A stretch of 42,129 nucleotides of DNA from a virus: IMG/VR virus record IMGVR_UViG_3300046474_000604, positions 1 to 42,129 of that record. One strand, 5' to 3'. A model generated the notes under the pieces. It worked only from the letters and a program-made list of their open reading frames with translations. It was not told the DNA's origin and made no database searches. The position numbers and the translations under genes were made by a program. Numbering within the stretch: the stretch's first letter is position 1; each line of letters opens with the position of its first letter. Positions 1 to 42,129 of this stretch are shown in pieces.

Positions 1-429
1 ATGAAGGGAATCTTTGTAGGGCTAATGTTAACACTCACTTCGCTAACCGCAAACGCCGAAGATTATGACGGCATACCAAAGCGTTTTTTTGAAAATCTTT
101 TCGCCCACAATTACAAAGAAGCGTTTGACATTCTCAACCCAACAAAAAAAACGTCAGGCAATGATAACGAAGAATTCGATTTTCTGACGGTGTTCACCGA
201 CTACTTGGCAAAAAATCAAGACAAATCCGACTACAAATACTACGAACTGGTCTCCGAAGAAAAAATAGGCACCCGTTACGTTAAGCTCATTTACGTCATG
301 GGCTTGAAAAATTCACAGTCCGGCATGAGCATGGAGCTATACAAACCGGATTCTGAATGGCAGGCCATCAATTTCAGCTATCAAGCCAAGTACGCAGATT
401 TAATAAAAGACAAATCGTCCAAGGAATAA
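1..429 (+). CDS. Secreted protein of unknown function at the prophage edge
   Basis: Encodes 142 residues beginning with a classic Sec signal peptide: a Lys near the start, a hydrophobic stretch, then an Ala-Asn-Ala cleavage motif around residue 19. The mature part is small, Lys/Asp/Glu-rich and has no transmembrane segment, so a periplasmic or exported location is inferred. I do not recognise the family; the size and fold pattern recall short DUF4019-like periplasmic proteins, but that is a guess. Base composition is clearly more AT-rich than the phage genes to its right, which fits a moron (lysogenic conversion gene) or flanking host DNA. The window starts on its ATG, so its promoter and ribosome site are not visible. 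It is convergent with the minus-strand genes that follow. Confidence 0.7.
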   Translation: MKGIFVGLMLTLTSLTANAEDYDGIPKRFFENLFAHNYKEAFDILNPTKKTSGNDNEEFDFLTVFTDYLAKNQDKSDYKYYELVSEEKIGTRYVKLIYVMGLKNSQSGMSMELYKPDSEWQAINFSYQAKYADLIKDKSSKE

Positions 430-450
430 ATAACACCCCATACGCCAGGC

Positions 451-481
451 GCGGGCATGGTCGACATTCACGACCGCCCGC
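451..481. terminator. Hairpin between convergent genes
   Basis: An inverted repeat GCGGGC-at-GGTCG / CGACC-GCCCGC with a 7-base loop lies between the stop of the secreted-protein gene and the stop of the convergent minus-strand gene. There is no clear T-run, so termination is inferred mainly from the convergent context. Confidence 0.4.
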
Positions 482-511
482 CGCTTGTGCTGACACCTGA
501 GCTGCCGACGT

Positions 512-730
512 TCAATCCCCAATCCCAAGCGTCACCCGCTCATCGATCGCCCACCACCTGGCGCAGTCGATGAGCTCATACATCTCGACCAATTCCCCTT
601 GCTCGATTATTCCTCGGCACCCAGCGACGAACTCCTCGAGGAAGTCCCGCCGCGCATCAGGGTCAGCGATCAGCGCGGCCCGGTCGTTGATCAGCCCCCG
701 CCACTGATCCAGCAGCTCGGACCTATTCAA
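512..730 (-). CDS. Small acidic hypothetical protein, second gene of LexA-box operon
   Basis: Encodes 72 residues (begins NRSELLDQW after the initiator), acidic and probably all-helical, with no motif I recognise. I place the start at a TTG (728-730) that overlaps the TAG stop of the upstream gene, because the homologous-looking part begins there and the longer reading frame would run deep into that gene in another frame. The overlap implies translational coupling and a shared transcript with the upstream gene, hence shared control by the LexA-like box at 1035-1050. Function unknown; a phage or prophage-edge accessory protein is the most that can be said. Confidence 0.5.
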   Translation of the reverse strand: MNRSELLDQWRGLINDRAALIADPDARRDFLEEFVAGCRGIIEQGELVEMYELIDCARWWAIDERVTLGIGD

Positions 731-1019
731 GCTGGCACAGCCAGGACTGGGCGTAAAAAGCATCGCCAATCTGCTCGAGCCCGGAAAGCACCATGCCGTT
801 CTGAGCCATGCCAACTATCTTAATGTCGAGCAGGGGCGCAAAGTCGTGGTCCTTTACGGGTGCGCTGCTGAATATCCAGGCGCTGATCGTGGTCCTGCCA
901 AGAGCCTTGTTTTCAGCCTCCATGATGTGCACATCGGCCTTGAGGGGCTGGACTTTGCCAAGCTGCTTTGGATCGATGGCGATGCCGAGGTGTCGCCGAC
1001 GACGGACGAGGTACATCAT
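723..1019 (-). CDS. Hypothetical protein, first gene of LexA-box operon
   Basis: Encodes 98 residues with a basic N-terminus (YLVRRRRHLG) followed by an alternating hydrophobic/polar pattern suggesting a compact alpha/beta fold; no signal peptide or membrane segment. I do not recognise the family. A LexA-like palindrome ends about 16 bases upstream of its ATG, a position where repressor would block transcription, so damage-inducible expression is inferred. It is followed by a 72-residue gene whose start overlaps its stop. It diverges from the plus-strand gene at 1128. The gene lies at the tail-gene end of the prophage, where accessory genes commonly collect. Confidence 0.6.
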   Translation of the reverse strand: MMYLVRRRRHLGIAIDPKQLGKVQPLKADVHIMEAENKALGRTTISAWIFSSAPVKDHDFAPLLDIKIVGMAQNGMVLSGLEQIGDAFYAQSWLCQLE

Positions 1020-1034
1020 TTTGATTGCTCAACA

Positions 1035-1050
1035 CTGGATATGCATACAG
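1035..1050. promoter_or_regulatory. LexA (SOS) box-like palindrome
   Basis: CTGGATATGCATACAG (other strand CTGTATGCATATCCAG) matches 13 of 16 positions of the P. aeruginosa-type LexA consensus and keeps both CTG/CAG ends. It lies 16 bases upstream of the minus-strand ATG at 1019 and about 78 bases upstream of the plus-strand ATG at 1128, so it could control one or both. Confidence 0.55.
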
Positions 1051-1127
1051 TTAACTAAGCGGGCGATTTGCGGTCAATACTGGATAAGGGGATTTTCGAC
1101 GAACGACCAGATCGGTCAGGGAAAGGT

Positions 1128-1358
1128 ATGACACTCGAAGAGATGAACATTCCTGCGGTGATCAAGACGGAAGCCGCCGACCTGATCCGCCGTATTGAAC
1201 TGGCGAATGGTCTGCTTGAGCTGTCCACCGTCGGCGGCATGACCGAGGGCTTCATGATTGGCGTGACATGCCTCAAGGCGTTGCGCCCATCGGACGCCGA
1301 CGCCCTGGAAATTTTGTTCAGTCAGGCTATTGATCGGAAGATGGCGCAGAGGACTTAA
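1128..1358 (+). CDS. Small hypothetical phage protein (76 aa)
   Basis: Encodes 76 residues starting MTLEEMNIP, mostly helical by composition, without recognisable domain. The ATG at 1128 is chosen over an upstream in-frame ATG because a GAAAGG ribosome site sits 5-6 bases before it. It diverges from the LexA-box operon at 1019 and its 3' end overlaps the convergent minus-strand gene by about 32 bases. Such convergent overlaps are usual in compact phage ends. Function unknown. Confidence 0.55.
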   Translation: MTLEEMNIPAVIKTEAADLIRRIELANGLLELSTVGGMTEGFMIGVTCLKALRPSDADALEILFSQAIDRKMAQRT

Positions 1359-1584
1359 TTGCAGTTGTCCAGCTCAATATGGCCTCCAAAGCAACCCACG
1401 GGTTTTCTGTCGATTTTGCCGCCCTACTGCAGTCTGGTGCGTGCTTGAATGATTCGCCAATGGACTCCACAGATTGGAACTCCAGGCACTCAGTACAGGC
1501 TACGAGCCCGCCCATCATCAGCCAATCCCTATTCCACTCGACAACCTGGCTCACAACGCTTTCGCGTCTCGCATAGTTGACCAT
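1327..1584 (-). CDS. Small Cys-containing hypothetical phage protein
   Basis: Encodes 85 residues (MVNYARRESV...). A CTEC pair near residue 27 and a further Cys about 20 residues on suggest a possible zinc site, though a full four-ligand set is not obvious. The start at 1584 is supported by a strong GGAGG ribosome site seven bases upstream; a longer frame starting further upstream exists but would run through a long hairpin at 1601-1629. The gene is the last of the leftward late block beyond the muralytic enzyme. No family assigned. Confidence 0.6.
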   Translation of the reverse strand: MVNYARRESVVSQVVEWNRDWLMMGGLVACTECLEFQSVESIGESFKHAPDCSRAAKSTENPWVALEAILSWTTAIKSSAPSSDQ

Positions 1585-1600
1585 TGCACACCTCCATGGA

Positions 1601-1629
1601 GTTACAGGCCGGGGCATCCGGCCCGTAAC
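1601..1629. other. Leader hairpin upstream of small minus-strand gene
   Basis: GTTAC-a-GGCCGG / CCGGCC-c-GTAAC with a 5-base loop forms a 12-step stem with one mismatch. It ends a few bases before the ribosome site of the minus-strand gene starting at 1584. There is no T-run on either side, so an mRNA 5' structure is more likely than a terminator. Confidence 0.5.
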
Positions 1630-1758
1630 TTCAGGGTAGCCACGGCCCACTAGGACGCCTAAACATTTCGGCATAACCACCGAACAATAGCAGCCTGAAT
1701 GTTCGATAGCCGATTACGGCGTAGGAGACTCAGCCGACCCTTAAAGCGTGGATCAGGC

Positions 1759-2193
1759 TCATGCCAGCGCCCGCCGCACGCCTTCATCGACGATGGTAGT
1801 CGGGTATTCAAAGCCCGCGTTCTCATGCTTGATAATCGCCTTCACCAGCCCTCCCAGAACGGCTGTATCGGTCACGTCCAGGTCGCCAGTCGCATCCTTG
1901 CCGGTGCTGAGCCTGACGCTCTGCTGCACCGCGCTGACATATGCCCCGGTGTCGTTCTCACCGGGCGGTGCCCAGCGGCCGACGATGGCCGCAACCGTCT
2001 TCAGGCCGTACTTGGACTGATAGGTCAGCAGAAGCTTGCCCAAGGCTCGGATGCCATTCTCTGCCGAGTCGAACCGGGCGAATCGCGGAGCCGTCACGCC
2101 TTCCTCGATGCCCAGCTGGCCCTGCCAGTTGTTGGCCTTGTTGAAATCGATGTTGCCAGGATTGTTGTTGCGTACACCGCGTGCAGTTGGCAT
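1759..2193 (-). CDS. Phage muralytic/structural enzyme with RNNNPGNI motif
   Basis: Encodes 144 residues with an N-terminal RGVRNNNPGNI motif, typical of small phage and virion-associated peptidoglycan-degrading proteins often annotated 'structural protein' or lysozyme-like. The conserved region covers residues 5-75 (including the GRWAPPGEND segment), followed by a helical C-terminus. No signal peptide or SAR segment is present, so passage to the cell wall would need the holin. A GAGGAAAG ribosome site precedes the ATG, and a terminator lies just upstream (2212-2236). It is the only candidate endolysin in the window, yet it sits about 20 kb from the holin/spanin genes. It could instead be a virion-associated hydrolase. 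Confidence 0.7.
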   Translation of the reverse strand: MPTARGVRNNNPGNIDFNKANNWQGQLGIEEGVTAPRFARFDSAENGIRALGKLLLTYQSKYGLKTVAAIVGRWAPPGENDTGAYVSAVQQSVRLSTGKDATGDLDVTDTAVLGGLVKAIIKHENAGFEYPTTIVDEGVRRALA

Positions 2194-2211
2194 TTCACTT
2201 TCCTCAAGACG

Positions 2212-2236
2212 AAAAAAAGCCTGCTCAAGGCAGGCT
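2212..2236 (-). terminator. Intrinsic terminator between XRE gene and muralytic enzyme
   Basis: AGCCTGC-loop(5)-GCAGGCT; read on the minus strand it is followed by a run of seven T. It lies after the XRE regulator stop and just ahead of the next gene's ribosome site. Confidence 0.85.
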
Positions 2237-2263
2237 TCGTGGCTGGACTAATATGTAAAGCGG

Positions 2264-2509
2264 TTATGGATGCCATCGATTAAGCAAACTATCTTGTCGA
2301 CCGCGCGCCTTATCTAACGCCCCCAGCACGTACAGGATGTCTACTCCAGCACGATTAATGTTGGCCAGGTAGTCAGCTCTCGGCATTCGAATATTCAGTT
2401 CGTAGTGACCTTGAGCGTTAACTCTAACTCCGCCTATAGTGGCTAGTGCTTGCTGGGTAAGGCCTAATCGACAGCGTTCTGACTTTAAGCGCGCACCCAA
2501 TGAGCCCAT
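2264..2509 (-). CDS. XRE-family (Cro/CI-type HTH) regulator
   Basis: Encodes 81 residues. Residues 4-45 form a helix-turn-helix of the XRE type (ARLKSERCRLGLTQQALA, then the recognition helix and a YELNIRMPRADYL segment), and the VDILYVLGA stretch after it is usual for small phage and prophage regulators. DNA binding is inferred from this fold. A GAGG ribosome site lies nine bases before the ATG. Its upstream region holds a perfect 18-base palindrome (2528-2545) and further inverted repeats (2583-2634), good candidates for its own operators. It has its own terminator, so it appears to be an independently regulated single gene placed between late genes. Confidence 0.8.
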   Translation of the reverse strand: MGSLGARLKSERCRLGLTQQALATIGGVRVNAQGHYELNIRMPRADYLANINRAGVDILYVLGALDKARGRQDSLLNRWHP

Positions 2510-2527
2510 GTCTATAGCCTCGGTCAG

Positions 2528-2545
2528 GCCCGCAAGATTGCGGGC
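2528..2545. promoter_or_regulatory. 18-base perfect palindrome upstream of XRE gene
   Basis: GCCCGCAA-GA-TTGCGGGC, perfect in both arms, 19 bases upstream of the XRE start codon. It may be a repressor operator, or fold in the mRNA leader as a 7-bp hairpin with a four-base loop directly before the ribosome site. Confidence 0.5.
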
Positions 2546-2582
2546 GCATGATGGCCTTAGAGTGGCACAATCAAAAAATTTC

Positions 2583-2634
2583 CGTTAGCTACCTTTACAC
2601 TAACGATACAAATAATTCTCAGGTCTTAGTGTAA
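2583..2634. promoter_or_regulatory. Inverted-repeat cluster, probable promoter/operator of XRE gene
   Basis: Two nested inverted repeats share a half-site: CGTTAG (2583-2588) with CTAACG (2600-2605), and TTACACTAA (2595-2603) with TTAGTGTAA (2626-2634). The area is AT-rich relative to its surroundings and lies 75-125 bases upstream of the XRE start. The right arm overlaps the end of the DUF1353 gene. Confidence 0.5.
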
Positions 2635-3095
2635 CTCCAATGGCCGCCCAATCGGACACCCAGGTAGAAGATCAGCGCCCGCCAGCGCGCAGTGCCGTCG
2701 CCCGTGGTCAGGGCTCGGTAATAAACGGCATCACATTCGAGCCGCGACAACTTGCCCGTGGTGTACAGCAAGTCGTGCAGGATCGACGCGCGCATGCCGT
2801 AGCCGACGAGTAGGCCGTACAGGGCCAGGGCGATGACCGCGACGGCCAGCAGCGACCAGCGAATCCACGGATGCGAGTCGACCAGCGTCCCGCCGCTCAG
2901 CGCAGTGATTGCGCACCACCGGCAGATCTCCCGCAGGATTCTGATCGATGCCAGGTCGCTGACGAACGTGTCTGGCACAACCAGCTCACCATGCACAGGA
3001 TCGTTGAAGGCCATGGCCTGGCGCATCTCCACGTCCCAGCGGCTGATGAAGCGGATATCGGGCTTTACGTCGAACTTGCCTACTGCTGTTGCCAT
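2619..3095 (-). CDS. DUF1353-family phage protein
   Basis: Encodes 158 residues (from MATAVGKF). The conserved DUF1353 signature is visible: DTFVSDLASI in the first third and HDLLYTTGKLSRLECDAVYYRAL near residue 115, with a hydrophobic segment between (residues 80-105) that may be a membrane segment. DUF1353 proteins are frequent next to phage tail genes; their role is not established. The ATG at 3095 is preferred to one six codons upstream because a GGAG ribosome site is correctly spaced before it. A terminator at 3112-3131 precedes the gene, as for several other late genes here. Confidence 0.75.
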   Translation of the reverse strand: MATAVGKFDVKPDIRFISRWDVEMRQAMAFNDPVHGELVVPDTFVSDLASIRILREICRWCAITALSGGTLVDSHPWIRWSLLAVAVIALALYGLLVGYGMRASILHDLLYTTGKLSRLECDAVYYRALTTGDGTARWRALIFYLGVRLGGHWSYTKT

Positions 3096-3111
3096 GCTTT
3101 TCTCCAGGCAC

Positions 3112-3131
3112 AAAAAAACCGCACAAGGCGG
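3112..3131 (-). terminator. Intrinsic terminator upstream of DUF1353 gene
   Basis: CCGC-cttgt-GCGG followed by seven T on the minus strand, located between the tail-assembly gene and the DUF1353 gene. The stem is only four base pairs, so it is probably weak. Confidence 0.65.
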
Positions 3132-3161
3132 CCGGGGTAGCTGAAATTTGTAGTCGATGGG

Positions 3162-3635
3162 TCAGTCGGGCAGCTCGAGCACGGGCAGCTCGAGCAGAAA
3201 CGCCTCGATTGTCGGCTGCTCGCGCTCACCAGCCAGAACCAGGGCGAGCTGCTGATAAGCGTAGGCCCAGACCAGGGAACGCCAGGCCCTGAAGGCAATG
3301 CCGTCATTCTGGAACTTCGGCACTGCTGGCTCTTCGGCATAGCTCACCGCAGTAGCGATGCTGTCGTAGCGGGCCGCGATTGCCGCGCCGTCGAGCTTGG
3401 CCTGCACAGCTTGCTCGTAGAGCTTGGTGATGGCGGCGGTGTCTGGGGCCGGCGAAGGTGGTAATTCCGGAGCGGCGGGCAGCTTCACCCACTGGCCCTG
3501 CCACTGGGCGACCTGGGCGCCGGTGAGCCTGGGCGGCGCTGTAGGCGTTGAGCTGGGCGGCATTGGCTGGCCGTCCTCTACCTCTATACTGCCCGAGTAC
3601 AGAGCGTTGTCACCCCACTGGTATACTAAGGTCAT
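3162..3635 (-). CDS. Putative tail fibre assembly protein
   Basis: Encodes 157 residues with a Pro/Ala-rich linker (residues 25-65) followed by a helical domain ending in a repeated LELP element. Its ATG overlaps the TGA of the tail-fibre gene by four bases (ATGA), so the two are translationally coupled. Small proteins in this position act as tail-fibre assembly chaperones in many phages; the assignment rests on position, size and the N-terminal beta-rich then helical pattern, not on a diagnostic motif. It is the last gene of the tail block before a terminator. Confidence 0.6.
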   Translation of the reverse strand: MTLVYQWGDNALYSGSIEVEDGQPMPPSSTPTAPPRLTGAQVAQWQGQWVKLPAAPELPPSPAPDTAAITKLYEQAVQAKLDGAAIAARYDSIATAVSYAEEPAVPKFQNDGIAFRAWRSLVWAYAYQQLALVLAGEREQPTIEAFLLELPVLELPD

Positions 3636-5188
3636 GCTAATTTACCTTTGATATATGTAGCGGTGGGAGCTGGGGTTGGCGTAGAAGCTGGGGTCATAAA
3701 ATTAGCTGTCGTGTCATATGAGCACATAGGAAACTTATACCCGTTATTACCTTGTACAAAGAGCAGCGATGCTCCCCCAACAACTAGGCTCCTGTAAAAT
3801 GTCACCCCTGTCTGCCCCCTTAACGACCAAGTCAATCCACCATCACTGGAAACCACAGCGCTGGATGTGACGCAGGGCAGAATTATGCACTTACTCTGAG
3901 GAATAACCACAGCCGAGTTATCAGTGTACGCGCCCGCGCCGCTAGGCAAAACATAATTAATAGCCCAGTTACTCGGCCCTGTAGGGTTAGTGGCTGAAAA
4001 CAGTATTGCAGTATTACCATTATACAGGGCGTAATACACCCCATTATAGTAAAAAATGCTTGTAAACGAATATCCAGGATTTACACTAGTCCAACCTATA
4101 CCATCCAGACTGTAAGCGTATGTCGAAGAACCTGACGCCAGAGCGAATATGTATGAGCCAGCTTTTGTAAGAGTGGTGGCGCCAACAGTAGTGAAGGTGT
4201 TACGTGCAGTCCATGTCACGCCATCAGGTGAGGTATAAAATGTACCTCCTGTAGTACCGATAGACCAGGCGATGAATATCGTACCCGTCCAAAATATGGA
4301 AGGCGATGGAAGTGACGCCGGCAAAGAGCGAGAAGTCCATGTCACGCCGTCGGGGGACGTCTGGATGACTGCCGAGTTTGCAAACGTCGCGACAAACATT
4401 CCGTTTCCGCAAGCTAATTGGAAAGGCTGCACCGCAAATCCAGTAAGGCGTCTAGTCCATGTAGCGCCCTTATCGGTAGACGTGACGCAAGGAAATGGTG
4501 AGTTGCTCATCAACGCAACTATCAGACTGCTATTGTCCGTCTGTGCTATCTGTACATAGCTGGTGGTCTCCGCTGGAACTGTAGGATCAATACTGGCGAC
4601 AGTTACAGTCGAACGATCAGGGTCCGCTAGAGAGCCCAGCAACGTTGCCAAGTCGGGAAATTGAGTCTTTGCGTACACTGTGCGATTGCCCGCAGCGTAA
4701 GTTGCATCCGGAGTCCTGGCCGTTACCAGGATATCACCCACGGCCTGCCCAGCCTTGCCCCACTGCACGCCAGTTTTACCTGAGTTGATCTGCAGTACGT
4801 CGAAAGCATCGTGGCCGGTAAACGTGGGAATACCTGCTGCGGAGCCTGCGGCCGCAGCGTAAGTCTGCGCGTTAGTAGCGCTCTGTGCTGCGTTCTGCGC
4901 CTGGGTCGTCGCCAATGAAACCTGCGCAGCTCCGCCGGATGCAGCCAAGGCAGCCTGCGTTGCTGCAGTTTGCGCGGCAAGCGAGGCGAGATTTGCGCTC
5001 GCCGCAGCGGCGTTCTTGTAATCGAGGGTCGCGGCCATGGTTTCGGCCATCCAGCTTACTGCCGTGTTCACCTGGATGCTGAACGGTGTCAAAGCGGCGG
5101 TAAATGCGTCAGCCTCAACCATATAATCGTCGGGGCCGTCACCGCGCGTCGGGGCAAGAGGAAGCGCGGCAATCACTGGAGTCGCCAT
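3632..5188 (-). CDS. Tail fibre / receptor-binding protein with Asp-box propeller
   Basis: Encodes 518 residues. Residues 1-60 are a conserved-looking N-terminus for attachment to the tail. Residues 60-130 are Ala/Gln/Ser-rich with coiled-coil character. A bridging domain covers about 130-200. From about 200 on, repeated Asp-box-like motifs occur (STDKGATW, SPDGVTW twice, SSDGGLTW, SLDGIGW), the signature of sialidase-type beta-propeller blades. A host-surface receptor-binding or glycan-binding role is inferred. The ribosome site AAGGA precedes the ATG. The propeller-coding part (about 3640-4600) is visibly more AT-rich than the N-terminal part and the neighbouring genes, suggesting exchange of the receptor-binding module. 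Confidence 0.8.
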   Translation of the reverse strand: MATPVIAALPLAPTRGDGPDDYMVEADAFTAALTPFSIQVNTAVSWMAETMAATLDYKNAAAASANLASLAAQTAATQAALAASGGAAQVSLATTQAQNAAQSATNAQTYAAAAGSAAGIPTFTGHDAFDVLQINSGKTGVQWGKAGQAVGDILVTARTPDATYAAGNRTVYAKTQFPDLATLLGSLADPDRSTVTVASIDPTVPAETTSYVQIAQTDNSSLIVALMSNSPFPCVTSTDKGATWTRRLTGFAVQPFQLACGNGMFVATFANSAVIQTSPDGVTWTSRSLPASLPSPSIFWTGTIFIAWSIGTTGGTFYTSPDGVTWTARNTFTTVGATTLTKAGSYIFALASGSSTYAYSLDGIGWTSVNPGYSFTSIFYYNGVYYALYNGNTAILFSATNPTGPSNWAINYVLPSGAGAYTDNSAVVIPQSKCIILPCVTSSAVVSSDGGLTWSLRGQTGVTFYRSLVVGGASLLFVQGNNGYKFPMCSYDTTANFMTPASTPTPAPTATYIKGKLA

Positions 5189-5230
5189 AAATTAATTCCT
5201 TCAAGATTTAATATTCAAATGCTGGAACAG

Positions 5231-6133
5231 CTACACAAGCCCTTCGACAGTGATAGTTCCCGAAGACAACTTCGGCCCCGCCAGAACTATGTTGAAGTCT
5301 TTGTAGAAGCCGAAAAGAATCGTAGATTCGTAAGTTTCCTCACCGATCCAAACTATTGGCGTGGAGCGCATTTCAGCCAACAAGCGCCGTATCTTCGCTG
5401 CTTCAGATGTTTCCAATGCAATGTCGAACTCGGCCCGGTTTGAGTACGAGCGCGGAATAATTGTGGTGTTGCCGAAGTCATCCGTGGACTTTCGGCTGTA
5501 ATCGTTGATACCGACAGAGCTGCCATACAGCGCATCACCGAGTTTCTTCCACGCGCCGACAACGATGTGGCCCACCGCCGCCGTGCCCGATCCGGCGTCT
5601 ACAGTCACCAGAACGTCAGCAGAGCCGTAGGCGGGCATGTCCAGCAGCACAAAGTCTGTGCGGACGTCGATCTCGGAAAAGAAATAGTCGTACCAGTTGG
5701 TGACGCCGCCATCGACAAGACTGATGACTCGCCGGTACCTCTCACCCTCCACCGGATCCACCATGGTGACGGTTACCGTGCGCCCGGCGACATTGAACAT
5801 CGCCAGCGAGTTGACCACTGCGCCAGGCCGTAGCCGAACGGTGATCGTTCCGGCGTTCGTGGTCAGCGACTCGACCTTGGTGTCGAACATCCGCCAGCGG
5901 TTATCGGCACCGATCAACTGCCACTTTGCCGGAGCCGTTGCCGTCACAACCTCTTCACCAGGCTTTACGCCGGCGGGCACCGCCGCGAGGGCTTCCCAGA
6001 TGTTGTGGGCCAGCAGCACCCGGGCGGCGATGGCGTAGGTTGCCGTCGCCGACCATGCCGGGTAATCGCTCTCGGGGACGTTGCTGCTGATCAGCTTCGC
6101 CTCTGTGATCTCCACCGGTTTGATGAGCCTCAT
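5231..6133 (-). CDS. Distal tail (minor tail) protein
   Basis: Encodes 300 residues. The N-terminus (LIKPVEITEAKLISSNVPE, then a YPAWSATATYAIAARV stretch) resembles phage tail and carbohydrate-module proteins that follow the tape measure in many Pseudomonas and Burkholderia phages; the rest is beta-rich. Its ATG overlaps the stop of the tape-measure gene (ATGA). By position it should form part of the tail tip. It is the only gene between the tape measure and the tail fibre, so it may combine roles usually split among several proteins. No enzymatic motif is visible. Assignment is by position plus general sequence character. Confidence 0.65.
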   Translation of the reverse strand: MRLIKPVEITEAKLISSNVPESDYPAWSATATYAIAARVLLAHNIWEALAAVPAGVKPGEEVVTATAPAKWQLIGADNRWRMFDTKVESLTTNAGTITVRLRPGAVVNSLAMFNVAGRTVTVTMVDPVEGERYRRVISLVDGGVTNWYDYFFSEIDVRTDFVLLDMPAYGSADVLVTVDAGSGTAAVGHIVVGAWKKLGDALYGSSVGINDYSRKSTDDFGNTTIIPRSYSNRAEFDIALETSEAAKIRRLLAEMRSTPIVWIGEETYESTILFGFYKDFNIVLAGPKLSSGTITVEGLV

Positions 6134-9100
6134 GCGTAATCCCGCTCCTGTGGCATGCCTTCGTTATCGAATTTCTCCAGCAGCTGCGCCACCTTCTGGC
6201 TGTACTTGGCGATCTGAAAATCCCCGCGCTGATTCTCTGCGCGCAGCTCTCTAATCTCAGCCAACAGCGCCGCGTTGTCGTTGCCACCATTGAGCATGGC
6301 GGCCGTCTGACTGGCGTTGTAAATCCGCGACGGGCCGGTAACTTCCAGCTCAGGCCCGTTTTCGCCGACAAGGCGCAGGCCGCCGGAGTGGAAACCGCCC
6401 GAGGCATAGCCTTTGATTTCACCGTTCGAGACAGCGTCCGCCTTGATCGCCGCGGCCAATTGCACGGCCGTCATAGAACCGGCCTGACCACCCCAATAAA
6501 CCGCCCCCGCCGCATCGGCATCACGGCCAAGCACGCTGTTATAAATGGCATTGATGTCGTTGTAGCTCGGCGCGCCAGCCGTCCCTGTGCCGCCGGTGTA
6601 GCTGCCGCCAGTAGACCCCGCAGGCTTGGTAGCCGCCGCAGCGGTCGCAGCTGCTGCCGCAATCGCCGACTGCACTGCCGCGTTGAAAGCGTTCAGCGCC
6701 TCGGCAACGCTCACGATTGAGTTGTCGATGCCGTTCAGCGCGTCCAGCTGCTTTTGAGCGGCGTCGAGCTGATCGTCCAGCTTGGCCATCTGCAGGTCGA
6801 ACTGATCCTTCGCGTCGGCGATTTGAGTCTGCACGCTCTTCAACAACTGCTGCTGGGCCGTCAGCTGTACGCCGTTGATGGCGTTGAGCTGAGCGACCAC
6901 GTTCGCCGTGCGGCCTTGCTCCCGGGTGAAGTCCTCGAGCGACCCGTACATGTCGGTGGTGTTGGTGCTGACCGACGTCAGAGCATCGTCCAGCCCATCA
7001 AAGCCGACCAGCGAGCCGCCGCCCTGGGCCGTGGCCAGCGCGTTCTGAAGCGTCGCCTTGGCCTGCTCGCGAAGCATCTTCACGGTGGTTTCAGACGTGC
7101 CGTTGAGCGACTTCAGCGCGGTTTCCAGCGCGGTGCCTGTGTTGGTCAACCCGGTCACGCTGGCCTGCGCCGTCGACAGCATGTCGTTTAGCGATGCCAC
7201 CCGAGCGTTGTACGCGGCGGTGAGCGAATTTTTCTCAGCGGTGACTGCCCGTTGCAGCGCGCTCATTGCGTTGCTCGCACCCGCGATAGCGGCGGCCTGC
7301 GCGGCAGACTGGGCTTGTTCCTGGGCTTTGTAGAACGTGTCCGCCGATCCGGCCATGGCCATCATGGTGTTGTATAGCGTCTTGCCGGACTCGGTTGTCC
7401 GGTCGATGCCGTCGACAATTGCCCGGTACCCGTCACGGGTGGCCGGCAGAGCAACGTTCGCCTTCTTGAATTCGGCGGTAACGTCCGCAACGGTGCGCGC
7501 GGTGTTCTCCGACTCGCTGTAGAAGGCGCTGTAATACGTCTTCTGCCGGGCCTCCATAATGTCGTAGGCCTGGTCCGCTGCGGTGGCCAGGGTCATAAGC
7601 GTGACGAACATCTGGCGGCCCGCCTCCGTGGACTTGTCGATGCCCTCGACCATGGCCCGGAACCCATCGCGGCTGTCTGGGAGCGTGATATTGAGGCCGT
7701 CGAAAACGTCCTGGATATCGCTGATGGTGTCGATCGACTTTTGGTTGTCGGAGAAGAAAGCGTCGTAATAGGCGCTGACAGATTTCTGCAACTCCTCAAA
7801 GCCGCCGCCCATGGCAGATAGCTGCTCGGCCATGAAGCCGCCAGTCACGGACATGTCGTAGAGACCCACGTTGACATGCTTCAGCATGGTGTTCACGTCA
7901 TACAGGTTCTTCACGAAGGCCTGCAAGCCGACGTAACTGAAGCCGCTGACGCCGGCGTCGGTCGCCTTGGAGACCGCCACAACTACCTGGTCGCCCAGCA
8001 GCGCGAACCAGTGATCCACTTCAGCCTGGATCTGCTCCGAGGTTTTACCCTGGGTGCTGATCTGCGACGACGCCATGTTGAGGCCATCCAGCACACTGTC
8101 GTTGAGCTTGACGCCCAGCTGGGTGAATAGCGCCATAGCGCCCATTACCGTGGTGTTGTACTCGCTGCCGAGCGCGTCTTGCGTATCGTCCGGCAGGTCG
8201 TTGTACAGATAGCGGGTTTTGGAACTGCCCGAAATCAGACCGCCCTTCTTTTTCTGTTTCGTGTACTGCAGGGCATCAAATTCGCCCGACTTGACCGCCA
8301 ACTGGATACCAGCGTCCTTGGTTTCGTAACCACTGCCGAACAACTTGCTACCGACTTTGCTCCACACCGCCTGGTACAACGTGGAGCCGGTGAGAATCGC
8401 CGCAGCCTTGCCACCAACGATCTTGCTCAAGGCGCCATCGACGATTTCGAAAGCCTTTGCGGTCAGGGTCGGGATGCTCATCACGACCTTGCCCAGCCCG
8501 GTGCCGCCAGCGCTGTCGTACATCGCACCGGCGTCAGGACGCACACCCGCGCTGTACAACTTGCCCGACTGGATCATGCCCATAAGGACCGCCAGCGGCC
8601 ACATCGAGGCGGCGCTGCCAAGGGCACTTGTCGCGCCGCTACTTGCACCCTGGGTGGCGGCCGCCGAGGCTACTCCCTCGGTGGCTGCCTGCTGCACCAA
8701 GCCGGCCGCGATCTGCTGGCCTGCGGCATCGAGAGTGAACTGGCCCACGGTACTAGCCACACCCTGGGTGACGCCGTAGTTCAGTGCTGCCTGAGTTGCC
8801 GCCTGCTGCGCGATTTGCAGCGCGGTCTGCTGGCCCAACAACGTGGCCATGCCGCCCTTGGCGATGTCGTAGAGTGTGCTGAGTTTATCTCCGTAATAGC
8901 TGACGCCAGCTTTTGCAGCACCGGTAACGCCGCCCTCGGCATAGCCCGCGACAACCTTGGCGCCCACACCGGTGACGATGTTGTAGGCGCTGTACAGCTT
9001 GTTGGCCACAGAGGCGAGGCCGCTGGTGCTGCCGCTAGAACTGTCGCCGCTTAGGGCGCTGATTACATCACCAACGCCCCCGGATTTGTTGGTGCCCAAA

Positions 9101-12100
9101 AGCGAGTTCGCGAAACTGATAACAATCGGTTTGGTAATTGCTTCGTGGGCCAATTCGGCCAGGAACTGCTTAAATCCATCGAGCAAACTTTCGGAAAAGC
9201 CCTTGAAGCCCTTATCGATGTTCAGCCAGGCATCAGCGAACGACTTGTCGATGCGGTCAATGGCGCCCTCGGTCAGGCGGCCCCAGACCGTCAGTTTCGC
9301 CTGGTTGTCGCCGTATTCCTGCCCGAGTTTTACCAACGACTCGCGATAAAGATCGGCTTTCTCGGGATACATCGCGATCGCATCGTTGAGGGCTCTCTGG
9401 TCAGCGGTGTATTCCTTCAGCAGTTTGACTTGAGGGTTTAGCCGGTCAACCAGATCGTTTGCTTTGTTCGCGGCCTCGAGCGCCTTATTGGCCTCCAGTT
9501 GCGCCTTGGTCTGCTTCAGCAGCTGGTCGTATTCCTTGCTGCCGTACTGAATATTTTTGCCCGCCAACTCAACCTGCATCGACTTGTTGACGTTGTAGAT
9601 CTCGAGCGCGTCGGAGCCCTGAAGCGTGGCCTTGGCCTGGGCCAGGGTCTGGTCAACCTCGACCTTCATGGCCGCCGCAGTCTTGGCCACGTCCCGGCGA
9701 TCCTCGGCGTCCTGCATGTCGTTGATCGCTTTGGTGACTTTGTCGCGCGCACTGGCGCCGGTTTTGAGCAGTTCCTCTTCGATCTTCTGCTGGATTGTCA
9801 TTGCCCGGACGTTGTCGGCGCCGCCCAGGTAGGCGTCGGCCATGTCGTTCGCGGCCTTGGTCGAGATACCCGATTTATCCAGCAGATCTTGAAGCGCTTT
9901 GGCCTGGGCCTTGAGTGCGGCAGCTGCAGCATTGGCAGCCTTGTCTACGCGCTTGTTGGCTTCAGTGGTTGCGTCCAGCTGGGCAATGGCCGCCGTTGCT
10001 CGCTCATCAGGCGTAGCCTTCGGCACGACCGGCGCGGTCGGTGTCGCGCCGCCGAAGGTAAGCAGGGCCGCGCCGGCGAGATTGTTTTGCTTCTGCGGCT
10101 GTACAAGGAGCAAGTTTTGGCCCTGCACGACTCGAAGGGTCTGGTTGATGACCTGCTGCATTGCAGTGACCTGGCGTCCAGCGCTTTCCTCAGCAGCCTT
10201 GGCAGTGTCATCAAGCGCTTTTTTCTGGGCCGCCGCAGCGTCGTTTTGGGCATCCTCAGCAGCATAGAGGGACGCGAGCTTGATTTTGAGCGCCGCTTTT
10301 TCGACTTCGTTGCTCTGTTTTATGGCCTCTTGATATGCCTTCAGCGTGTCGGTCTGCTCGCCAATAAGTTTGGCGGCAGCAATCTGGGCAGGCGTAGCAC
10401 CCATTCTCGCTGCGTTGTAAGCGGCTTCAGCCTCAGTGTTAGCGCCGAGCAGATCTCGCGTCTTGATCAGTTGGCTGAGGTATTTATCCCAAGCCGCAGT
10501 GTTCGAGGCGCTTTGCCCGGCCGCCGATTGCTGCTCGGCGGCGAGTTTTCCGGTTTCGGAAGTAGCTGAAGCCGTAACGGTGCTCAGCTGGCCCAGTAAT
10601 TTGCCGTACTTGTCGGCTTTGGCGCCGTTGATTTCATAGGCGGCAGCAGTCTGCTCGAGCATGGTTTTGTATTGGGGAAGAATCGCACTGTTTTCCTTTA
10701 CCCATTGAGTCACGCTGTCGAGCGACCGGGATCCGGTGCGAACCTCTTCCATCATTTTTGCTAATGCTTCAGCGCCTTCGGCACCTGCCATGCCCAAGTT
10801 GTAGAACGCTTCCTGACCGCGTAGGGCATATTCGTTCAGCGCTTTGCTCGTATCACTAAGCGCTTCAGTCTGCTTTTCAGCCCACGTTGATGCCTGCAGA
10901 GTTCGTTGCGCTTCGCCCAATTCCTTGAACTTCGCGATGCTATCGTCCACGGTCAGGTTCTGGTCGATCAACGCCTTCGTAGCGGTATCAGCACTGCCAC
11001 CGAAGTTGAAGAACGAAACAGCAACAAGTCCTGCCGTGGCGATCAAACCGACCGGGCCGGTCAAAAGTCCCAGAAGGCCGCTGCCAGCAGCAGAGAGCCC
11101 TGCAATCGATCGGGAAGTAGCGCCTGCCGCTGCGGTCGCCCTGTCAGAAATGGCAACGGCTTCGTTGGCCGCAAGGGCTGTTTCTGCGTAACCGGCAGCC
11201 GCTGCTGACCTAACCTTGTATGCAGCCTGGATTTCAGCTGACGTAGCGACGGTGGTCTCAGCCAGTGCAACCTCGGCGACCTTCACCTGGTTAATGATTG
11301 CGACTTCCGACTGACGAAGCTCGGCCAAGCGCGCGACGGATTGCGCGCGCCCGGTATCAGTGATTTGCGCGCGCAGGCGTTGCTCCTCGAGGGCGCGCTC
11401 CGCAACAAGTGCGTTTTGAACAGCCTGCAGGTTGCCGACTTCGCTCGCCTGCCGCATACGGTCAGAGGCGACTTTTTGTTCAGCGGTCGCCAGTTCAACG
11501 TTCGCGCGCTCAAGTAAGGCTTTGGCATCCGCTTGCCGGGATGCGGCCGTAAGCATCGCCTGCTTCGCACTGGCAGCATCGGCGACCAAAGCCGCATCAG
11601 CTGCAACGGTAGAGCGAACGAGCGCCGCAGTTTGCTCAATCGATGCCTTCGTCGCCGACACAAAGGATAAAGCTGCCTGCCCGGCGGAAACGGCCAGGCG
11701 TGCGCCGATTACGACTGCCAGGGTTTCCGCCACGTTTGAAACCCGCGCCACGGTATCTGCGAACGAGGCACCATTAACAGACACCGAGTCGAGGCTTTTG
11801 GCCATTCCGGTCAGCACATCGGAAAGCTTGGAGCTTGTGCTCGTTGCCTGATCGAACTTACCGATCAGGTTTGTTGCCGAGTTATCCAGCCGGGTCATGC
11901 CCGTGCTGACAGTGTTCTGCATTTTCCCAAATTGCTCGTTCACAGCTGAAGCCTGGGCCTGAAGTGCTTTAACCACAGAATCAGCTGTGAGCTTGCCAGC
12001 AGCGCCCAGCGAGCGCAGAGCGCCAACGGACACACCCATCCCCTTGGCGATGGCCTGGGCCAGCGCTGGGGCCTGCTCCATGACGCTGTTCAGTTCTTCA

Positions 12101-12651
12101 CCGCGCAGCACACCGGATGCGAACGCCTGCCCCAGCTGAATCAGCGCAGCATTTGCTGATTCGGTCGACGATCCACTGATGACCATTGTTTTCGCGATGG
12201 TCTCAACGATCCCGGCTACGCCCTGGCCGGAAAGCTTCAGTTCTTTCTGGTTCGTGGCGATCCGTTGATACAGCTCTGCCGTGGTTGTCAGTGGCTGGCC
12301 GGAGCGCTGGGCGATATCGAACACGGCGCGCTGAGCCGCGGTGAACTCGGTCGCGTTTGCTGTAACCAGCTTCAGGCGGTTCGCAACGGTGGTGTAAGCC
12401 TCGGCATGCCGAAGCAGCTCGCTCAAACCAGCAGCGCTTACTGCGCCAGCGAGAGCAGTCTTCACCATGTCGCCAGCGGCGCGAGCACTCTGCCCTACCC
12501 GATCGAAAGCGCTATCAACATGACCAAGCTGCGTATCAATCCGCCCAGAGACCTGCGCTACGGTCGCGTCGGCCCTGGCCATCTCCTGGCGCAGCTGTGC
12601 TGTTGTCGCCTCGAGGCGGATCAGCATCCCCTGGACTTCTTGACCTGACAT
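6130..12651 (-). CDS. Tail tape measure protein
   Basis: Encodes 2173 residues, very long for this role (lambda gpH is 853). Residues 50-260 match the tape-measure N-terminal domain pattern (AYTTVANRLKLVTAN, SGSSTESANAALIQLGQAF, GEELNSVMEQAPALAQAIA). Long helical, Ala/Gln/Lys-rich segments follow, with hydrophobic stretches near residues 510-550. Two tandem repeats of about 78 residues occur around residues 1625-1780. The C-terminus has a DUF4214-like YNDINAIYNSVLGRDADA segment and the GLRLVGENGPELEV motif common to the ends of tape-measure proteins. It sets tail length and sits in the tail lumen. A terminator lies just upstream (12668-12691). Confidence 0.95.
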   Translation of the reverse strand: MSGQEVQGMLIRLEATTAQLRQEMARADATVAQVSGRIDTQLGHVDSAFDRVGQSARAAGDMVKTALAGAVSAAGLSELLRHAEAYTTVANRLKLVTANATEFTAAQRAVFDIAQRSGQPLTTTAELYQRIATNQKELKLSGQGVAGIVETIAKTMVISGSSTESANAALIQLGQAFASGVLRGEELNSVMEQAPALAQAIAKGMGVSVGALRSLGAAGKLTADSVVKALQAQASAVNEQFGKMQNTVSTGMTRLDNSATNLIGKFDQATSTSSKLSDVLTGMAKSLDSVSVNGASFADTVARVSNVAETLAVVIGARLAVSAGQAALSFVSATKASIEQTAALVRSTVAADAALVADAASAKQAMLTAASRQADAKALLERANVELATAEQKVASDRMRQASEVGNLQAVQNALVAERALEEQRLRAQITDTGRAQSVARLAELRQSEVAIINQVKVAEVALAETTVATSAEIQAAYKVRSAAAAGYAETALAANEAVAISDRATAAAGATSRSIAGLSAAGSGLLGLLTGPVGLIATAGLVAVSFFNFGGSADTATKALIDQNLTVDDSIAKFKELGEAQRTLQASTWAEKQTEALSDTSKALNEYALRGQEAFYNLGMAGAEGAEALAKMMEEVRTGSRSLDSVTQWVKENSAILPQYKTMLEQTAAAYEINGAKADKYGKLLGQLSTVTASATSETGKLAAEQQSAAGQSASNTAAWDKYLSQLIKTRDLLGANTEAEAAYNAARMGATPAQIAAAKLIGEQTDTLKAYQEAIKQSNEVEKAALKIKLASLYAAEDAQNDAAAAQKKALDDTAKAAEESAGRQVTAMQQVINQTLRVVQGQNLLLVQPQKQNNLAGAALLTFGGATPTAPVVPKATPDERATAAIAQLDATTEANKRVDKAANAAAAALKAQAKALQDLLDKSGISTKAANDMADAYLGGADNVRAMTIQQKIEEELLKTGASARDKVTKAINDMQDAEDRRDVAKTAAAMKVEVDQTLAQAKATLQGSDALEIYNVNKSMQVELAGKNIQYGSKEYDQLLKQTKAQLEANKALEAANKANDLVDRLNPQVKLLKEYTADQRALNDAIAMYPEKADLYRESLVKLGQEYGDNQAKLTVWGRLTEGAIDRIDKSFADAWLNIDKGFKGFSESLLDGFKQFLAELAHEAITKPIVISFANSLLGTNKSGGVGDVISALSGDSSSGSTSGLASVANKLYSAYNIVTGVGAKVVAGYAEGGVTGAAKAGVSYYGDKLSTLYDIAKGGMATLLGQQTALQIAQQAATQAALNYGVTQGVASTVGQFTLDAAGQQIAAGLVQQAATEGVASAAATQGASSGATSALGSAASMWPLAVLMGMIQSGKLYSAGVRPDAGAMYDSAGGTGLGKVVMSIPTLTAKAFEIVDGALSKIVGGKAAAILTGSTLYQAVWSKVGSKLFGSGYETKDAGIQLAVKSGEFDALQYTKQKKKGGLISGSSKTRYLYNDLPDDTQDALGSEYNTTVMGAMALFTQLGVKLNDSVLDGLNMASSQISTQGKTSEQIQAEVDHWFALLGDQVVVAVSKATDAGVSGFSYVGLQAFVKNLYDVNTMLKHVNVGLYDMSVTGGFMAEQLSAMGGGFEELQKSVSAYYDAFFSDNQKSIDTISDIQDVFDGLNITLPDSRDGFRAMVEGIDKSTEAGRQMFVTLMTLATAADQAYDIMEARQKTYYSAFYSESENTARTVADVTAEFKKANVALPATRDGYRAIVDGIDRTTESGKTLYNTMMAMAGSADTFYKAQEQAQSAAQAAAIAGASNAMSALQRAVTAEKNSLTAAYNARVASLNDMLSTAQASVTGLTNTGTALETALKSLNGTSETTVKMLREQAKATLQNALATAQGGGSLVGFDGLDDALTSVSTNTTDMYGSLEDFTREQGRTANVVAQLNAINGVQLTAQQQLLKSVQTQIADAKDQFDLQMAKLDDQLDAAQKQLDALNGIDNSIVSVAEALNAFNAAVQSAIAAAAATAAAATKPAGSTGGSYTGGTGTAGAPSYNDINAIYNSVLGRDADAAGAVYWGGQAGSMTAVQLAAAIKADAVSNGEIKGYASGGFHSGGLRLVGENGPELEVTGPSRIYNASQTAAMLNGGNDNAALLAEIRELRAENQRGDFQIAKYSQKVAQLLEKFDNEGMPQERDYA
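7318..7785 (-). repeat. Tandem repeat within tape-measure gene
   Basis: Two consecutive units of about 78 codons each. Both carry YY-x-AF[FY]S at the start, LP-x-[ST]RDG[FY]RA[MI]V-x-GID[KR][ST]TE in the middle, and a MM/LM-A-x-A-x-x-AD segment near the end. Similarity is clear at the protein level and diverged at the DNA level. Boundaries are approximate. Confidence 0.7.
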
Positions 12652-12667
12652 GTACGTTCTCCGGGCG

Positions 12668-12691
12668 AAAAAAAACCGCCCATCCGGCGGT
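12668..12691 (-). terminator. Intrinsic terminator before tape-measure gene
   Basis: ACCGCC-ggatg-GGCGGT followed by a run of eight T on the minus strand, between the GT extension and the tape-measure ATG. Confidence 0.85.
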
Positions 12692-12718
12692 CATAAAAAT
12701 TCTGGGAAGGTGAGCGCG

Positions 12719-13350
12719 CTATCCGCGAGCGTGGGCTTTGCGCGCATTCATCTGCGCCCTGATACGTTCCCGCTTCTCGTCCTGAGTTTCGTTTTCCGGC
12801 GGCGCTGGCGGCCCCGGCGTTTTGCCGCCCGATCCGAATGGATTGGTGCTGCGCAAAAACTCCACCTTCGCATCCCAGGCCAGCAGGATCTCAGGCACAG
12901 CGACAGACCAGGCTTCGCTCGGCGGCCAGCCCAGGCAGCCGGTAGCTATGCCGAACAATTCGTCGACATAGCTGCCGTTCTCAGGCCGCTTTACTTTTTT
13001 GCGGTTTTTTTCGAGTCTTCAGCAGCGGCGTCCAGTTGCTCGGCCGCCTTGGCCGCCGGGTTCAGCAGCGCGGACAGGTATTCAACGAGCGACGGCGTGA
13101 TGCTGATCATGCCGGTGTCGTAGATTTGCTCTTCCAGCTCTTCAACTTCCTTCGGCTTCAACGCCAGGCCAGCACCGGCGGCGACCACTTGGACAACGGC
13201 GCCCAGGTTGAATTTCTGCACTTCTTGCATGGCGGGCAGGATGCCGCCGAACACGCGCTCGATGCGCTTCACGGCCTTCAGGTTGAAAGTCAGGATGTAG
13301 GTGTCTGCGCCGATATTTACTTCAACGGTGCCGTGGTCAGTCTTGGACAT
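12719..13350 (-). CDS. Tail assembly chaperone frameshift product (GT-type)
   Basis: A -1 frameshift on the slippery heptamer at 12994-13000 joins the 119-residue upstream chaperone to a second frame of 91 residues (ending at 12719), giving about 210 residues. The second frame alone has no good start: only a TTG without a ribosome site. It carries an ELFGIATGCLGWPPSEAW region, typical of the second half of these chaperones, and a charged C-terminal tail (DEKRERIRAQ). By analogy with lambda G/GT, the T part would bind the tail tube protein while G coats the tape measure during tail assembly; both are absent from the finished virion. Seen: heptamer and frame arrangement. Inferred: efficiency and function. 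Confidence 0.85.
12991..13350 (-). CDS. Tail assembly chaperone (G-type)
   Basis: Encodes 119 residues located between tail tube and tape measure, the standard place for the tail assembly chaperone of long-tailed phages. The N-terminal half (TVEVNIGADTYILTFNLKAV) resembles the GTA-gp13/HK97-type chaperone fold, and the C-terminus is Ala/Lys-rich. The final codons are GCA AAA AAG TAA, placing a slippery A AAA AAG immediately before the stop, so part of the translation continues into the downstream frame to give the longer GT-type product. The chaperone keeps the tape measure soluble and helps load tail tube subunits. Confidence 0.85.
   Translation of the reverse strand: MSKTDHGTVEVNIGADTYILTFNLKAVKRIERVFGGILPAMQEVQKFNLGAVVQVVAAGAGLALKPKEVEELEEQIYDTGMISITPSLVEYLSALLNPAAKAAEQLDAAAEDSKKTAKK
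12994..13000 (-). other. Programmed -1 ribosomal frameshift site (A AAA AAG)
   Basis: On the minus strand the chaperone gene ends GCA AAA AAG TAA. A_AAA_AAG is the same heptamer used by E. coli dnaX. Slipping by -1 gives ...AAA AAA GTA AAG CGG, which enters the open frame ending at 12719. The stop directly after the heptamer marks the gene end for non-shifted ribosomes. Confidence 0.85.
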
Positions 13351-13423
13351 GTGATTTTCCTTGAGGGTCTGAATTGTTCAGGAGGGGAATTAGGGTGATG
13401 CCGGGGCCGAAGCCCCGGGCGAA

Positions 13424-13894
13424 TTACGGCTTGTCTTCGTAGATCGCGGAGTTGATAGCCAGCGACACCGAAGCCTTGCGGATGGAATCGGCACTGCCGA
13501 TCTGCTTGCGGAAGCTCAGCACCTGGACCAGGTAGTAGTCGGCGGTGCCATCGCCGTAATCCATCTTAATGGCGTAGTTCGAGTCGCTTTTCTGGGCGAC
13601 TTTCAGGGCATCCTGGCCATCGTCGCTCGGGTCTTCGCCGAGGGTCACTTGCTGAGTGCCGGCGTCGAACGTGCCCTTCACTTTGCGCTTGCGTCGGTTG
13701 GCCAGCGCGGTGAAGTCAGCAGTAGAGGCTTCGTCGCCCAGCTCGCCAGCGTCTTCAACCTCGCCTACTTCCTTGTAGGTGAGAGCCTTCAAAGCCAGAA
13801 TCGCGGCTGCGATGCTCGAGGCATCTTCGCCATAGGTAACGTTGTGGGCCGGGCCGATCGATAGCGTGACGCCGGCAGAAGTTTTAATAGCCAT
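13424..13894 (-). CDS. Major tail tube protein
   Basis: Encodes 156 residues from MAIKTSAGVTL. The start at 13894 is supported by a strong GGAGGG ribosome site; an upstream in-frame ATG lies on the far side of a terminator hairpin and lacks such a site. The protein is beta-rich with an acidic GEVEDAGELGDEAS loop and a KVKGTFDAG segment, matching the pattern of siphophage tail tube proteins. Position between the tail-completion gene (DUF3168) and the tail chaperone supports this. It polymerises into the tail tube around the tape measure. Confidence 0.85.
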   Translation of the reverse strand: MAIKTSAGVTLSIGPAHNVTYGEDASSIAAAILALKALTYKEVGEVEDAGELGDEASTADFTALANRRKRKVKGTFDAGTQQVTLGEDPSDDGQDALKVAQKSDSNYAIKMDYGDGTADYYLVQVLSFRKQIGSADSIRKASVSLAINSAIYEDKP

Positions 13895-13921
13895 GTTGCC
13901 CTCCAGGGCGCGGATGAAACG

Positions 13922-13943
13922 AAAAAACCCGCTCAATGGCGGG
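13922..13943 (-). terminator. Intrinsic terminator before tail tube gene
   Basis: CCCGC-cattga-GCGGG followed by six T on the minus strand, just upstream of the tail tube ribosome site. Confidence 0.8.
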
Positions 13944-13964
13944 TGCTGGTGTTGCTCGGCAATG

Positions 13965-14351
13965 TCAGTGCTGGGTGATGATTTGCAGGGTGACGCTACC
14001 CATGTAGGTCCGACCGTCTGGCTCGCGCGTGCTGTCGGAGCGCGTAACGCGGACAGAAATGACCCTGCCTACCTCAAGCGCCAGCGGCTGCTCGTTCAGT
14101 GCCGCGTCGATCTCGGCCATGATCCGTTTCACTTCGGCCTGGCCTGGGTAATTGCTCCAGACGGACAGGTAGAACAGGCGGTTCTGCCGGTTTTTGCCCG
14201 ATATAGGCGTGGTGTTCCGGGAGAACTCGCGATCAAAGGTCGTGTACGGCATCGGCGCGTCCTGCGGCACATCGTCGTAGACCGGGCAGGAAATCGACGC
14301 TGACAACCGGGCATAGAGCGCCTTTTGTAGCGCCAACGTCGGGTCACTCAT
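13965..14351 (-). CDS. Tail terminator / completion protein (DUF3168-like)
   Basis: Encodes 128 residues with the DUF3168 pattern: an N-terminal helix LQKALYARL, a VYDDVPQDAPMPY segment near residue 25, and a later beta-rich part with FYLSVWSNYPGQAEVKRIMAEID. DUF3168 proteins (HK97 gp11-type) cap the tail tube and fix its final length. The ATG overlaps the stop of the preceding gene (ATGA). Gene order (gp10-like, gp11-like, tail tube) is the usual HK97 order. Confidence 0.85.
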   Translation of the reverse strand: MSDPTLALQKALYARLSASISCPVYDDVPQDAPMPYTTFDREFSRNTTPISGKNRQNRLFYLSVWSNYPGQAEVKRIMAEIDAALNEQPLALEVGRVISVRVTRSDSTREPDGRTYMGSVTLQIITQH

Positions 14352-14770
14352 CGCGCCTCCTGTGCGGCTCGCGACAGCGTGCTGGCAATGGCAGCCTTGA
14401 TCAGTCGGGCAATGTCATCACGATTCAGGTCAATGGAAGGCCGGAGCCATGGATGAGCTGGCCGGGGCGCTACTACAGTGTCGCCCCGCTGGTACTGCTT
14501 TGTGCCTCGCTCCAAGAAGACGACATAGAAGACCTTGCGGTTGTCACGCTTGCCCCGGATGCCGATCTGCGCATCCAGCCCGCTCTTCGAAACGAACGCC
14601 TTCAGTGTGTTTCGGGCATCGCCATCGTCGACGGGTATCAGTTCCTGCTGTGTAGCCAGCACCAGGTTGGCGGCCTGGACCATCGCCGGACGCAGGTCAC
14701 TCTCCATCTGGTTGCCGATACGGCGCAGAAGACCGCGCAGCTTGAAATCACCCTTGGAACGCCGGGCCAT
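14348..14770 (-). CDS. HK97 gp10-like tail/neck protein
   Basis: Encodes 140 residues, basic, with the HK97-gp10 family pattern: LRRIGNQMESDLRPAM early, VDDGDARNTLKAF in the middle and the FLERGTKQYQRGDTVVAPRPAHPWLRP region near residue 90, where Ala-His-Pro-Trp-Leu-Arg-Pro is characteristic. Proteins of this family join the head-neck complex to the tail. It lies between the head-closure and tail-terminator genes and overlaps the latter by four bases. Confidence 0.85.
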   Translation of the reverse strand: MARRSKGDFKLRGLLRRIGNQMESDLRPAMVQAANLVLATQQELIPVDDGDARNTLKAFVSKSGLDAQIGIRGKRDNRKVFYVVFLERGTKQYQRGDTVVAPRPAHPWLRPSIDLNRDDIARLIKAAIASTLSRAAQEAR

Positions 14771-14779
14771 GTCAGTACC

Positions 14780-15100
14780 TCAGGGATTGGTTACGTTCGA
14801 ACACAGCAGTCGTAGCATGCTGTTCGCGTTATCGAGCAGTGCGGCCTCGATCTTGTAAGTGGTGCCCTTGTGCACCAGGCGCAGGCCCGCCACCAGATCA
14901 TCAGCGGGTCGGCACCGGATCTCGGCAGTCACATCAGCAGTGAGCTGCTGAGCCACAACCTGCGTACGACCGGTAGGCGTGGTGATTTCAGCCCAAACCT
15001 TGCGCAGCTCGACCCAGGCCATCGCACCGCCGCCCATGCCATCCGGGGCGCGCTGGTTCTTCTGCAGCGAACAGCGGTGACGCAGAGGTCCGGCTCGCAT
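14780..15100 (-). CDS. Head closure (head-tail adaptor) protein
   Basis: Encodes 106 residues from MRAGPLRHRCSLQ. The pattern GPLRHR...Q...DGMGGG...WVELRKVWAEI is typical of the SPP1 gp16/HK97 head-tail joining family. The ATG at 15100 forms an ATGA overlap with the stop of the upstream connector gene, which is why it is preferred to an ATG seven codons upstream. It should close the head after packaging and provide the docking surface for the tail. Confidence 0.8.
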   Translation of the reverse strand: MRAGPLRHRCSLQKNQRAPDGMGGGAMAWVELRKVWAEITTPTGRTQVVAQQLTADVTAEIRCRPADDLVAGLRLVHKGTTYKIEAALLDNANSMLRLLCSNVTNP

Positions 15101-15396
15101 CAGAAACGCTTCCTTGTCCACAACAGCGCATGCGCGCCAACTGGAACCTGAGCCGCCAAGACACCGACGACGACATCTTCGCGGTTGGCGTACCAGTGAC
15201 CGATCAACAGCAAAATCGCCTGTTTCACGTCATTGGTGAGCGCCATCTGCTCGGGCCCCTCGGGGGTTTCAGCGATTCGACGATCACAATGCTGCTGAAC
15301 GTACTCCACCGCGGCGTCGAGGTAGGCGCCGATCAATGCGTCGTCGTCATCTCCATCTACCCGCAGGTGTGATTTGATCAGCGGCAGGTCGATCAT
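15100..15396 (-). CDS. Head-tail connector protein (gp6-like)
   Basis: Encodes 98 residues (MIDLPLIKSHLRVDGDDDDALIGAYLDAAVEYV...), matching the HK97 gp6-like connector family: a first helix LIKSHLRVD, acidic turn, second helix with YLDAAVEYVQQHC, and a C-terminal ILLLIGHWYANRE helix. It forms the ring below the portal. The ATG at 15396 overlaps the upstream stop (ATGA); a GTG one codon earlier is also possible. Confidence 0.85.
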   Translation of the reverse strand: MIDLPLIKSHLRVDGDDDDALIGAYLDAAVEYVQQHCDRRIAETPEGPEQMALTNDVKQAILLLIGHWYANREDVVVGVLAAQVPVGAHALLWTRKRF

Positions 15397-15572
15397 CACT
15401 TCGCCTCTTTTTTCGTGGTTTTCTTCAGCTCCGGAACCGCCTCTACCTCTTCGGCTAACTCCATACCGATCAAGGCTTCAGCGATATCATCTGCTACTTC
15501 ACGCTCTTCGAACTGGTCAAAGTTACCTGCGTGGTAGTGGGAAAACTGGCGTAACGCTCGAATCTTCTTCAT
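15396..15572 (-). CDS. Small hypothetical protein between capsid and connector
   Basis: Encodes 58 residues (MKKIRALRQFSHYHAGNFDQFEEREV...), acidic in the middle with a Lys-rich tail (KKTTKKEAK). Small proteins in this position between the capsid and gp6-like connector are common in HK97-type phages but have no assigned function. No strong ribosome site is visible before the ATG at 15572, and a terminator hairpin lies directly upstream (15577-15602), so expression probably depends on antiterminated read-through. Confidence 0.65.
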   Translation of the reverse strand: MKKIRALRQFSHYHAGNFDQFEEREVADDIAEALIGMELAEEVEAVPELKKTTKKEAK

Positions 15573-15576
15573 TGGC

Positions 15577-15602
15577 AAAACAGGGGCCGTTGCCAACCCC
15601 TG
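15577..15602 (-). terminator. Hairpin/terminator after capsid gene
   Basis: CAGGGG-loop(10)-CCCCTG followed by TTTT on the minus strand, just after the capsid stop and before the next start codon. The loop contains further TTG/CAA pairing. The short T-run makes it a moderate call. Confidence 0.6.
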
Positions 15603-15614
15603 CCTCGGTAGCAA

Positions 15615-16772
15615 TCAGGCCGCGAAAGCGCCTTTGATGACTGCGGTTGGGCGATAGTGAGCCAGCGCCAGGCGCTCTTCACACAGGATGGTCACCATGT
15701 TTTTCACGAAGTTGTCGCGATCTTCGCGACTGACCTCGACAGTGGCATCCATGCGGTCCCAGACCTGCGAAGCCAGATCGAAGCCGCCCACGGTGAAGGT
15801 GCCCAGGGCTTGTGCTTTGGTGGCTACAACAGGCAGGCCCCACATCACTTTGGCTGCAAAGGCCGCTGGGCCACCGAAGATGTAGCGACCGTCAGCATCC
15901 TTGAGCAAGGCAATGGCGTGCCAGTCACGCGGGTTCAGGATGATGCCAGAGGCCTCGAACTCAGATTCGCTGGTCTGAAAGATCGCGTGAGCGATCAAGT
16001 CAGCGCGCGTATCGCCGGCAACGGTGAGAGCGGCGTCGTACGCCGTTGCGACCTTATTGAGGCCGTTCAGGTTGTCGCCGGTGCCGTCGCCATTGAGCAA
16101 CTGTCCCTCCTCGATCAACGCCAAGCCGAACAGAAGGCGGTTGTTCACATACGACTCCAGCATCGGAGCGTCGTCCATCACCTGGCGGGAAGCCTGAATC
16201 CAGTGAGCAATGGTTTTTACGGTCGCGGTTTCTTTGGTGAAGGTCAGCTGCGATTCAGGCTTGAGGTTTCCCTCAGCCACCGGCGCCGCGCTGTTGGTGA
16301 ATACGTTCTCGCGCACGTATTCCAGGGAGTTAGAGCTGATACGCCCTTGAGCCAGCAGGTCGCGGATGGTCAGGCGACGAAGGCCTGGCATCAAGATACC
16401 TGCATTGCGTTGCGGATCAATCAGGGCGCCAGCCGAGGCGGCGCCGCTGCCCAGGGCCTTATCGAAGCTCTTCACATCGACCTTGCCCGAAGACTTTCCG
16501 TCCCAGGACTTCTTCAGGTCTTCGGCGGTGCGCTCGGCGAAGGATTTTTGGGTGCTGGGATTGTCCAGATTACCACCGGAAAGCTTTTGCTCCAGGTCAA
16601 ACAGGCGGGTGCCAGACTTGGTCAGCTCTTCCTGTACGGCCTGCAGATCGGTTTGCAGCTTCTTGCTGACGGCGCCGGTCTCGGTAATTTCTTTCTTCTG
16701 CGCATCGAACAGTTGAGTCATGTTCGCCTGCGCGTCTTCGATAGCCTTCTGGATTTGGGCCAATTCGGACAT
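15615..16772 (-). CDS. HK97-family major capsid protein
   Basis: Encodes 385 residues. Residues 1-100 are a coiled-coil delta domain (repeated Leu/Gln/Lys heptads, e.g. LQTDLQAVQEELTKSG) that acts as scaffold and should be removed by the protease. The shell domain follows: AGALIDPQ at about 115, the RDLLAQGRI segment, IAHWIQASRQVMDDAP, and a C-terminal DATVEVSREDRDNFVKNMV, all typical of the HK97 fold. An AGGA ribosome site lies upstream of the ATG, three bases after the protease stop. Confidence 0.95.
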   Translation of the reverse strand: MSELAQIQKAIEDAQANMTQLFDAQKKEITETGAVSKKLQTDLQAVQEELTKSGTRLFDLEQKLSGGNLDNPSTQKSFAERTAEDLKKSWDGKSSGKVDVKSFDKALGSGAASAGALIDPQRNAGILMPGLRRLTIRDLLAQGRISSNSLEYVRENVFTNSAAPVAEGNLKPESQLTFTKETATVKTIAHWIQASRQVMDDAPMLESYVNNRLLFGLALIEEGQLLNGDGTGDNLNGLNKVATAYDAALTVAGDTRADLIAHAIFQTSESEFEASGIILNPRDWHAIALLKDADGRYIFGGPAAFAAKVMWGLPVVATKAQALGTFTVGGFDLASQVWDRMDATVEVSREDRDNFVKNMVTILCEERLALAHYRPTAVIKGAFAA

Positions 16773-16775
16773 GGT

Positions 16776-17438
16776 TTATTTTCCTACAGTTGGGAAAGAC
16801 TTGAGGCGATCGAGGATCGCGGTGATTTCGCCACCTTCGGAATCGCTCCGAACTGCGGACTTAAACCGGGCAATAAAACCCAGGGCTTGCGACTTCGAGA
16901 GGCCGGCCGAATCCCTCAGCCAGTGCTCTACATCGCGAATGGTGGTGATCGACTCCAGACTTTTCATGGATTCGATGGTCGCCTGCTCATTTGCAGGGAA
17001 GGTGCAGATGCTGATCTCGCGCAGTGCGGTGACGCTTTTGAACGCCCGCCCGGTCTCGATCATGTTGAAATCGTCCTTGGTCACGGAGAAGCCGACCGAC
17101 ATGCCGCCGACGGTGCCGTGCTCCATTGCAGCCTTGAGATCGGTCGCGCCGGAATGGCCTGGCGTCAGCTCGCCACGGACGAGCAGCCCCTTGCTGTCTT
17201 CTTCCAGCGCCTGCCATTTGCCGACCGGGATTTCCCAAGTTTTGTGGTTGAAGAACATGCCGACCTGGCGGCTTTGGCCCTCGAGCACCTTCTTAAAAGC
17301 CCCGGACAGAATGATGTCACCGTCCGAATCGGTCACACCGAACACGCTGGCATAACCCTCGAACACGCCCTGTTTGCCGCCGGAGGCGAATTTGATTTCT
17401 GCCTGCTCGAAGGCAAGCGTCTTGTTGATAGTGGACAT
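16776..17438 (-). CDS. HK97-type prohead protease
   Basis: Encodes 220 residues. The S78 peptidase pattern is visible: EGYASVFGVTDSDGDIILSGAF near residue 25, a MFFNHKTWEIPVG segment carrying the catalytic-type His, and TVGGMSVGFSV with the catalytic-type Ser near residue 115. It cleaves the scaffold domain of the capsid protein during head maturation. A TGGAG ribosome site precedes the ATG, and the gene lies directly between portal and capsid genes, the standard HK97 order. A terminator overlaps the portal gene end upstream. Confidence 0.9.
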   Translation of the reverse strand: MSTINKTLAFEQAEIKFASGGKQGVFEGYASVFGVTDSDGDIILSGAFKKVLEGQSRQVGMFFNHKTWEIPVGKWQALEEDSKGLLVRGELTPGHSGATDLKAAMEHGTVGGMSVGFSVTKDDFNMIETGRAFKSVTALREISICTFPANEQATIESMKSLESITTIRDVEHWLRDSAGLSKSQALGFIARFKSAVRSDSEGGEITAILDRLKSFPTVGK

Positions 17439-17450
17439 TCCGGTCTCCAG

Positions 17451-17485
17451 AAAAACTAAGCCCCGCTCGGGGCGGGGCTTGTTTT
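17451..17485. terminator. Terminator overlapping the end of the portal gene
   Basis: AAGCCCCGC-loop(5)-GCGGGGCTT, a perfect 9-bp stem that includes part of the portal stop codon region. On the minus strand it is followed by AGTTTTT, on the plus strand by GTTTT, so it could work in both directions. Confidence 0.8.
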
Positions 17486-18727
17486 GCCAAGTTGATCAAG
17501 CGGCACGTTTTGCGATTGCCTGGTGGCCACGTCTCCGCCAGGCAGCGGCGGGCGATTGTTGACCCGGCGCCCTTCATTGATCGTGAGCAGTCCCGTATCG
17601 ACCAAGGTTTTCATGTAGTTCGCCCGGGCCGTTGAGTCGCCACTCAGGAGGCCATCACGGTTGTGTTCGGCGTGTATGCGACCGAGGTCGGAGGGCTTCA
17701 CCAGCCAGCGCAGAATGCCGACTTCCCATATCTCCAGATATGCGTCCAGGCTGTACTGAAGAAAGCCAAGGTTTTGCTGCTCAATGCCGGATCCCCAACT
17801 GGTGGATTTTTCTACATCACCCACCAGATGCGGTGGAACGCCGAAAAACCGCGCCACTTCACTGACCTGAAACTTCCTTGCCGCCATGGTTTCAGCGTCC
17901 TGGGGACTGACGCCGATAGCCTGAGTGGTGAATCCGCCCTCAAGAACCCACAGCCGCTTCTTGACCGGGCCGCCAGAGATCTCTTTAAAGTTCTCCTCGA
18001 CCTGGGCGCGCTGCTCTTTGTTCAGCAGCTTGCCCTCGCCTGTCATCAGCAGTTGTGGCGACTTGGCGCCGTTGGCGTAGAAGTCGCGCTGCTGATCCTC
18101 CATGGCCACCGCCACACCAACTGTCTTCGCAGCGAAGGCGATCGGCGACAGTCCGACAAGCCCGTTAAAGCCAAAGCCCTTGAGATGGAAAATCTCACTT
18201 TGCTTGAAATCGGCGTACTCACTATCTCGACGATAGCGGTAGACGATCCGCTTTCCTTCCAGGCGTACGTCCATGTTTACCGACATGAGCGGTACAAGGC
18301 TGATCACATCGCCGACCGAGTTCCGCTCTATCAGCGCATAGGCGTTGCCGTAGTAACAGAGCTGCATGGTCATCGAAACGCGAAAATCGAATGCCGTCAT
18401 GAACTGGTTCGGGCTGTACCGCAGCAAGCGCGCCAAGGGGTTCTGCAAATCGACTTTCTGGCGGTCATCACCCTTCGTCTCAAACACATCCAGCGGCATG
18501 CATGCGGTCACGCTGCTTATCAGCCGGACACACGCGAATACCGTTGAGATTTGCAGCGAGCGCTCATCGTTGACGGTGGAATCACCCACGGTGCCCGTTG
18601 CCGATACCGGGCCGGTTTGAGACCCCTTTTCCGGGGTGACCAGACGGCCGCCAACGAAGAAGCTGGCCATGCGCGCCCAGAAAGGACTGCGGGTGCGCAG
18701 GTCAATGCTGTAGTCGGTGTCTGCCAT
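17456..18727 (-). CDS. HK97-family portal protein
   Basis: Encodes 423 residues with the phage portal (HK97 family) pattern: RSLQISTVFACVRLISSV near residue 55, NQFMTAFDFRVSMTMQLCYYGNAYALI around 95, the IFHLKGFGFNGLVGLSPI segment around 170, and FGVPPHLVGDVEKSTSWGSGIEQQNLGFLQYSL around 290. It forms the dodecameric DNA gateway at the capsid vertex. The start codon overlaps the TerL stop (TAATG). The C-terminus is short and basic-poor, and the stop lies inside a terminator hairpin. Confidence 0.95.
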   Translation of the reverse strand: MADTDYSIDLRTRSPFWARMASFFVGGRLVTPEKGSQTGPVSATGTVGDSTVNDERSLQISTVFACVRLISSVTACMPLDVFETKGDDRQKVDLQNPLARLLRYSPNQFMTAFDFRVSMTMQLCYYGNAYALIERNSVGDVISLVPLMSVNMDVRLEGKRIVYRYRRDSEYADFKQSEIFHLKGFGFNGLVGLSPIAFAAKTVGVAVAMEDQQRDFYANGAKSPQLLMTGEGKLLNKEQRAQVEENFKEISGGPVKKRLWVLEGGFTTQAIGVSPQDAETMAARKFQVSEVARFFGVPPHLVGDVEKSTSWGSGIEQQNLGFLQYSLDAYLEIWEVGILRWLVKPSDLGRIHAEHNRDGLLSGDSTARANYMKTLVDTGLLTINEGRRVNNRPPLPGGDVATRQSQNVPLDQLGKTSPAPSGA

Positions 18728-20448
18728 TACATGCTCATTGGTCTGGAAAGGAAGTCATCGACGGATCCCTGTGTCTCGCTGTTCGCGAGCACTCGACCTA
18801 TCGCCATGATCAGCGCCACGGCGCCGTCGATTTTGTTGTCATTGCCCTGCTTGATCGCGCGAACGACGTCGTCGTTGCCCGGCAGGAACTTGCCGATCAC
18901 GTTGCCGATACACCAGGTCATGATCGGGTTGCCGTCGTGGTGGAACCGGCCGGATTCAATCGCCGCCTCCAGCTCTTTCATGGCATCGGACATATTGGTG
19001 TAGTTCTGGGTAATCGTGATCGGCGAAAGTCCCTCGTCATCCAACTGGTGACTTAGGTTGGTAGCGCCGTGCGGGTCAATCGGGCTTTCGCGTACTGGCG
19101 CCAGCTTGTTAGCCTCTTTGCACTCCTCGAGGATGTCCCGATAGTCGATCTCGGCACCCTGCGATGTGTACAGGTAGCCAGCGTTTAGCCAGGCCTGGAA
19201 CCGTTCGAACATTCGCCTGTTGTCGGTATTGAAAGCGGTGTCTTCTGGCACCCAGAACCGTGGCGCAACGCTGTAATAGTGGATTTTCCCGTCGATCTCC
19301 CGCCAAAACAGCCGGGCCATCGAGTTCATATCCAGCTTGCGGGCCAGATCGAGACCGAGATTGCACTCCTGCCCCTCGAACTGCTCCAGGTTGAGGCTGA
19401 CGTCTTCGCACGCTTTCCAGCTCTGCAGGTTGAAAAAACCTGATTTGGCGCTCACCCAGACGTTGAGATGCTTGGTCTTGAACGTGTTGGTGAACCGCGC
19501 CGAGCGAATTGCACGCTGCTGCTGGCTCTCCAGGTACTCCTGAAATACCGAAACCCCTATGCATGGGTTGGCCTTTGCCAAGTTCTTCGGGTCCGTCCAG
19601 TCGTCGCCCTCGTCCAGCGTCCAGATATAGCCGAACAGCTCGTCGTCCGGCACCGTGCCGTCCAACATCTCCAGCACCTGGCGGCGCTTGTCGTAGCACG
19701 GGCCCTCGATGTTCGCCCCGGCCGTCGTGATGATGAACATCAGCGGTTGTCGGCGGGCGCCCATGCCTGTGAGCATGGTGTCGTACAAAGCGGCAGTTTC
19801 GTGTTCGTGGAATTCGTCGATGATCGCGCAACTGGGCGATGCACCGTCGCCAGGGTCTCCGATCAAGGGCTCAAACCGACTGTTGTCGGCCGGTATGTTC
19901 ATGTTCGAGGCATTGATCTCAATGCCAACGGCCCTGATCAGCATCGGGGACCGCTGAATCATCAGCTTGGCCGGCCGGAATACTTCCCACGCCTGCTTTT
20001 CACTCGTCGCGCCGGCGTAAACCTCGGCGCCGAACTCCTTGTCCATGACGAACATGCTGGAGCCGACACCGGCGGCAATCACGCTTTTGCCATTCTTGCG
20101 CGGTACTTCCCAATAGCTTTCGCGGAACCGGCGGTAGGCGCCCTTCTTCCTCACCCAGCCGAAGGTGCAGGCCAGGCCGAACAGTTGCCACGGTTCAAGG
20201 GTGATCAGTTGCCGCTTGTAGGCCCACTCGCCCTTCGTGTGCGGCAGAAGCTGTATGAATTTCAGCTTCTTCTCGGCCTTGGCCGGGTCGAATTTGAACG
20301 GAAAATCTTTCGACCGGCTTTTGGTGACGTCGTCAAAATGCCGCTCGATGGCCTGGTGAATGTACCGACAGGCTGGAAACTTGCCTTTAAGGACCGACCT
20401 CGCCCAAACCATCGCCTTATCGACGTTGGCGTGGGTGGTTTTGGCCAT
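18727..20448 (-). CDS. Terminase large subunit
   Basis: Encodes 573 residues. The ATPase domain shows a Walker A-type motif in [15 protein letters not shown] (about residue 120) and Walker B in [11 protein letters not shown] (about 210), followed by a coupling segment [11 protein letters not shown]. The C-terminal nuclease domain begins near [14 protein letters not shown] (about 350), with catalytic-type Asp residues. This is the Terminase_1/HK97 TerL class, used by cos-type phages. It cuts concatemeric DNA and pumps it through the portal. It starts in an ATGA overlap with the TerS stop. Confidence 0.95.
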
Positions 20449-20927
20449 CAGGTACTCAGAAGGTCTGAAAACGGGTTTGTGGGCTCCGGCTTATTGCCGC
20501 CGATGATTCTGGTTCTGCTGGCCGGGTCCAGGCCCAACATCGAACCGAACGTGACCATTTGGCGCATCGCCTCGTTGGCGGCGGTAAGCGCCGGGTTCTT
20601 GATCGGGCTGCCCATGGCAGACGTGACCACAATCCCGAACTGCTGGACGGAATCTTGAGCCAGGCGCCAGTTGCCGTAGGCGGTGCAAAACGCCTCGACG
20701 TTATGCAGATCCGTCAGCGCCAACACCTTCGCGGAGCAGAGCTGCGGGACAATCATCTGCCAGACGCGGCGAGCGTTTTCGCTCAACCAATCCGGCGGAT
20801 CAATGTCGTTGACCAATGAGAAATCTGGTTCGTGTTTATTCAGCGCGCGCTTGCCTGGATTACCGGCCAGCGCCTTCTGGGCCGTGGGTTTCGGACGACG
20901 GCCCGACCGTCCCGCGACCCCCGGCAT
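20448..20927 (-). CDS. Terminase small subunit, P27 family
   Basis: Encodes 159 residues with the P27-family pattern: a basic N-terminus ([22 protein letters not shown]), [20 protein letters not shown] near residue 60, and a C-terminal segment [30 protein letters not shown] that is typical of the family. It recognises the packaging site and recruits TerL. AGGAG ribosome site seven bases before the ATG. An HNH endonuclease gene lies just upstream, the arrangement found in cos phages. Confidence 0.9.
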
Positions 20928-21086
20928 TGGCTAACTCCTGAACTTTATATTTCGCGGCGACAGAAGAACGGTGGGATGGACCATTTCCGAGCAAAAGATC
21001 TGGAAGTTTTTTCCTCCCCCCTCCGCCATTTGAGAATTATTCTCACGCACCAACTAAGTGCAAGCACCAAAACAGTGCGAAGCCGG
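20928..21086. other. Non-coding gap between HNH and TerS; candidate cos region
   Basis: No convincing gene. It contains a purine-rich stretch on the minus strand (about 21005-21026, GGAGGGGGGAGG-type) and a perfect palindrome TGAGAAT-T-ATTCTCA (21031-21045). In HK97-type phages with an adjacent HNH gene the cohesive-end site lies near here, so this is the best candidate for cos; no cos sequence can be identified by eye. Confidence 0.35.
21031..21045. promoter_or_regulatory. Fur-box-like 7-1-7 palindrome
   Basis: TGAGAAT-T-ATTCTCA is a perfect 15-base palindrome, differing from the 7-1-7 Fur consensus TGATAAT-N-ATTATCA by one symmetric change in each arm. GAGAAT/ATTCTC half-sites are common in Pseudomonas Fur boxes. 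It may equally be a phage-specific site such as part of cos. Confidence 0.35.
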
Positions 21087-21485
21087 TCATTTGACCGGGT
21101 AGCCATCCAGCCCGGCGGGCGGCCGGTACTCGTAGCCAAGGTCCTCGGCTGTCTTTTGGTGATGGCAACCACCGACACCCTTGCAGAGCACCTGGCAGTT
21201 CTCCTCCACATCCTTGCCACCCTTGGATAGCGATACGGTGTGGTCCAGTTCGAAGCCGCCCGGGTAATCGGTAAGCCTGCCGCACCTGGCGCAGGTTGGG
21301 TCCTTGGTCCAGACGCTCAGACGGCGCTTCTGTAGCGCTCGGCCAGCCAAACGTGGGGCGCTGCCATGGCTTTTGATCTTGGCCAGGTGTGCGTGGTCAT
21401 CGCAGTAGGCGGCGTTGCGGTGCAGCGTGTTGCAGCCTGCGTGACGACAGGGCTTCTGTGGGCGCTGCGGCATTCGGTGGCTCAC
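21087..21485 (-). CDS. HNH endonuclease (packaging-associated)
   Basis: Encodes 132 residues. Two Cys pairs (CRHAGC and CARCG) and the core motif FELDHTVSLSKGGKD...ENCQVLCKGVGGCHHQKT identify an HNH nuclease of the type found beside terminase genes; in HK97-like phages this protein is needed with TerL for cos cutting. It starts at a GTG overlapping the previous stop (GTGA); an ATG four codons later (MPQRPQKP) is a reasonable alternative. Position immediately before TerS supports the packaging role. Confidence 0.9.
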   Translation of the reverse strand: MSHRMPQRPQKPCRHAGCNTLHRNAAYCDDHAHLAKIKSHGSAPRLAGRALQKRRLSVWTKDPTCARCGRLTDYPGGFELDHTVSLSKGGKDVEENCQVLCKGVGGCHHQKTAEDLGYEYRPPAGLDGYPVK

Positions 21486-21610
21486 TCAACGGTAGCGCGC
21501 GGCCAGATCGACCGGGCGTAAGCCAGAGCACCAGCGCAGGCGTGGTCTTCTGGCATGATCATGGGGAACGGCGGATAGCCTGGCACTGCGACGTACCAGG
21601 ACTTCTTCAC
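21482..21610 (-). CDS. Small conserved phage protein (42 aa)
   Basis: Encodes 42 residues (KKSWYVAVPGYPPFPMIM... after the initiator). The GTG start at 21610 overlaps the Rz1 stop (GTGA) and its own stop overlaps the HNH start, so it is embedded in a chain of coupled genes. The sequence looks like a small soluble protein that I have seen in this position in Pseudomonas phages; the function is not known. A longer frame extending into Rz1 exists but would be a shadow of Rz1. Confidence 0.65.
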   Translation of the reverse strand: MKKSWYVAVPGYPPFPMIMPEDHACAGALAYARSIWPRATVE

Positions 21611-21882
21611 TTGCTCTGACTGCGCAGGATCTGGGCGTCGACCTGATCGGCGCAGGTGTCCAGCAGGTTTACTGCTCGGTCCTTCAGCGTCCACAAATCA
21701 CCGTTCAGTGCCAGGTCTTCATCAGCCGTGCTGATGCGTTCACACGGCACAAGCTCAGGGGGTTCGAGCCTTACCGCCGTTGTCTTTACCACCAGTGGCG
21801 GCGGGCTTGCCGCGCAGGCCGTCAGGCAAAGGCTGAGCAGCCCAGTCACGAACAGGCTTGCTGGTGCGTTTGAGTTGTTCAA
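21607..21882 (-). CDS. Rz1: Outer-membrane spanin lipoprotein (Rz1-like)
   Basis: Encodes 91 residues with a lipoprotein signal: hydrophobic segment then LTAC lipobox with Cys near residue 23. The mature part is Pro-rich at first (SPPPL) and short. The first 128 bases overlap the end of the Rz-like gene in another frame, the classic embedded Rz/Rz1 arrangement. The protein should sit on the inner leaflet of the outer membrane and pair with the Rz-like inner-membrane spanin to fuse the membranes at lysis. Confidence 0.85.
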   Translation of the reverse strand: MNNSNAPASLFVTGLLSLCLTACAASPPPLVVKTTAVRLEPPELVPCERISTADEDLALNGDLWTLKDRAVNLLDTCADQVDAQILRSQSK

Positions 21883-22144
21883 AGTCTTTCCTCGCCTTCA
21901 GGGCTTTCTGTTCGCTGTCCTTGAGGCGCTTGGCCAGGTCAGCCTGATAGTCGGCATTGCGCTGAGCCTCTGCGCGCAGGCTTGTGATGGTGGCCTGGCT
22001 CTCGGTGTTGGCGGCGATGGCGTCCTGCTTGCTCTTGGTCTCGACTGTCAGGTCACCCTGCAGGTCGATGTACCGATACTGCTGAATACCGATGAGCAGG
22101 AGCGAGACCAGGCCGACGATGAATGCAGCGGCAAACGCCTTCAT
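21755..22144 (-). CDS. Rz: Inner-membrane spanin (Rz-like)
   Basis: Encodes 129 residues: an N-terminal membrane anchor (AFIVGLVSLLLIGI, residues 7-20) followed by a long periplasmic coiled coil rich in Gln, Ala, Lys and Glu, and a basic, Pro/Gly-containing C-terminus. This is the type II anchor plus coiled-coil layout of Rz i-spanins. The ATG overlaps the holin stop (ATGA). It works with the Rz1-like lipoprotein encoded in the overlapping frame. Confidence 0.85.
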   Translation of the reverse strand: MKAFAAAFIVGLVSLLLIGIQQYRYIDLQGDLTVETKSKQDAIAANTESQATITSLRAEAQRNADYQADLAKRLKDSEQKALKARKDFEQLKRTSKPVRDWAAQPLPDGLRGKPAATGGKDNGGKARTP

Positions 22145-22464
22145 AGCGTGTCCGCCTTGCGGCCAAGGAAACGGGTAACCAGCTCACGTATGGCCGTGAC
22201 GCCAAGGAAGCCGATTGTGCCGCCGGCGGCGACTGACAGACTCGAGGGCCAGGCCATCCATTCGATGACACTGCTGGCAGACAAGCTTAGGCCGCCGCAG
22301 ATCAGCGCCTCGAATACAATCCGGCGAGTACTGGTCTCCTTGGCGTCGTAGAGAACACGAAGGGCCGAGATAAGGATCGCCATGATTGCGCCCTGCCAAA
22401 GTGGATTCGAAAGAGCGACCCAGAGCGCGGCCCACGTATCTGGCTTTTCAGGCATGGTAGGCAT
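22141..22464 (-). CDS. Holin, lambda family (class I)
   Basis: Encodes 107 residues with three hydrophobic segments (about residues 22-42, 50-67 and 75-95), a Trp-rich N-terminus (MPTMPEKPDTWAALW) and a basic C-terminus (RFLGRKADTL), the pattern of lambda-family phage holins. It should form the inner-membrane lesion that starts lysis. A GGGAGGA ribosome site is eight bases before the ATG at 22464; a second ATG three codons later raises the possibility of a dual start (holin/antiholin), as in lambda S. A terminator lies upstream (22497-22522). Confidence 0.85.
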   Translation of the reverse strand: MPTMPEKPDTWAALWVALSNPLWQGAIMAILISALRVLYDAKETSTRRIVFEALICGGLSLSASSVIEWMAWPSSLSVAAGGTIGFLGVTAIRELVTRFLGRKADTL

Positions 22465-22496
22465 CCGGTGTCCTCCCTTTCGGGGAGCTATAAACG

Positions 22497-22522
22497 AAAA
22501 GACCCCAGCGGATGCTGAGGTC
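22497..22522 (-). terminator. Intrinsic terminator before holin gene
   Basis: GACCTCAGC-atcc-GCTGGGGTC followed by TTTTCG on the minus strand; nine pairs with one G-T wobble. It sits between the 37-residue gene and the holin. Confidence 0.8.
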
Positions 22523-22539
22523 AGGAATGGTTGTGCGTG

Positions 22540-22653
22540 TCATGCCTGCTCGCTGGTCAGATCATCTTTTTGCCACCAGCTCGCGACACTGGCCCCAATA
22601 AGGCCCGCTACTACCCAGTACATCTTTTCGGACTGGCGATGAAAGAAATCCAT
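22540..22653 (-). CDS. Small membrane protein (37 aa) ahead of holin
   Basis: Encodes 37 residues: MDFFHRQSEK, then one hydrophobic segment (MYWVVAGLIGASVASWW) and a charged tail ending TSEQA. A GGAG ribosome site lies eight bases before the ATG. It is the gene immediately upstream of the holin, so a role in lysis timing (for example an antiholin or accessory holin) is possible but not shown. Too short for standard gene-size limits, yet its ribosome site, membrane segment and position support it. Confidence 0.65.
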   Translation of the reverse strand: MDFFHRQSEKMYWVVAGLIGASVASWWQKDDLTSEQA

Positions 22654-22741
22654 GCGCTGACTCCGTGACTGGGCTGTTAAATAAAAGGGCGGGTGTGAGC
22701 CGCCAAGAGAAGCACCCTGGAGCGGGTTGGTGAATCAAGAC

Positions 22742-22761
22742 GCCCCTCTCTTAGGAGGGGC
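22742..22761. other. Hairpin after the Com-linked gene
   Basis: GCCCCTC-loop(6)-GAGGGGC, a perfect 7-bp stem 20-40 bases after the stop of the gene ending at 22782. No T-run follows, so it may protect an mRNA end or be a weak terminator. Confidence 0.45.
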
Positions 22762-22781
22762 TAAACTGCAGAGTTTCAGTG

Positions 22782-23093
22782 TTACAGAACATCCCATGTT
22801 GCGTTGATGGTCGGGGAAAACGCCACCCCACACACGAACCAAATCCCTTGACCCGGCGGGACGTAGAGGGGGAAGGACAGCGACGTGTTCTGACCGACAA
22901 AGACTGTCGGACACTGCGCAGCAGGACTTGTAGGCTTCGTTGAGCCCGTATAAACCCCAACAGTGCTGTTGCTTGACGCGCTAACGTAGAGCGTACGAAG
23001 AACTGCGCCGTTTACGTTTTCCGCAATGCTTACAGCTTCGAAAACACTGTTGATTTGGCCGTTTTTGAAGCGAGTGCCTACTGATTCAGTCAT
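22782..23093 (-). CDS. Hypothetical phage protein downstream of Com-like gene
   Basis: Encodes 103 residues, beta-rich by composition with several Val/Thr/Ser runs and a FVGQNTSLSFPLYVPPGQGIWFV segment; no signal peptide, no metal motif and no resemblance to Mom or to a methyltransferase. It starts nine bases after the Com-like stop, with an AGGTAA ribosome site inside that short gap. The tight spacing makes it the natural candidate for translational control by the Com-like protein. Function unknown; an accessory structural or lysis-module protein are both possible. Confidence 0.65.
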   Translation of the reverse strand: MTESVGTRFKNGQINSVFEAVSIAENVNGAVLRTLYVSASSNSTVGVYTGSTKPTSPAAQCPTVFVGQNTSLSFPLYVPPGQGIWFVCGVAFSPTINATWDVL

Positions 23094-23102
23094 TTTGATT
23101 AC

Positions 23103-23288
23103 CTATTGAGTCGAATGATTTGTCGCGGAGGATTCCGCTTTCATGTCGCTCAAAGGCGATAGCTCGAGGCTCGAGGCCTTCACATGATTCAACGTCCCGC
23201 ACCGGGAACATTTGATCTGGAGCTCTGCTACTCCACCCACGCGGGCGAGAAGTCTTTTGCATTTCCCACATCTGCAATCTTTCAACAT
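23103..23288 (-). CDS. Com-family zinc-finger translational regulator
   Basis: Encodes 61 residues from MLKDCRC. The pattern CRCGKCKRLLARVGG...LQIKCSRCGTLNHVKA, with two CxxC knuckles, is that of the Mu Com family, whose founding member binds the mom mRNA and activates its translation. I choose the ATG at 23288 with an AAAAGG ribosome site; a TTG two codons earlier is possible. It is the first gene after the tandem terminators behind Q, so it should be expressed late. No mom gene is recognisable nearby; the next gene encodes an unrelated protein. Confidence 0.8.
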   Translation of the reverse strand: MLKDCRCGKCKRLLARVGGVAELQIKCSRCGTLNHVKASSLELSPLSDMKAESSATNHSTQ

Positions 23289-23324
23289 CTGCAATGCCTT
23301 TTGATTTCTGCTAGGCTCCGCCCG

Positions 23325-23336
23325 CTCTCGCGAGAG
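23325..23336. promoter_or_regulatory. 12-base perfect palindrome upstream of Com-like gene
   Basis: CTCTCGCGAGAG lies about 40 bases upstream of the Com-like start codon in the late leader. Could be a protein-binding site or part of leader structure; function unknown. Confidence 0.3.
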
Positions 23337-23439
23337 TGAGGGGGCCTTGGCTGGCTTGCAGGCGTGTTCTGCGATCTGGCGGCTCCTTTGGGTGTTACCG
23401 CACCCTTAGGCGTCGCCCTCTCTTTTTTCGCCGGAATGC

Positions 23440-23468
23440 AAAAGCCCCGAACTTGTCGGGGCTTTTTT
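23440..23468. terminator. Bidirectional intrinsic terminator (late leader, second)
   Basis: AAAAGCCCCGA-acttg-TCGGGGCTTTTTT: perfect GC-rich stem with A/T runs on both sides. It is the second of two terminators crossed by a transcript running from Q into the late genes. Confidence 0.9.
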
Positions 23469-23484
23469 GTTTCTGACGGGCAAC

Positions 23485-23517
23485 AAAAAGCCCGGCGCGA
23501 TGGCCGGGCTTTCTTTT
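23485..23517. terminator. Bidirectional intrinsic terminator (late leader, first)
   Basis: AGCCCGGC-loop(6)-GCCGGGCT with five A on the left and a TTTCTTTT tract on the right. Together with the hairpin at 23440 it forms a tandem tR'-like barrier between Q and the late operon. Confidence 0.9.
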
Positions 23518-23588
23518 GTCTGGGTGTCGCGCTTGAAAAGCTGAACACCGTGACATGAAAACAGAACCATTCCATATGGACAACTATT
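23518..23588 (-). promoter_or_regulatory. Probable late promoter region behind Q
   Basis: The only space between the Q stop and the tandem terminators. A TTGTCC element occurs in it on the minus strand, but no convincing -10 hexamer is seen, so the promoter is placed by analogy with lambda pR'. The whole stretch 23289-23588 (300 bases) holds no gene: this region, two terminators and one palindrome are all that I see. Confidence 0.35.
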
Positions 23589-23972
23589 TCATGCAGCCTC
23601 TTTCAAATGTTCGAGCGCGCAATCGATCCAGGCTACTCCCGCCTTGATCAGTTCACGGGCCTTCATTTCGCTGACGCCATAGTGGCGGCCGACACGAACA
23701 GCGGGCCACTTCGCGCCATAGTAGAGCCAGATCATGTCGCCCATCTGTTGATCGCGGCGGCACAGCTTGGCCAAGGCTGAATCCACCACCCCGGCCAGAT
23801 CATCGGTAATGGTGTACGACTTGGTAGTAGAAGGCAGCATGTCGCGCATGATGGCCAGCATCGGTGAGGCGTAACTGGGGATGCCCATTCCATCCATACG
23901 CCACCAACCCCATTGCTCGAGCATGTGCTCGGTATCCCCCAGTGGGCGGTGAAGCGGCTTGCGAATCATCAT
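23589..23972 (-). CDS. Q: Late antiterminator Q
   Basis: Encodes 127 residues resembling phage antitermination protein Q: N-terminal RPLGDTEHMLEQWGWWRMDGMG, a central helical part, and a C-terminal helix-turn-helix-like region (VGRHYGVSEMKARELIKAGVAWID). It is the last gene of the leftward early operon and directly precedes tandem terminators and the late genes, exactly where lambda Q acts. It should bind near the late promoter and make RNA polymerase ignore terminators. Ribosome site AGGGGACTG before the ATG. Confidence 0.85.
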   Translation of the reverse strand: MMIRKPLHRPLGDTEHMLEQWGWWRMDGMGIPSYASPMLAIMRDMLPSTTKSYTITDDLAGVVDSALAKLCRRDQQMGDMIWLYYGAKWPAVRVGRHYGVSEMKARELIKAGVAWIDCALEHLKEAA

Positions 23973-23975
23973 GGT

Positions 23976-24296
23976 TCAGTCCCCTGTGTAATGAGTTCCG
24001 CCTGGGCCCAGGCGGTTGTTCTGTTCGTATTGCTGCTGGACGCCGCTGCCTCGGTCCGCCCGAGACATGTCCCGCTCAAGCAGCAAAATTCGCTCGGTCA
24101 AAAACCGAATTAGTGCAGGCATCTCTGTCGGCTCCACTGAACGACCATCGTCGGCGTAGACCCAGCCAAAACCACTGCAGCAAACGCAATCCAGTTCGTA
24201 GAAAAGGCCTTTCACAACACCGCGACCACGGCAGTCCGGGCAGTTGATCACGCGCCGGTAATGCTTCAGAAAGTCAGGGCCATGGCTCTTTTTCAT
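23976..24296 (-). CDS. Small zinc-binding phage protein (DnaJ-type CxxCxGxG)
   Basis: Encodes 106 residues. Two knuckles, CPDCRGRG (about residue 19) and CVCCSGFGW (about residue 37), match the CxxCxGxG zinc repeat of DnaJ and of several small phage proteins. The C-terminal half is charged and helical. It overlaps the recombinase stop (ATGA) and ends three bases before Q. The role is unknown; nin-region genes of this type often encode small nucleic-acid or protein adaptors. Confidence 0.7.
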   Translation of the reverse strand: MKKSHGPDFLKHYRRVINCPDCRGRGVVKGLFYELDCVCCSGFGWVYADDGRSVEPTEMPALIRFLTERILLLERDMSRADRGSGVQQQYEQNNRLGPGGTHYTGD

Positions 24297-25594
24297 GCTT
24301 TTGAAACCTCGCCATTAACAATGTTAGAAACTGCCTCGCAGGCCACGTCTTTCGCGGTCTGCGCTGGGTTATGTGATTCTTCGTATTGGGCGTCTGTCAG
24401 GTTGGGAATCGCGTTTAGGCCGCGCTCATCTAACCAGTTGTGCCACTTCTCCAAAGCCAGCAGACGCTGTGCCGTGGCCTGGGTGTTGATGTAGGTCGAG
24501 GCGATCTTGCCGAGCGAGTGGTTCAGCAGCATCTCGCCGATGTGCCCATCAATACCGAGGTCAGTCCAGGCGGTGCGGGCTACCTTGCGCAGGTCGTGGC
24601 TCGTCCACTCGCCCTTCCCTATCCGGGTGAACACGGCACTGGCCTGCCCCTCGCTGAGCGCCCGGCCACGGCGCGACGGGAACAGGTAGATGCCTTCGTA
24701 GCCCTGGGCCCGCTGGATTGCCCGGTAGCCCCGCAGCAGCGCCTGGGCCTGGGCGGTCAGTGGCAGACGATGCTCGGTGCGGGTCTTGGTGTGATCCGCC
24801 GGAATGAACCACTCGGCATCTGCCAGGGATATGTCCGACCAGCGCGCTTGCCGCGTCTCGCCGATGCGTGTGCCGTGGCAGAGCATCATCAGCGCCAGCA
24901 TGGCGTCGGCCGGGGCGCTGTCGAACATCCCGGCCAGCATCGGCACCACGTCGACCAGGTGCACGCCGCGCAGCCGGGCCGCCTTCGGAATGATCTTGGC
25001 CTTGGTGAAGTCCACGAACTTCAGCCCGGCCATGGGGTTGCCGTCGATAAGCCCGAGCTTATGGGCCTGGCGGAATGCGACGACCAGCAGACCGAACAAC
25101 TGCCGGACGTATGACAGCGACAGGACTTCCTGCGCGGGCCACATCAGCAGCTTGTCGAGTTCCGGCGCCGACACGTCACGAATCGGCAGGTCAGCCAGCC
25201 GAGGCTTGAGGTGGCAGGCAATCGCCGACTTGGCGCCGCTCTTGCGCTTGCCCGACAGGGAACGGTCCTTGGCCATCCGGTCACCGTACCAGTCCAGCAA
25301 CTGGCCGACCGTCGCGAGGCCGCCCAGGGCGACGGCGGCAGCGGGATCGCGCAGCAGGCGTTGACGCAGGGCGGGCAGCTCAGCCAACACGGCGGATGCA
25401 CCCAGCTCAGGGAATCGGGCGATCTGGGTCCAGGCCTTGCCCTTCACCAAATACCACGACCCTCGCTGCCGGTCCTGGCCGAAGCGCAGGTACAGCCCCG
25501 GGTGCCTCGGGTCGCGCAGGTCGTGCACGCCCAGGTCGGCGGCCTGACGGCGGATCTCCGCGTCACTGAACTTTACCGCCCGGGTCTTGCTCAT
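24293..25594 (-). CDS. Second tyrosine recombinase, in the nin-like region
   Basis: Encodes 433 residues. The full catalytic set is present: Arg243 (CHGTRIGE), Lys in HTKTRTEH, His333-x-x-Arg336 (SHDLRK), His359 (LLNHSLG) and Tyr368 (STYINT). The N-terminal part resembles P4/XerC-like integrases with an arm-binding domain (about 1-90) and a core-binding domain (about 95-190). The ATG at 25594 overlaps the VRR-NUC stop (ATGA); a longer frame upstream is only a shadow of VRR-NUC. Since a lambda-like integrase exists at 41026, this enzyme may resolve replication products or serve a second recombination role rather than integration; that is inference. Confidence 0.85.
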
Positions 25595-26016
25595 GCTGCC
25601 ACCGTCTTCGGCAGCCGCAGGTATGCCCGCAGCGCTTCCATCGCGTCGAAGTGCCCACGACAAACGACAGCCAAATAGCCCTGGCCATTCAGCGCCTGGA
25701 TGAAAGCGTGCTGGTTCGCCGACACTTCCGCATCGTTGGGCGGCGTGGCCTTGAATTCGATGTACAGACCGAAATACCCGCCACGGGCCATGGGCAAAAT
25801 CAGGTCCGGCACCCCGGCCTTCACCCCCTGCTCTTTCAGCTTGATAGCCACAAGCTTGTGCCGGTGCCCTCCGTTGGGGACGTGGAAGATCAGGCGATGC
25901 ACGTCGGGGTAGCGCAGTTCGATCTCGCGCATCAGGGCGGCCTGCTCCAGGCCCTCGCGATCCACCGGCTTGGCACGCGCGGTTTTCGGTGCCCAGGTCT
26001 TGAGCGGCGGCGTCAT
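25591..26016 (-). CDS. VRR-NUC domain nuclease
   Basis: Encodes 141 residues. The VRR-NUC pattern is clear: HVPNGG near residue 45, GVKAGVPDLIL with the catalytic-type Asp near 70, YIEFKA with Glu-x-Lys near 87, and SANQHAFIQAL with the conserved Gln. Such stand-alone nucleases cut branched or flap DNA and are frequent in phage nin-like regions, where they probably process replication or recombination intermediates. Overlaps both neighbours by four bases, which ties it to the DUF1364 gene and the recombinase. Confidence 0.85.
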   Translation of the reverse strand: MTPPLKTWAPKTARAKPVDREGLEQAALMREIELRYPDVHRLIFHVPNGGHRHKLVAIKLKEQGVKAGVPDLILPMARGGYFGLYIEFKATPPNDAEVSANQHAFIQALNGQGYLAVVCRGHFDAMEALRAYLRLPKTVAA

Positions 26017-26315
26017 GCTGCAATCACCCGCTCGCCCACCAGGATATCGATGGTTCGCACCATGCCCTCAAGATGCATGACCCTGAGTTCGTCGCTGCTG
26101 AACTCAGTCTTGCGTCGGCCGTCGATGGCGTCGTGACAGGAGCCGCACGCCCAGGCGCCCTGCAGGTCGTTCGGCTTGAGGCCGACACCACAGCGGGTGC
26201 CGGACATGCGGAAATGCGCCAGCACGGTGGTTTCGGGGTTGCCGTTGCAGACGCCCGGCACGCGGACTTGGCATTCACGGCCACGGGCTGCCCTGGTGAG
26301 TTTCGTCTGCCTCAT
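26013..26315 (-). CDS. DUF1364-family putative nuclease
   Basis: Encodes 100 residues: MRQTKLTRAARGRECQVRVPGVCNG..., then AHFRMSG, KPNDLQGAWACGSCHDAIDGR. The Cys pairs and the C-x2-C-HD core are the DUF1364 pattern, thought to be an HNH-like nuclease fold found in lambdoid nin regions. It probably processes DNA junctions together with the neighbouring VRR-NUC protein. Overlaps NinX and VRR-NUC genes by four bases each. Confidence 0.85.
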   Translation of the reverse strand: MRQTKLTRAARGRECQVRVPGVCNGNPETTVLAHFRMSGTRCGVGLKPNDLQGAWACGSCHDAIDGRRKTEFSSDELRVMHLEGMVRTIDILVGERVIAA

Positions 26316-26710
26316 GACAGCAGGACCTGTGGCACTTGGACCAGGCCGCCGAGCTTAGCGGCTACAAGAGACCGGCATGCCGCCACAAGTGGTTTGCTTG
26401 AATCAAACCCTTTGCCAACGGCACTCGTCCAAGGGCAGTTGGCGGTCCATGCACCGAGATATGTCCCTGCTTCGTCTGGCGATGCTAGGTCGATAACATG
26501 CTTTTCGATCAAGGGTCCCCCTTGAGCCCAGTCCGTCGATGGCGAGTACTTGGCCTGGGTATGAACCTGGTCATAGCGGATTCGCCACCCATTGCCATAG
26601 GCAGGGGGAGCGAGAGCTACCTTCACACCTTCAACCAATGCAACAGCCCAATCCAGGCCAGGCCCCTCAAGATCGCGGATGTGACAAGTAACCAATATCA
26701 GGTCATTCAT
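26312..26710 (-). CDS. ninX: NinX-like protein (DUF2591)
   Basis: Encodes 132 residues starting MNDLILVTCHIRDLEGPGLDWAVALVEG, the typical start of NinX/DUF2591 proteins. The middle has YSPSTDWAQGGPLIEKH, where the DWAQGGP(L/I)I segment is the conserved core. The ATG at 26710 overlaps the P-like stop (ATGA); a longer frame would only shadow that gene. NinX is conserved in lambdoid early regions; its function is not established. Confidence 0.85.
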   Translation of the reverse strand: MNDLILVTCHIRDLEGPGLDWAVALVEGVKVALAPPAYGNGWRIRYDQVHTQAKYSPSTDWAQGGPLIEKHVIDLASPDEAGTYLGAWTANCPWTSAVGKGFDSSKPLVAACRSLVAAKLGGLVQVPQVLLS

Positions 26711-27387
26711 TGGGCGCTCCCCGAGCGTTTGGCTCGCAATTCTTTCAATGCGTTGTTGCCGACTTCCGGCGCACTTTTCGATGACGGCGCCGCAATCTCG
26801 GCGAATGGGATGGGGCCAAGGTCTTCGCCGCGCCATACGAGGCAGGCCTGAGCCTGATAACGCTTCCCGAAGCTGGCCAAGCCGAGTTCACGGCTGAGCA
26901 GTGGGAGGCTGTGAAAGCCGGCGGCGGCAGTCGCGTGGTACACGGCAGGGTGAAACCATTTCTCCCGGCCTCGCATCGCTGGGTGGCAGTTGCGCATGGC
27001 CTGCTCATAGGCCGTCTCGACGCTGGGCAGGCCGACCATTTCAGGCGTCGGCATGCACATGCCGATGAACTTGCCGGGGCTCGGGATAAAATCGGTCTCT
27101 TCCGCGCGGCACCGGGCCAGGCCCATATCGATCTGCTCTTGCGTGCAGACGCCGCCCTCGAAAAGAGCTCGGACCCAAACCGCCTTAGCAGCCTGATAGG
27201 CCGCTTTGTCGGGCCACGCCTGCCGCCAGGCGGTGCGAATGGTGCGCAGCTCCCGGAACAGTTCGTTGATGATCTTTCCGACCACCTCGGATTGATCCTG
27301 CTGGGCCAGCTCGCCTGCCTCATGGGCCAAGAGACCAGACCGAACAACGGATACCGCCGACTGGGCGATGCTCGATACGGCTCTCAT
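26707..27387 (-). CDS. P: Replication protein P-like (helicase loader)
   Basis: Encodes 226 residues. The middle shows the lambda P-like pattern: NELFRELRTIRTAWRQAWPD, then VWVRALFEGGVCTQEQIDMGLARCR, and PSPGKFIGMCMP. P recruits the host DnaB helicase to the initiator-bound origin. The ATG at 27387 overlaps the O-like stop (ATGA), preferred over an ATG seven codons upstream inside the O-like gene. It follows the initiator gene directly, the lambda O-P order. Confidence 0.85.
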   Translation of the reverse strand: MRAVSSIAQSAVSVVRSGLLAHEAGELAQQDQSEVVGKIINELFRELRTIRTAWRQAWPDKAAYQAAKAVWVRALFEGGVCTQEQIDMGLARCRAEETDFIPSPGKFIGMCMPTPEMVGLPSVETAYEQAMRNCHPAMRGREKWFHPAVYHATAAAGFHSLPLLSRELGLASFGKRYQAQACLVWRGEDLGPIPFAEIAAPSSKSAPEVGNNALKELRAKRSGSAQ

Positions 27388-28178
27388 TTCGGCACCTGCC
27401 GCATCCAATCGGTGCTGTCGTCTTCGATTTCGTCAGGGCCAGTCCCGGACACAGCAGTCGCGGCGCGCTCACGAACGAACCAGGACACCAGGCGGCGACA
27501 CCAGCCAGCCGCCGAATCCACGGTGTCAGGCTTGGCGGCGAAGAAACCCATGAACGATTTCACGACCGAGTCAGGGATTTCGGTTGGCTTGACCCCGGCG
27601 ATCTGGGCCTGGGCGATCAGGTAACGGCTGTTCGGCGACCACTCAGCGAACATGGCGTACCGCTGGCGGTTGTCCAGATCATCGATGGCCTGCTGGTCCT
27701 GTCGGCCGATCAAGTCCGAACCCTCGCGCGGCTGCTGCTCTTCGGTTCCTTGATGGTTTAATGGTGTATTGGGTGCAGCTGCTGCACCCCGTTCTGCGTT
27801 TTCCTGCACCCCGTTCGGTTGTGAGCTGCACCCCGTGCGGTCATCTGCACCCCGATCTTTACGGGGTGCAGCATTTGCACCCCGCTTTAGCTGAAGGTCA
27901 TACACCACGGGGCGGCGGTCGCGGCGGTCGATGTAGGCAGCGGCGATTGCCTGATTGCCCTCTGCGATCCAACCGGCCTTCTCCAGTTCATCCAACTTCA
28001 GGCGGACTGTGCGCTCTGAAAGCCCTGTCTGTTTCGAGATAGTCGCCGCAGAAGGAAAGGCGCCACGGCCTTCAGGCCCGGCATAGTTGGCCATGCACAG
28101 CAAGACGTGCCGCGCGGCGGGGTTATCCAGGGAGGACGTCGGGATATCCATAGCCCAGGTCATTGCTTGAACGCTCAC
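27384..28178 (-). CDS. Replication initiator O-like, with HTH and DnaT-like domains
   Basis: Encodes 264 residues. The N-terminus (about 1-90) is a winged-helix DNA-binding domain (AATISKQTGLSERTVRLKLDELEKAGWI). Residues about 98-145 are a low-complexity linker coded by the iteron array. The C-terminus (about 180-245) is DnaT-like (FAEWSPNSRYLIAQAQIAG...SFMGFFAAKPD). The layout of DNA-binding domain, origin-bearing linker and P/DnaB-interacting domain is that of lambda O. The GTG start overlaps the Rha stop (GTGA). It should bind its own gene's iterons and load helicase with the P-like protein. Confidence 0.85.
   Translation of the reverse strand: MSVQAMTWAMDIPTSSLDNPAARHVLLCMANYAGPEGRGAFPSAATISKQTGLSERTVRLKLDELEKAGWIAEGNQAIAAAYIDRRDRRPVVYDLQLKRGANAAPRKDRGADDRTGCSSQPNGVQENAERGAAAAPNTPLNHQGTEEQQPREGSDLIGRQDQQAIDDLDNRQRYAMFAEWSPNSRYLIAQAQIAGVKPTEIPDSVVKSFMGFFAAKPDTVDSAAGWCRRLVSWFVRERAATAVSGTGPDEIEDDSTDWMRQVPK
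27771..27884. other. Replication origin: iteron array inside the initiator gene
   Basis: Seven copies of CTGCACCCCG or its complement: 27771 (reverse, 8 of 10), 27782, 27804, 27826, 27845, 27862 (reverse) and 27875 (TTGCACCCCG). The first three direct copies are spaced exactly 22 bases. The copies fall in all three reading frames of the host gene, so DNA-level selection is implied. A less GC-rich stretch (27748-27770) adjoins the array on the left and may be the unwinding element. Confidence 0.85.
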
Positions 28179-28924
28179 TGCGCAGCTCCAATGTTCTTTT
28201 CAGCCAAGCACGCAAGGCCTTTCGGGGTTACGAGGGGTTGAAACGCAGCGCGTTCGATACCGGTTTCGGTGTCGGGCTTGAGTGCGGTCACTTTGTGTTT
28301 CAGGTAGCCGGAGCGAATGCGCGGCTGCATGGCGATCCAGCGTGTGGACCCGCCACGGCGGTAAAGCCAGCGGTTGGCCTGCATCCAGTCAAAAAGTTTG
28401 GATGGGGAAATGCCCAGGTGCTTCGCAGCGTCGGTAATGCAGATGGCGCCCTCGGCGGCGGCCAGACGTTGAATCGCTGCAACCTTGGGCGCCTGCCTGT
28501 CGATAACCTCCTGCAGTTGCCTGCTGTGCTCGACTTGATCGGCGGCCAGGCGCAGTGCCTGGGCAAAGTCGGCGGGAATCTGGACGTGGCCGATGATCCG
28601 CGCTTCAAGCTCACGCCAACGTCGGATCACCTTCATGCGCAACTCGGCGCTGTAACCGGTCAGCAGGCAGTCGGTGTGCTCGCGGTCGAGCAGATACTGG
28701 ACCTGCTCACGGTTGCGTCCGTCGAGATAGATATCCTCAAATTTGAGGGCATCGGCTTTGAGGTCTTTCAGCATCACAACAATGTCACGCTTGACGTTGT
28801 CGTGGCGCTTGCCGGTCAGGTCTGCGATTTCCTTGGACGACATGAGCTGACGTGTCAGGTTCTGCGACAAGGCAAAATCTGACGAATCAGGGCGGGGATT
28901 GTGTGGGGAGGTTGTCGCGTGCAT
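28175..28924 (-). CDS. Rha-family regulator with KilAC (antirepressor) domain
   Basis: Encodes 249 residues. Residues about 25-110 match the Rha phage regulatory domain (MSSKEIADLTGKRHDNVKRDIV, EYLL-type segment QVQYLLDREHTDCLLTGY). Residues about 150-245 match the KilAC/ANT domain (KLFDWMQANRWLYRRGG, ending in a VTPKGLACLAE segment). Such proteins act as antirepressors or early regulators. The ATG at 28924 has a GAGG ribosome site; longer starts lack one. It lies between the CII-like gene and the initiator. Confidence 0.85.
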   Translation of the reverse strand: MHATTSPHNPRPDSSDFALSQNLTRQLMSSKEIADLTGKRHDNVKRDIVVMLKDLKADALKFEDIYLDGRNREQVQYLLDREHTDCLLTGYSAELRMKVIRRWRELEARIIGHVQIPADFAQALRLAADQVEHSRQLQEVIDRQAPKVAAIQRLAAAEGAICITDAAKHLGISPSKLFDWMQANRWLYRRGGSTRWIAMQPRIRSGYLKHKVTALKPDTETGIERAAFQPLVTPKGLACLAEKNIGAAQ

Positions 28925-28951
28925 AATCGGCCTCACAAGTGTTGTTGAAGA

Positions 28952-28976
28952 AGCCGGTCTAGCCACCGGCTTTTTT
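28952..28976 (+). terminator. Hairpin with T-run (plus sense) between CII-like and Rha genes
   Basis: AGCCGGT-ctagcc-ACCGGCT followed by TTTTTT on the plus strand. On the minus strand it is followed only by TCTTC, so as a terminator it would mainly stop rightward (antisense) transcription; it may also be a leaky barrier for the early operon. Confidence 0.65.
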
Positions 28977-28987
28977 GTGCCTGGAAT

Positions 28988-29410
28988 TCAAGCGGCCTTT
29001 ACCGACGACTTCAGCTGCGCCAGCGCCCGCTCGGCGTGATCAATTTCCCGGAGGATTCGGGCACGCTCGATCTGGTCTATTCGGCCATCGTCCATCGCGT
29101 TGTGCGTCTCCACGGTCAGCTCCGATATCTCGAGCGAAACCTTGCTCAAGGCCGGGTGCACTCCTATTGCAGCGGGCAGTTCAATCTTCGTGATCGAATA
29201 GCCGAACTCGCCAGCGAGCGCAGCCAGTGGGCGCATGTCTTGCGTGTGCCGCAGCAGCGCATACAGGTGCTTTACGTTGAACCAGGTGCCGTCATAGTTC
29301 GCATTGGCACGCTGGAGCAGGCTCACCGGAGGCATGTTCATGAGCTTCGCGAGATCCCTGGTATTCGCCTCGTCAACAACGCTGTCGCAGGCCTTCAGAA
29401 AATCGTGCAT
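28988..29410 (-). CDS. CII-like phage regulatory protein (CP76/YmfL type)
   Basis: Encodes 140 residues: HDFLKACDSVVDEANTRDLAKLMNM...SLLQRANANYD, a helix-turn-helix pattern of the phage regulatory CII-like (Phage_CP76/YmfL) family, followed by a helical C-terminus with ALAALAGEFGYSI. It is second in the PR operon after the Cro-like gene, the position of lambda cII, so a lysis-lysogeny activator role is inferred. GAGG ribosome site upstream of the ATG. Confidence 0.8.
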   Translation of the reverse strand: MHDFLKACDSVVDEANTRDLAKLMNMPPVSLLQRANANYDGTWFNVKHLYALLRHTQDMRPLAALAGEFGYSITKIELPAAIGVHPALSKVSLEISELTVETHNAMDDGRIDQIERARILREIDHAERALAQLKSSVKAA

Positions 29411-29485
29411 CCGTAAAACCTCAAGTTTGTTTAAGTGGCATCAGGCCACCAGCAGTCACAAAATGAATCTGTGCTGACGCGGCGC

Positions 29486-29725
29486 CTACGCTGCCGATTT
29501 GTTGGGGTGCGCCTGGGCGAGCAGCCAATCTGGTTCGAACGGGTGACCGTTCTTTTCAGCCAGGCCCGCGATCTTCTTGGCGTATTGGGTTTCACCTGTG
29601 TACTCGGTGCGAGGCAAAGCGTTGGCCTCAAGCCACTTGTAGATAGCTCGCGGCGTCTTTCCGCAGACCAGGGCAACAGCCGCTACACCGCCAGCGTCTT
29701 CAATCGATTTCTTGAGCGGCCGCAT
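29486..29725 (-). CDS. cro: Cro-like repressor (YdaS-type HTH)
   Basis: Encodes 79 residues: MRPLKKSIEDAGGVAAVALVCGKTPRAIYKWLEANALPRTEY, a YdaS/Cro-type helix-turn-helix in which AVALVCGKTPRAIYKWLE forms the HTH. GGAGG ribosome site five bases before the ATG. It is the first gene of the leftward operon, divergent from the CI gene across an 81-base operator region. By position it should repress cI transcription at induction. A longer reading frame crosses the operators and is not credible. Confidence 0.85.
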   Translation of the reverse strand: MRPLKKSIEDAGGVAAVALVCGKTPRAIYKWLEANALPRTEYTGETQYAKKIAGLAEKNGHPFEPDWLLAQAHPNKSAA

Positions 29726-29740
29726 GTGGCCTCCGGAACG

Positions 29741-29783
29741 TATGAACTTACGGTACATATTATGTCGGGACTGAAAGTACATG
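29741..29783. promoter_or_regulatory. OR-type operators (two sites) between cro and cI
   Basis: Site 1, TATGAAC-TTACG-GTACATA (29741-29759), is a near-perfect 7-5-7 palindrome. Site 2 (29765-29783) keeps the right arm GTACATG after a degenerate left arm TCGGGAC, with the same 5-base spacer. The site centres are 24 bases apart, close to the spacing of lambda OR sites. Both overlap the presumed PR promoter. Confidence 0.65.
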
Positions 29784-29786
29784 CAA
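29757..29786 (-). promoter_or_regulatory. PR promoter for cro and the early operon
   Basis: On the minus strand TTGCAT (29781-29786) is followed after 16 bases by CATAAT (29759-29764), or after 18 by TAATAT (29757-29762). Both operator sites overlap it, which is the arrangement expected for a CI-repressed promoter. Confidence 0.6.
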
Positions 29787-29809
29787 GCACATGCGATATT
29801 GAACGCATG
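29772..29809 (+). promoter_or_regulatory. Possible PRM promoter giving leaderless cI mRNA
   Basis: TGAAAG (29772-29777), 17 bases, then GATATT (29795-29800). Transcription would start at or next to the A of the cI ATG (29807), and no ribosome site is visible there, as for the leaderless lambda PRM transcript. CATGCG...CGCATG (29790-29795/29804-29809) is also an inverted repeat over the start codon. Confidence 0.35.
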
Positions 29810-30670
29810 GTTCACATCGAAGATATTCGCGCCGCTTTCGTCGCCCGCCTCAAACAGTCCATCGCTAACAAAGGCGTTGAGGAATGGGGAGCTGGCGCTC
29901 GCCTGGCTGAAGTCACAAAAGTAACGCCAAAGGCCGCCAGCAAATGGCTCAACGGAGAGGCAATGCCTGGGCCTGCAAAAATGCGGGCAATCGCAGATTT
30001 CTTGGGCGTGAAGATCGAATGGCTTCAATTCGGATCGGCTGAATACCCCGTGAAGGTAGACGGCGATTCTGGCGACTATCTTCGCGTTGAAGAGCCGAAG
30101 TCGGCCGCCGAGCTGGTCCGTCAAATGCTGTCGACTCAGGGCAAAGGCTTGTCCGATGATGCTCGCAGACGGTTGCTATCTGCGGCGTCCGCCGAAGATG
30201 GTGGCGGTGCAATCGAGATCGATTACTACCGCCCTGGAGTAGTTGGTGATGAAGTATGGATCGCCCATTACGATGTTCGCGCCGCGATGGGAGGCGGCCA
30301 GATACCGCACGACTACCCGGAAATGTTTCAGGACGTAAGGGTAAGTCCTCAGCACCTGCGGGAAATGGGCGTCGAGTTTGTCGAGCACTTCCATCTCAAG
30401 ATGGTCACCGGATGGGGCCAATCAATGGCTCCCACCATCAAGCACCGAGACCCGCTTCTGGTGGATATCAGTGTTCGAGAATTCGTCGGCGATGGGATCT
30501 ACATGCTTACCTGGCAGGGCCATCTATACATCAAGCGTCTTCAATGGCTCGGTGAAAATCGCCTGAATATGATTTCGGACAACACCAAGCACCCGCCGCA
30601 GACCATTGAGGCCGAAGACACATACATCCAGGCGCGAGTACTCCTCGTCTGGAATGCTCAACTGCTTTAA
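29807..30670 (+). CDS. cI: CI repressor (HTH plus S24 peptidase)
   Basis: Encodes 287 residues. An N-terminal XRE-type HTH (about 1-75: RLAEVTKVTPKAASKWLNGEAMPG) binds operators. The C-terminal S24 domain has catalytic-type Ser206 (GWGQSMAPTI) and Lys243 (LYIKRLQ), with a plausible self-cleavage region around the AAMGGG segment upstream. RecA-stimulated self-cleavage on DNA damage is therefore expected. The ATG at 29807 lacks a ribosome site but fits a leaderless transcript; an ATG 15 codons upstream lies within the operator region. Divergent from the Cro-like gene, it maintains lysogeny. Confidence 0.9.
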   Translation: MVHIEDIRAAFVARLKQSIANKGVEEWGAGARLAEVTKVTPKAASKWLNGEAMPGPAKMRAIADFLGVKIEWLQFGSAEYPVKVDGDSGDYLRVEEPKSAAELVRQMLSTQGKGLSDDARRRLLSAASAEDGGGAIEIDYYRPGVVGDEVWIAHYDVRAAMGGGQIPHDYPEMFQDVRVSPQHLREMGVEFVEHFHLKMVTGWGQSMAPTIKHRDPLLVDISVREFVGDGIYMLTWQGHLYIKRLQWLGENRLNMISDNTKHPPQTIEAEDTYIQARVLLVWNAQLL

Positions 30671-30740
30671 AGAAATTTCCAACCAGTTCAAGGCGGCGTG
30701 ATAGAACGCCGTGAACCATCGACCATAAAGGGACTTATTG

Positions 30741-31199
30741 ATGCGCATTTTTGCGATGCTATTACTTCTTGCCGTGATATCGGGTTGCGCGGGCACGAAC
30801 TTTGACTTTGACCAAGCAAGGCGAGTTGAGGTCGGCATGAGCAGTACTCAGGTCGAGCAGATCATGGGCAGGCCGTACGCAGTCACCTCAAACAATGGCA
30901 ACGAAATATGGGTTTGGAGTCGAGCAAATGCGCTAACAGGCTCAAGCCGAGCGGTTTCGTTCGTGCTTAGAAATGGTGTCGTCACTTCAGTGCCGGTCAT
31001 TCCCCAGAGCTTTGACGGATCGAGGCGCCAGATCGTGTCGGCGCCCCCGGCGCCAACTGGCAAGCCGCCAGAAGTAGCCTCCCCCAGCGGCACCTCTACA
31101 GTCGTGCCGTCATATGACGATTGCATGCGGCGCATCGCGAAGATTTCCGATCCCACCCTCAGAGCATCCTCCATGAGCATGTGCGACGGGGCCAAATAG
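30741..31199 (+). CDS. Lipoprotein with SmpA/OmlA-like domain, downstream of cI
   Basis: Encodes 152 residues with a lipoprotein signal (MLLLLAVISGC, lipobox Cys at about residue 16). Residues 25-85 resemble the SmpA/OmlA (BamE-like) domain: VEVGMSSTQVEQIMGRPYAV...NEIWVW. A Pro/Ser-rich linker and a C-terminal YDDCMRRIAKI segment follow. Ribosome site AAAGGGA before the ATG; a TTG one codon earlier is less likely. It lies 70 bases behind cI on the same strand, where lambda carries rex, so expression in the lysogen is likely. An envelope-level role such as superinfection exclusion is possible but unproven. Confidence 0.75.
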   Translation: MRIFAMLLLLAVISGCAGTNFDFDQARRVEVGMSSTQVEQIMGRPYAVTSNNGNEIWVWSRANALTGSSRAVSFVLRNGVVTSVPVIPQSFDGSRRQIVSAPPAPTGKPPEVASPSGTSTVVPSYDDCMRRIAKISDPTLRASSMSMCDGAK

Positions 31200-31219
31200 C
31201 CCCAGCACAAACAAAGCAA

Positions 31220-31519
31220 TCAGAACGGCGCGGTCTCTGGGTCCGCGTCGAACGCTTCAGCTACCAGATCCTCGCGTTCCTGCCTTTCCCATCTCACTGT
31301 CACCGATCCGTCAGCATTGATCGTCAAATCTAAAGCCGCCGTGTCGGAAAGAGCCCCAATTACCTCTCGCCACTCCCGCTCTCCATCCGTGTCCAACCGG
31401 TGGATGGTCACCCATCGCTGAATTTGGGCGACTGGGTGATTGATCATTTCTGACGCCCGCAGCCGCAAGCGGTCAATACCGGCCATTTCCATACGTCCCT
31501 CCCCTTCCAGTACAAACAT
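31220..31519 (-). CDS. DUF1654-like SOS-regulated small protein
   Basis: Encodes 99 residues from MFVLEGEGRMEMAG. The core DRLRLRASEMINHPVAQIQRWVTIHRLDTDGEREWREVI... resembles DUF1654, a small family of Pseudomonas and its phages, followed by a strand-rich SVTVRWER segment and an acidic tail. I choose the ATG at 31519 because an AGGGG ribosome site precedes it and because upstream starts would put the LexA box inside the gene. The box 17 bases upstream implies damage-inducible expression. Convergent with the lipoprotein gene. The biochemical role of the family is not known to me. Confidence 0.7.
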   Translation of the reverse strand: MFVLEGEGRMEMAGIDRLRLRASEMINHPVAQIQRWVTIHRLDTDGEREWREVIGALSDTAALDLTINADGSVTVRWERQEREDLVAEAFDADPETAPF

Positions 31520-31533
31520 AACTCGCCCCTGAA

Positions 31534-31553
31534 AACTGTATAAATATCCAGTA
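31534..31553. promoter_or_regulatory. LexA (SOS) box
   Basis: AACTGTATAAATATCCAGTA agrees at 17 of 20 positions with the extended E. coli LexA box, and its core CTGTATAAATATCCAG at 15 of 16 with the Pseudomonas form CTG-TATAA-ATATA-CAG. It ends 17 bases upstream of the DUF1654-like start codon on the minus strand. Confidence 0.85.
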
Positions 31554-31643
31554 CTGCGAAAAGCATAACGAACCATTGGTTCGCGGTAAATCCCCCTACG
31601 GCAATCAAAGCAAATTCCCACGTGTGCCGACCTGCAACAAAAA

Positions 31644-31689
31644 TATGTACTTTAAGTACTTGACCATATGTGAACCTGTAGTTCATATT
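31644..31689 (+). promoter_or_regulatory. PL promoter with OL-type operators
   Basis: A TTGACC -35 (31660-31665) and a CATATT -10 (31684-31689, 18-base spacer) face rightward toward the xis/int arm. Two operator-like sites overlap it: TATGTAC-TTTAA-GTACTTG (31644-31662) and TGTGAAC-CTGTA-GTTCATA (31669-31687), with the same 7-5-7 layout and sequence type as the site at 29741. Their centres are 25 bases apart. The 339-base gene-free stretch 31554-31892 contains this promoter, the leader and one repeated hairpin. Confidence 0.6.
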
Positions 31690-31845
31690 TACATCCATCG
31701 CAGCGACACCGCAGCGAAGGGCCAGCGGCCCGTCACACGACTGGTGATGCCGCCAGATAGCAAGGGATCAGCGAAATGGTCTCCCAGCCCCGAGAGGGAT
31801 CGACTGGAACAAGTTCTTTTACACGGAATCACCGGTTTCACTGGC

Positions 31846-31874
31846 TGGCCTTGGCCACAGGGCCAGACGGGAAA
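31846..31874 (+). repeat. Leader hairpin element, copy 1
   Basis: TGGCCTT...GGGCCAGACGGGAAA; TGGCC pairs with GGCCA to form a hairpin ahead of the ribosome site of the 69-residue membrane protein. The same element recurs at 32113-32140 before the next gene. Confidence 0.6.
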
Positions 31875-31892
31875 CCATATGGAGGCTTGGAA

Positions 31893-32102
31893 ATGTCAGC
31901 AGATAGCAGTTCGAACGCCGGCGGGATTTGCGTGCTGGCGATCCCGGGATTGATCGGGGTTGCTCTGGTGGCCCTGAAGTTGAACGGGCTTATCTGGTGC
32001 TCATGGTGGTGGGTGACCGCGCCGTTCTGGGAAGTCGGCGCCAGCGCCGCAGTCGTCCTGGCCATCAAGTTCATGGCGATACCAGCAAGGCGCTTTCACT
32101 GA
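31893..32102 (+). CDS. Small membrane protein, first gene of the PL operon
   Basis: Encodes 69 residues with two hydrophobic segments: about 8-30 (GGICVLAIPGLIGVALVAL) and 40-60 (FWEVGASAAVVLAIKFMAI), plus a Trp-rich loop (WCSWWW). A GGAGG ribosome site lies nine bases before the ATG at 31893. It is the first gene after the presumed PL promoter, so it should be made early on induction or infection. Inner-membrane location is inferred; function unknown. Confidence 0.6.
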   Translation: MSADSSSNAGGICVLAIPGLIGVALVALKLNGLIWCSWWWVTAPFWEVGASAAVVLAIKFMAIPARRFH

Positions 32103-32112
32103 TTTCGCCGGT

Positions 32113-32140
32113 TGGCCTTCATAGAGGGCCAGACGGGAAA
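32113..32140 (+). repeat. Leader hairpin element, copy 2
   Basis: TGGCCTT...GGGCCAGACGGGAAA, identical in the 7-base and 15-base blocks to copy 1 at 31846-31874, with a loop shorter by one base. It precedes the 100-residue gene at 32170. Confidence 0.6.
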
Positions 32141-32169
32141 TCAACCAACGAGTGAGACGGGGCCACAGC

Positions 32170-32472
32170 ATGAACAAAGAAGAGATTTACGACAGCCAGA
32201 TCAGCCCGCTGATGCAGCAGATCATTGCCATTAGCAAAGAACACGGCATCGCGATGATCGCCAGCTTTGACATTGCGCACGACGACGAAGGGCCAAACGG
32301 CGAGGACTGTTCTGCCCTGCTGTGCACCACCCACCTGCCGGACGGCGACGATGAACATAACGAACGTTTTTCAAGAGCACAGGCACTGATTCAGCGCCGT
32401 GGCGGCGGTGCCGGAATGATGATCACCACCACCCATGGTGACGGTTCGAAAACGCTGACAGCGGTTATCTGA
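32170..32472 (+). CDS. Conserved-looking early phage protein (100 aa)
   Basis: Encodes 100 residues: MNKEEIYDSQISPLMQQIIAISKEHGIAMIASFDIAHD..., then an acidic, Cys-containing segment (EDCSALLCTTHLPDGDDEH) and a basic Gly-rich end. The first 40 residues look like a family of small early proteins frequent in Pseudomonas phages; no function is known to me. The ATG at 32170 is chosen from the similarity pattern; the ribosome site (ACGGGG) is weak. Second gene of the PL operon. Confidence 0.7.
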   Translation: MNKEEIYDSQISPLMQQIIAISKEHGIAMIASFDIAHDDEGPNGEDCSALLCTTHLPDGDDEHNERFSRAQALIQRRGGGAGMMITTTHGDGSKTLTAVI

Positions 32473-32535
32473 TTTCCCCGACAACCAGCGCCACGGCAGC
32501 ACAGCCGACAAAGCCCGATCCCTGGTTAGCCAGGC

Positions 32536-32606
32536 CGCATCGGCAGATGCCATGCCAGCATTCACGGCTGGGTTTGGTCACCCGTGCATGGCATCTGACC
32601 GATGCG
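32536..32606. ncRNA. Candidate structured RNA element / long hairpin
   Basis: CGCATCGGCAGATGCCATGC (32536-32555) pairs with 32586-32606 along all 20 bases, with a single extra A. The 30-base interior contains two adjacent small hairpins (CAGC-attcacg-GCTG and GGT-ttggtc-ACC), so the RNA would fold as a multi-branched structure. It lies in a 458-base stretch (32473-32930) without a convincing gene. Whether it acts as RNA or DNA is unknown. Confidence 0.4.
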
Positions 32607-32641
32607 GACGAGAACACACCGCGAAAGCGGCCCCCTTCATC

Positions 32642-32658
32642 CACCCGTGCGACGGGTG
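32642..32658. other. Short perfect hairpin in the gene-poor stretch
   Basis: CACCCGT-gcg-ACGGGTG, a perfect 7-bp stem 36 bases beyond the long hairpin. Reading frames across 32473-32930 look non-coding or degraded: an ATG AAA TAG start after a ribosome-like site at about 32738 and a Cys-containing open stretch are the only gene-like signs. Confidence 0.35.
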
Positions 32659-32806
32659 CGCGGCTCGATACTCGCGTGATCCAAAGAGCCCCAACACATG
32701 CCCGATCAACGCTGAAGAGGAATGCAGCCATGAAATAGCCCATAGCCAACCGGCCCTGCCAATGCGGCGCCGTTCGCGTGACGTACGGAGGTGTACACCA
32801 CGCACA

Positions 32807-32829
32807 AGCCCGGTCCGCCGGGCTTTTTA
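32807..32829 (+). terminator. Intrinsic terminator of the proximal PL genes
   Basis: AGCCCGG-tccg-CCGGGCT followed by TTTTAT on the plus strand. It separates the promoter-proximal genes from the downstream genes starting at 32931, so read-through or another promoter would be needed for the latter. Confidence 0.85.
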
Positions 32830-32930
32830 TTGCCCGCGCTTATCCGTCAGCACCCTCCCCTGCGCCTGACCGGCTCACAGCAGGCGGCCAGGGTGTTGAC
32901 GAATAACCGCAGTCGAACAGAGGACCATCC

Positions 32931-33221
32931 ATGCACTACCCACAAATCCAACAGAGCGTGGATGGCTTGAATGCCATGCGTGCCCGCTCGCAGCTCGCAA
33001 CAGCGGAGTTCTACGCGATGATCGGGAAAGAGCCACCACGTAATGCCGTTCGCTTCCAGGTCGTGCCGAAGGGCGCCAGTGCTTTCCACATCGTGGATCG
33101 CACGACTGACAAGGTGCGCGGCTTCCGCTTCGAATACGCCCGGGCCGTTGAATTCGCCCTCACCCTGGAAGAGCGCGCCGCCGGTGTCCGCGTCAGCCTG
33201 TCGAAAGGTGCCGAGCAATGA
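32931..33221 (+). CDS. Hypothetical phage protein (96 aa)
   Basis: Encodes 96 residues: HYPQIQQSVDGLNAMRARSQLATAEFYAMIGKEPPRN..., with a C-terminal beta-alpha part (FHIVDRTTDKVRGFRFEYARAVEFA). GAGG ribosome site eight bases before the ATG; the stop overlaps the next start (ATGA). No motif recognised. The pairing with the next gene suggests a coupled two-gene unit in the early arm. Confidence 0.7.
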   Translation: MHYPQIQQSVDGLNAMRARSQLATAEFYAMIGKEPPRNAVRFQVVPKGASAFHIVDRTTDKVRGFRFEYARAVEFALTLEERAAGVRVSLSKGAEQ

Positions 33222-33532
33222 ACATCGGCACTCCCCAGGAAGATCCCCGCAAACAGATCATTGCCAACCTGTCCCAGCAAATCGATGACTTCCTCAATCG
33301 CGGCAAGGAAGTCATCGAGGTTCCCGCCGGCGCCAGCAAGGAGGCGCCTTTCTACGGCGCTACCGGCCACACCGAAAAGCTCCGGGCGAGACGTGATCGC
33401 ATGGCCCCGGCGGTCCGCGAGCTGGCAGACAAAGGCATCGAGAAGAAAGGCATTGCGAAAGCGCTGAAGCTCAACGCCAGCACGGTCGCGCTGATCCTCA
33501 AAGAAAACAAGATCACCGTGGCCGCCACCTGA
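33218..33532 (+). CDS. Hypothetical protein with HTH-like C-terminus
   Basis: Encodes 104 residues. The C-terminal half (RMAPAVRELADKGIEKKGIAKALKLNASTVALILKENKI) reads as a helix-turn-helix of the resolvase/MarR-like short type, suggesting DNA binding. The N-terminal half is helical and charged. It starts in an ATGA overlap with the upstream gene. No family assigned; a small phage regulator is a reasonable guess. Confidence 0.65.
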   Translation: MNIGTPQEDPRKQIIANLSQQIDDFLNRGKEVIEVPAGASKEAPFYGATGHTEKLRARRDRMAPAVRELADKGIEKKGIAKALKLNASTVALILKENKITVAAT

Positions 33533-33598
33533 TGCGCCGGATCACCAACCAGGTGCGCCAGCGCCGCCGACAGCAATGGCCATTCAACGAGGCAACCC

Positions 33599-33931
33599 AT
33601 GGCGAAGACAGCAGCAGCGAAACACGCCAGCGATTACCGCAAGCGCCAGGCGGAACAGCAGGCAGCCCTGGGCGTGGAAACGCTGAAGGTCGATGTGCCG
33701 GAAGGCGTGAAGGCTGGGCTGAAGCGCTTGATGAAGGAGCACGGCTTCAGCCAGCAGCAGGAAGTGTTTCAGACAGCGATCCTGCACTTGATCCGGGCGA
33801 GCCGCGAGGATGCAGCGCGCATCCTCAAGGCTGACACGTCAGGTTTTACCATCTCATCAAAACTGGCGCGTGAGTTTTACGAGGCGAGTTTGAAAGAATT
33901 GCAACGTGATCCTGGCGACTCTGCGGGCTAG
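33599..33931 (+). CDS. Hypothetical basic protein, ribbon-helix-helix-like
   Basis: Encodes 110 residues: a basic, Ala/Gln-rich N-terminus (KTAAAKHASDYRKRQAEQQ), then VETLKVDVPEGVKAGLKRLMKEHGFSQQQEVFQTAILHLI, a strand-helix-helix order like ribbon-helix-helix DNA-binding proteins. GAGG ribosome site eight bases before the ATG. The last codons overlap the convergent gene end by four bases. Likely a small regulator, but unconfirmed. Confidence 0.65.
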   Translation: MAKTAAAKHASDYRKRQAEQQAALGVETLKVDVPEGVKAGLKRLMKEHGFSQQQEVFQTAILHLIRASREDAARILKADTSGFTISSKLAREFYEASLKELQRDPGDSAG

Positions 33932-34287
33932 GGCAGCGCTGGGTCAGGCGGGTAAGGCCCCTTTACCTTGTGGATGTTAGGCCACACCATGTAAGCGAGC
34001 CATTTCTTGTTGTCCTGCGAGCAGTAAACGAGATATTCGGTCTTGGTGGTTCGGCTGAAACGGTATCGATATATACCGCATTTCGACACTCCAGCTTCAG
34101 CCAACGCACTGCTCAGGGCGGGATCGAAATCATAAAGCCATGCCCCAGGGTACAAATCCTGCGTGGTTGCAGGCTTGGAGGGCGTCGGCTCGATCTTCGG
34201 CGGTCGTTCAGGGCTTCTGATCAGGCCCATGACAACGACGGTAGCAATTACCGTCGCCAAAATTATTCCAACTGTACGTTGTGTCAC
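33928..34287 (-). CDS. Membrane-anchored hypothetical protein
   Basis: Encodes 119 residues with one N-terminal hydrophobic segment (VGIILATVIATVVVMGLI, residues 5-22) that looks like a signal anchor, a Pro-rich linker (PERPPKIEPTPSKP), and a folded domain with two Cys residues (KCGIYRYRF and LVYCSQD) that could form a disulfide in the periplasm. GTG start at 34287 with an AGGGG ribosome site. Opposite orientation to the surrounding early genes, as usual for morons. Function unknown. Confidence 0.65.
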   Translation of the reverse strand: MTQRTVGIILATVIATVVVMGLIRSPERPPKIEPTPSKPATTQDLYPGAWLYDFDPALSSALAEAGVSKCGIYRYRFSRTTKTEYLVYCSQDNKKWLAYMVWPNIHKVKGPYPPDPALP

Positions 34288-34386
34288 CAGCGCCCCTCTC
34301 TATTCTTCGACCGGAGGCAGGTTACCCGTATTCCACCAATAAAACGAAATAGGTAAGCGCTGTATTGGCCGCTATTTTTTTAAGCG

Positions 34387-35322
34387 TCATTCGATAAGCG
34401 GCTCGTACTTAGTCGGCAATAACGAAACCTCACCCCATTTGGGGTACTCGATAGTTATGCCTATACCATTTTGTCTGACTCTGCCCCATGCCAGAACCAC
34501 ACGCCCTTCAGCATTTCTGTCTATCTTATGGGCATTTCCAGCGCCAACAGTCATTTTCAATGTCAAATCCTTATATCCTAGAGTCGAGTGAAACTCTAAA
34601 TATACGTATCTAACATTATGATCCTGACCTCTTCCGGCGTCGCTCACACCCGTTATACGACCTGCCAAAAGAATCGGACTTTGTGTAACTTCCAGTTGCG
34701 GCGTTGGTTTGCGAATAGCATCCATGAGCAATATCGCGTGCTGCGCACCTGGAAAAAAATAGTAGATGCAATAGTTCTTATCAAAATTTCGGCACAGTCC
34801 GGCTACCGAAGTAATCTTGCTTGGTAAAGTAAATTTTTTACCAACGTGCCGAGCTATGGGGACTTGAGCTAGCTCACCATCAATGTCCTCTACTCTAGTC
34901 TCATCGTAAACGGATTGCTGCGTATCCGGCGAAGACGGTTTTTCCTCCATAAAACTTTCAATGATGACAAGCTCGCCATTTACAACCGCCTGAGACGCCT
35001 CTTCTTCAGTATCATATCGCTTACCAACTGCGGGTTTTGTTCTTAAACTACAATCAGTTTTAATGCCTTTTTTGTGGCCAAAATACGCGCTTCGTCCACG
35101 CTTATTTGCATCTTCATCTTCAGGTGAACGATAGAGCGGGCAGCAGCACTCTGGACAGAAAATGTGATGTTTCATTTCTTTAAGATATTCCGTTGGAACA
35201 ACCGGAGTACCGCCTGCTTTCAAAACCGGGTTTGAGCCTTTACCCCAGATCCATGTCGTATGATGCAAAGCGTATTTGATTCGGTTTGACTCGCCATTAC
35301 TTGGCGATTGCTGCGCTGCCAT
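34387..35322 (-). CDS. AT-rich accessory gene: CoiA-like zinc N-terminus plus OB-like C-terminus
   Basis: Encodes 311 residues from MAAQQSPSNG. Residues about 40-90 carry a zinc-type cluster (FCPECCCPLYR ... AYFGHKKGIKTDC), arranged like the N-terminal Cys/His region of CoiA-type competence nucleases. Residues about 215-300 are beta-rich (PILLAGRITGVSD ... NAEGRVVLAWGRVRQ) and resemble an OB fold. No complete nuclease motif is visible. AGGA ribosome site eight bases before the ATG at 35322. The gene is clearly more AT-rich than its surroundings and is flanked by the methyltransferase gene, suggesting recent acquisition. A nucleic-acid-related or defence role is inference only. Confidence 0.65.
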   Translation of the reverse strand: MAAQQSPSNGESNRIKYALHHTTWIWGKGSNPVLKAGGTPVVPTEYLKEMKHHIFCPECCCPLYRSPEDEDANKRGRSAYFGHKKGIKTDCSLRTKPAVGKRYDTEEEASQAVVNGELVIIESFMEEKPSSPDTQQSVYDETRVEDIDGELAQVPIARHVGKKFTLPSKITSVAGLCRNFDKNYCIYYFFPGAQHAILLMDAIRKPTPQLEVTQSPILLAGRITGVSDAGRGQDHNVRYVYLEFHSTLGYKDLTLKMTVGAGNAHKIDRNAEGRVVLAWGRVRQNGIGITIEYPKWGEVSLLPTKYEPLIE

Positions 35323-35422
35323 TTCAAATTCCTTTTTTTGTCTACCGTAGACACATAACACACCATTTCATACCAAATTGCCACCATCCTCATGGAGGGC
35401 GGCGCCTGCCCTGGAGTCAGCC

Positions 35423-36745
35423 ATGAAATACGAACTGCACCTGGGTGACTGCCTGGAGGTGCTGCGCGGCCTGCCCGCGAACTCGATCGACAGTGTAGTG
35501 ACCGACCCGCCCTACGGGATTCGCTTCATGGGCAAGAGCTGGGATGGCCAAGACATTGAAGACCGCGCGGCATATCGCGCCAGCATGCCATCACACGCCA
35601 ACGCCTGCGGGCCAAATGGCGGGCACCGCTCGATCGCGGCCGAAGCCGGTAAATATGACCTGACCCCGGCGGGCATGCGGGCCTTTCAGGCTTTCACGCT
35701 TGAATGGGCAACCGAATGTCTGCGAGTGCTCAAGCCCGGCGGCCACCTGCTTTCCTTTGCAGCGGCTCGCACCTATCACCACATGGCGGTGGGCATCGAA
35801 ATGGCGGGCTTCGAGATCCGCGACCAGATCATGTGGGTTTTCGGCTCGGGCTTCCCCAAGTCGCACAACCTGAAAGGCGATCGCGTCGGCTGGGGCACAG
35901 CGTTGAAGCCAGCGCATGAACCGATCTGCATGGCGCGCAAGCCCTTCCCCGGCACTGTGGCCGCCAACGTCGATCAGCACGGAACCGGCGCAATCAACAT
36001 TGATGCCTGTCGGGTTACGCCAACCGGCGAACGGCTGGGCGGCGGTGATGAGCTCGGCAAGGTCAGCAAACCCGAAGGCTGGGTCAGGCCGTGGATGAAT
36101 GATCCTGATCATGTTGCCGCACATGCTGAGAAAGTCTCGTCCAACGTCGACAAGGTGACTCAACTAGGTCGCTGGCCCGCCAACCTGATCCACGACGGCA
36201 GCGATGAGGTTCGCGCCGCATTCCCTGAGGCTGCTGGCCAGCAAGGCGACCTCGCAGCACATGGCAGCTGTCGCCAGTCGCCAAATGGAATATTCGGCGG
36301 CATGCGTCCGGCGATGGACCACGCAGCCCGCGTTGAGGACGATGTGAGCGCCGCCCGCTTCTTCTACTGCGCCAAGACCAGCAGGGCCGATCGGCACGAA
36401 GGTCTGAATGATCCAGGGCCTCAGTTCAAGCAGGGCACCACCTTGCGCAAGGTCCAAGTGACGGACACGAAGGGCAACAACCATCCAACCGTGAAGCCTA
36501 CCGACCTGATGGCCTACCTGCTGCGTTTGGTCACGCCGCCAGGCGGCACCGCGCTGGATCCGTTCATGGGCAGCGGCAGCACCGGCAAGGCCGCAATGCT
36601 CGAAGCCTTTCACTTCGTCGGCATCGAGCAGGACCCGGAGTACTTCGCGATCGCCAGCGCACGCACCGCGCATGCCCAGGCCAAGGCTCGGCGCCAACAG
36701 AGCGAACAACACCTGCAGGAACAGCAGCTCAACCTGTTCGCATAA
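35423..36745 (+). CDS. DNA adenine/cytosine-N4 methyltransferase, beta class (orphan)
   Basis: Encodes 440 residues. Motif IV is DPPY at residues 28-31, near the N-terminus, and the SAM-binding motif DPFMGSGSTG begins at residue 379, near the C-terminus; this permuted order defines beta-class N6-adenine/N4-cytosine methyltransferases. The target-recognition region lies between (about 90-330), and HPTVKP (about 355) is the usual motif before the SAM site. CTGGAG ribosome site before the ATG. No cognate restriction enzyme is adjacent. It may protect phage DNA from host restriction or alter gene expression. Confidence 0.9.
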   Translation: MKYELHLGDCLEVLRGLPANSIDSVVTDPPYGIRFMGKSWDGQDIEDRAAYRASMPSHANACGPNGGHRSIAAEAGKYDLTPAGMRAFQAFTLEWATECLRVLKPGGHLLSFAAARTYHHMAVGIEMAGFEIRDQIMWVFGSGFPKSHNLKGDRVGWGTALKPAHEPICMARKPFPGTVAANVDQHGTGAINIDACRVTPTGERLGGGDELGKVSKPEGWVRPWMNDPDHVAAHAEKVSSNVDKVTQLGRWPANLIHDGSDEVRAAFPEAAGQQGDLAAHGSCRQSPNGIFGGMRPAMDHAARVEDDVSAARFFYCAKTSRADRHEGLNDPGPQFKQGTTLRKVQVTDTKGNNHPTVKPTDLMAYLLRLVTPPGGTALDPFMGSGSTGKAAMLEAFHFVGIEQDPEYFAIASARTAHAQAKARRQQSEQHLQEQQLNLFA

Positions 36746-36796
36746 CCAATCCTTGAGACAGTTCGAACTGATCAGCGCCTTTACCAATGGAAGAAT

Positions 36797-37864
36797 TCAC
36801 TTTCGCATTTTTTCAACCAAACCTGCTAGTTGCTCTAAACCGTCAAATGTCGACGGAATTGCGCTCTCGTCATTGACAATTCCACTGAAGACAATCTGCT
36901 CAAACTTATCGAGCAAACCAGTACTACCTTCTCGCGCGGACTTAGCATAATCGGCATAACTTTGGACGAACTGACATAGCGTCATTCTCAACTCGATTTG
37001 TAGCAGTTGTGCTTTTATCGATCTGAAATTATGAAGGGCCACTCTAAAAAAGTAGATAAAAAGCAGTTCAGCTCCAACAAGGGTAGCGATGCCCGAAAAA
37101 TCAAGCGAGGGGCCAGATGCAGGAAAAAACATCAGATATAGTTTTGCCGCGAAAGGAAGCGTCAAAAGAAGGCCTAAGCCAATCAGATACCTGAAGTTCC
37201 AATCTCTTTCGGCCACCTTGGTTTTTTTCATACTTAGGAAGCCAGCATATAGACCGACAAAGTTAAATGCCGTCTCATATTTAACTAAGTTTTCCGCCAG
37301 AGCAGATACTCTACGCTCCCTTTCTTCAATGGCGCTCTCAGCTTTCTCTCTTTCGGATTCGGAGCGTGCAATTACCCCAGGTAAATCTTTTATGGCGACC
37401 AGATTGGGATGATATAGATAACGCTGAACAACACCAATAATCATCTGATGAGGGGCGTAGCGAATTTGCGAAGCGACTAATCCTGAATATTCGAAGTCGG
37501 AGACCATCGAGAGTAACTCATTAAGATCCTGTGGTAGCTCGTCGACGCCACCTAGTTGATACTCTATGACAAACCTATAGCACATCGTAAAAAAATGTTC
37601 TAAATCATCCATATTTAGCGACAGGTTTGTCATCTCACCTACAAACCTGTCGCCTAAGATCGCTATATTCATCAAACAACGTCTATCGAACTCTTCTGGC
37701 GCACTATACATATGGGAAAGGGTCACACCAACAAATCTAAGCATAAAACTATACTTATTATCGTGCTTATCTTTTGAATCAAATACCGCCTTGACCTTTT
37801 GCACGGCCCTTGACATAAGCCTTTTATTGCCGTCCTGAGCAAAGAAAGCCTGTGGCATATCCAT
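36797..37864 (-). CDS. AT-rich accessory gene: two-segment membrane protein
   Basis: Encodes 355 residues. Residues 1-165 look soluble and helical. Residues about 165-195 are a charged coiled coil (ESEREKAESAIEERERRV). Two membrane segments follow (about 228-250 and 260-282). A conserved-looking cytoplasmic tail contains MTLCQFVQSYADYAKS and an FEQIVFSGIV segment. AGGAAG ribosome site upstream of the ATG. Much more AT-rich than neighbours and convergent with the methyltransferase. The layout (sensor-like soluble part, coiled coil, paired membrane helices) is seen in several prophage exclusion or abortive-infection proteins, but I do not recognise the family. Confidence 0.7.
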   Translation of the reverse strand: MDMPQAFFAQDGNKRLMSRAVQKVKAVFDSKDKHDNKYSFMLRFVGVTLSHMYSAPEEFDRRCLMNIAILGDRFVGEMTNLSLNMDDLEHFFTMCYRFVIEYQLGGVDELPQDLNELLSMVSDFEYSGLVASQIRYAPHQMIIGVVQRYLYHPNLVAIKDLPGVIARSESEREKAESAIEERERRVSALAENLVKYETAFNFVGLYAGFLSMKKTKVAERDWNFRYLIGLGLLLTLPFAAKLYLMFFPASGPSLDFSGIATLVGAELLFIYFFRVALHNFRSIKAQLLQIELRMTLCQFVQSYADYAKSAREGSTGLLDKFEQIVFSGIVNDESAIPSTFDGLEQLAGLVEKMRK

Positions 37865-37868
37865 ATAA

Positions 37869-38156
37869 AATTCTTCCTATTTCGAAAAAATTAATTATGC
37901 CGCTTTATTTGCTTACGTCAATTCACAGCCTGAAAACGACTTCGCAATTAAAACGTTACAAGTCACCCAAAACGGCGAGCTGATCAAAACCCCGCGCTGG
38001 TTGGTCAATTACCGGCACGCTGATTGGGCAACGATCAACTCGTTCATGCAAAATCCTGCCTCCGCCAGGACTGAACCTATTCCCCCTCCATCCAGCAGCA
38101 GCACTGAGGAATCATCATGCCCGCAGAATTCAGGCGAGAAGATCGCTACACCGTAA
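37869..38156 (+). pseudogene. 5'-truncated phage gene remnant
   Basis: An open frame without start codon in its first 55 codons, but with protein-like content: AALFAYVNSQPENDFAIK, then VTQNGELIKTPRWLVNYRHADWATINSF, a Pro/Ser-rich end and a TAA at 38154. It begins right behind the AT-rich membrane-protein gene, whose promoter region occupies the place where its 5' end should be. It overlaps the next gene by about 40 bases, as an intact upstream gene would. I infer that insertion of the accessory gene removed the N-terminal part. Confidence 0.55.
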
Positions 38157-38899
38157 TCAAAAACACGGACGCGGATAAGGCGTCGCATGAGACCCGCAGA
38201 GCCTTTTCGGTCGCATCCAGAAAGCTGCACGACTCAATGCTGACTCGTGGCGCCCCCGCACGCTCGTTTCTGGTCATCGAGAGCGACTGGCCGGAGTACG
38301 AACCGGCCTGGGCCATGATCGAAGCGCGGATGACCGGGCAACTGCCAGCGCCGGCGAGGCAATTGGAATGCTGGAGCTGCCAGAAAGCATTCACCTTAAA
38401 AGATCGCCAAGCCAATGACGGCTGCTGCGGTAAATGCGGCGCCGAAATAGAGCTGGATGATTATCTCGCTGCAATCCTCGCTGAGAACGAGCAGCTACGA
38501 GGCATAGAGCCTGATTGGCCACCTCGTCCACCGGAGGGCGCTGGCCTTCCGCGATATGGTCTGCGCTGGAACGGGCCACAGCAACCCCTCTCCACTCCGA
38601 TGGAGGACGGCTACTGGACGCCCTGGCATCTCGCCGACACGCTCAAGGCGCGGTTTGAAGTGCTGGAAGCTGCGCTCAAGTTCTATGCCGACCGCGAGCA
38701 CTACCACTTCGAAAGCGGCAACTGGGACACCGTGAGCGGCGAGCCCATGAACATCCTGTGGTGCGGAGATGAGCCAGACTTCATCGAGGACGGATCTGTC
38801 GCACGAGCAGCACTGACCGCGCCAGCCACCAAGGATGGTGCACCTTCAGCCTACTTCGTCGAGAGCCACATGGACGACCCTAAGCCGATGAAGGATTGA
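38117..38899 (+). CDS. Hypothetical phage protein with zinc-ribbon centre
   Basis: Encodes 260 residues. After an N-terminal region (PAEFRREDRYTVIKNTDADKA) there is a zinc-ribbon with CWSCQKAF (about residue 85) and CCGKCGAEIE (about residue 103). The C-terminal half contains WTPWHLADTLKARFEVLEAAL and several His/Trp residues. GAGGA ribosome site seven bases before the ATG, inside the end of the upstream remnant. Function unknown; zinc-ribbon phage proteins of this sort are common in early arms. Confidence 0.7.
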   Translation: MPAEFRREDRYTVIKNTDADKASHETRRAFSVASRKLHDSMLTRGAPARSFLVIESDWPEYEPAWAMIEARMTGQLPAPARQLECWSCQKAFTLKDRQANDGCCGKCGAEIELDDYLAAILAENEQLRGIEPDWPPRPPEGAGLPRYGLRWNGPQQPLSTPMEDGYWTPWHLADTLKARFEVLEAALKFYADREHYHFESGNWDTVSGEPMNILWCGDEPDFIEDGSVARAALTAPATKDGAPSAYFVESHMDDPKPMKD

Positions 38900-38906
38900 G
38901 ATAACC

Positions 38907-38999
38907 CTATTCATCACCATCCATCATCATCGCAACGGCACCGATAACGGCAGTCAAGACGATCGTAATTACCACTATCCAAACGATATGCTCGTACAT
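38907..38999 (-). CDS. Tiny membrane protein (30 aa)
   Basis: Encodes 30 residues, MYEHIVWIVVITIVLTAVIG... with a single hydrophobic segment (residues 4-24) and an acidic end (MDGDE). AGGGGAG ribosome site six bases before the ATG. It lies alone on the minus strand between a plus-strand gene and another small minus-strand gene. Single-segment miniproteins often modulate larger membrane proteins; no partner can be named. Confidence 0.5.
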   Translation of the reverse strand: MYEHIVWIVVITIVLTAVIGAVAMMMDGDE

Positions 39000-39030
39000 A
39001 GGACTCCCCTGTGTGGGTGAGCCCTAACTC

Positions 39031-39240
39031 CTAGCAGCGCAACATTTTGGCCACTAACAAAGACTCGTCGATCACTGGTTCAGCCTCTTTCGCCATCGGG
39101 CTAAGGCCTTTCTCGTCAAATATTTCGAGCCTGATCTTTGTCTGCATCGCAAGTGCGTAGGGATCAAACCCCAGATCGAATGCTGCGCTGAATACTGCGA
39201 CGAGGGTATGTATGTAAACGGATTCAGTTGCGGTTTTCAT
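39031..39240 (-). CDS. Small hypothetical protein (69 aa)
   Basis: Encodes 69 residues: KTATESVYIHTLVAVFSAAFDLGFDPYALAMQTKIRLEIFDEKG..., probably helical. The ATG at 39240 has an AGGGAG ribosome site; an upstream in-frame ATG has none. Followed about 30 bases later on the same strand by the 30-residue membrane protein, so the two may be one transcript. No family recognised. Confidence 0.55.
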   Translation of the reverse strand: MKTATESVYIHTLVAVFSAAFDLGFDPYALAMQTKIRLEIFDEKGLSPMAKEAEPVIDESLLVAKMLRC

Positions 39241-39409
39241 GATTGCTCCCTGTAACAGGCACGCTGCCAGCAATCCTTGGGCAGCCCCTGCTATTCAGTG
39301 AAGTTCGCTTTACCCCTTCATTCAAATGAACCTCCGACCAGCGACTCGCTTGCTGACGGTCGGTATCCAATCAATTCAAAGTCAGCCGCAGCAGCGGCAA
39401 GGATTTGTG

Positions 39410-40150
39410 ATGCCTGAAATTAAGGAACGCCCGATCTTGTTCTCGGCGCCGATGGTGCGCGCCATCCTTGAAGGCCGGAAGACGGTCACGCGCCGCGCGA
39501 TCAATCCTCAGCCTAAGCTAACCGATGGTTCAGGGTTTTCGTGGAAAGGTTACCTCTACGGGGCAGGTTCGGACTCTGTAGAAACTGCGCGCAACTTTGC
39601 TCGGCCATGCTCGCCCTATGGCCAGCCCGGCGACCGGATTTGGGTGCGCGAAAGCTTCTGGCATGCAGGGGATTGGGTGGCGACATATCCGGAAGACGAC
39701 ACCGGATCATGGTCAGGCACCCGCCGCGTTCATTATCGCGCCGACGGCGAGCCACCAAACGAGCCAAACCATCACTACCCGAGCGGCCTGAAAAATGGAT
39801 CTTTCTCTGCCGCTGCACCGGCAAAGCTCTGGCGGGCACGCCCAAGCATCCACATGCCCCGCTGGGCCAGCCGCATCCTGCTGGAAATCACCGCCGTGCG
39901 GGTCGAGCGCTTGCAGGATGGTGAGGGCGAGACGGCGCATGACAGCCGATATATTGCCGAGGGTATCAACCGCATCCACCACGGCGACGGCCAGCACTAC
40001 TACCACGCTTTCAAGAACGAGCCTGGCCTGGGCAACTGGGTTGACCCTTTCGACGCTTGGCGCGAGTTATGGGTTGAGGTGAACGGCGCCGATTCGTGGA
40101 ATGCAAACCCGTGGGTCTGGGTCGTCGAATTCCAGCGGGTGGCGCTATGA
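39410..40150 (+). CDS. ASCH/PUA-like phage protein
   Basis: Encodes 246 residues. The pattern PILFSAPMVRAILEGRKTVTRRAI near the N-terminus, GDRIWVRESFW near residue 95, RWASRILLEITAVRVERLQD near 170 and WDANPWVWVVEF-type C-terminus (here WNANPWVWVVEFQ) is that of a widespread phage protein with an ASCH/PUA-like beta-barrel core, which usually binds RNA or modified nucleic acid. The ATG at 39410 has an AAGGA ribosome site; an upstream ATG lacks one. The biological role in phage is not established. Confidence 0.8.
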   Translation: MPEIKERPILFSAPMVRAILEGRKTVTRRAINPQPKLTDGSGFSWKGYLYGAGSDSVETARNFARPCSPYGQPGDRIWVRESFWHAGDWVATYPEDDTGSWSGTRRVHYRADGEPPNEPNHHYPSGLKNGSFSAAAPAKLWRARPSIHMPRWASRILLEITAVRVERLQDGEGETAHDSRYIAEGINRIHHGDGQHYYHAFKNEPGLGNWVDPFDAWRELWVEVNGADSWNANPWVWVVEFQRVAL

Positions 40151-40170
40151 GCCGAGTTATCGCCGACTTG

Positions 40171-40407
40171 TTACAGCCCTGCCTCATCAACTAACCGCTT
40201 GCCAATTTCCCGGCCGGCGGCCTGGGCGTACATGCGATCGACATAGGTCTGGCCTTGCTCTACGGCGGGGATAACCACCTCATCGCGACCACGCCTGACC
40301 TCAACCGTGATCTGCCAGACCTCCCGACCTTCCTCGTCCCTTTCGCAGGTCATGTAGTTCCAAAGCCGCAAGCCTTTGTACTCATCGTAAATGTTGTGCT
40401 GAGTCAT
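40171..40407 (-). CDS. Small hypothetical protein (78 aa)
   Basis: Encodes 78 residues: TQHNIYDEYKGLRLWNYMTCERDEEGREVWQITVEVRRGRDEVV..., a beta-hairpin-rich start followed by a helix (YVDRMYAQAAGREIGKRLVDE). AGGGGG ribosome site before the ATG. Convergent with the ASCH-like gene. It resembles small phage proteins of unknown function in size and charge. Confidence 0.6.
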   Translation of the reverse strand: MTQHNIYDEYKGLRLWNYMTCERDEEGREVWQITVEVRRGRDEVVIPAVEQGQTYVDRMYAQAAGREIGKRLVDEAGL

Positions 40408-40515
40408 TGAACGCCCCCTTCAGGTAGGCAGCGATCCTACCACCCTTACCCATCTATCCAGATAACCACTTTGCCGCCCTGCGCGGCACTCATTCCGCAA
40501 GCAGAGGAATCCAAA

Positions 40516-40767
40516 TTGGAAGCGACGACTACCTTCAGCGCCTGGGTGCTGACACGGGCCTTAGAGGCCAAGAAAGTGCAGTTGGCCAAAGACCCAAGCG
40601 GGTATTTGGACCCTGCTACAGGCATTCGCTACCAGCAACCAAGCGTGTTCAGCGGTAAAGAGGCGGCGCAAGCGGCCGGCCGCCGGCGACTGGCCGCATC
40701 AGAGCAACAGCTCCGCGTGCTGACCAGCATGCACGCGAAGCGTAAAGCCAATGTTGATAAATATTAA
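40516..40767 (+). CDS. Hypothetical protein upstream of excisionase
   Basis: Encodes 83 residues (EATTTFSAWVLTRALEAKKVQLAKDPSGYLDPATGIRYQQPSVF... after the initiator). The start is a TTG at 40516 with a GAGGA ribosome site seven bases upstream; a more upstream ATG has none. The C-terminus is basic and helical. It precedes the excisionase by 35 bases in the same direction. A GCCGC-cctgc-GCGGC hairpin lies ahead of it and a near copy lies ahead of the excisionase. Confidence 0.6.
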   Translation: MEATTTFSAWVLTRALEAKKVQLAKDPSGYLDPATGIRYQQPSVFSGKEAAQAAGRRRLAASEQQLRVLTSMHAKRKANVDKY

Positions 40768-40802
40768 TCGATGCGCCGCCTGCGCGGCCCCTGGAGGCAA
40801 CC

Positions 40803-41045
40803 ATGCCTAAACTTACTCTCGAGGAATGGGCGACTGAGCAGTACAAGACCCCGCCCAGCGCCGCCACGCTTCGCGCCTGGATTCGGGCCGGGCGAATCAG
40901 CCCTACCCCGGTCAAACACGGAAACCGTTACTACGTCGAGCAGAACGCCAGCTACCAGGAGCCCGAGGTGCTGGAACGAATCCCGAGGGGCAACAGCCTC
41001 ATCAGCCGAATAGCGAGTGCACGCCATGGTTCCCAGGCCGCGTAA
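40803..41045 (+). CDS. xis: Excisionase (Xis-like)
   Basis: Encodes 80 residues: KLTLEEWATEQYKTPPSAATLRAWIRAGRISPTPVKHGNRYYVE, a winged-helix (MerR-like) fold with the recognition helix SAATLRAWIRAGRI and the RYYVE wing that characterise phage excisionases. GGAGG ribosome site before the ATG. It overlaps the integrase start by 20 bases, so excisionase and integrase are translationally linked, as in lambda xis-int. It should direct the integrase to prophage excision. Confidence 0.85.
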   Translation: MPKLTLEEWATEQYKTPPSAATLRAWIRAGRISPTPVKHGNRYYVEQNASYQEPEVLERIPRGNSLISRIASARHGSQAA

Positions 41046-42129
41046 AACTGGATCAAAAGACCTGCCACCCAACCTCTATCGCAAAACCGACAAGCGCAAT
41101 GGCAAGACCTACTACACCTACCGGGACCCGGTGAGCGGCCGTATGTTCGGCCTGGGCCAGGACAAGGACGAGGCGATCCGAGAGGCGATATCGGCAAACT
41201 ATGCAGAGCAACTAAAGCCAACGCTGAGGGAGCGTCTCGCGGAGCCTGCCGCCTCGGATAATCGTAAGTTTTCCGAGTGGCTTGCGGAGTACGAGATTAT
41301 CTATCGGGACAGAGGCCTGAGCGTACATACCGTTCGAACCTTTGCGAGCAGGCTCAGGACAATCAAGGATGCTTTCGGTGACAAATACATCAAAAGCATC
41401 AGGACGATGGAGATTGCCACTTACCTGGCCACTTTCACAAAGGCCGACAAGGCGCCGATGTCCAAAGCAATGCGCTCCCTGCTTCGTGATGCCTTCACTG
41501 AAGCTATTGCCGCCGGATGGATCGACCATAACCCGGTTGATGCAACAAAGGCAGCACGGTCGAAGGTCAAACGCGGACGCCTCAGCTTAGAGCTTTGGAA
41601 GGCCGCCCATGCTGCAACAGACAGGCCCTGGTTGAAGCGGGCGATGGAGCTTGCGGTGATCACCGGCCAGCGGCGAGACGATATCGCCTCAATGCTATTC
41701 AAGGATGTCCATGACGGATTTCTTCACGTAATCCAGTCAAAGACAGGGGCTCGCCTGAGACTCAGCACAGATCTCAGGCTCGACTCGATTGGCCTGGACC
41801 TGTCAGGGGTGATTAAGCTCTGCCGGGACAGAGCGCTTTCAAAGAGCTTGGTGCACCACAACAAGACGGTATCCGTTGCAAAGGCTGGCAGCCCAGTCAA
41901 TTTGAAGACGCTGACTCTTGCATTCGCTCAAGCCAGAGATCTTGGTGCAGCAGCGCTCGGGATTGACCTGGGGGAGCATCCGCCCAGCTTCCACGAAATG
42001 CGCTCCTTGGCTGCTCGACTCCATGCAGCTGAAGGTCGGGACCCTCAGAAACTGCTGGGGCATCGCAGCGCGGCGATGACCGATATGTACAAGGATGGTC
42101 GAGGCTTAGACTGGATCGACGTCGCATGA
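41026..42129 (+). CDS. int: Lambda-type tyrosine integrase
   Basis: Encodes 367 residues, complete to the TGA at the window end. The N-terminal arm-binding domain is lambda-Int-like (RDLPPNLYxR-type: KDLPPNLYRK, YYTYRDPVSGRMFGLGQDKDEAI). Core-binding domain about 70-160. Catalytic residues: Arg216 (TGQRRDD), Lys239 (SKTGAR), His323-x-x-Arg326 (FHEMRS), His346 (LLGHRS) and Tyr355 (DMYKD), all present. Start at ATG 41026; a GTG three codons earlier is possible. It integrates and, with Xis, excises the phage; the attachment site is expected just beyond the window. Confidence 0.95.
   Translation: MVPRPRKTGSKDLPPNLYRKTDKRNGKTYYTYRDPVSGRMFGLGQDKDEAIREAISANYAEQLKPTLRERLAEPAASDNRKFSEWLAEYEIIYRDRGLSVHTVRTFASRLRTIKDAFGDKYIKSIRTMEIATYLATFTKADKAPMSKAMRSLLRDAFTEAIAAGWIDHNPVDATKAARSKVKRGRLSLELWKAAHAATDRPWLKRAMELAVITGQRRDDIASMLFKDVHDGFLHVIQSKTGARLRLSTDLRLDSIGLDLSGVIKLCRDRALSKSLVHHNKTVSVAKAGSPVNLKTLTLAFAQARDLGAAALGIDLGEHPPSFHEMRSLAARLHAAEGRDPQKLLGHRSAAMTDMYKDGRGLDWIDVA

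Follow-up and report, generated by a model that had tools for sequence, protein, structure and literature searches.

The initiator gene and its neighbourhood

The DNA analysed here (in the following the window, i.e. the whole stretch of 42,129 bases) is an IMG/VR virus record and derives from a Pseudomonas-type temperate phage. The genes at the centre of this work lie on its minus strand:

28175-28966, minus strand: Rha + KilAC (ANT) antirepressor gene; its end overlaps the start of the initiator gene by 4 bases
27384..28178, minus strand: O-like replication initiator gene (264 aa, GTG start)
26707..27408, minus strand: lambda-P-like helicase loader gene; it overlaps the end of the initiator gene, and its true start is possibly further in

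Residues 1-261 of the initiator matched the profile of phrog_1032, 'replication initiation protein' (E 2.5e-66), and the protein also matched the O-like family phrog_678 (E 5.6e-21). With a full-length match to phrog_1032 and an HTH_36 winged helix (Pfam, E 1.8e-13), it belongs to the HTH_36 replication initiators of phrog_1032; its C-terminal part matched DnaT (PF17948), and NCBIfam returned no family for the proteins of the window. In a structure model based on 26 aligned sequences (mean pLDDT 68.8) the N-terminal and C-terminal domains were predicted with confidence, residues 101-151 between them being disordered. The recognition helix of the N-terminal winged helix is predicted at about residues 55-68. 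The best structural matches of the C-terminal domain were the ssDNA-binding domains of DnaT (4ou6 and 6aeq, TM 0.73-0.79 by target), which are weak by E-value (about 0.004-0.02). This similarity of the model suggests that the C-terminal domain holds the opened strand.

The gene adjoining the initiator gene, as in a lambda-type origin region, encodes a P-type helicase loader. Its product matched PF06992 (E 2.7e-30) as well as phrog_109 and is 30% identical to lambda P (E 4e-13). Upstream of the initiator gene there are genes for the Rha/KilAC antirepressor and for a CII-like regulator, and NinX and YbcO genes are located downstream of the replication genes. The gene context is that of a lambdoid early region. 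A tyrosine integrase gene (PF00589, 576 aa, 24293-26023, minus strand) is found downstream of the replication and nin-type genes. A Rha-family gene is also present ahead of the initiator region in a P. aeruginosa element (L440).

A repeat array within the initiator gene

Within the initiator gene, the core GGGTGCA occurs seven times between 27769 and 27884, five times in direct and twice in inverted orientation. In the direction of the gene the array and the element that follows it are composed of:

27876..27884, minus strand: site 1, forward half, CGGGGTGCA
27862..27871, plus strand: site 1, inverted half, CTGCACCCCG on the gene strand; palindrome with 27876-27884 (9-bp arms, 5-bp gap)
27845..27854, minus strand: site 2, CGGGGTGCAG
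27826..27835, minus strand: site 3, CGGGGTGCAG, 19 bp from site 2
27804..27813, minus strand: site 4, CGGGGTGCAG, 22 bp from site 3
27782..27791, minus strand: site 5, forward half, CGGGGTGCAG, 22 bp from site 4
27769..27778, plus strand: site 5, inverted half, CTGCACCCAA on the gene strand; 19-bp palindrome with the forward half
27737..27769, minus strand: candidate unwinding element, three imperfect 11-bp repeats ATACACCATTA / AACCATCAAGG / AACCGAAGAGC

Exact copies of CTGCACCCCG start at 27782, 27804, 27826 and 27845 on the plus strand, and one more lies at 27862-27871 on the minus strand. The copy at 27875 (TTGCACCCCG) deviates from CTGCACCCCG by one mismatch and the copy at 27769-27778 on the minus strand (CTGCACCCAA) by two. 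Read along the gene, the arrangement is CGGGGTGCA(5)TGCACCCCG - CGGGGTGCA - CGGGGTGCA - CGGGGTGCA - CGGGGTGCA(5)TGCACCCAA, where the distances between successive forward starts are 30, 19, 22 and 22 bp and an inverted pair with a 5-bp gap recurs at both ends (27862-27884, with 9-bp arms, and 27769-27791). The array DNA itself is GC-rich. Together with the 11-mers it encodes the disordered linker (residues 101-151) and is thus embedded between the two domains of an initiator-family gene, as is the case in lambda-type origins.

A preliminary description of this DNA had listed seven iterons, five direct and two inverted, in the linker-coding part of an O-like gene; number and orientations are correct for the core, and the location agrees with the phrog_678 and phrog_1032 matches and with the disorder of residues 101-151. 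The iteron given there applies in its 7-bp core to all seven copies, but the outermost copy on each side is not a full 10-mer. The strict 22-base spacing of three iterons is found at 27782, 27804 and 27826, and the 19-base palindrome of the left pair at 27771-27789. Copies in all three reading frames had also been reported, and the five on the gene strand, at offsets 296, 326, 345, 367 and 389, indeed span the three frames. Furthermore, 27845-27871 had been regarded as a second inverted pair. Its 10-bp arms (27845-27854 and 27862-27871) exist, but they belong to two different sites, and since their spacing varies among relatives we reject this pair as a functional unit.

Conservation of the repeats as DNA

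To what extent the array could arise from the protein sequence was assessed by synonymous recoding, in which the protein and its own codons were retained. In 5,000 trials 0.34 core copies were obtained on average and three at most, as compared to the seven observed. In addition, IMG/VR was scanned blindly for the 22-bp repeat pair CGGGGTGCA-N13-CGGGGTGCA, with no protein information used. At least 120 loci carry this pair according to the DNA scan alone and, among the matches listed, 116 of 120 have a gene for a homologue of the window's initiator, with identities as low as about 40%; this count includes two loci (L087 and L123) at which the gene was found on inspection. The repeat pair was also present in 34 of 300 genomes of Pseudomonas species, while a control with the reversed pattern gave 0.

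In a set of relatives chosen by protein only, mainly by N-terminal patterns, all 99 genes have kept 5-7 copies. Among 75 non-redundant members, the same codon is used at shared amino acids with a frequency of 0.92 in the array (codons 99-137) and of 0.87 just downstream of it (codons 138-153), as compared to 0.50 in the DNA-binding domain (codons 2-95). The constrained region therefore runs beyond the array, to about 27726. When 84 arrays were stacked, sites that had not been used for selection were invariant or nearly so at most positions, third codon positions included, and even the imperfect copy at the left end is kept in that form (TGCACCCAAT in 98-99% of the arrays). Judged from these comparisons, the repeats are selected as DNA, a property they share with lambda-type origins and which is apparent both from the frozen codons and from the recoding trials. 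The preliminary description had deduced such selection from the use of three frames; this is borne out by the frozen synonymous codons and by the fact that the DNA motif by itself sufficed to recover homologues.

These data also bear on the idea that the array merely results from a linker protein sequence that is repetitive and of low complexity. In line with this, recurring RGA and NGV motifs are present in the linker, which is disordered. However, the copies are distributed over three frames and the peptides they encode differ, the third positions of synonymous codons are frozen, and none of the 5,000 recodings reproduced the copies. A coding repeat thus has a negligible probability and is rejected, as is chance.

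An element of low stability next to the array

Directly after the array the identity at a lag of 11 bases amounts to 0.485, compared to 0.24 elsewhere in genes (138 genes). The least stable 40-mer of the initiator gene, 27735-27774, coincides with this periodic stretch; its GC content is about 0.47 and it ranks at about the 91st percentile of the window. Thus, an easily melted region is located beside the iterons as in lambda-type origins, although it is milder than the AT tract of lambda. Cleaner tandem 11-mers are found in distant members of the family, e.g. GAACCGTCCTT in Arthrobacter phages. The 11-bp-periodic element of low stability is likely an unwinding element.

Iteron arrays of plasmids often titrate the initiator, and for this reason it has to be considered that the array serves incompatibility or copy control by handcuffing, the true origin of the phage being located at another place. 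Against this, the conserved unwinding-like element directly adjoins the array, and there is no second repeat cluster in the 42,129-base window; we regard handcuffing without origin function as very improbable. The GC skew shows no switch across the window and is uninformative for mapping the origin.

Correlation between residue 60 and an iteron base

Relatives of the initiator hold GGGGTG constant in their repeats and vary the bases that follow (GGGGTGCA, GGGGTGTCA, GGGGTGACA, GGGGTGAA). Of all protein positions, residue 60 in the predicted recognition helix shares the most mutual information with the repeat class; columns 99-104 had to be left out of this comparison because the repeats themselves encode them. 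In the final non-redundant set, all 18 classifiable genes that encode arginine at position 60 have C as the second base following GGGGTG, whereas other residues are accompanied by A in 120 of 122 cases with A or C at this base. Four more genes without R60 have G or T, and twenty genes were unclassifiable in this tally. The two exceptions are L247, whose group is GC-rich and has reversed repeats, and a distant Bradyrhizobium phage, L390. The usual contact between arginine and guanine is in agreement with an arginine facing a C:G pair. The repeat sequence tracks the recognition helix, as would be expected if the initiator binds the repeats.

The Arthrobacter phages illustrate the correlation on a small scale. 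Polka, Kepler, Eesa, Brynnie, PhluffyCoco and Cupello combine R60 with GTGNC, and Andrew, Abidatro, Renna12 and Kuleana (N60) as well as Leona (S60) have GTGNA; three of the R60/N60 pairs are 82-84% identical in the domain. The best tree contains seven R60 changes, of which well-supported branches retain only one independent pair, the domain of 80-95 residues giving weak tree support. A tree of the Arthrobacter C-terminal domains has three R60 changes and is also weakly supported. Given these weak trees with a single supported pair, the correlation deduced from the alignments could rest on few events, and shared ancestry may be a partial cause. If the residue-60 code is true, an R60 version of the window's protein, which itself has L60, would match GGGGTGNCA and not GGGGTGCA.

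In a Thermobispora plasmid (L439, gene at 1501), E60 is combined with GGGGTGCGA. From this single case a third letter of the code, glutamate with G at +2, appears possible. In a group of initiators (L236, L237, L239, L240, L242 and L247) the helix reads SERAVRN, the linker contains CACCCCGGCA repeats, and GGGGTG is on the opposite strand; as aligned, this group departs from the rule.

The changes in the repeats are also informative with respect to an element acting at the level of RNA, in which the two inverted pairs would form hairpins in the mRNA. Both palindromes are perfect and conserved, but the inner copies, which are strictly conserved, are repeated directly and unable to pair with each other, and the base changes follow the recognition helix of the protein. 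We therefore hold an RNA element to be most improbable.

Exchange of modules and plasmid relatives

Compared with the window, L012 has a DNA identity of 0.65 in the N-terminal and 0.96 in the C-terminal part of the gene, while L018 shows 0.91 and 0.51, respectively. Relatives show a break in identity at the right end of the putative origin. Phages of the JBD68 type combine the N-terminal domain and array seen here with a different C-terminal domain and have a DnaC-like loader. Judging from this break and these combinations, the N-terminal domain and the putative origin appear to form a single cassette for specificity.

The array also occurs outside of phages. The Kineococcus plasmid pKRAD01 contains eight copies of CGGGGTGCA in a homologous gene with S60. 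In pCQ3 and a plasmid of Rhodococcus the layouts are related, the repeats being different ones. In a plasmid, a gene of this kind is the natural candidate for the initiator, which favours origin function. We consider it somewhat more probable than the contrary that there is a phage and plasmid initiator family spanning phyla, in which winged helix and linker-encoded origin form a portable cassette that recombines as a unit onto different modules of C-terminal domain and helicase loader (lambda-P, DnaC-like), residue 60 reading the +2 base (Arg a C:G pair, other residues A:T and perhaps Glu G:C).

Proposed function and mechanism

Repeats bound by a winged helix could also be operators for transcriptional control by the initiator or by another regulator of the phage, there being no origin at this place; the CII-like and Ant/Rha regulator genes upstream would be in line with this. 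However, the sites are located about 300-410 nt inside the gene, a search for a promoter-like site near the repeats found none, a conserved 11-bp element of low stability lies beside them, and the same layout is kept in plasmid relatives. Operators in place of an origin are thus very unlikely, if slightly less so than the other alternatives; autoregulation may exist in addition to origin function.

We consider it highly probable that 27726-27884 is a phage replication origin located in the part of the gene encoding the unstructured linker of its own initiator, which would be bound by the N-terminal winged helix and at which the lambda-P homologue would load DnaB. Initiator protomers would bind the CGGGGTGCA sites via the N-terminal winged helix. 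The five sites would comprise two outer ones, each a perfect inverted pair with a 5-bp gap, and three inner ones that act as single strong half-sites, mostly 22 bp, i.e. two helical turns, apart. The resulting initiator-DNA complex would strain and open the adjoining element of 11-bp repeats. The DnaT-like C-terminal domain might then hold the opened strand and/or contact the lambda-P homologue, which would deliver the host DnaB for early theta replication. In this scheme we infer binding, stoichiometry, opening, DnaB loading and origin activity from the sequence.

To our knowledge, the origins of most temperate phages are unmapped. If the assignment holds, origins can be predicted with base precision from one DNA signature, both in hundreds of phages and prophages and in some plasmids of actinobacteria. 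Since the origin sits in the gene of its own initiator, every sequence contains both partners, and the co-evolution of their specificity should therefore be readable and testable by single-residue and single-base swaps. The array would also mark a border at which replication modules of phages are repeatedly exchanged, and mini-replicons for hosts with few vectors could be built from predicted origins.

Comparison with known systems

In lambda, four iterons bound by O dimers lie inside gene O next to a tract of low stability, with P downstream (PMC7466680, PMC8508860). The window resembles ori-lambda and its P22 and Stx-phage versions in that iterons followed by a region of lower stability are contained in the initiator gene, after the part for the N-terminal DNA-binding domain, and that the next gene is a homologous P gene. 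In contrast, the lambda iteron is of the CCCTCAAAACGAGGG type and unrelated to that of the window, whose flanks are GC-rich, where 11-bp repeats take the place of the long AT tract, and whose initiator has a DnaT-like C-terminal domain unlike that of lambda O. The view of the preliminary description, an oriLambda design with an unrelated iteron, is supported on these counts, and the P-like gene it mentions is a lambda-P homologue by its PF06992 match.

No pairwise similarity between the window's initiator and lambda O was detected by blastp or by profile/HMM comparison. Membership in the narrow lambda O family (phrog_277) was rejected on the negative blastp and profile comparisons, phrog_1032 being the best family. 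The only PHROG families common to both proteins are phrog_678, 391 and 345, and in view of these a remote relation of the two sequences is likely.

Closer counterparts are gp54 of Pseudomonas phage JBD68 and gp44 of Arthrobacter phage Polka (phrog_1032 / phrog_678), which have the same N-terminal domain and embedded layout but differ from the window in the C-terminal domain and, along with residue 60, in the tail of the iteron. In JBD68 the neighbouring gene encodes a DnaC-like loader (phrog_50) instead of a lambda-P homologue, and in a closely related P. aeruginosa element a DnaB-type helicase gene follows the loader. The records of JBD68 and Polka carry no origin annotation. Among plasmids, pKRAD01, the Thermobispora ZC4 plasmid and pCQ3 combine an HTH initiator, a similar array within its gene and adjacent 11-mers of the GAACCGTCC type. 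The rep1-type central origins of Streptomyces may be further counterparts; that of pSLA2 is a 'phage-like origin inside rep1'. The RepA proteins of pFP1, pFP11 and pWTY27 bind their own iterons (PMC3583192).

The literature covered, with most subscription papers outside its scope, contains no account of this array or of the residue-60 rule, and a text search for the iteron string gave no phage-origin paper among the matches listed. Thus, the origin design is known from lambda, while the iteron family and the residue-base rule appear undescribed.

Some distant relatives carry other repeats. In L343 (gene 2501-3502) and L333 (gene 257-1165) the linker contains many copies of GCAGTCCACTGCACCCC or AGTCCACTTCACCCCAT, iterons that are longer and different, yet in the same linker position. 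In Pseudanabaena phage Pam5 (L388), an unannotated ORF from 1501 onward is a relative of the initiator with GGGGTCAGAATGTGACCCC repeats in its linker; the Pam5 record has a gene gap where this ORF is located.
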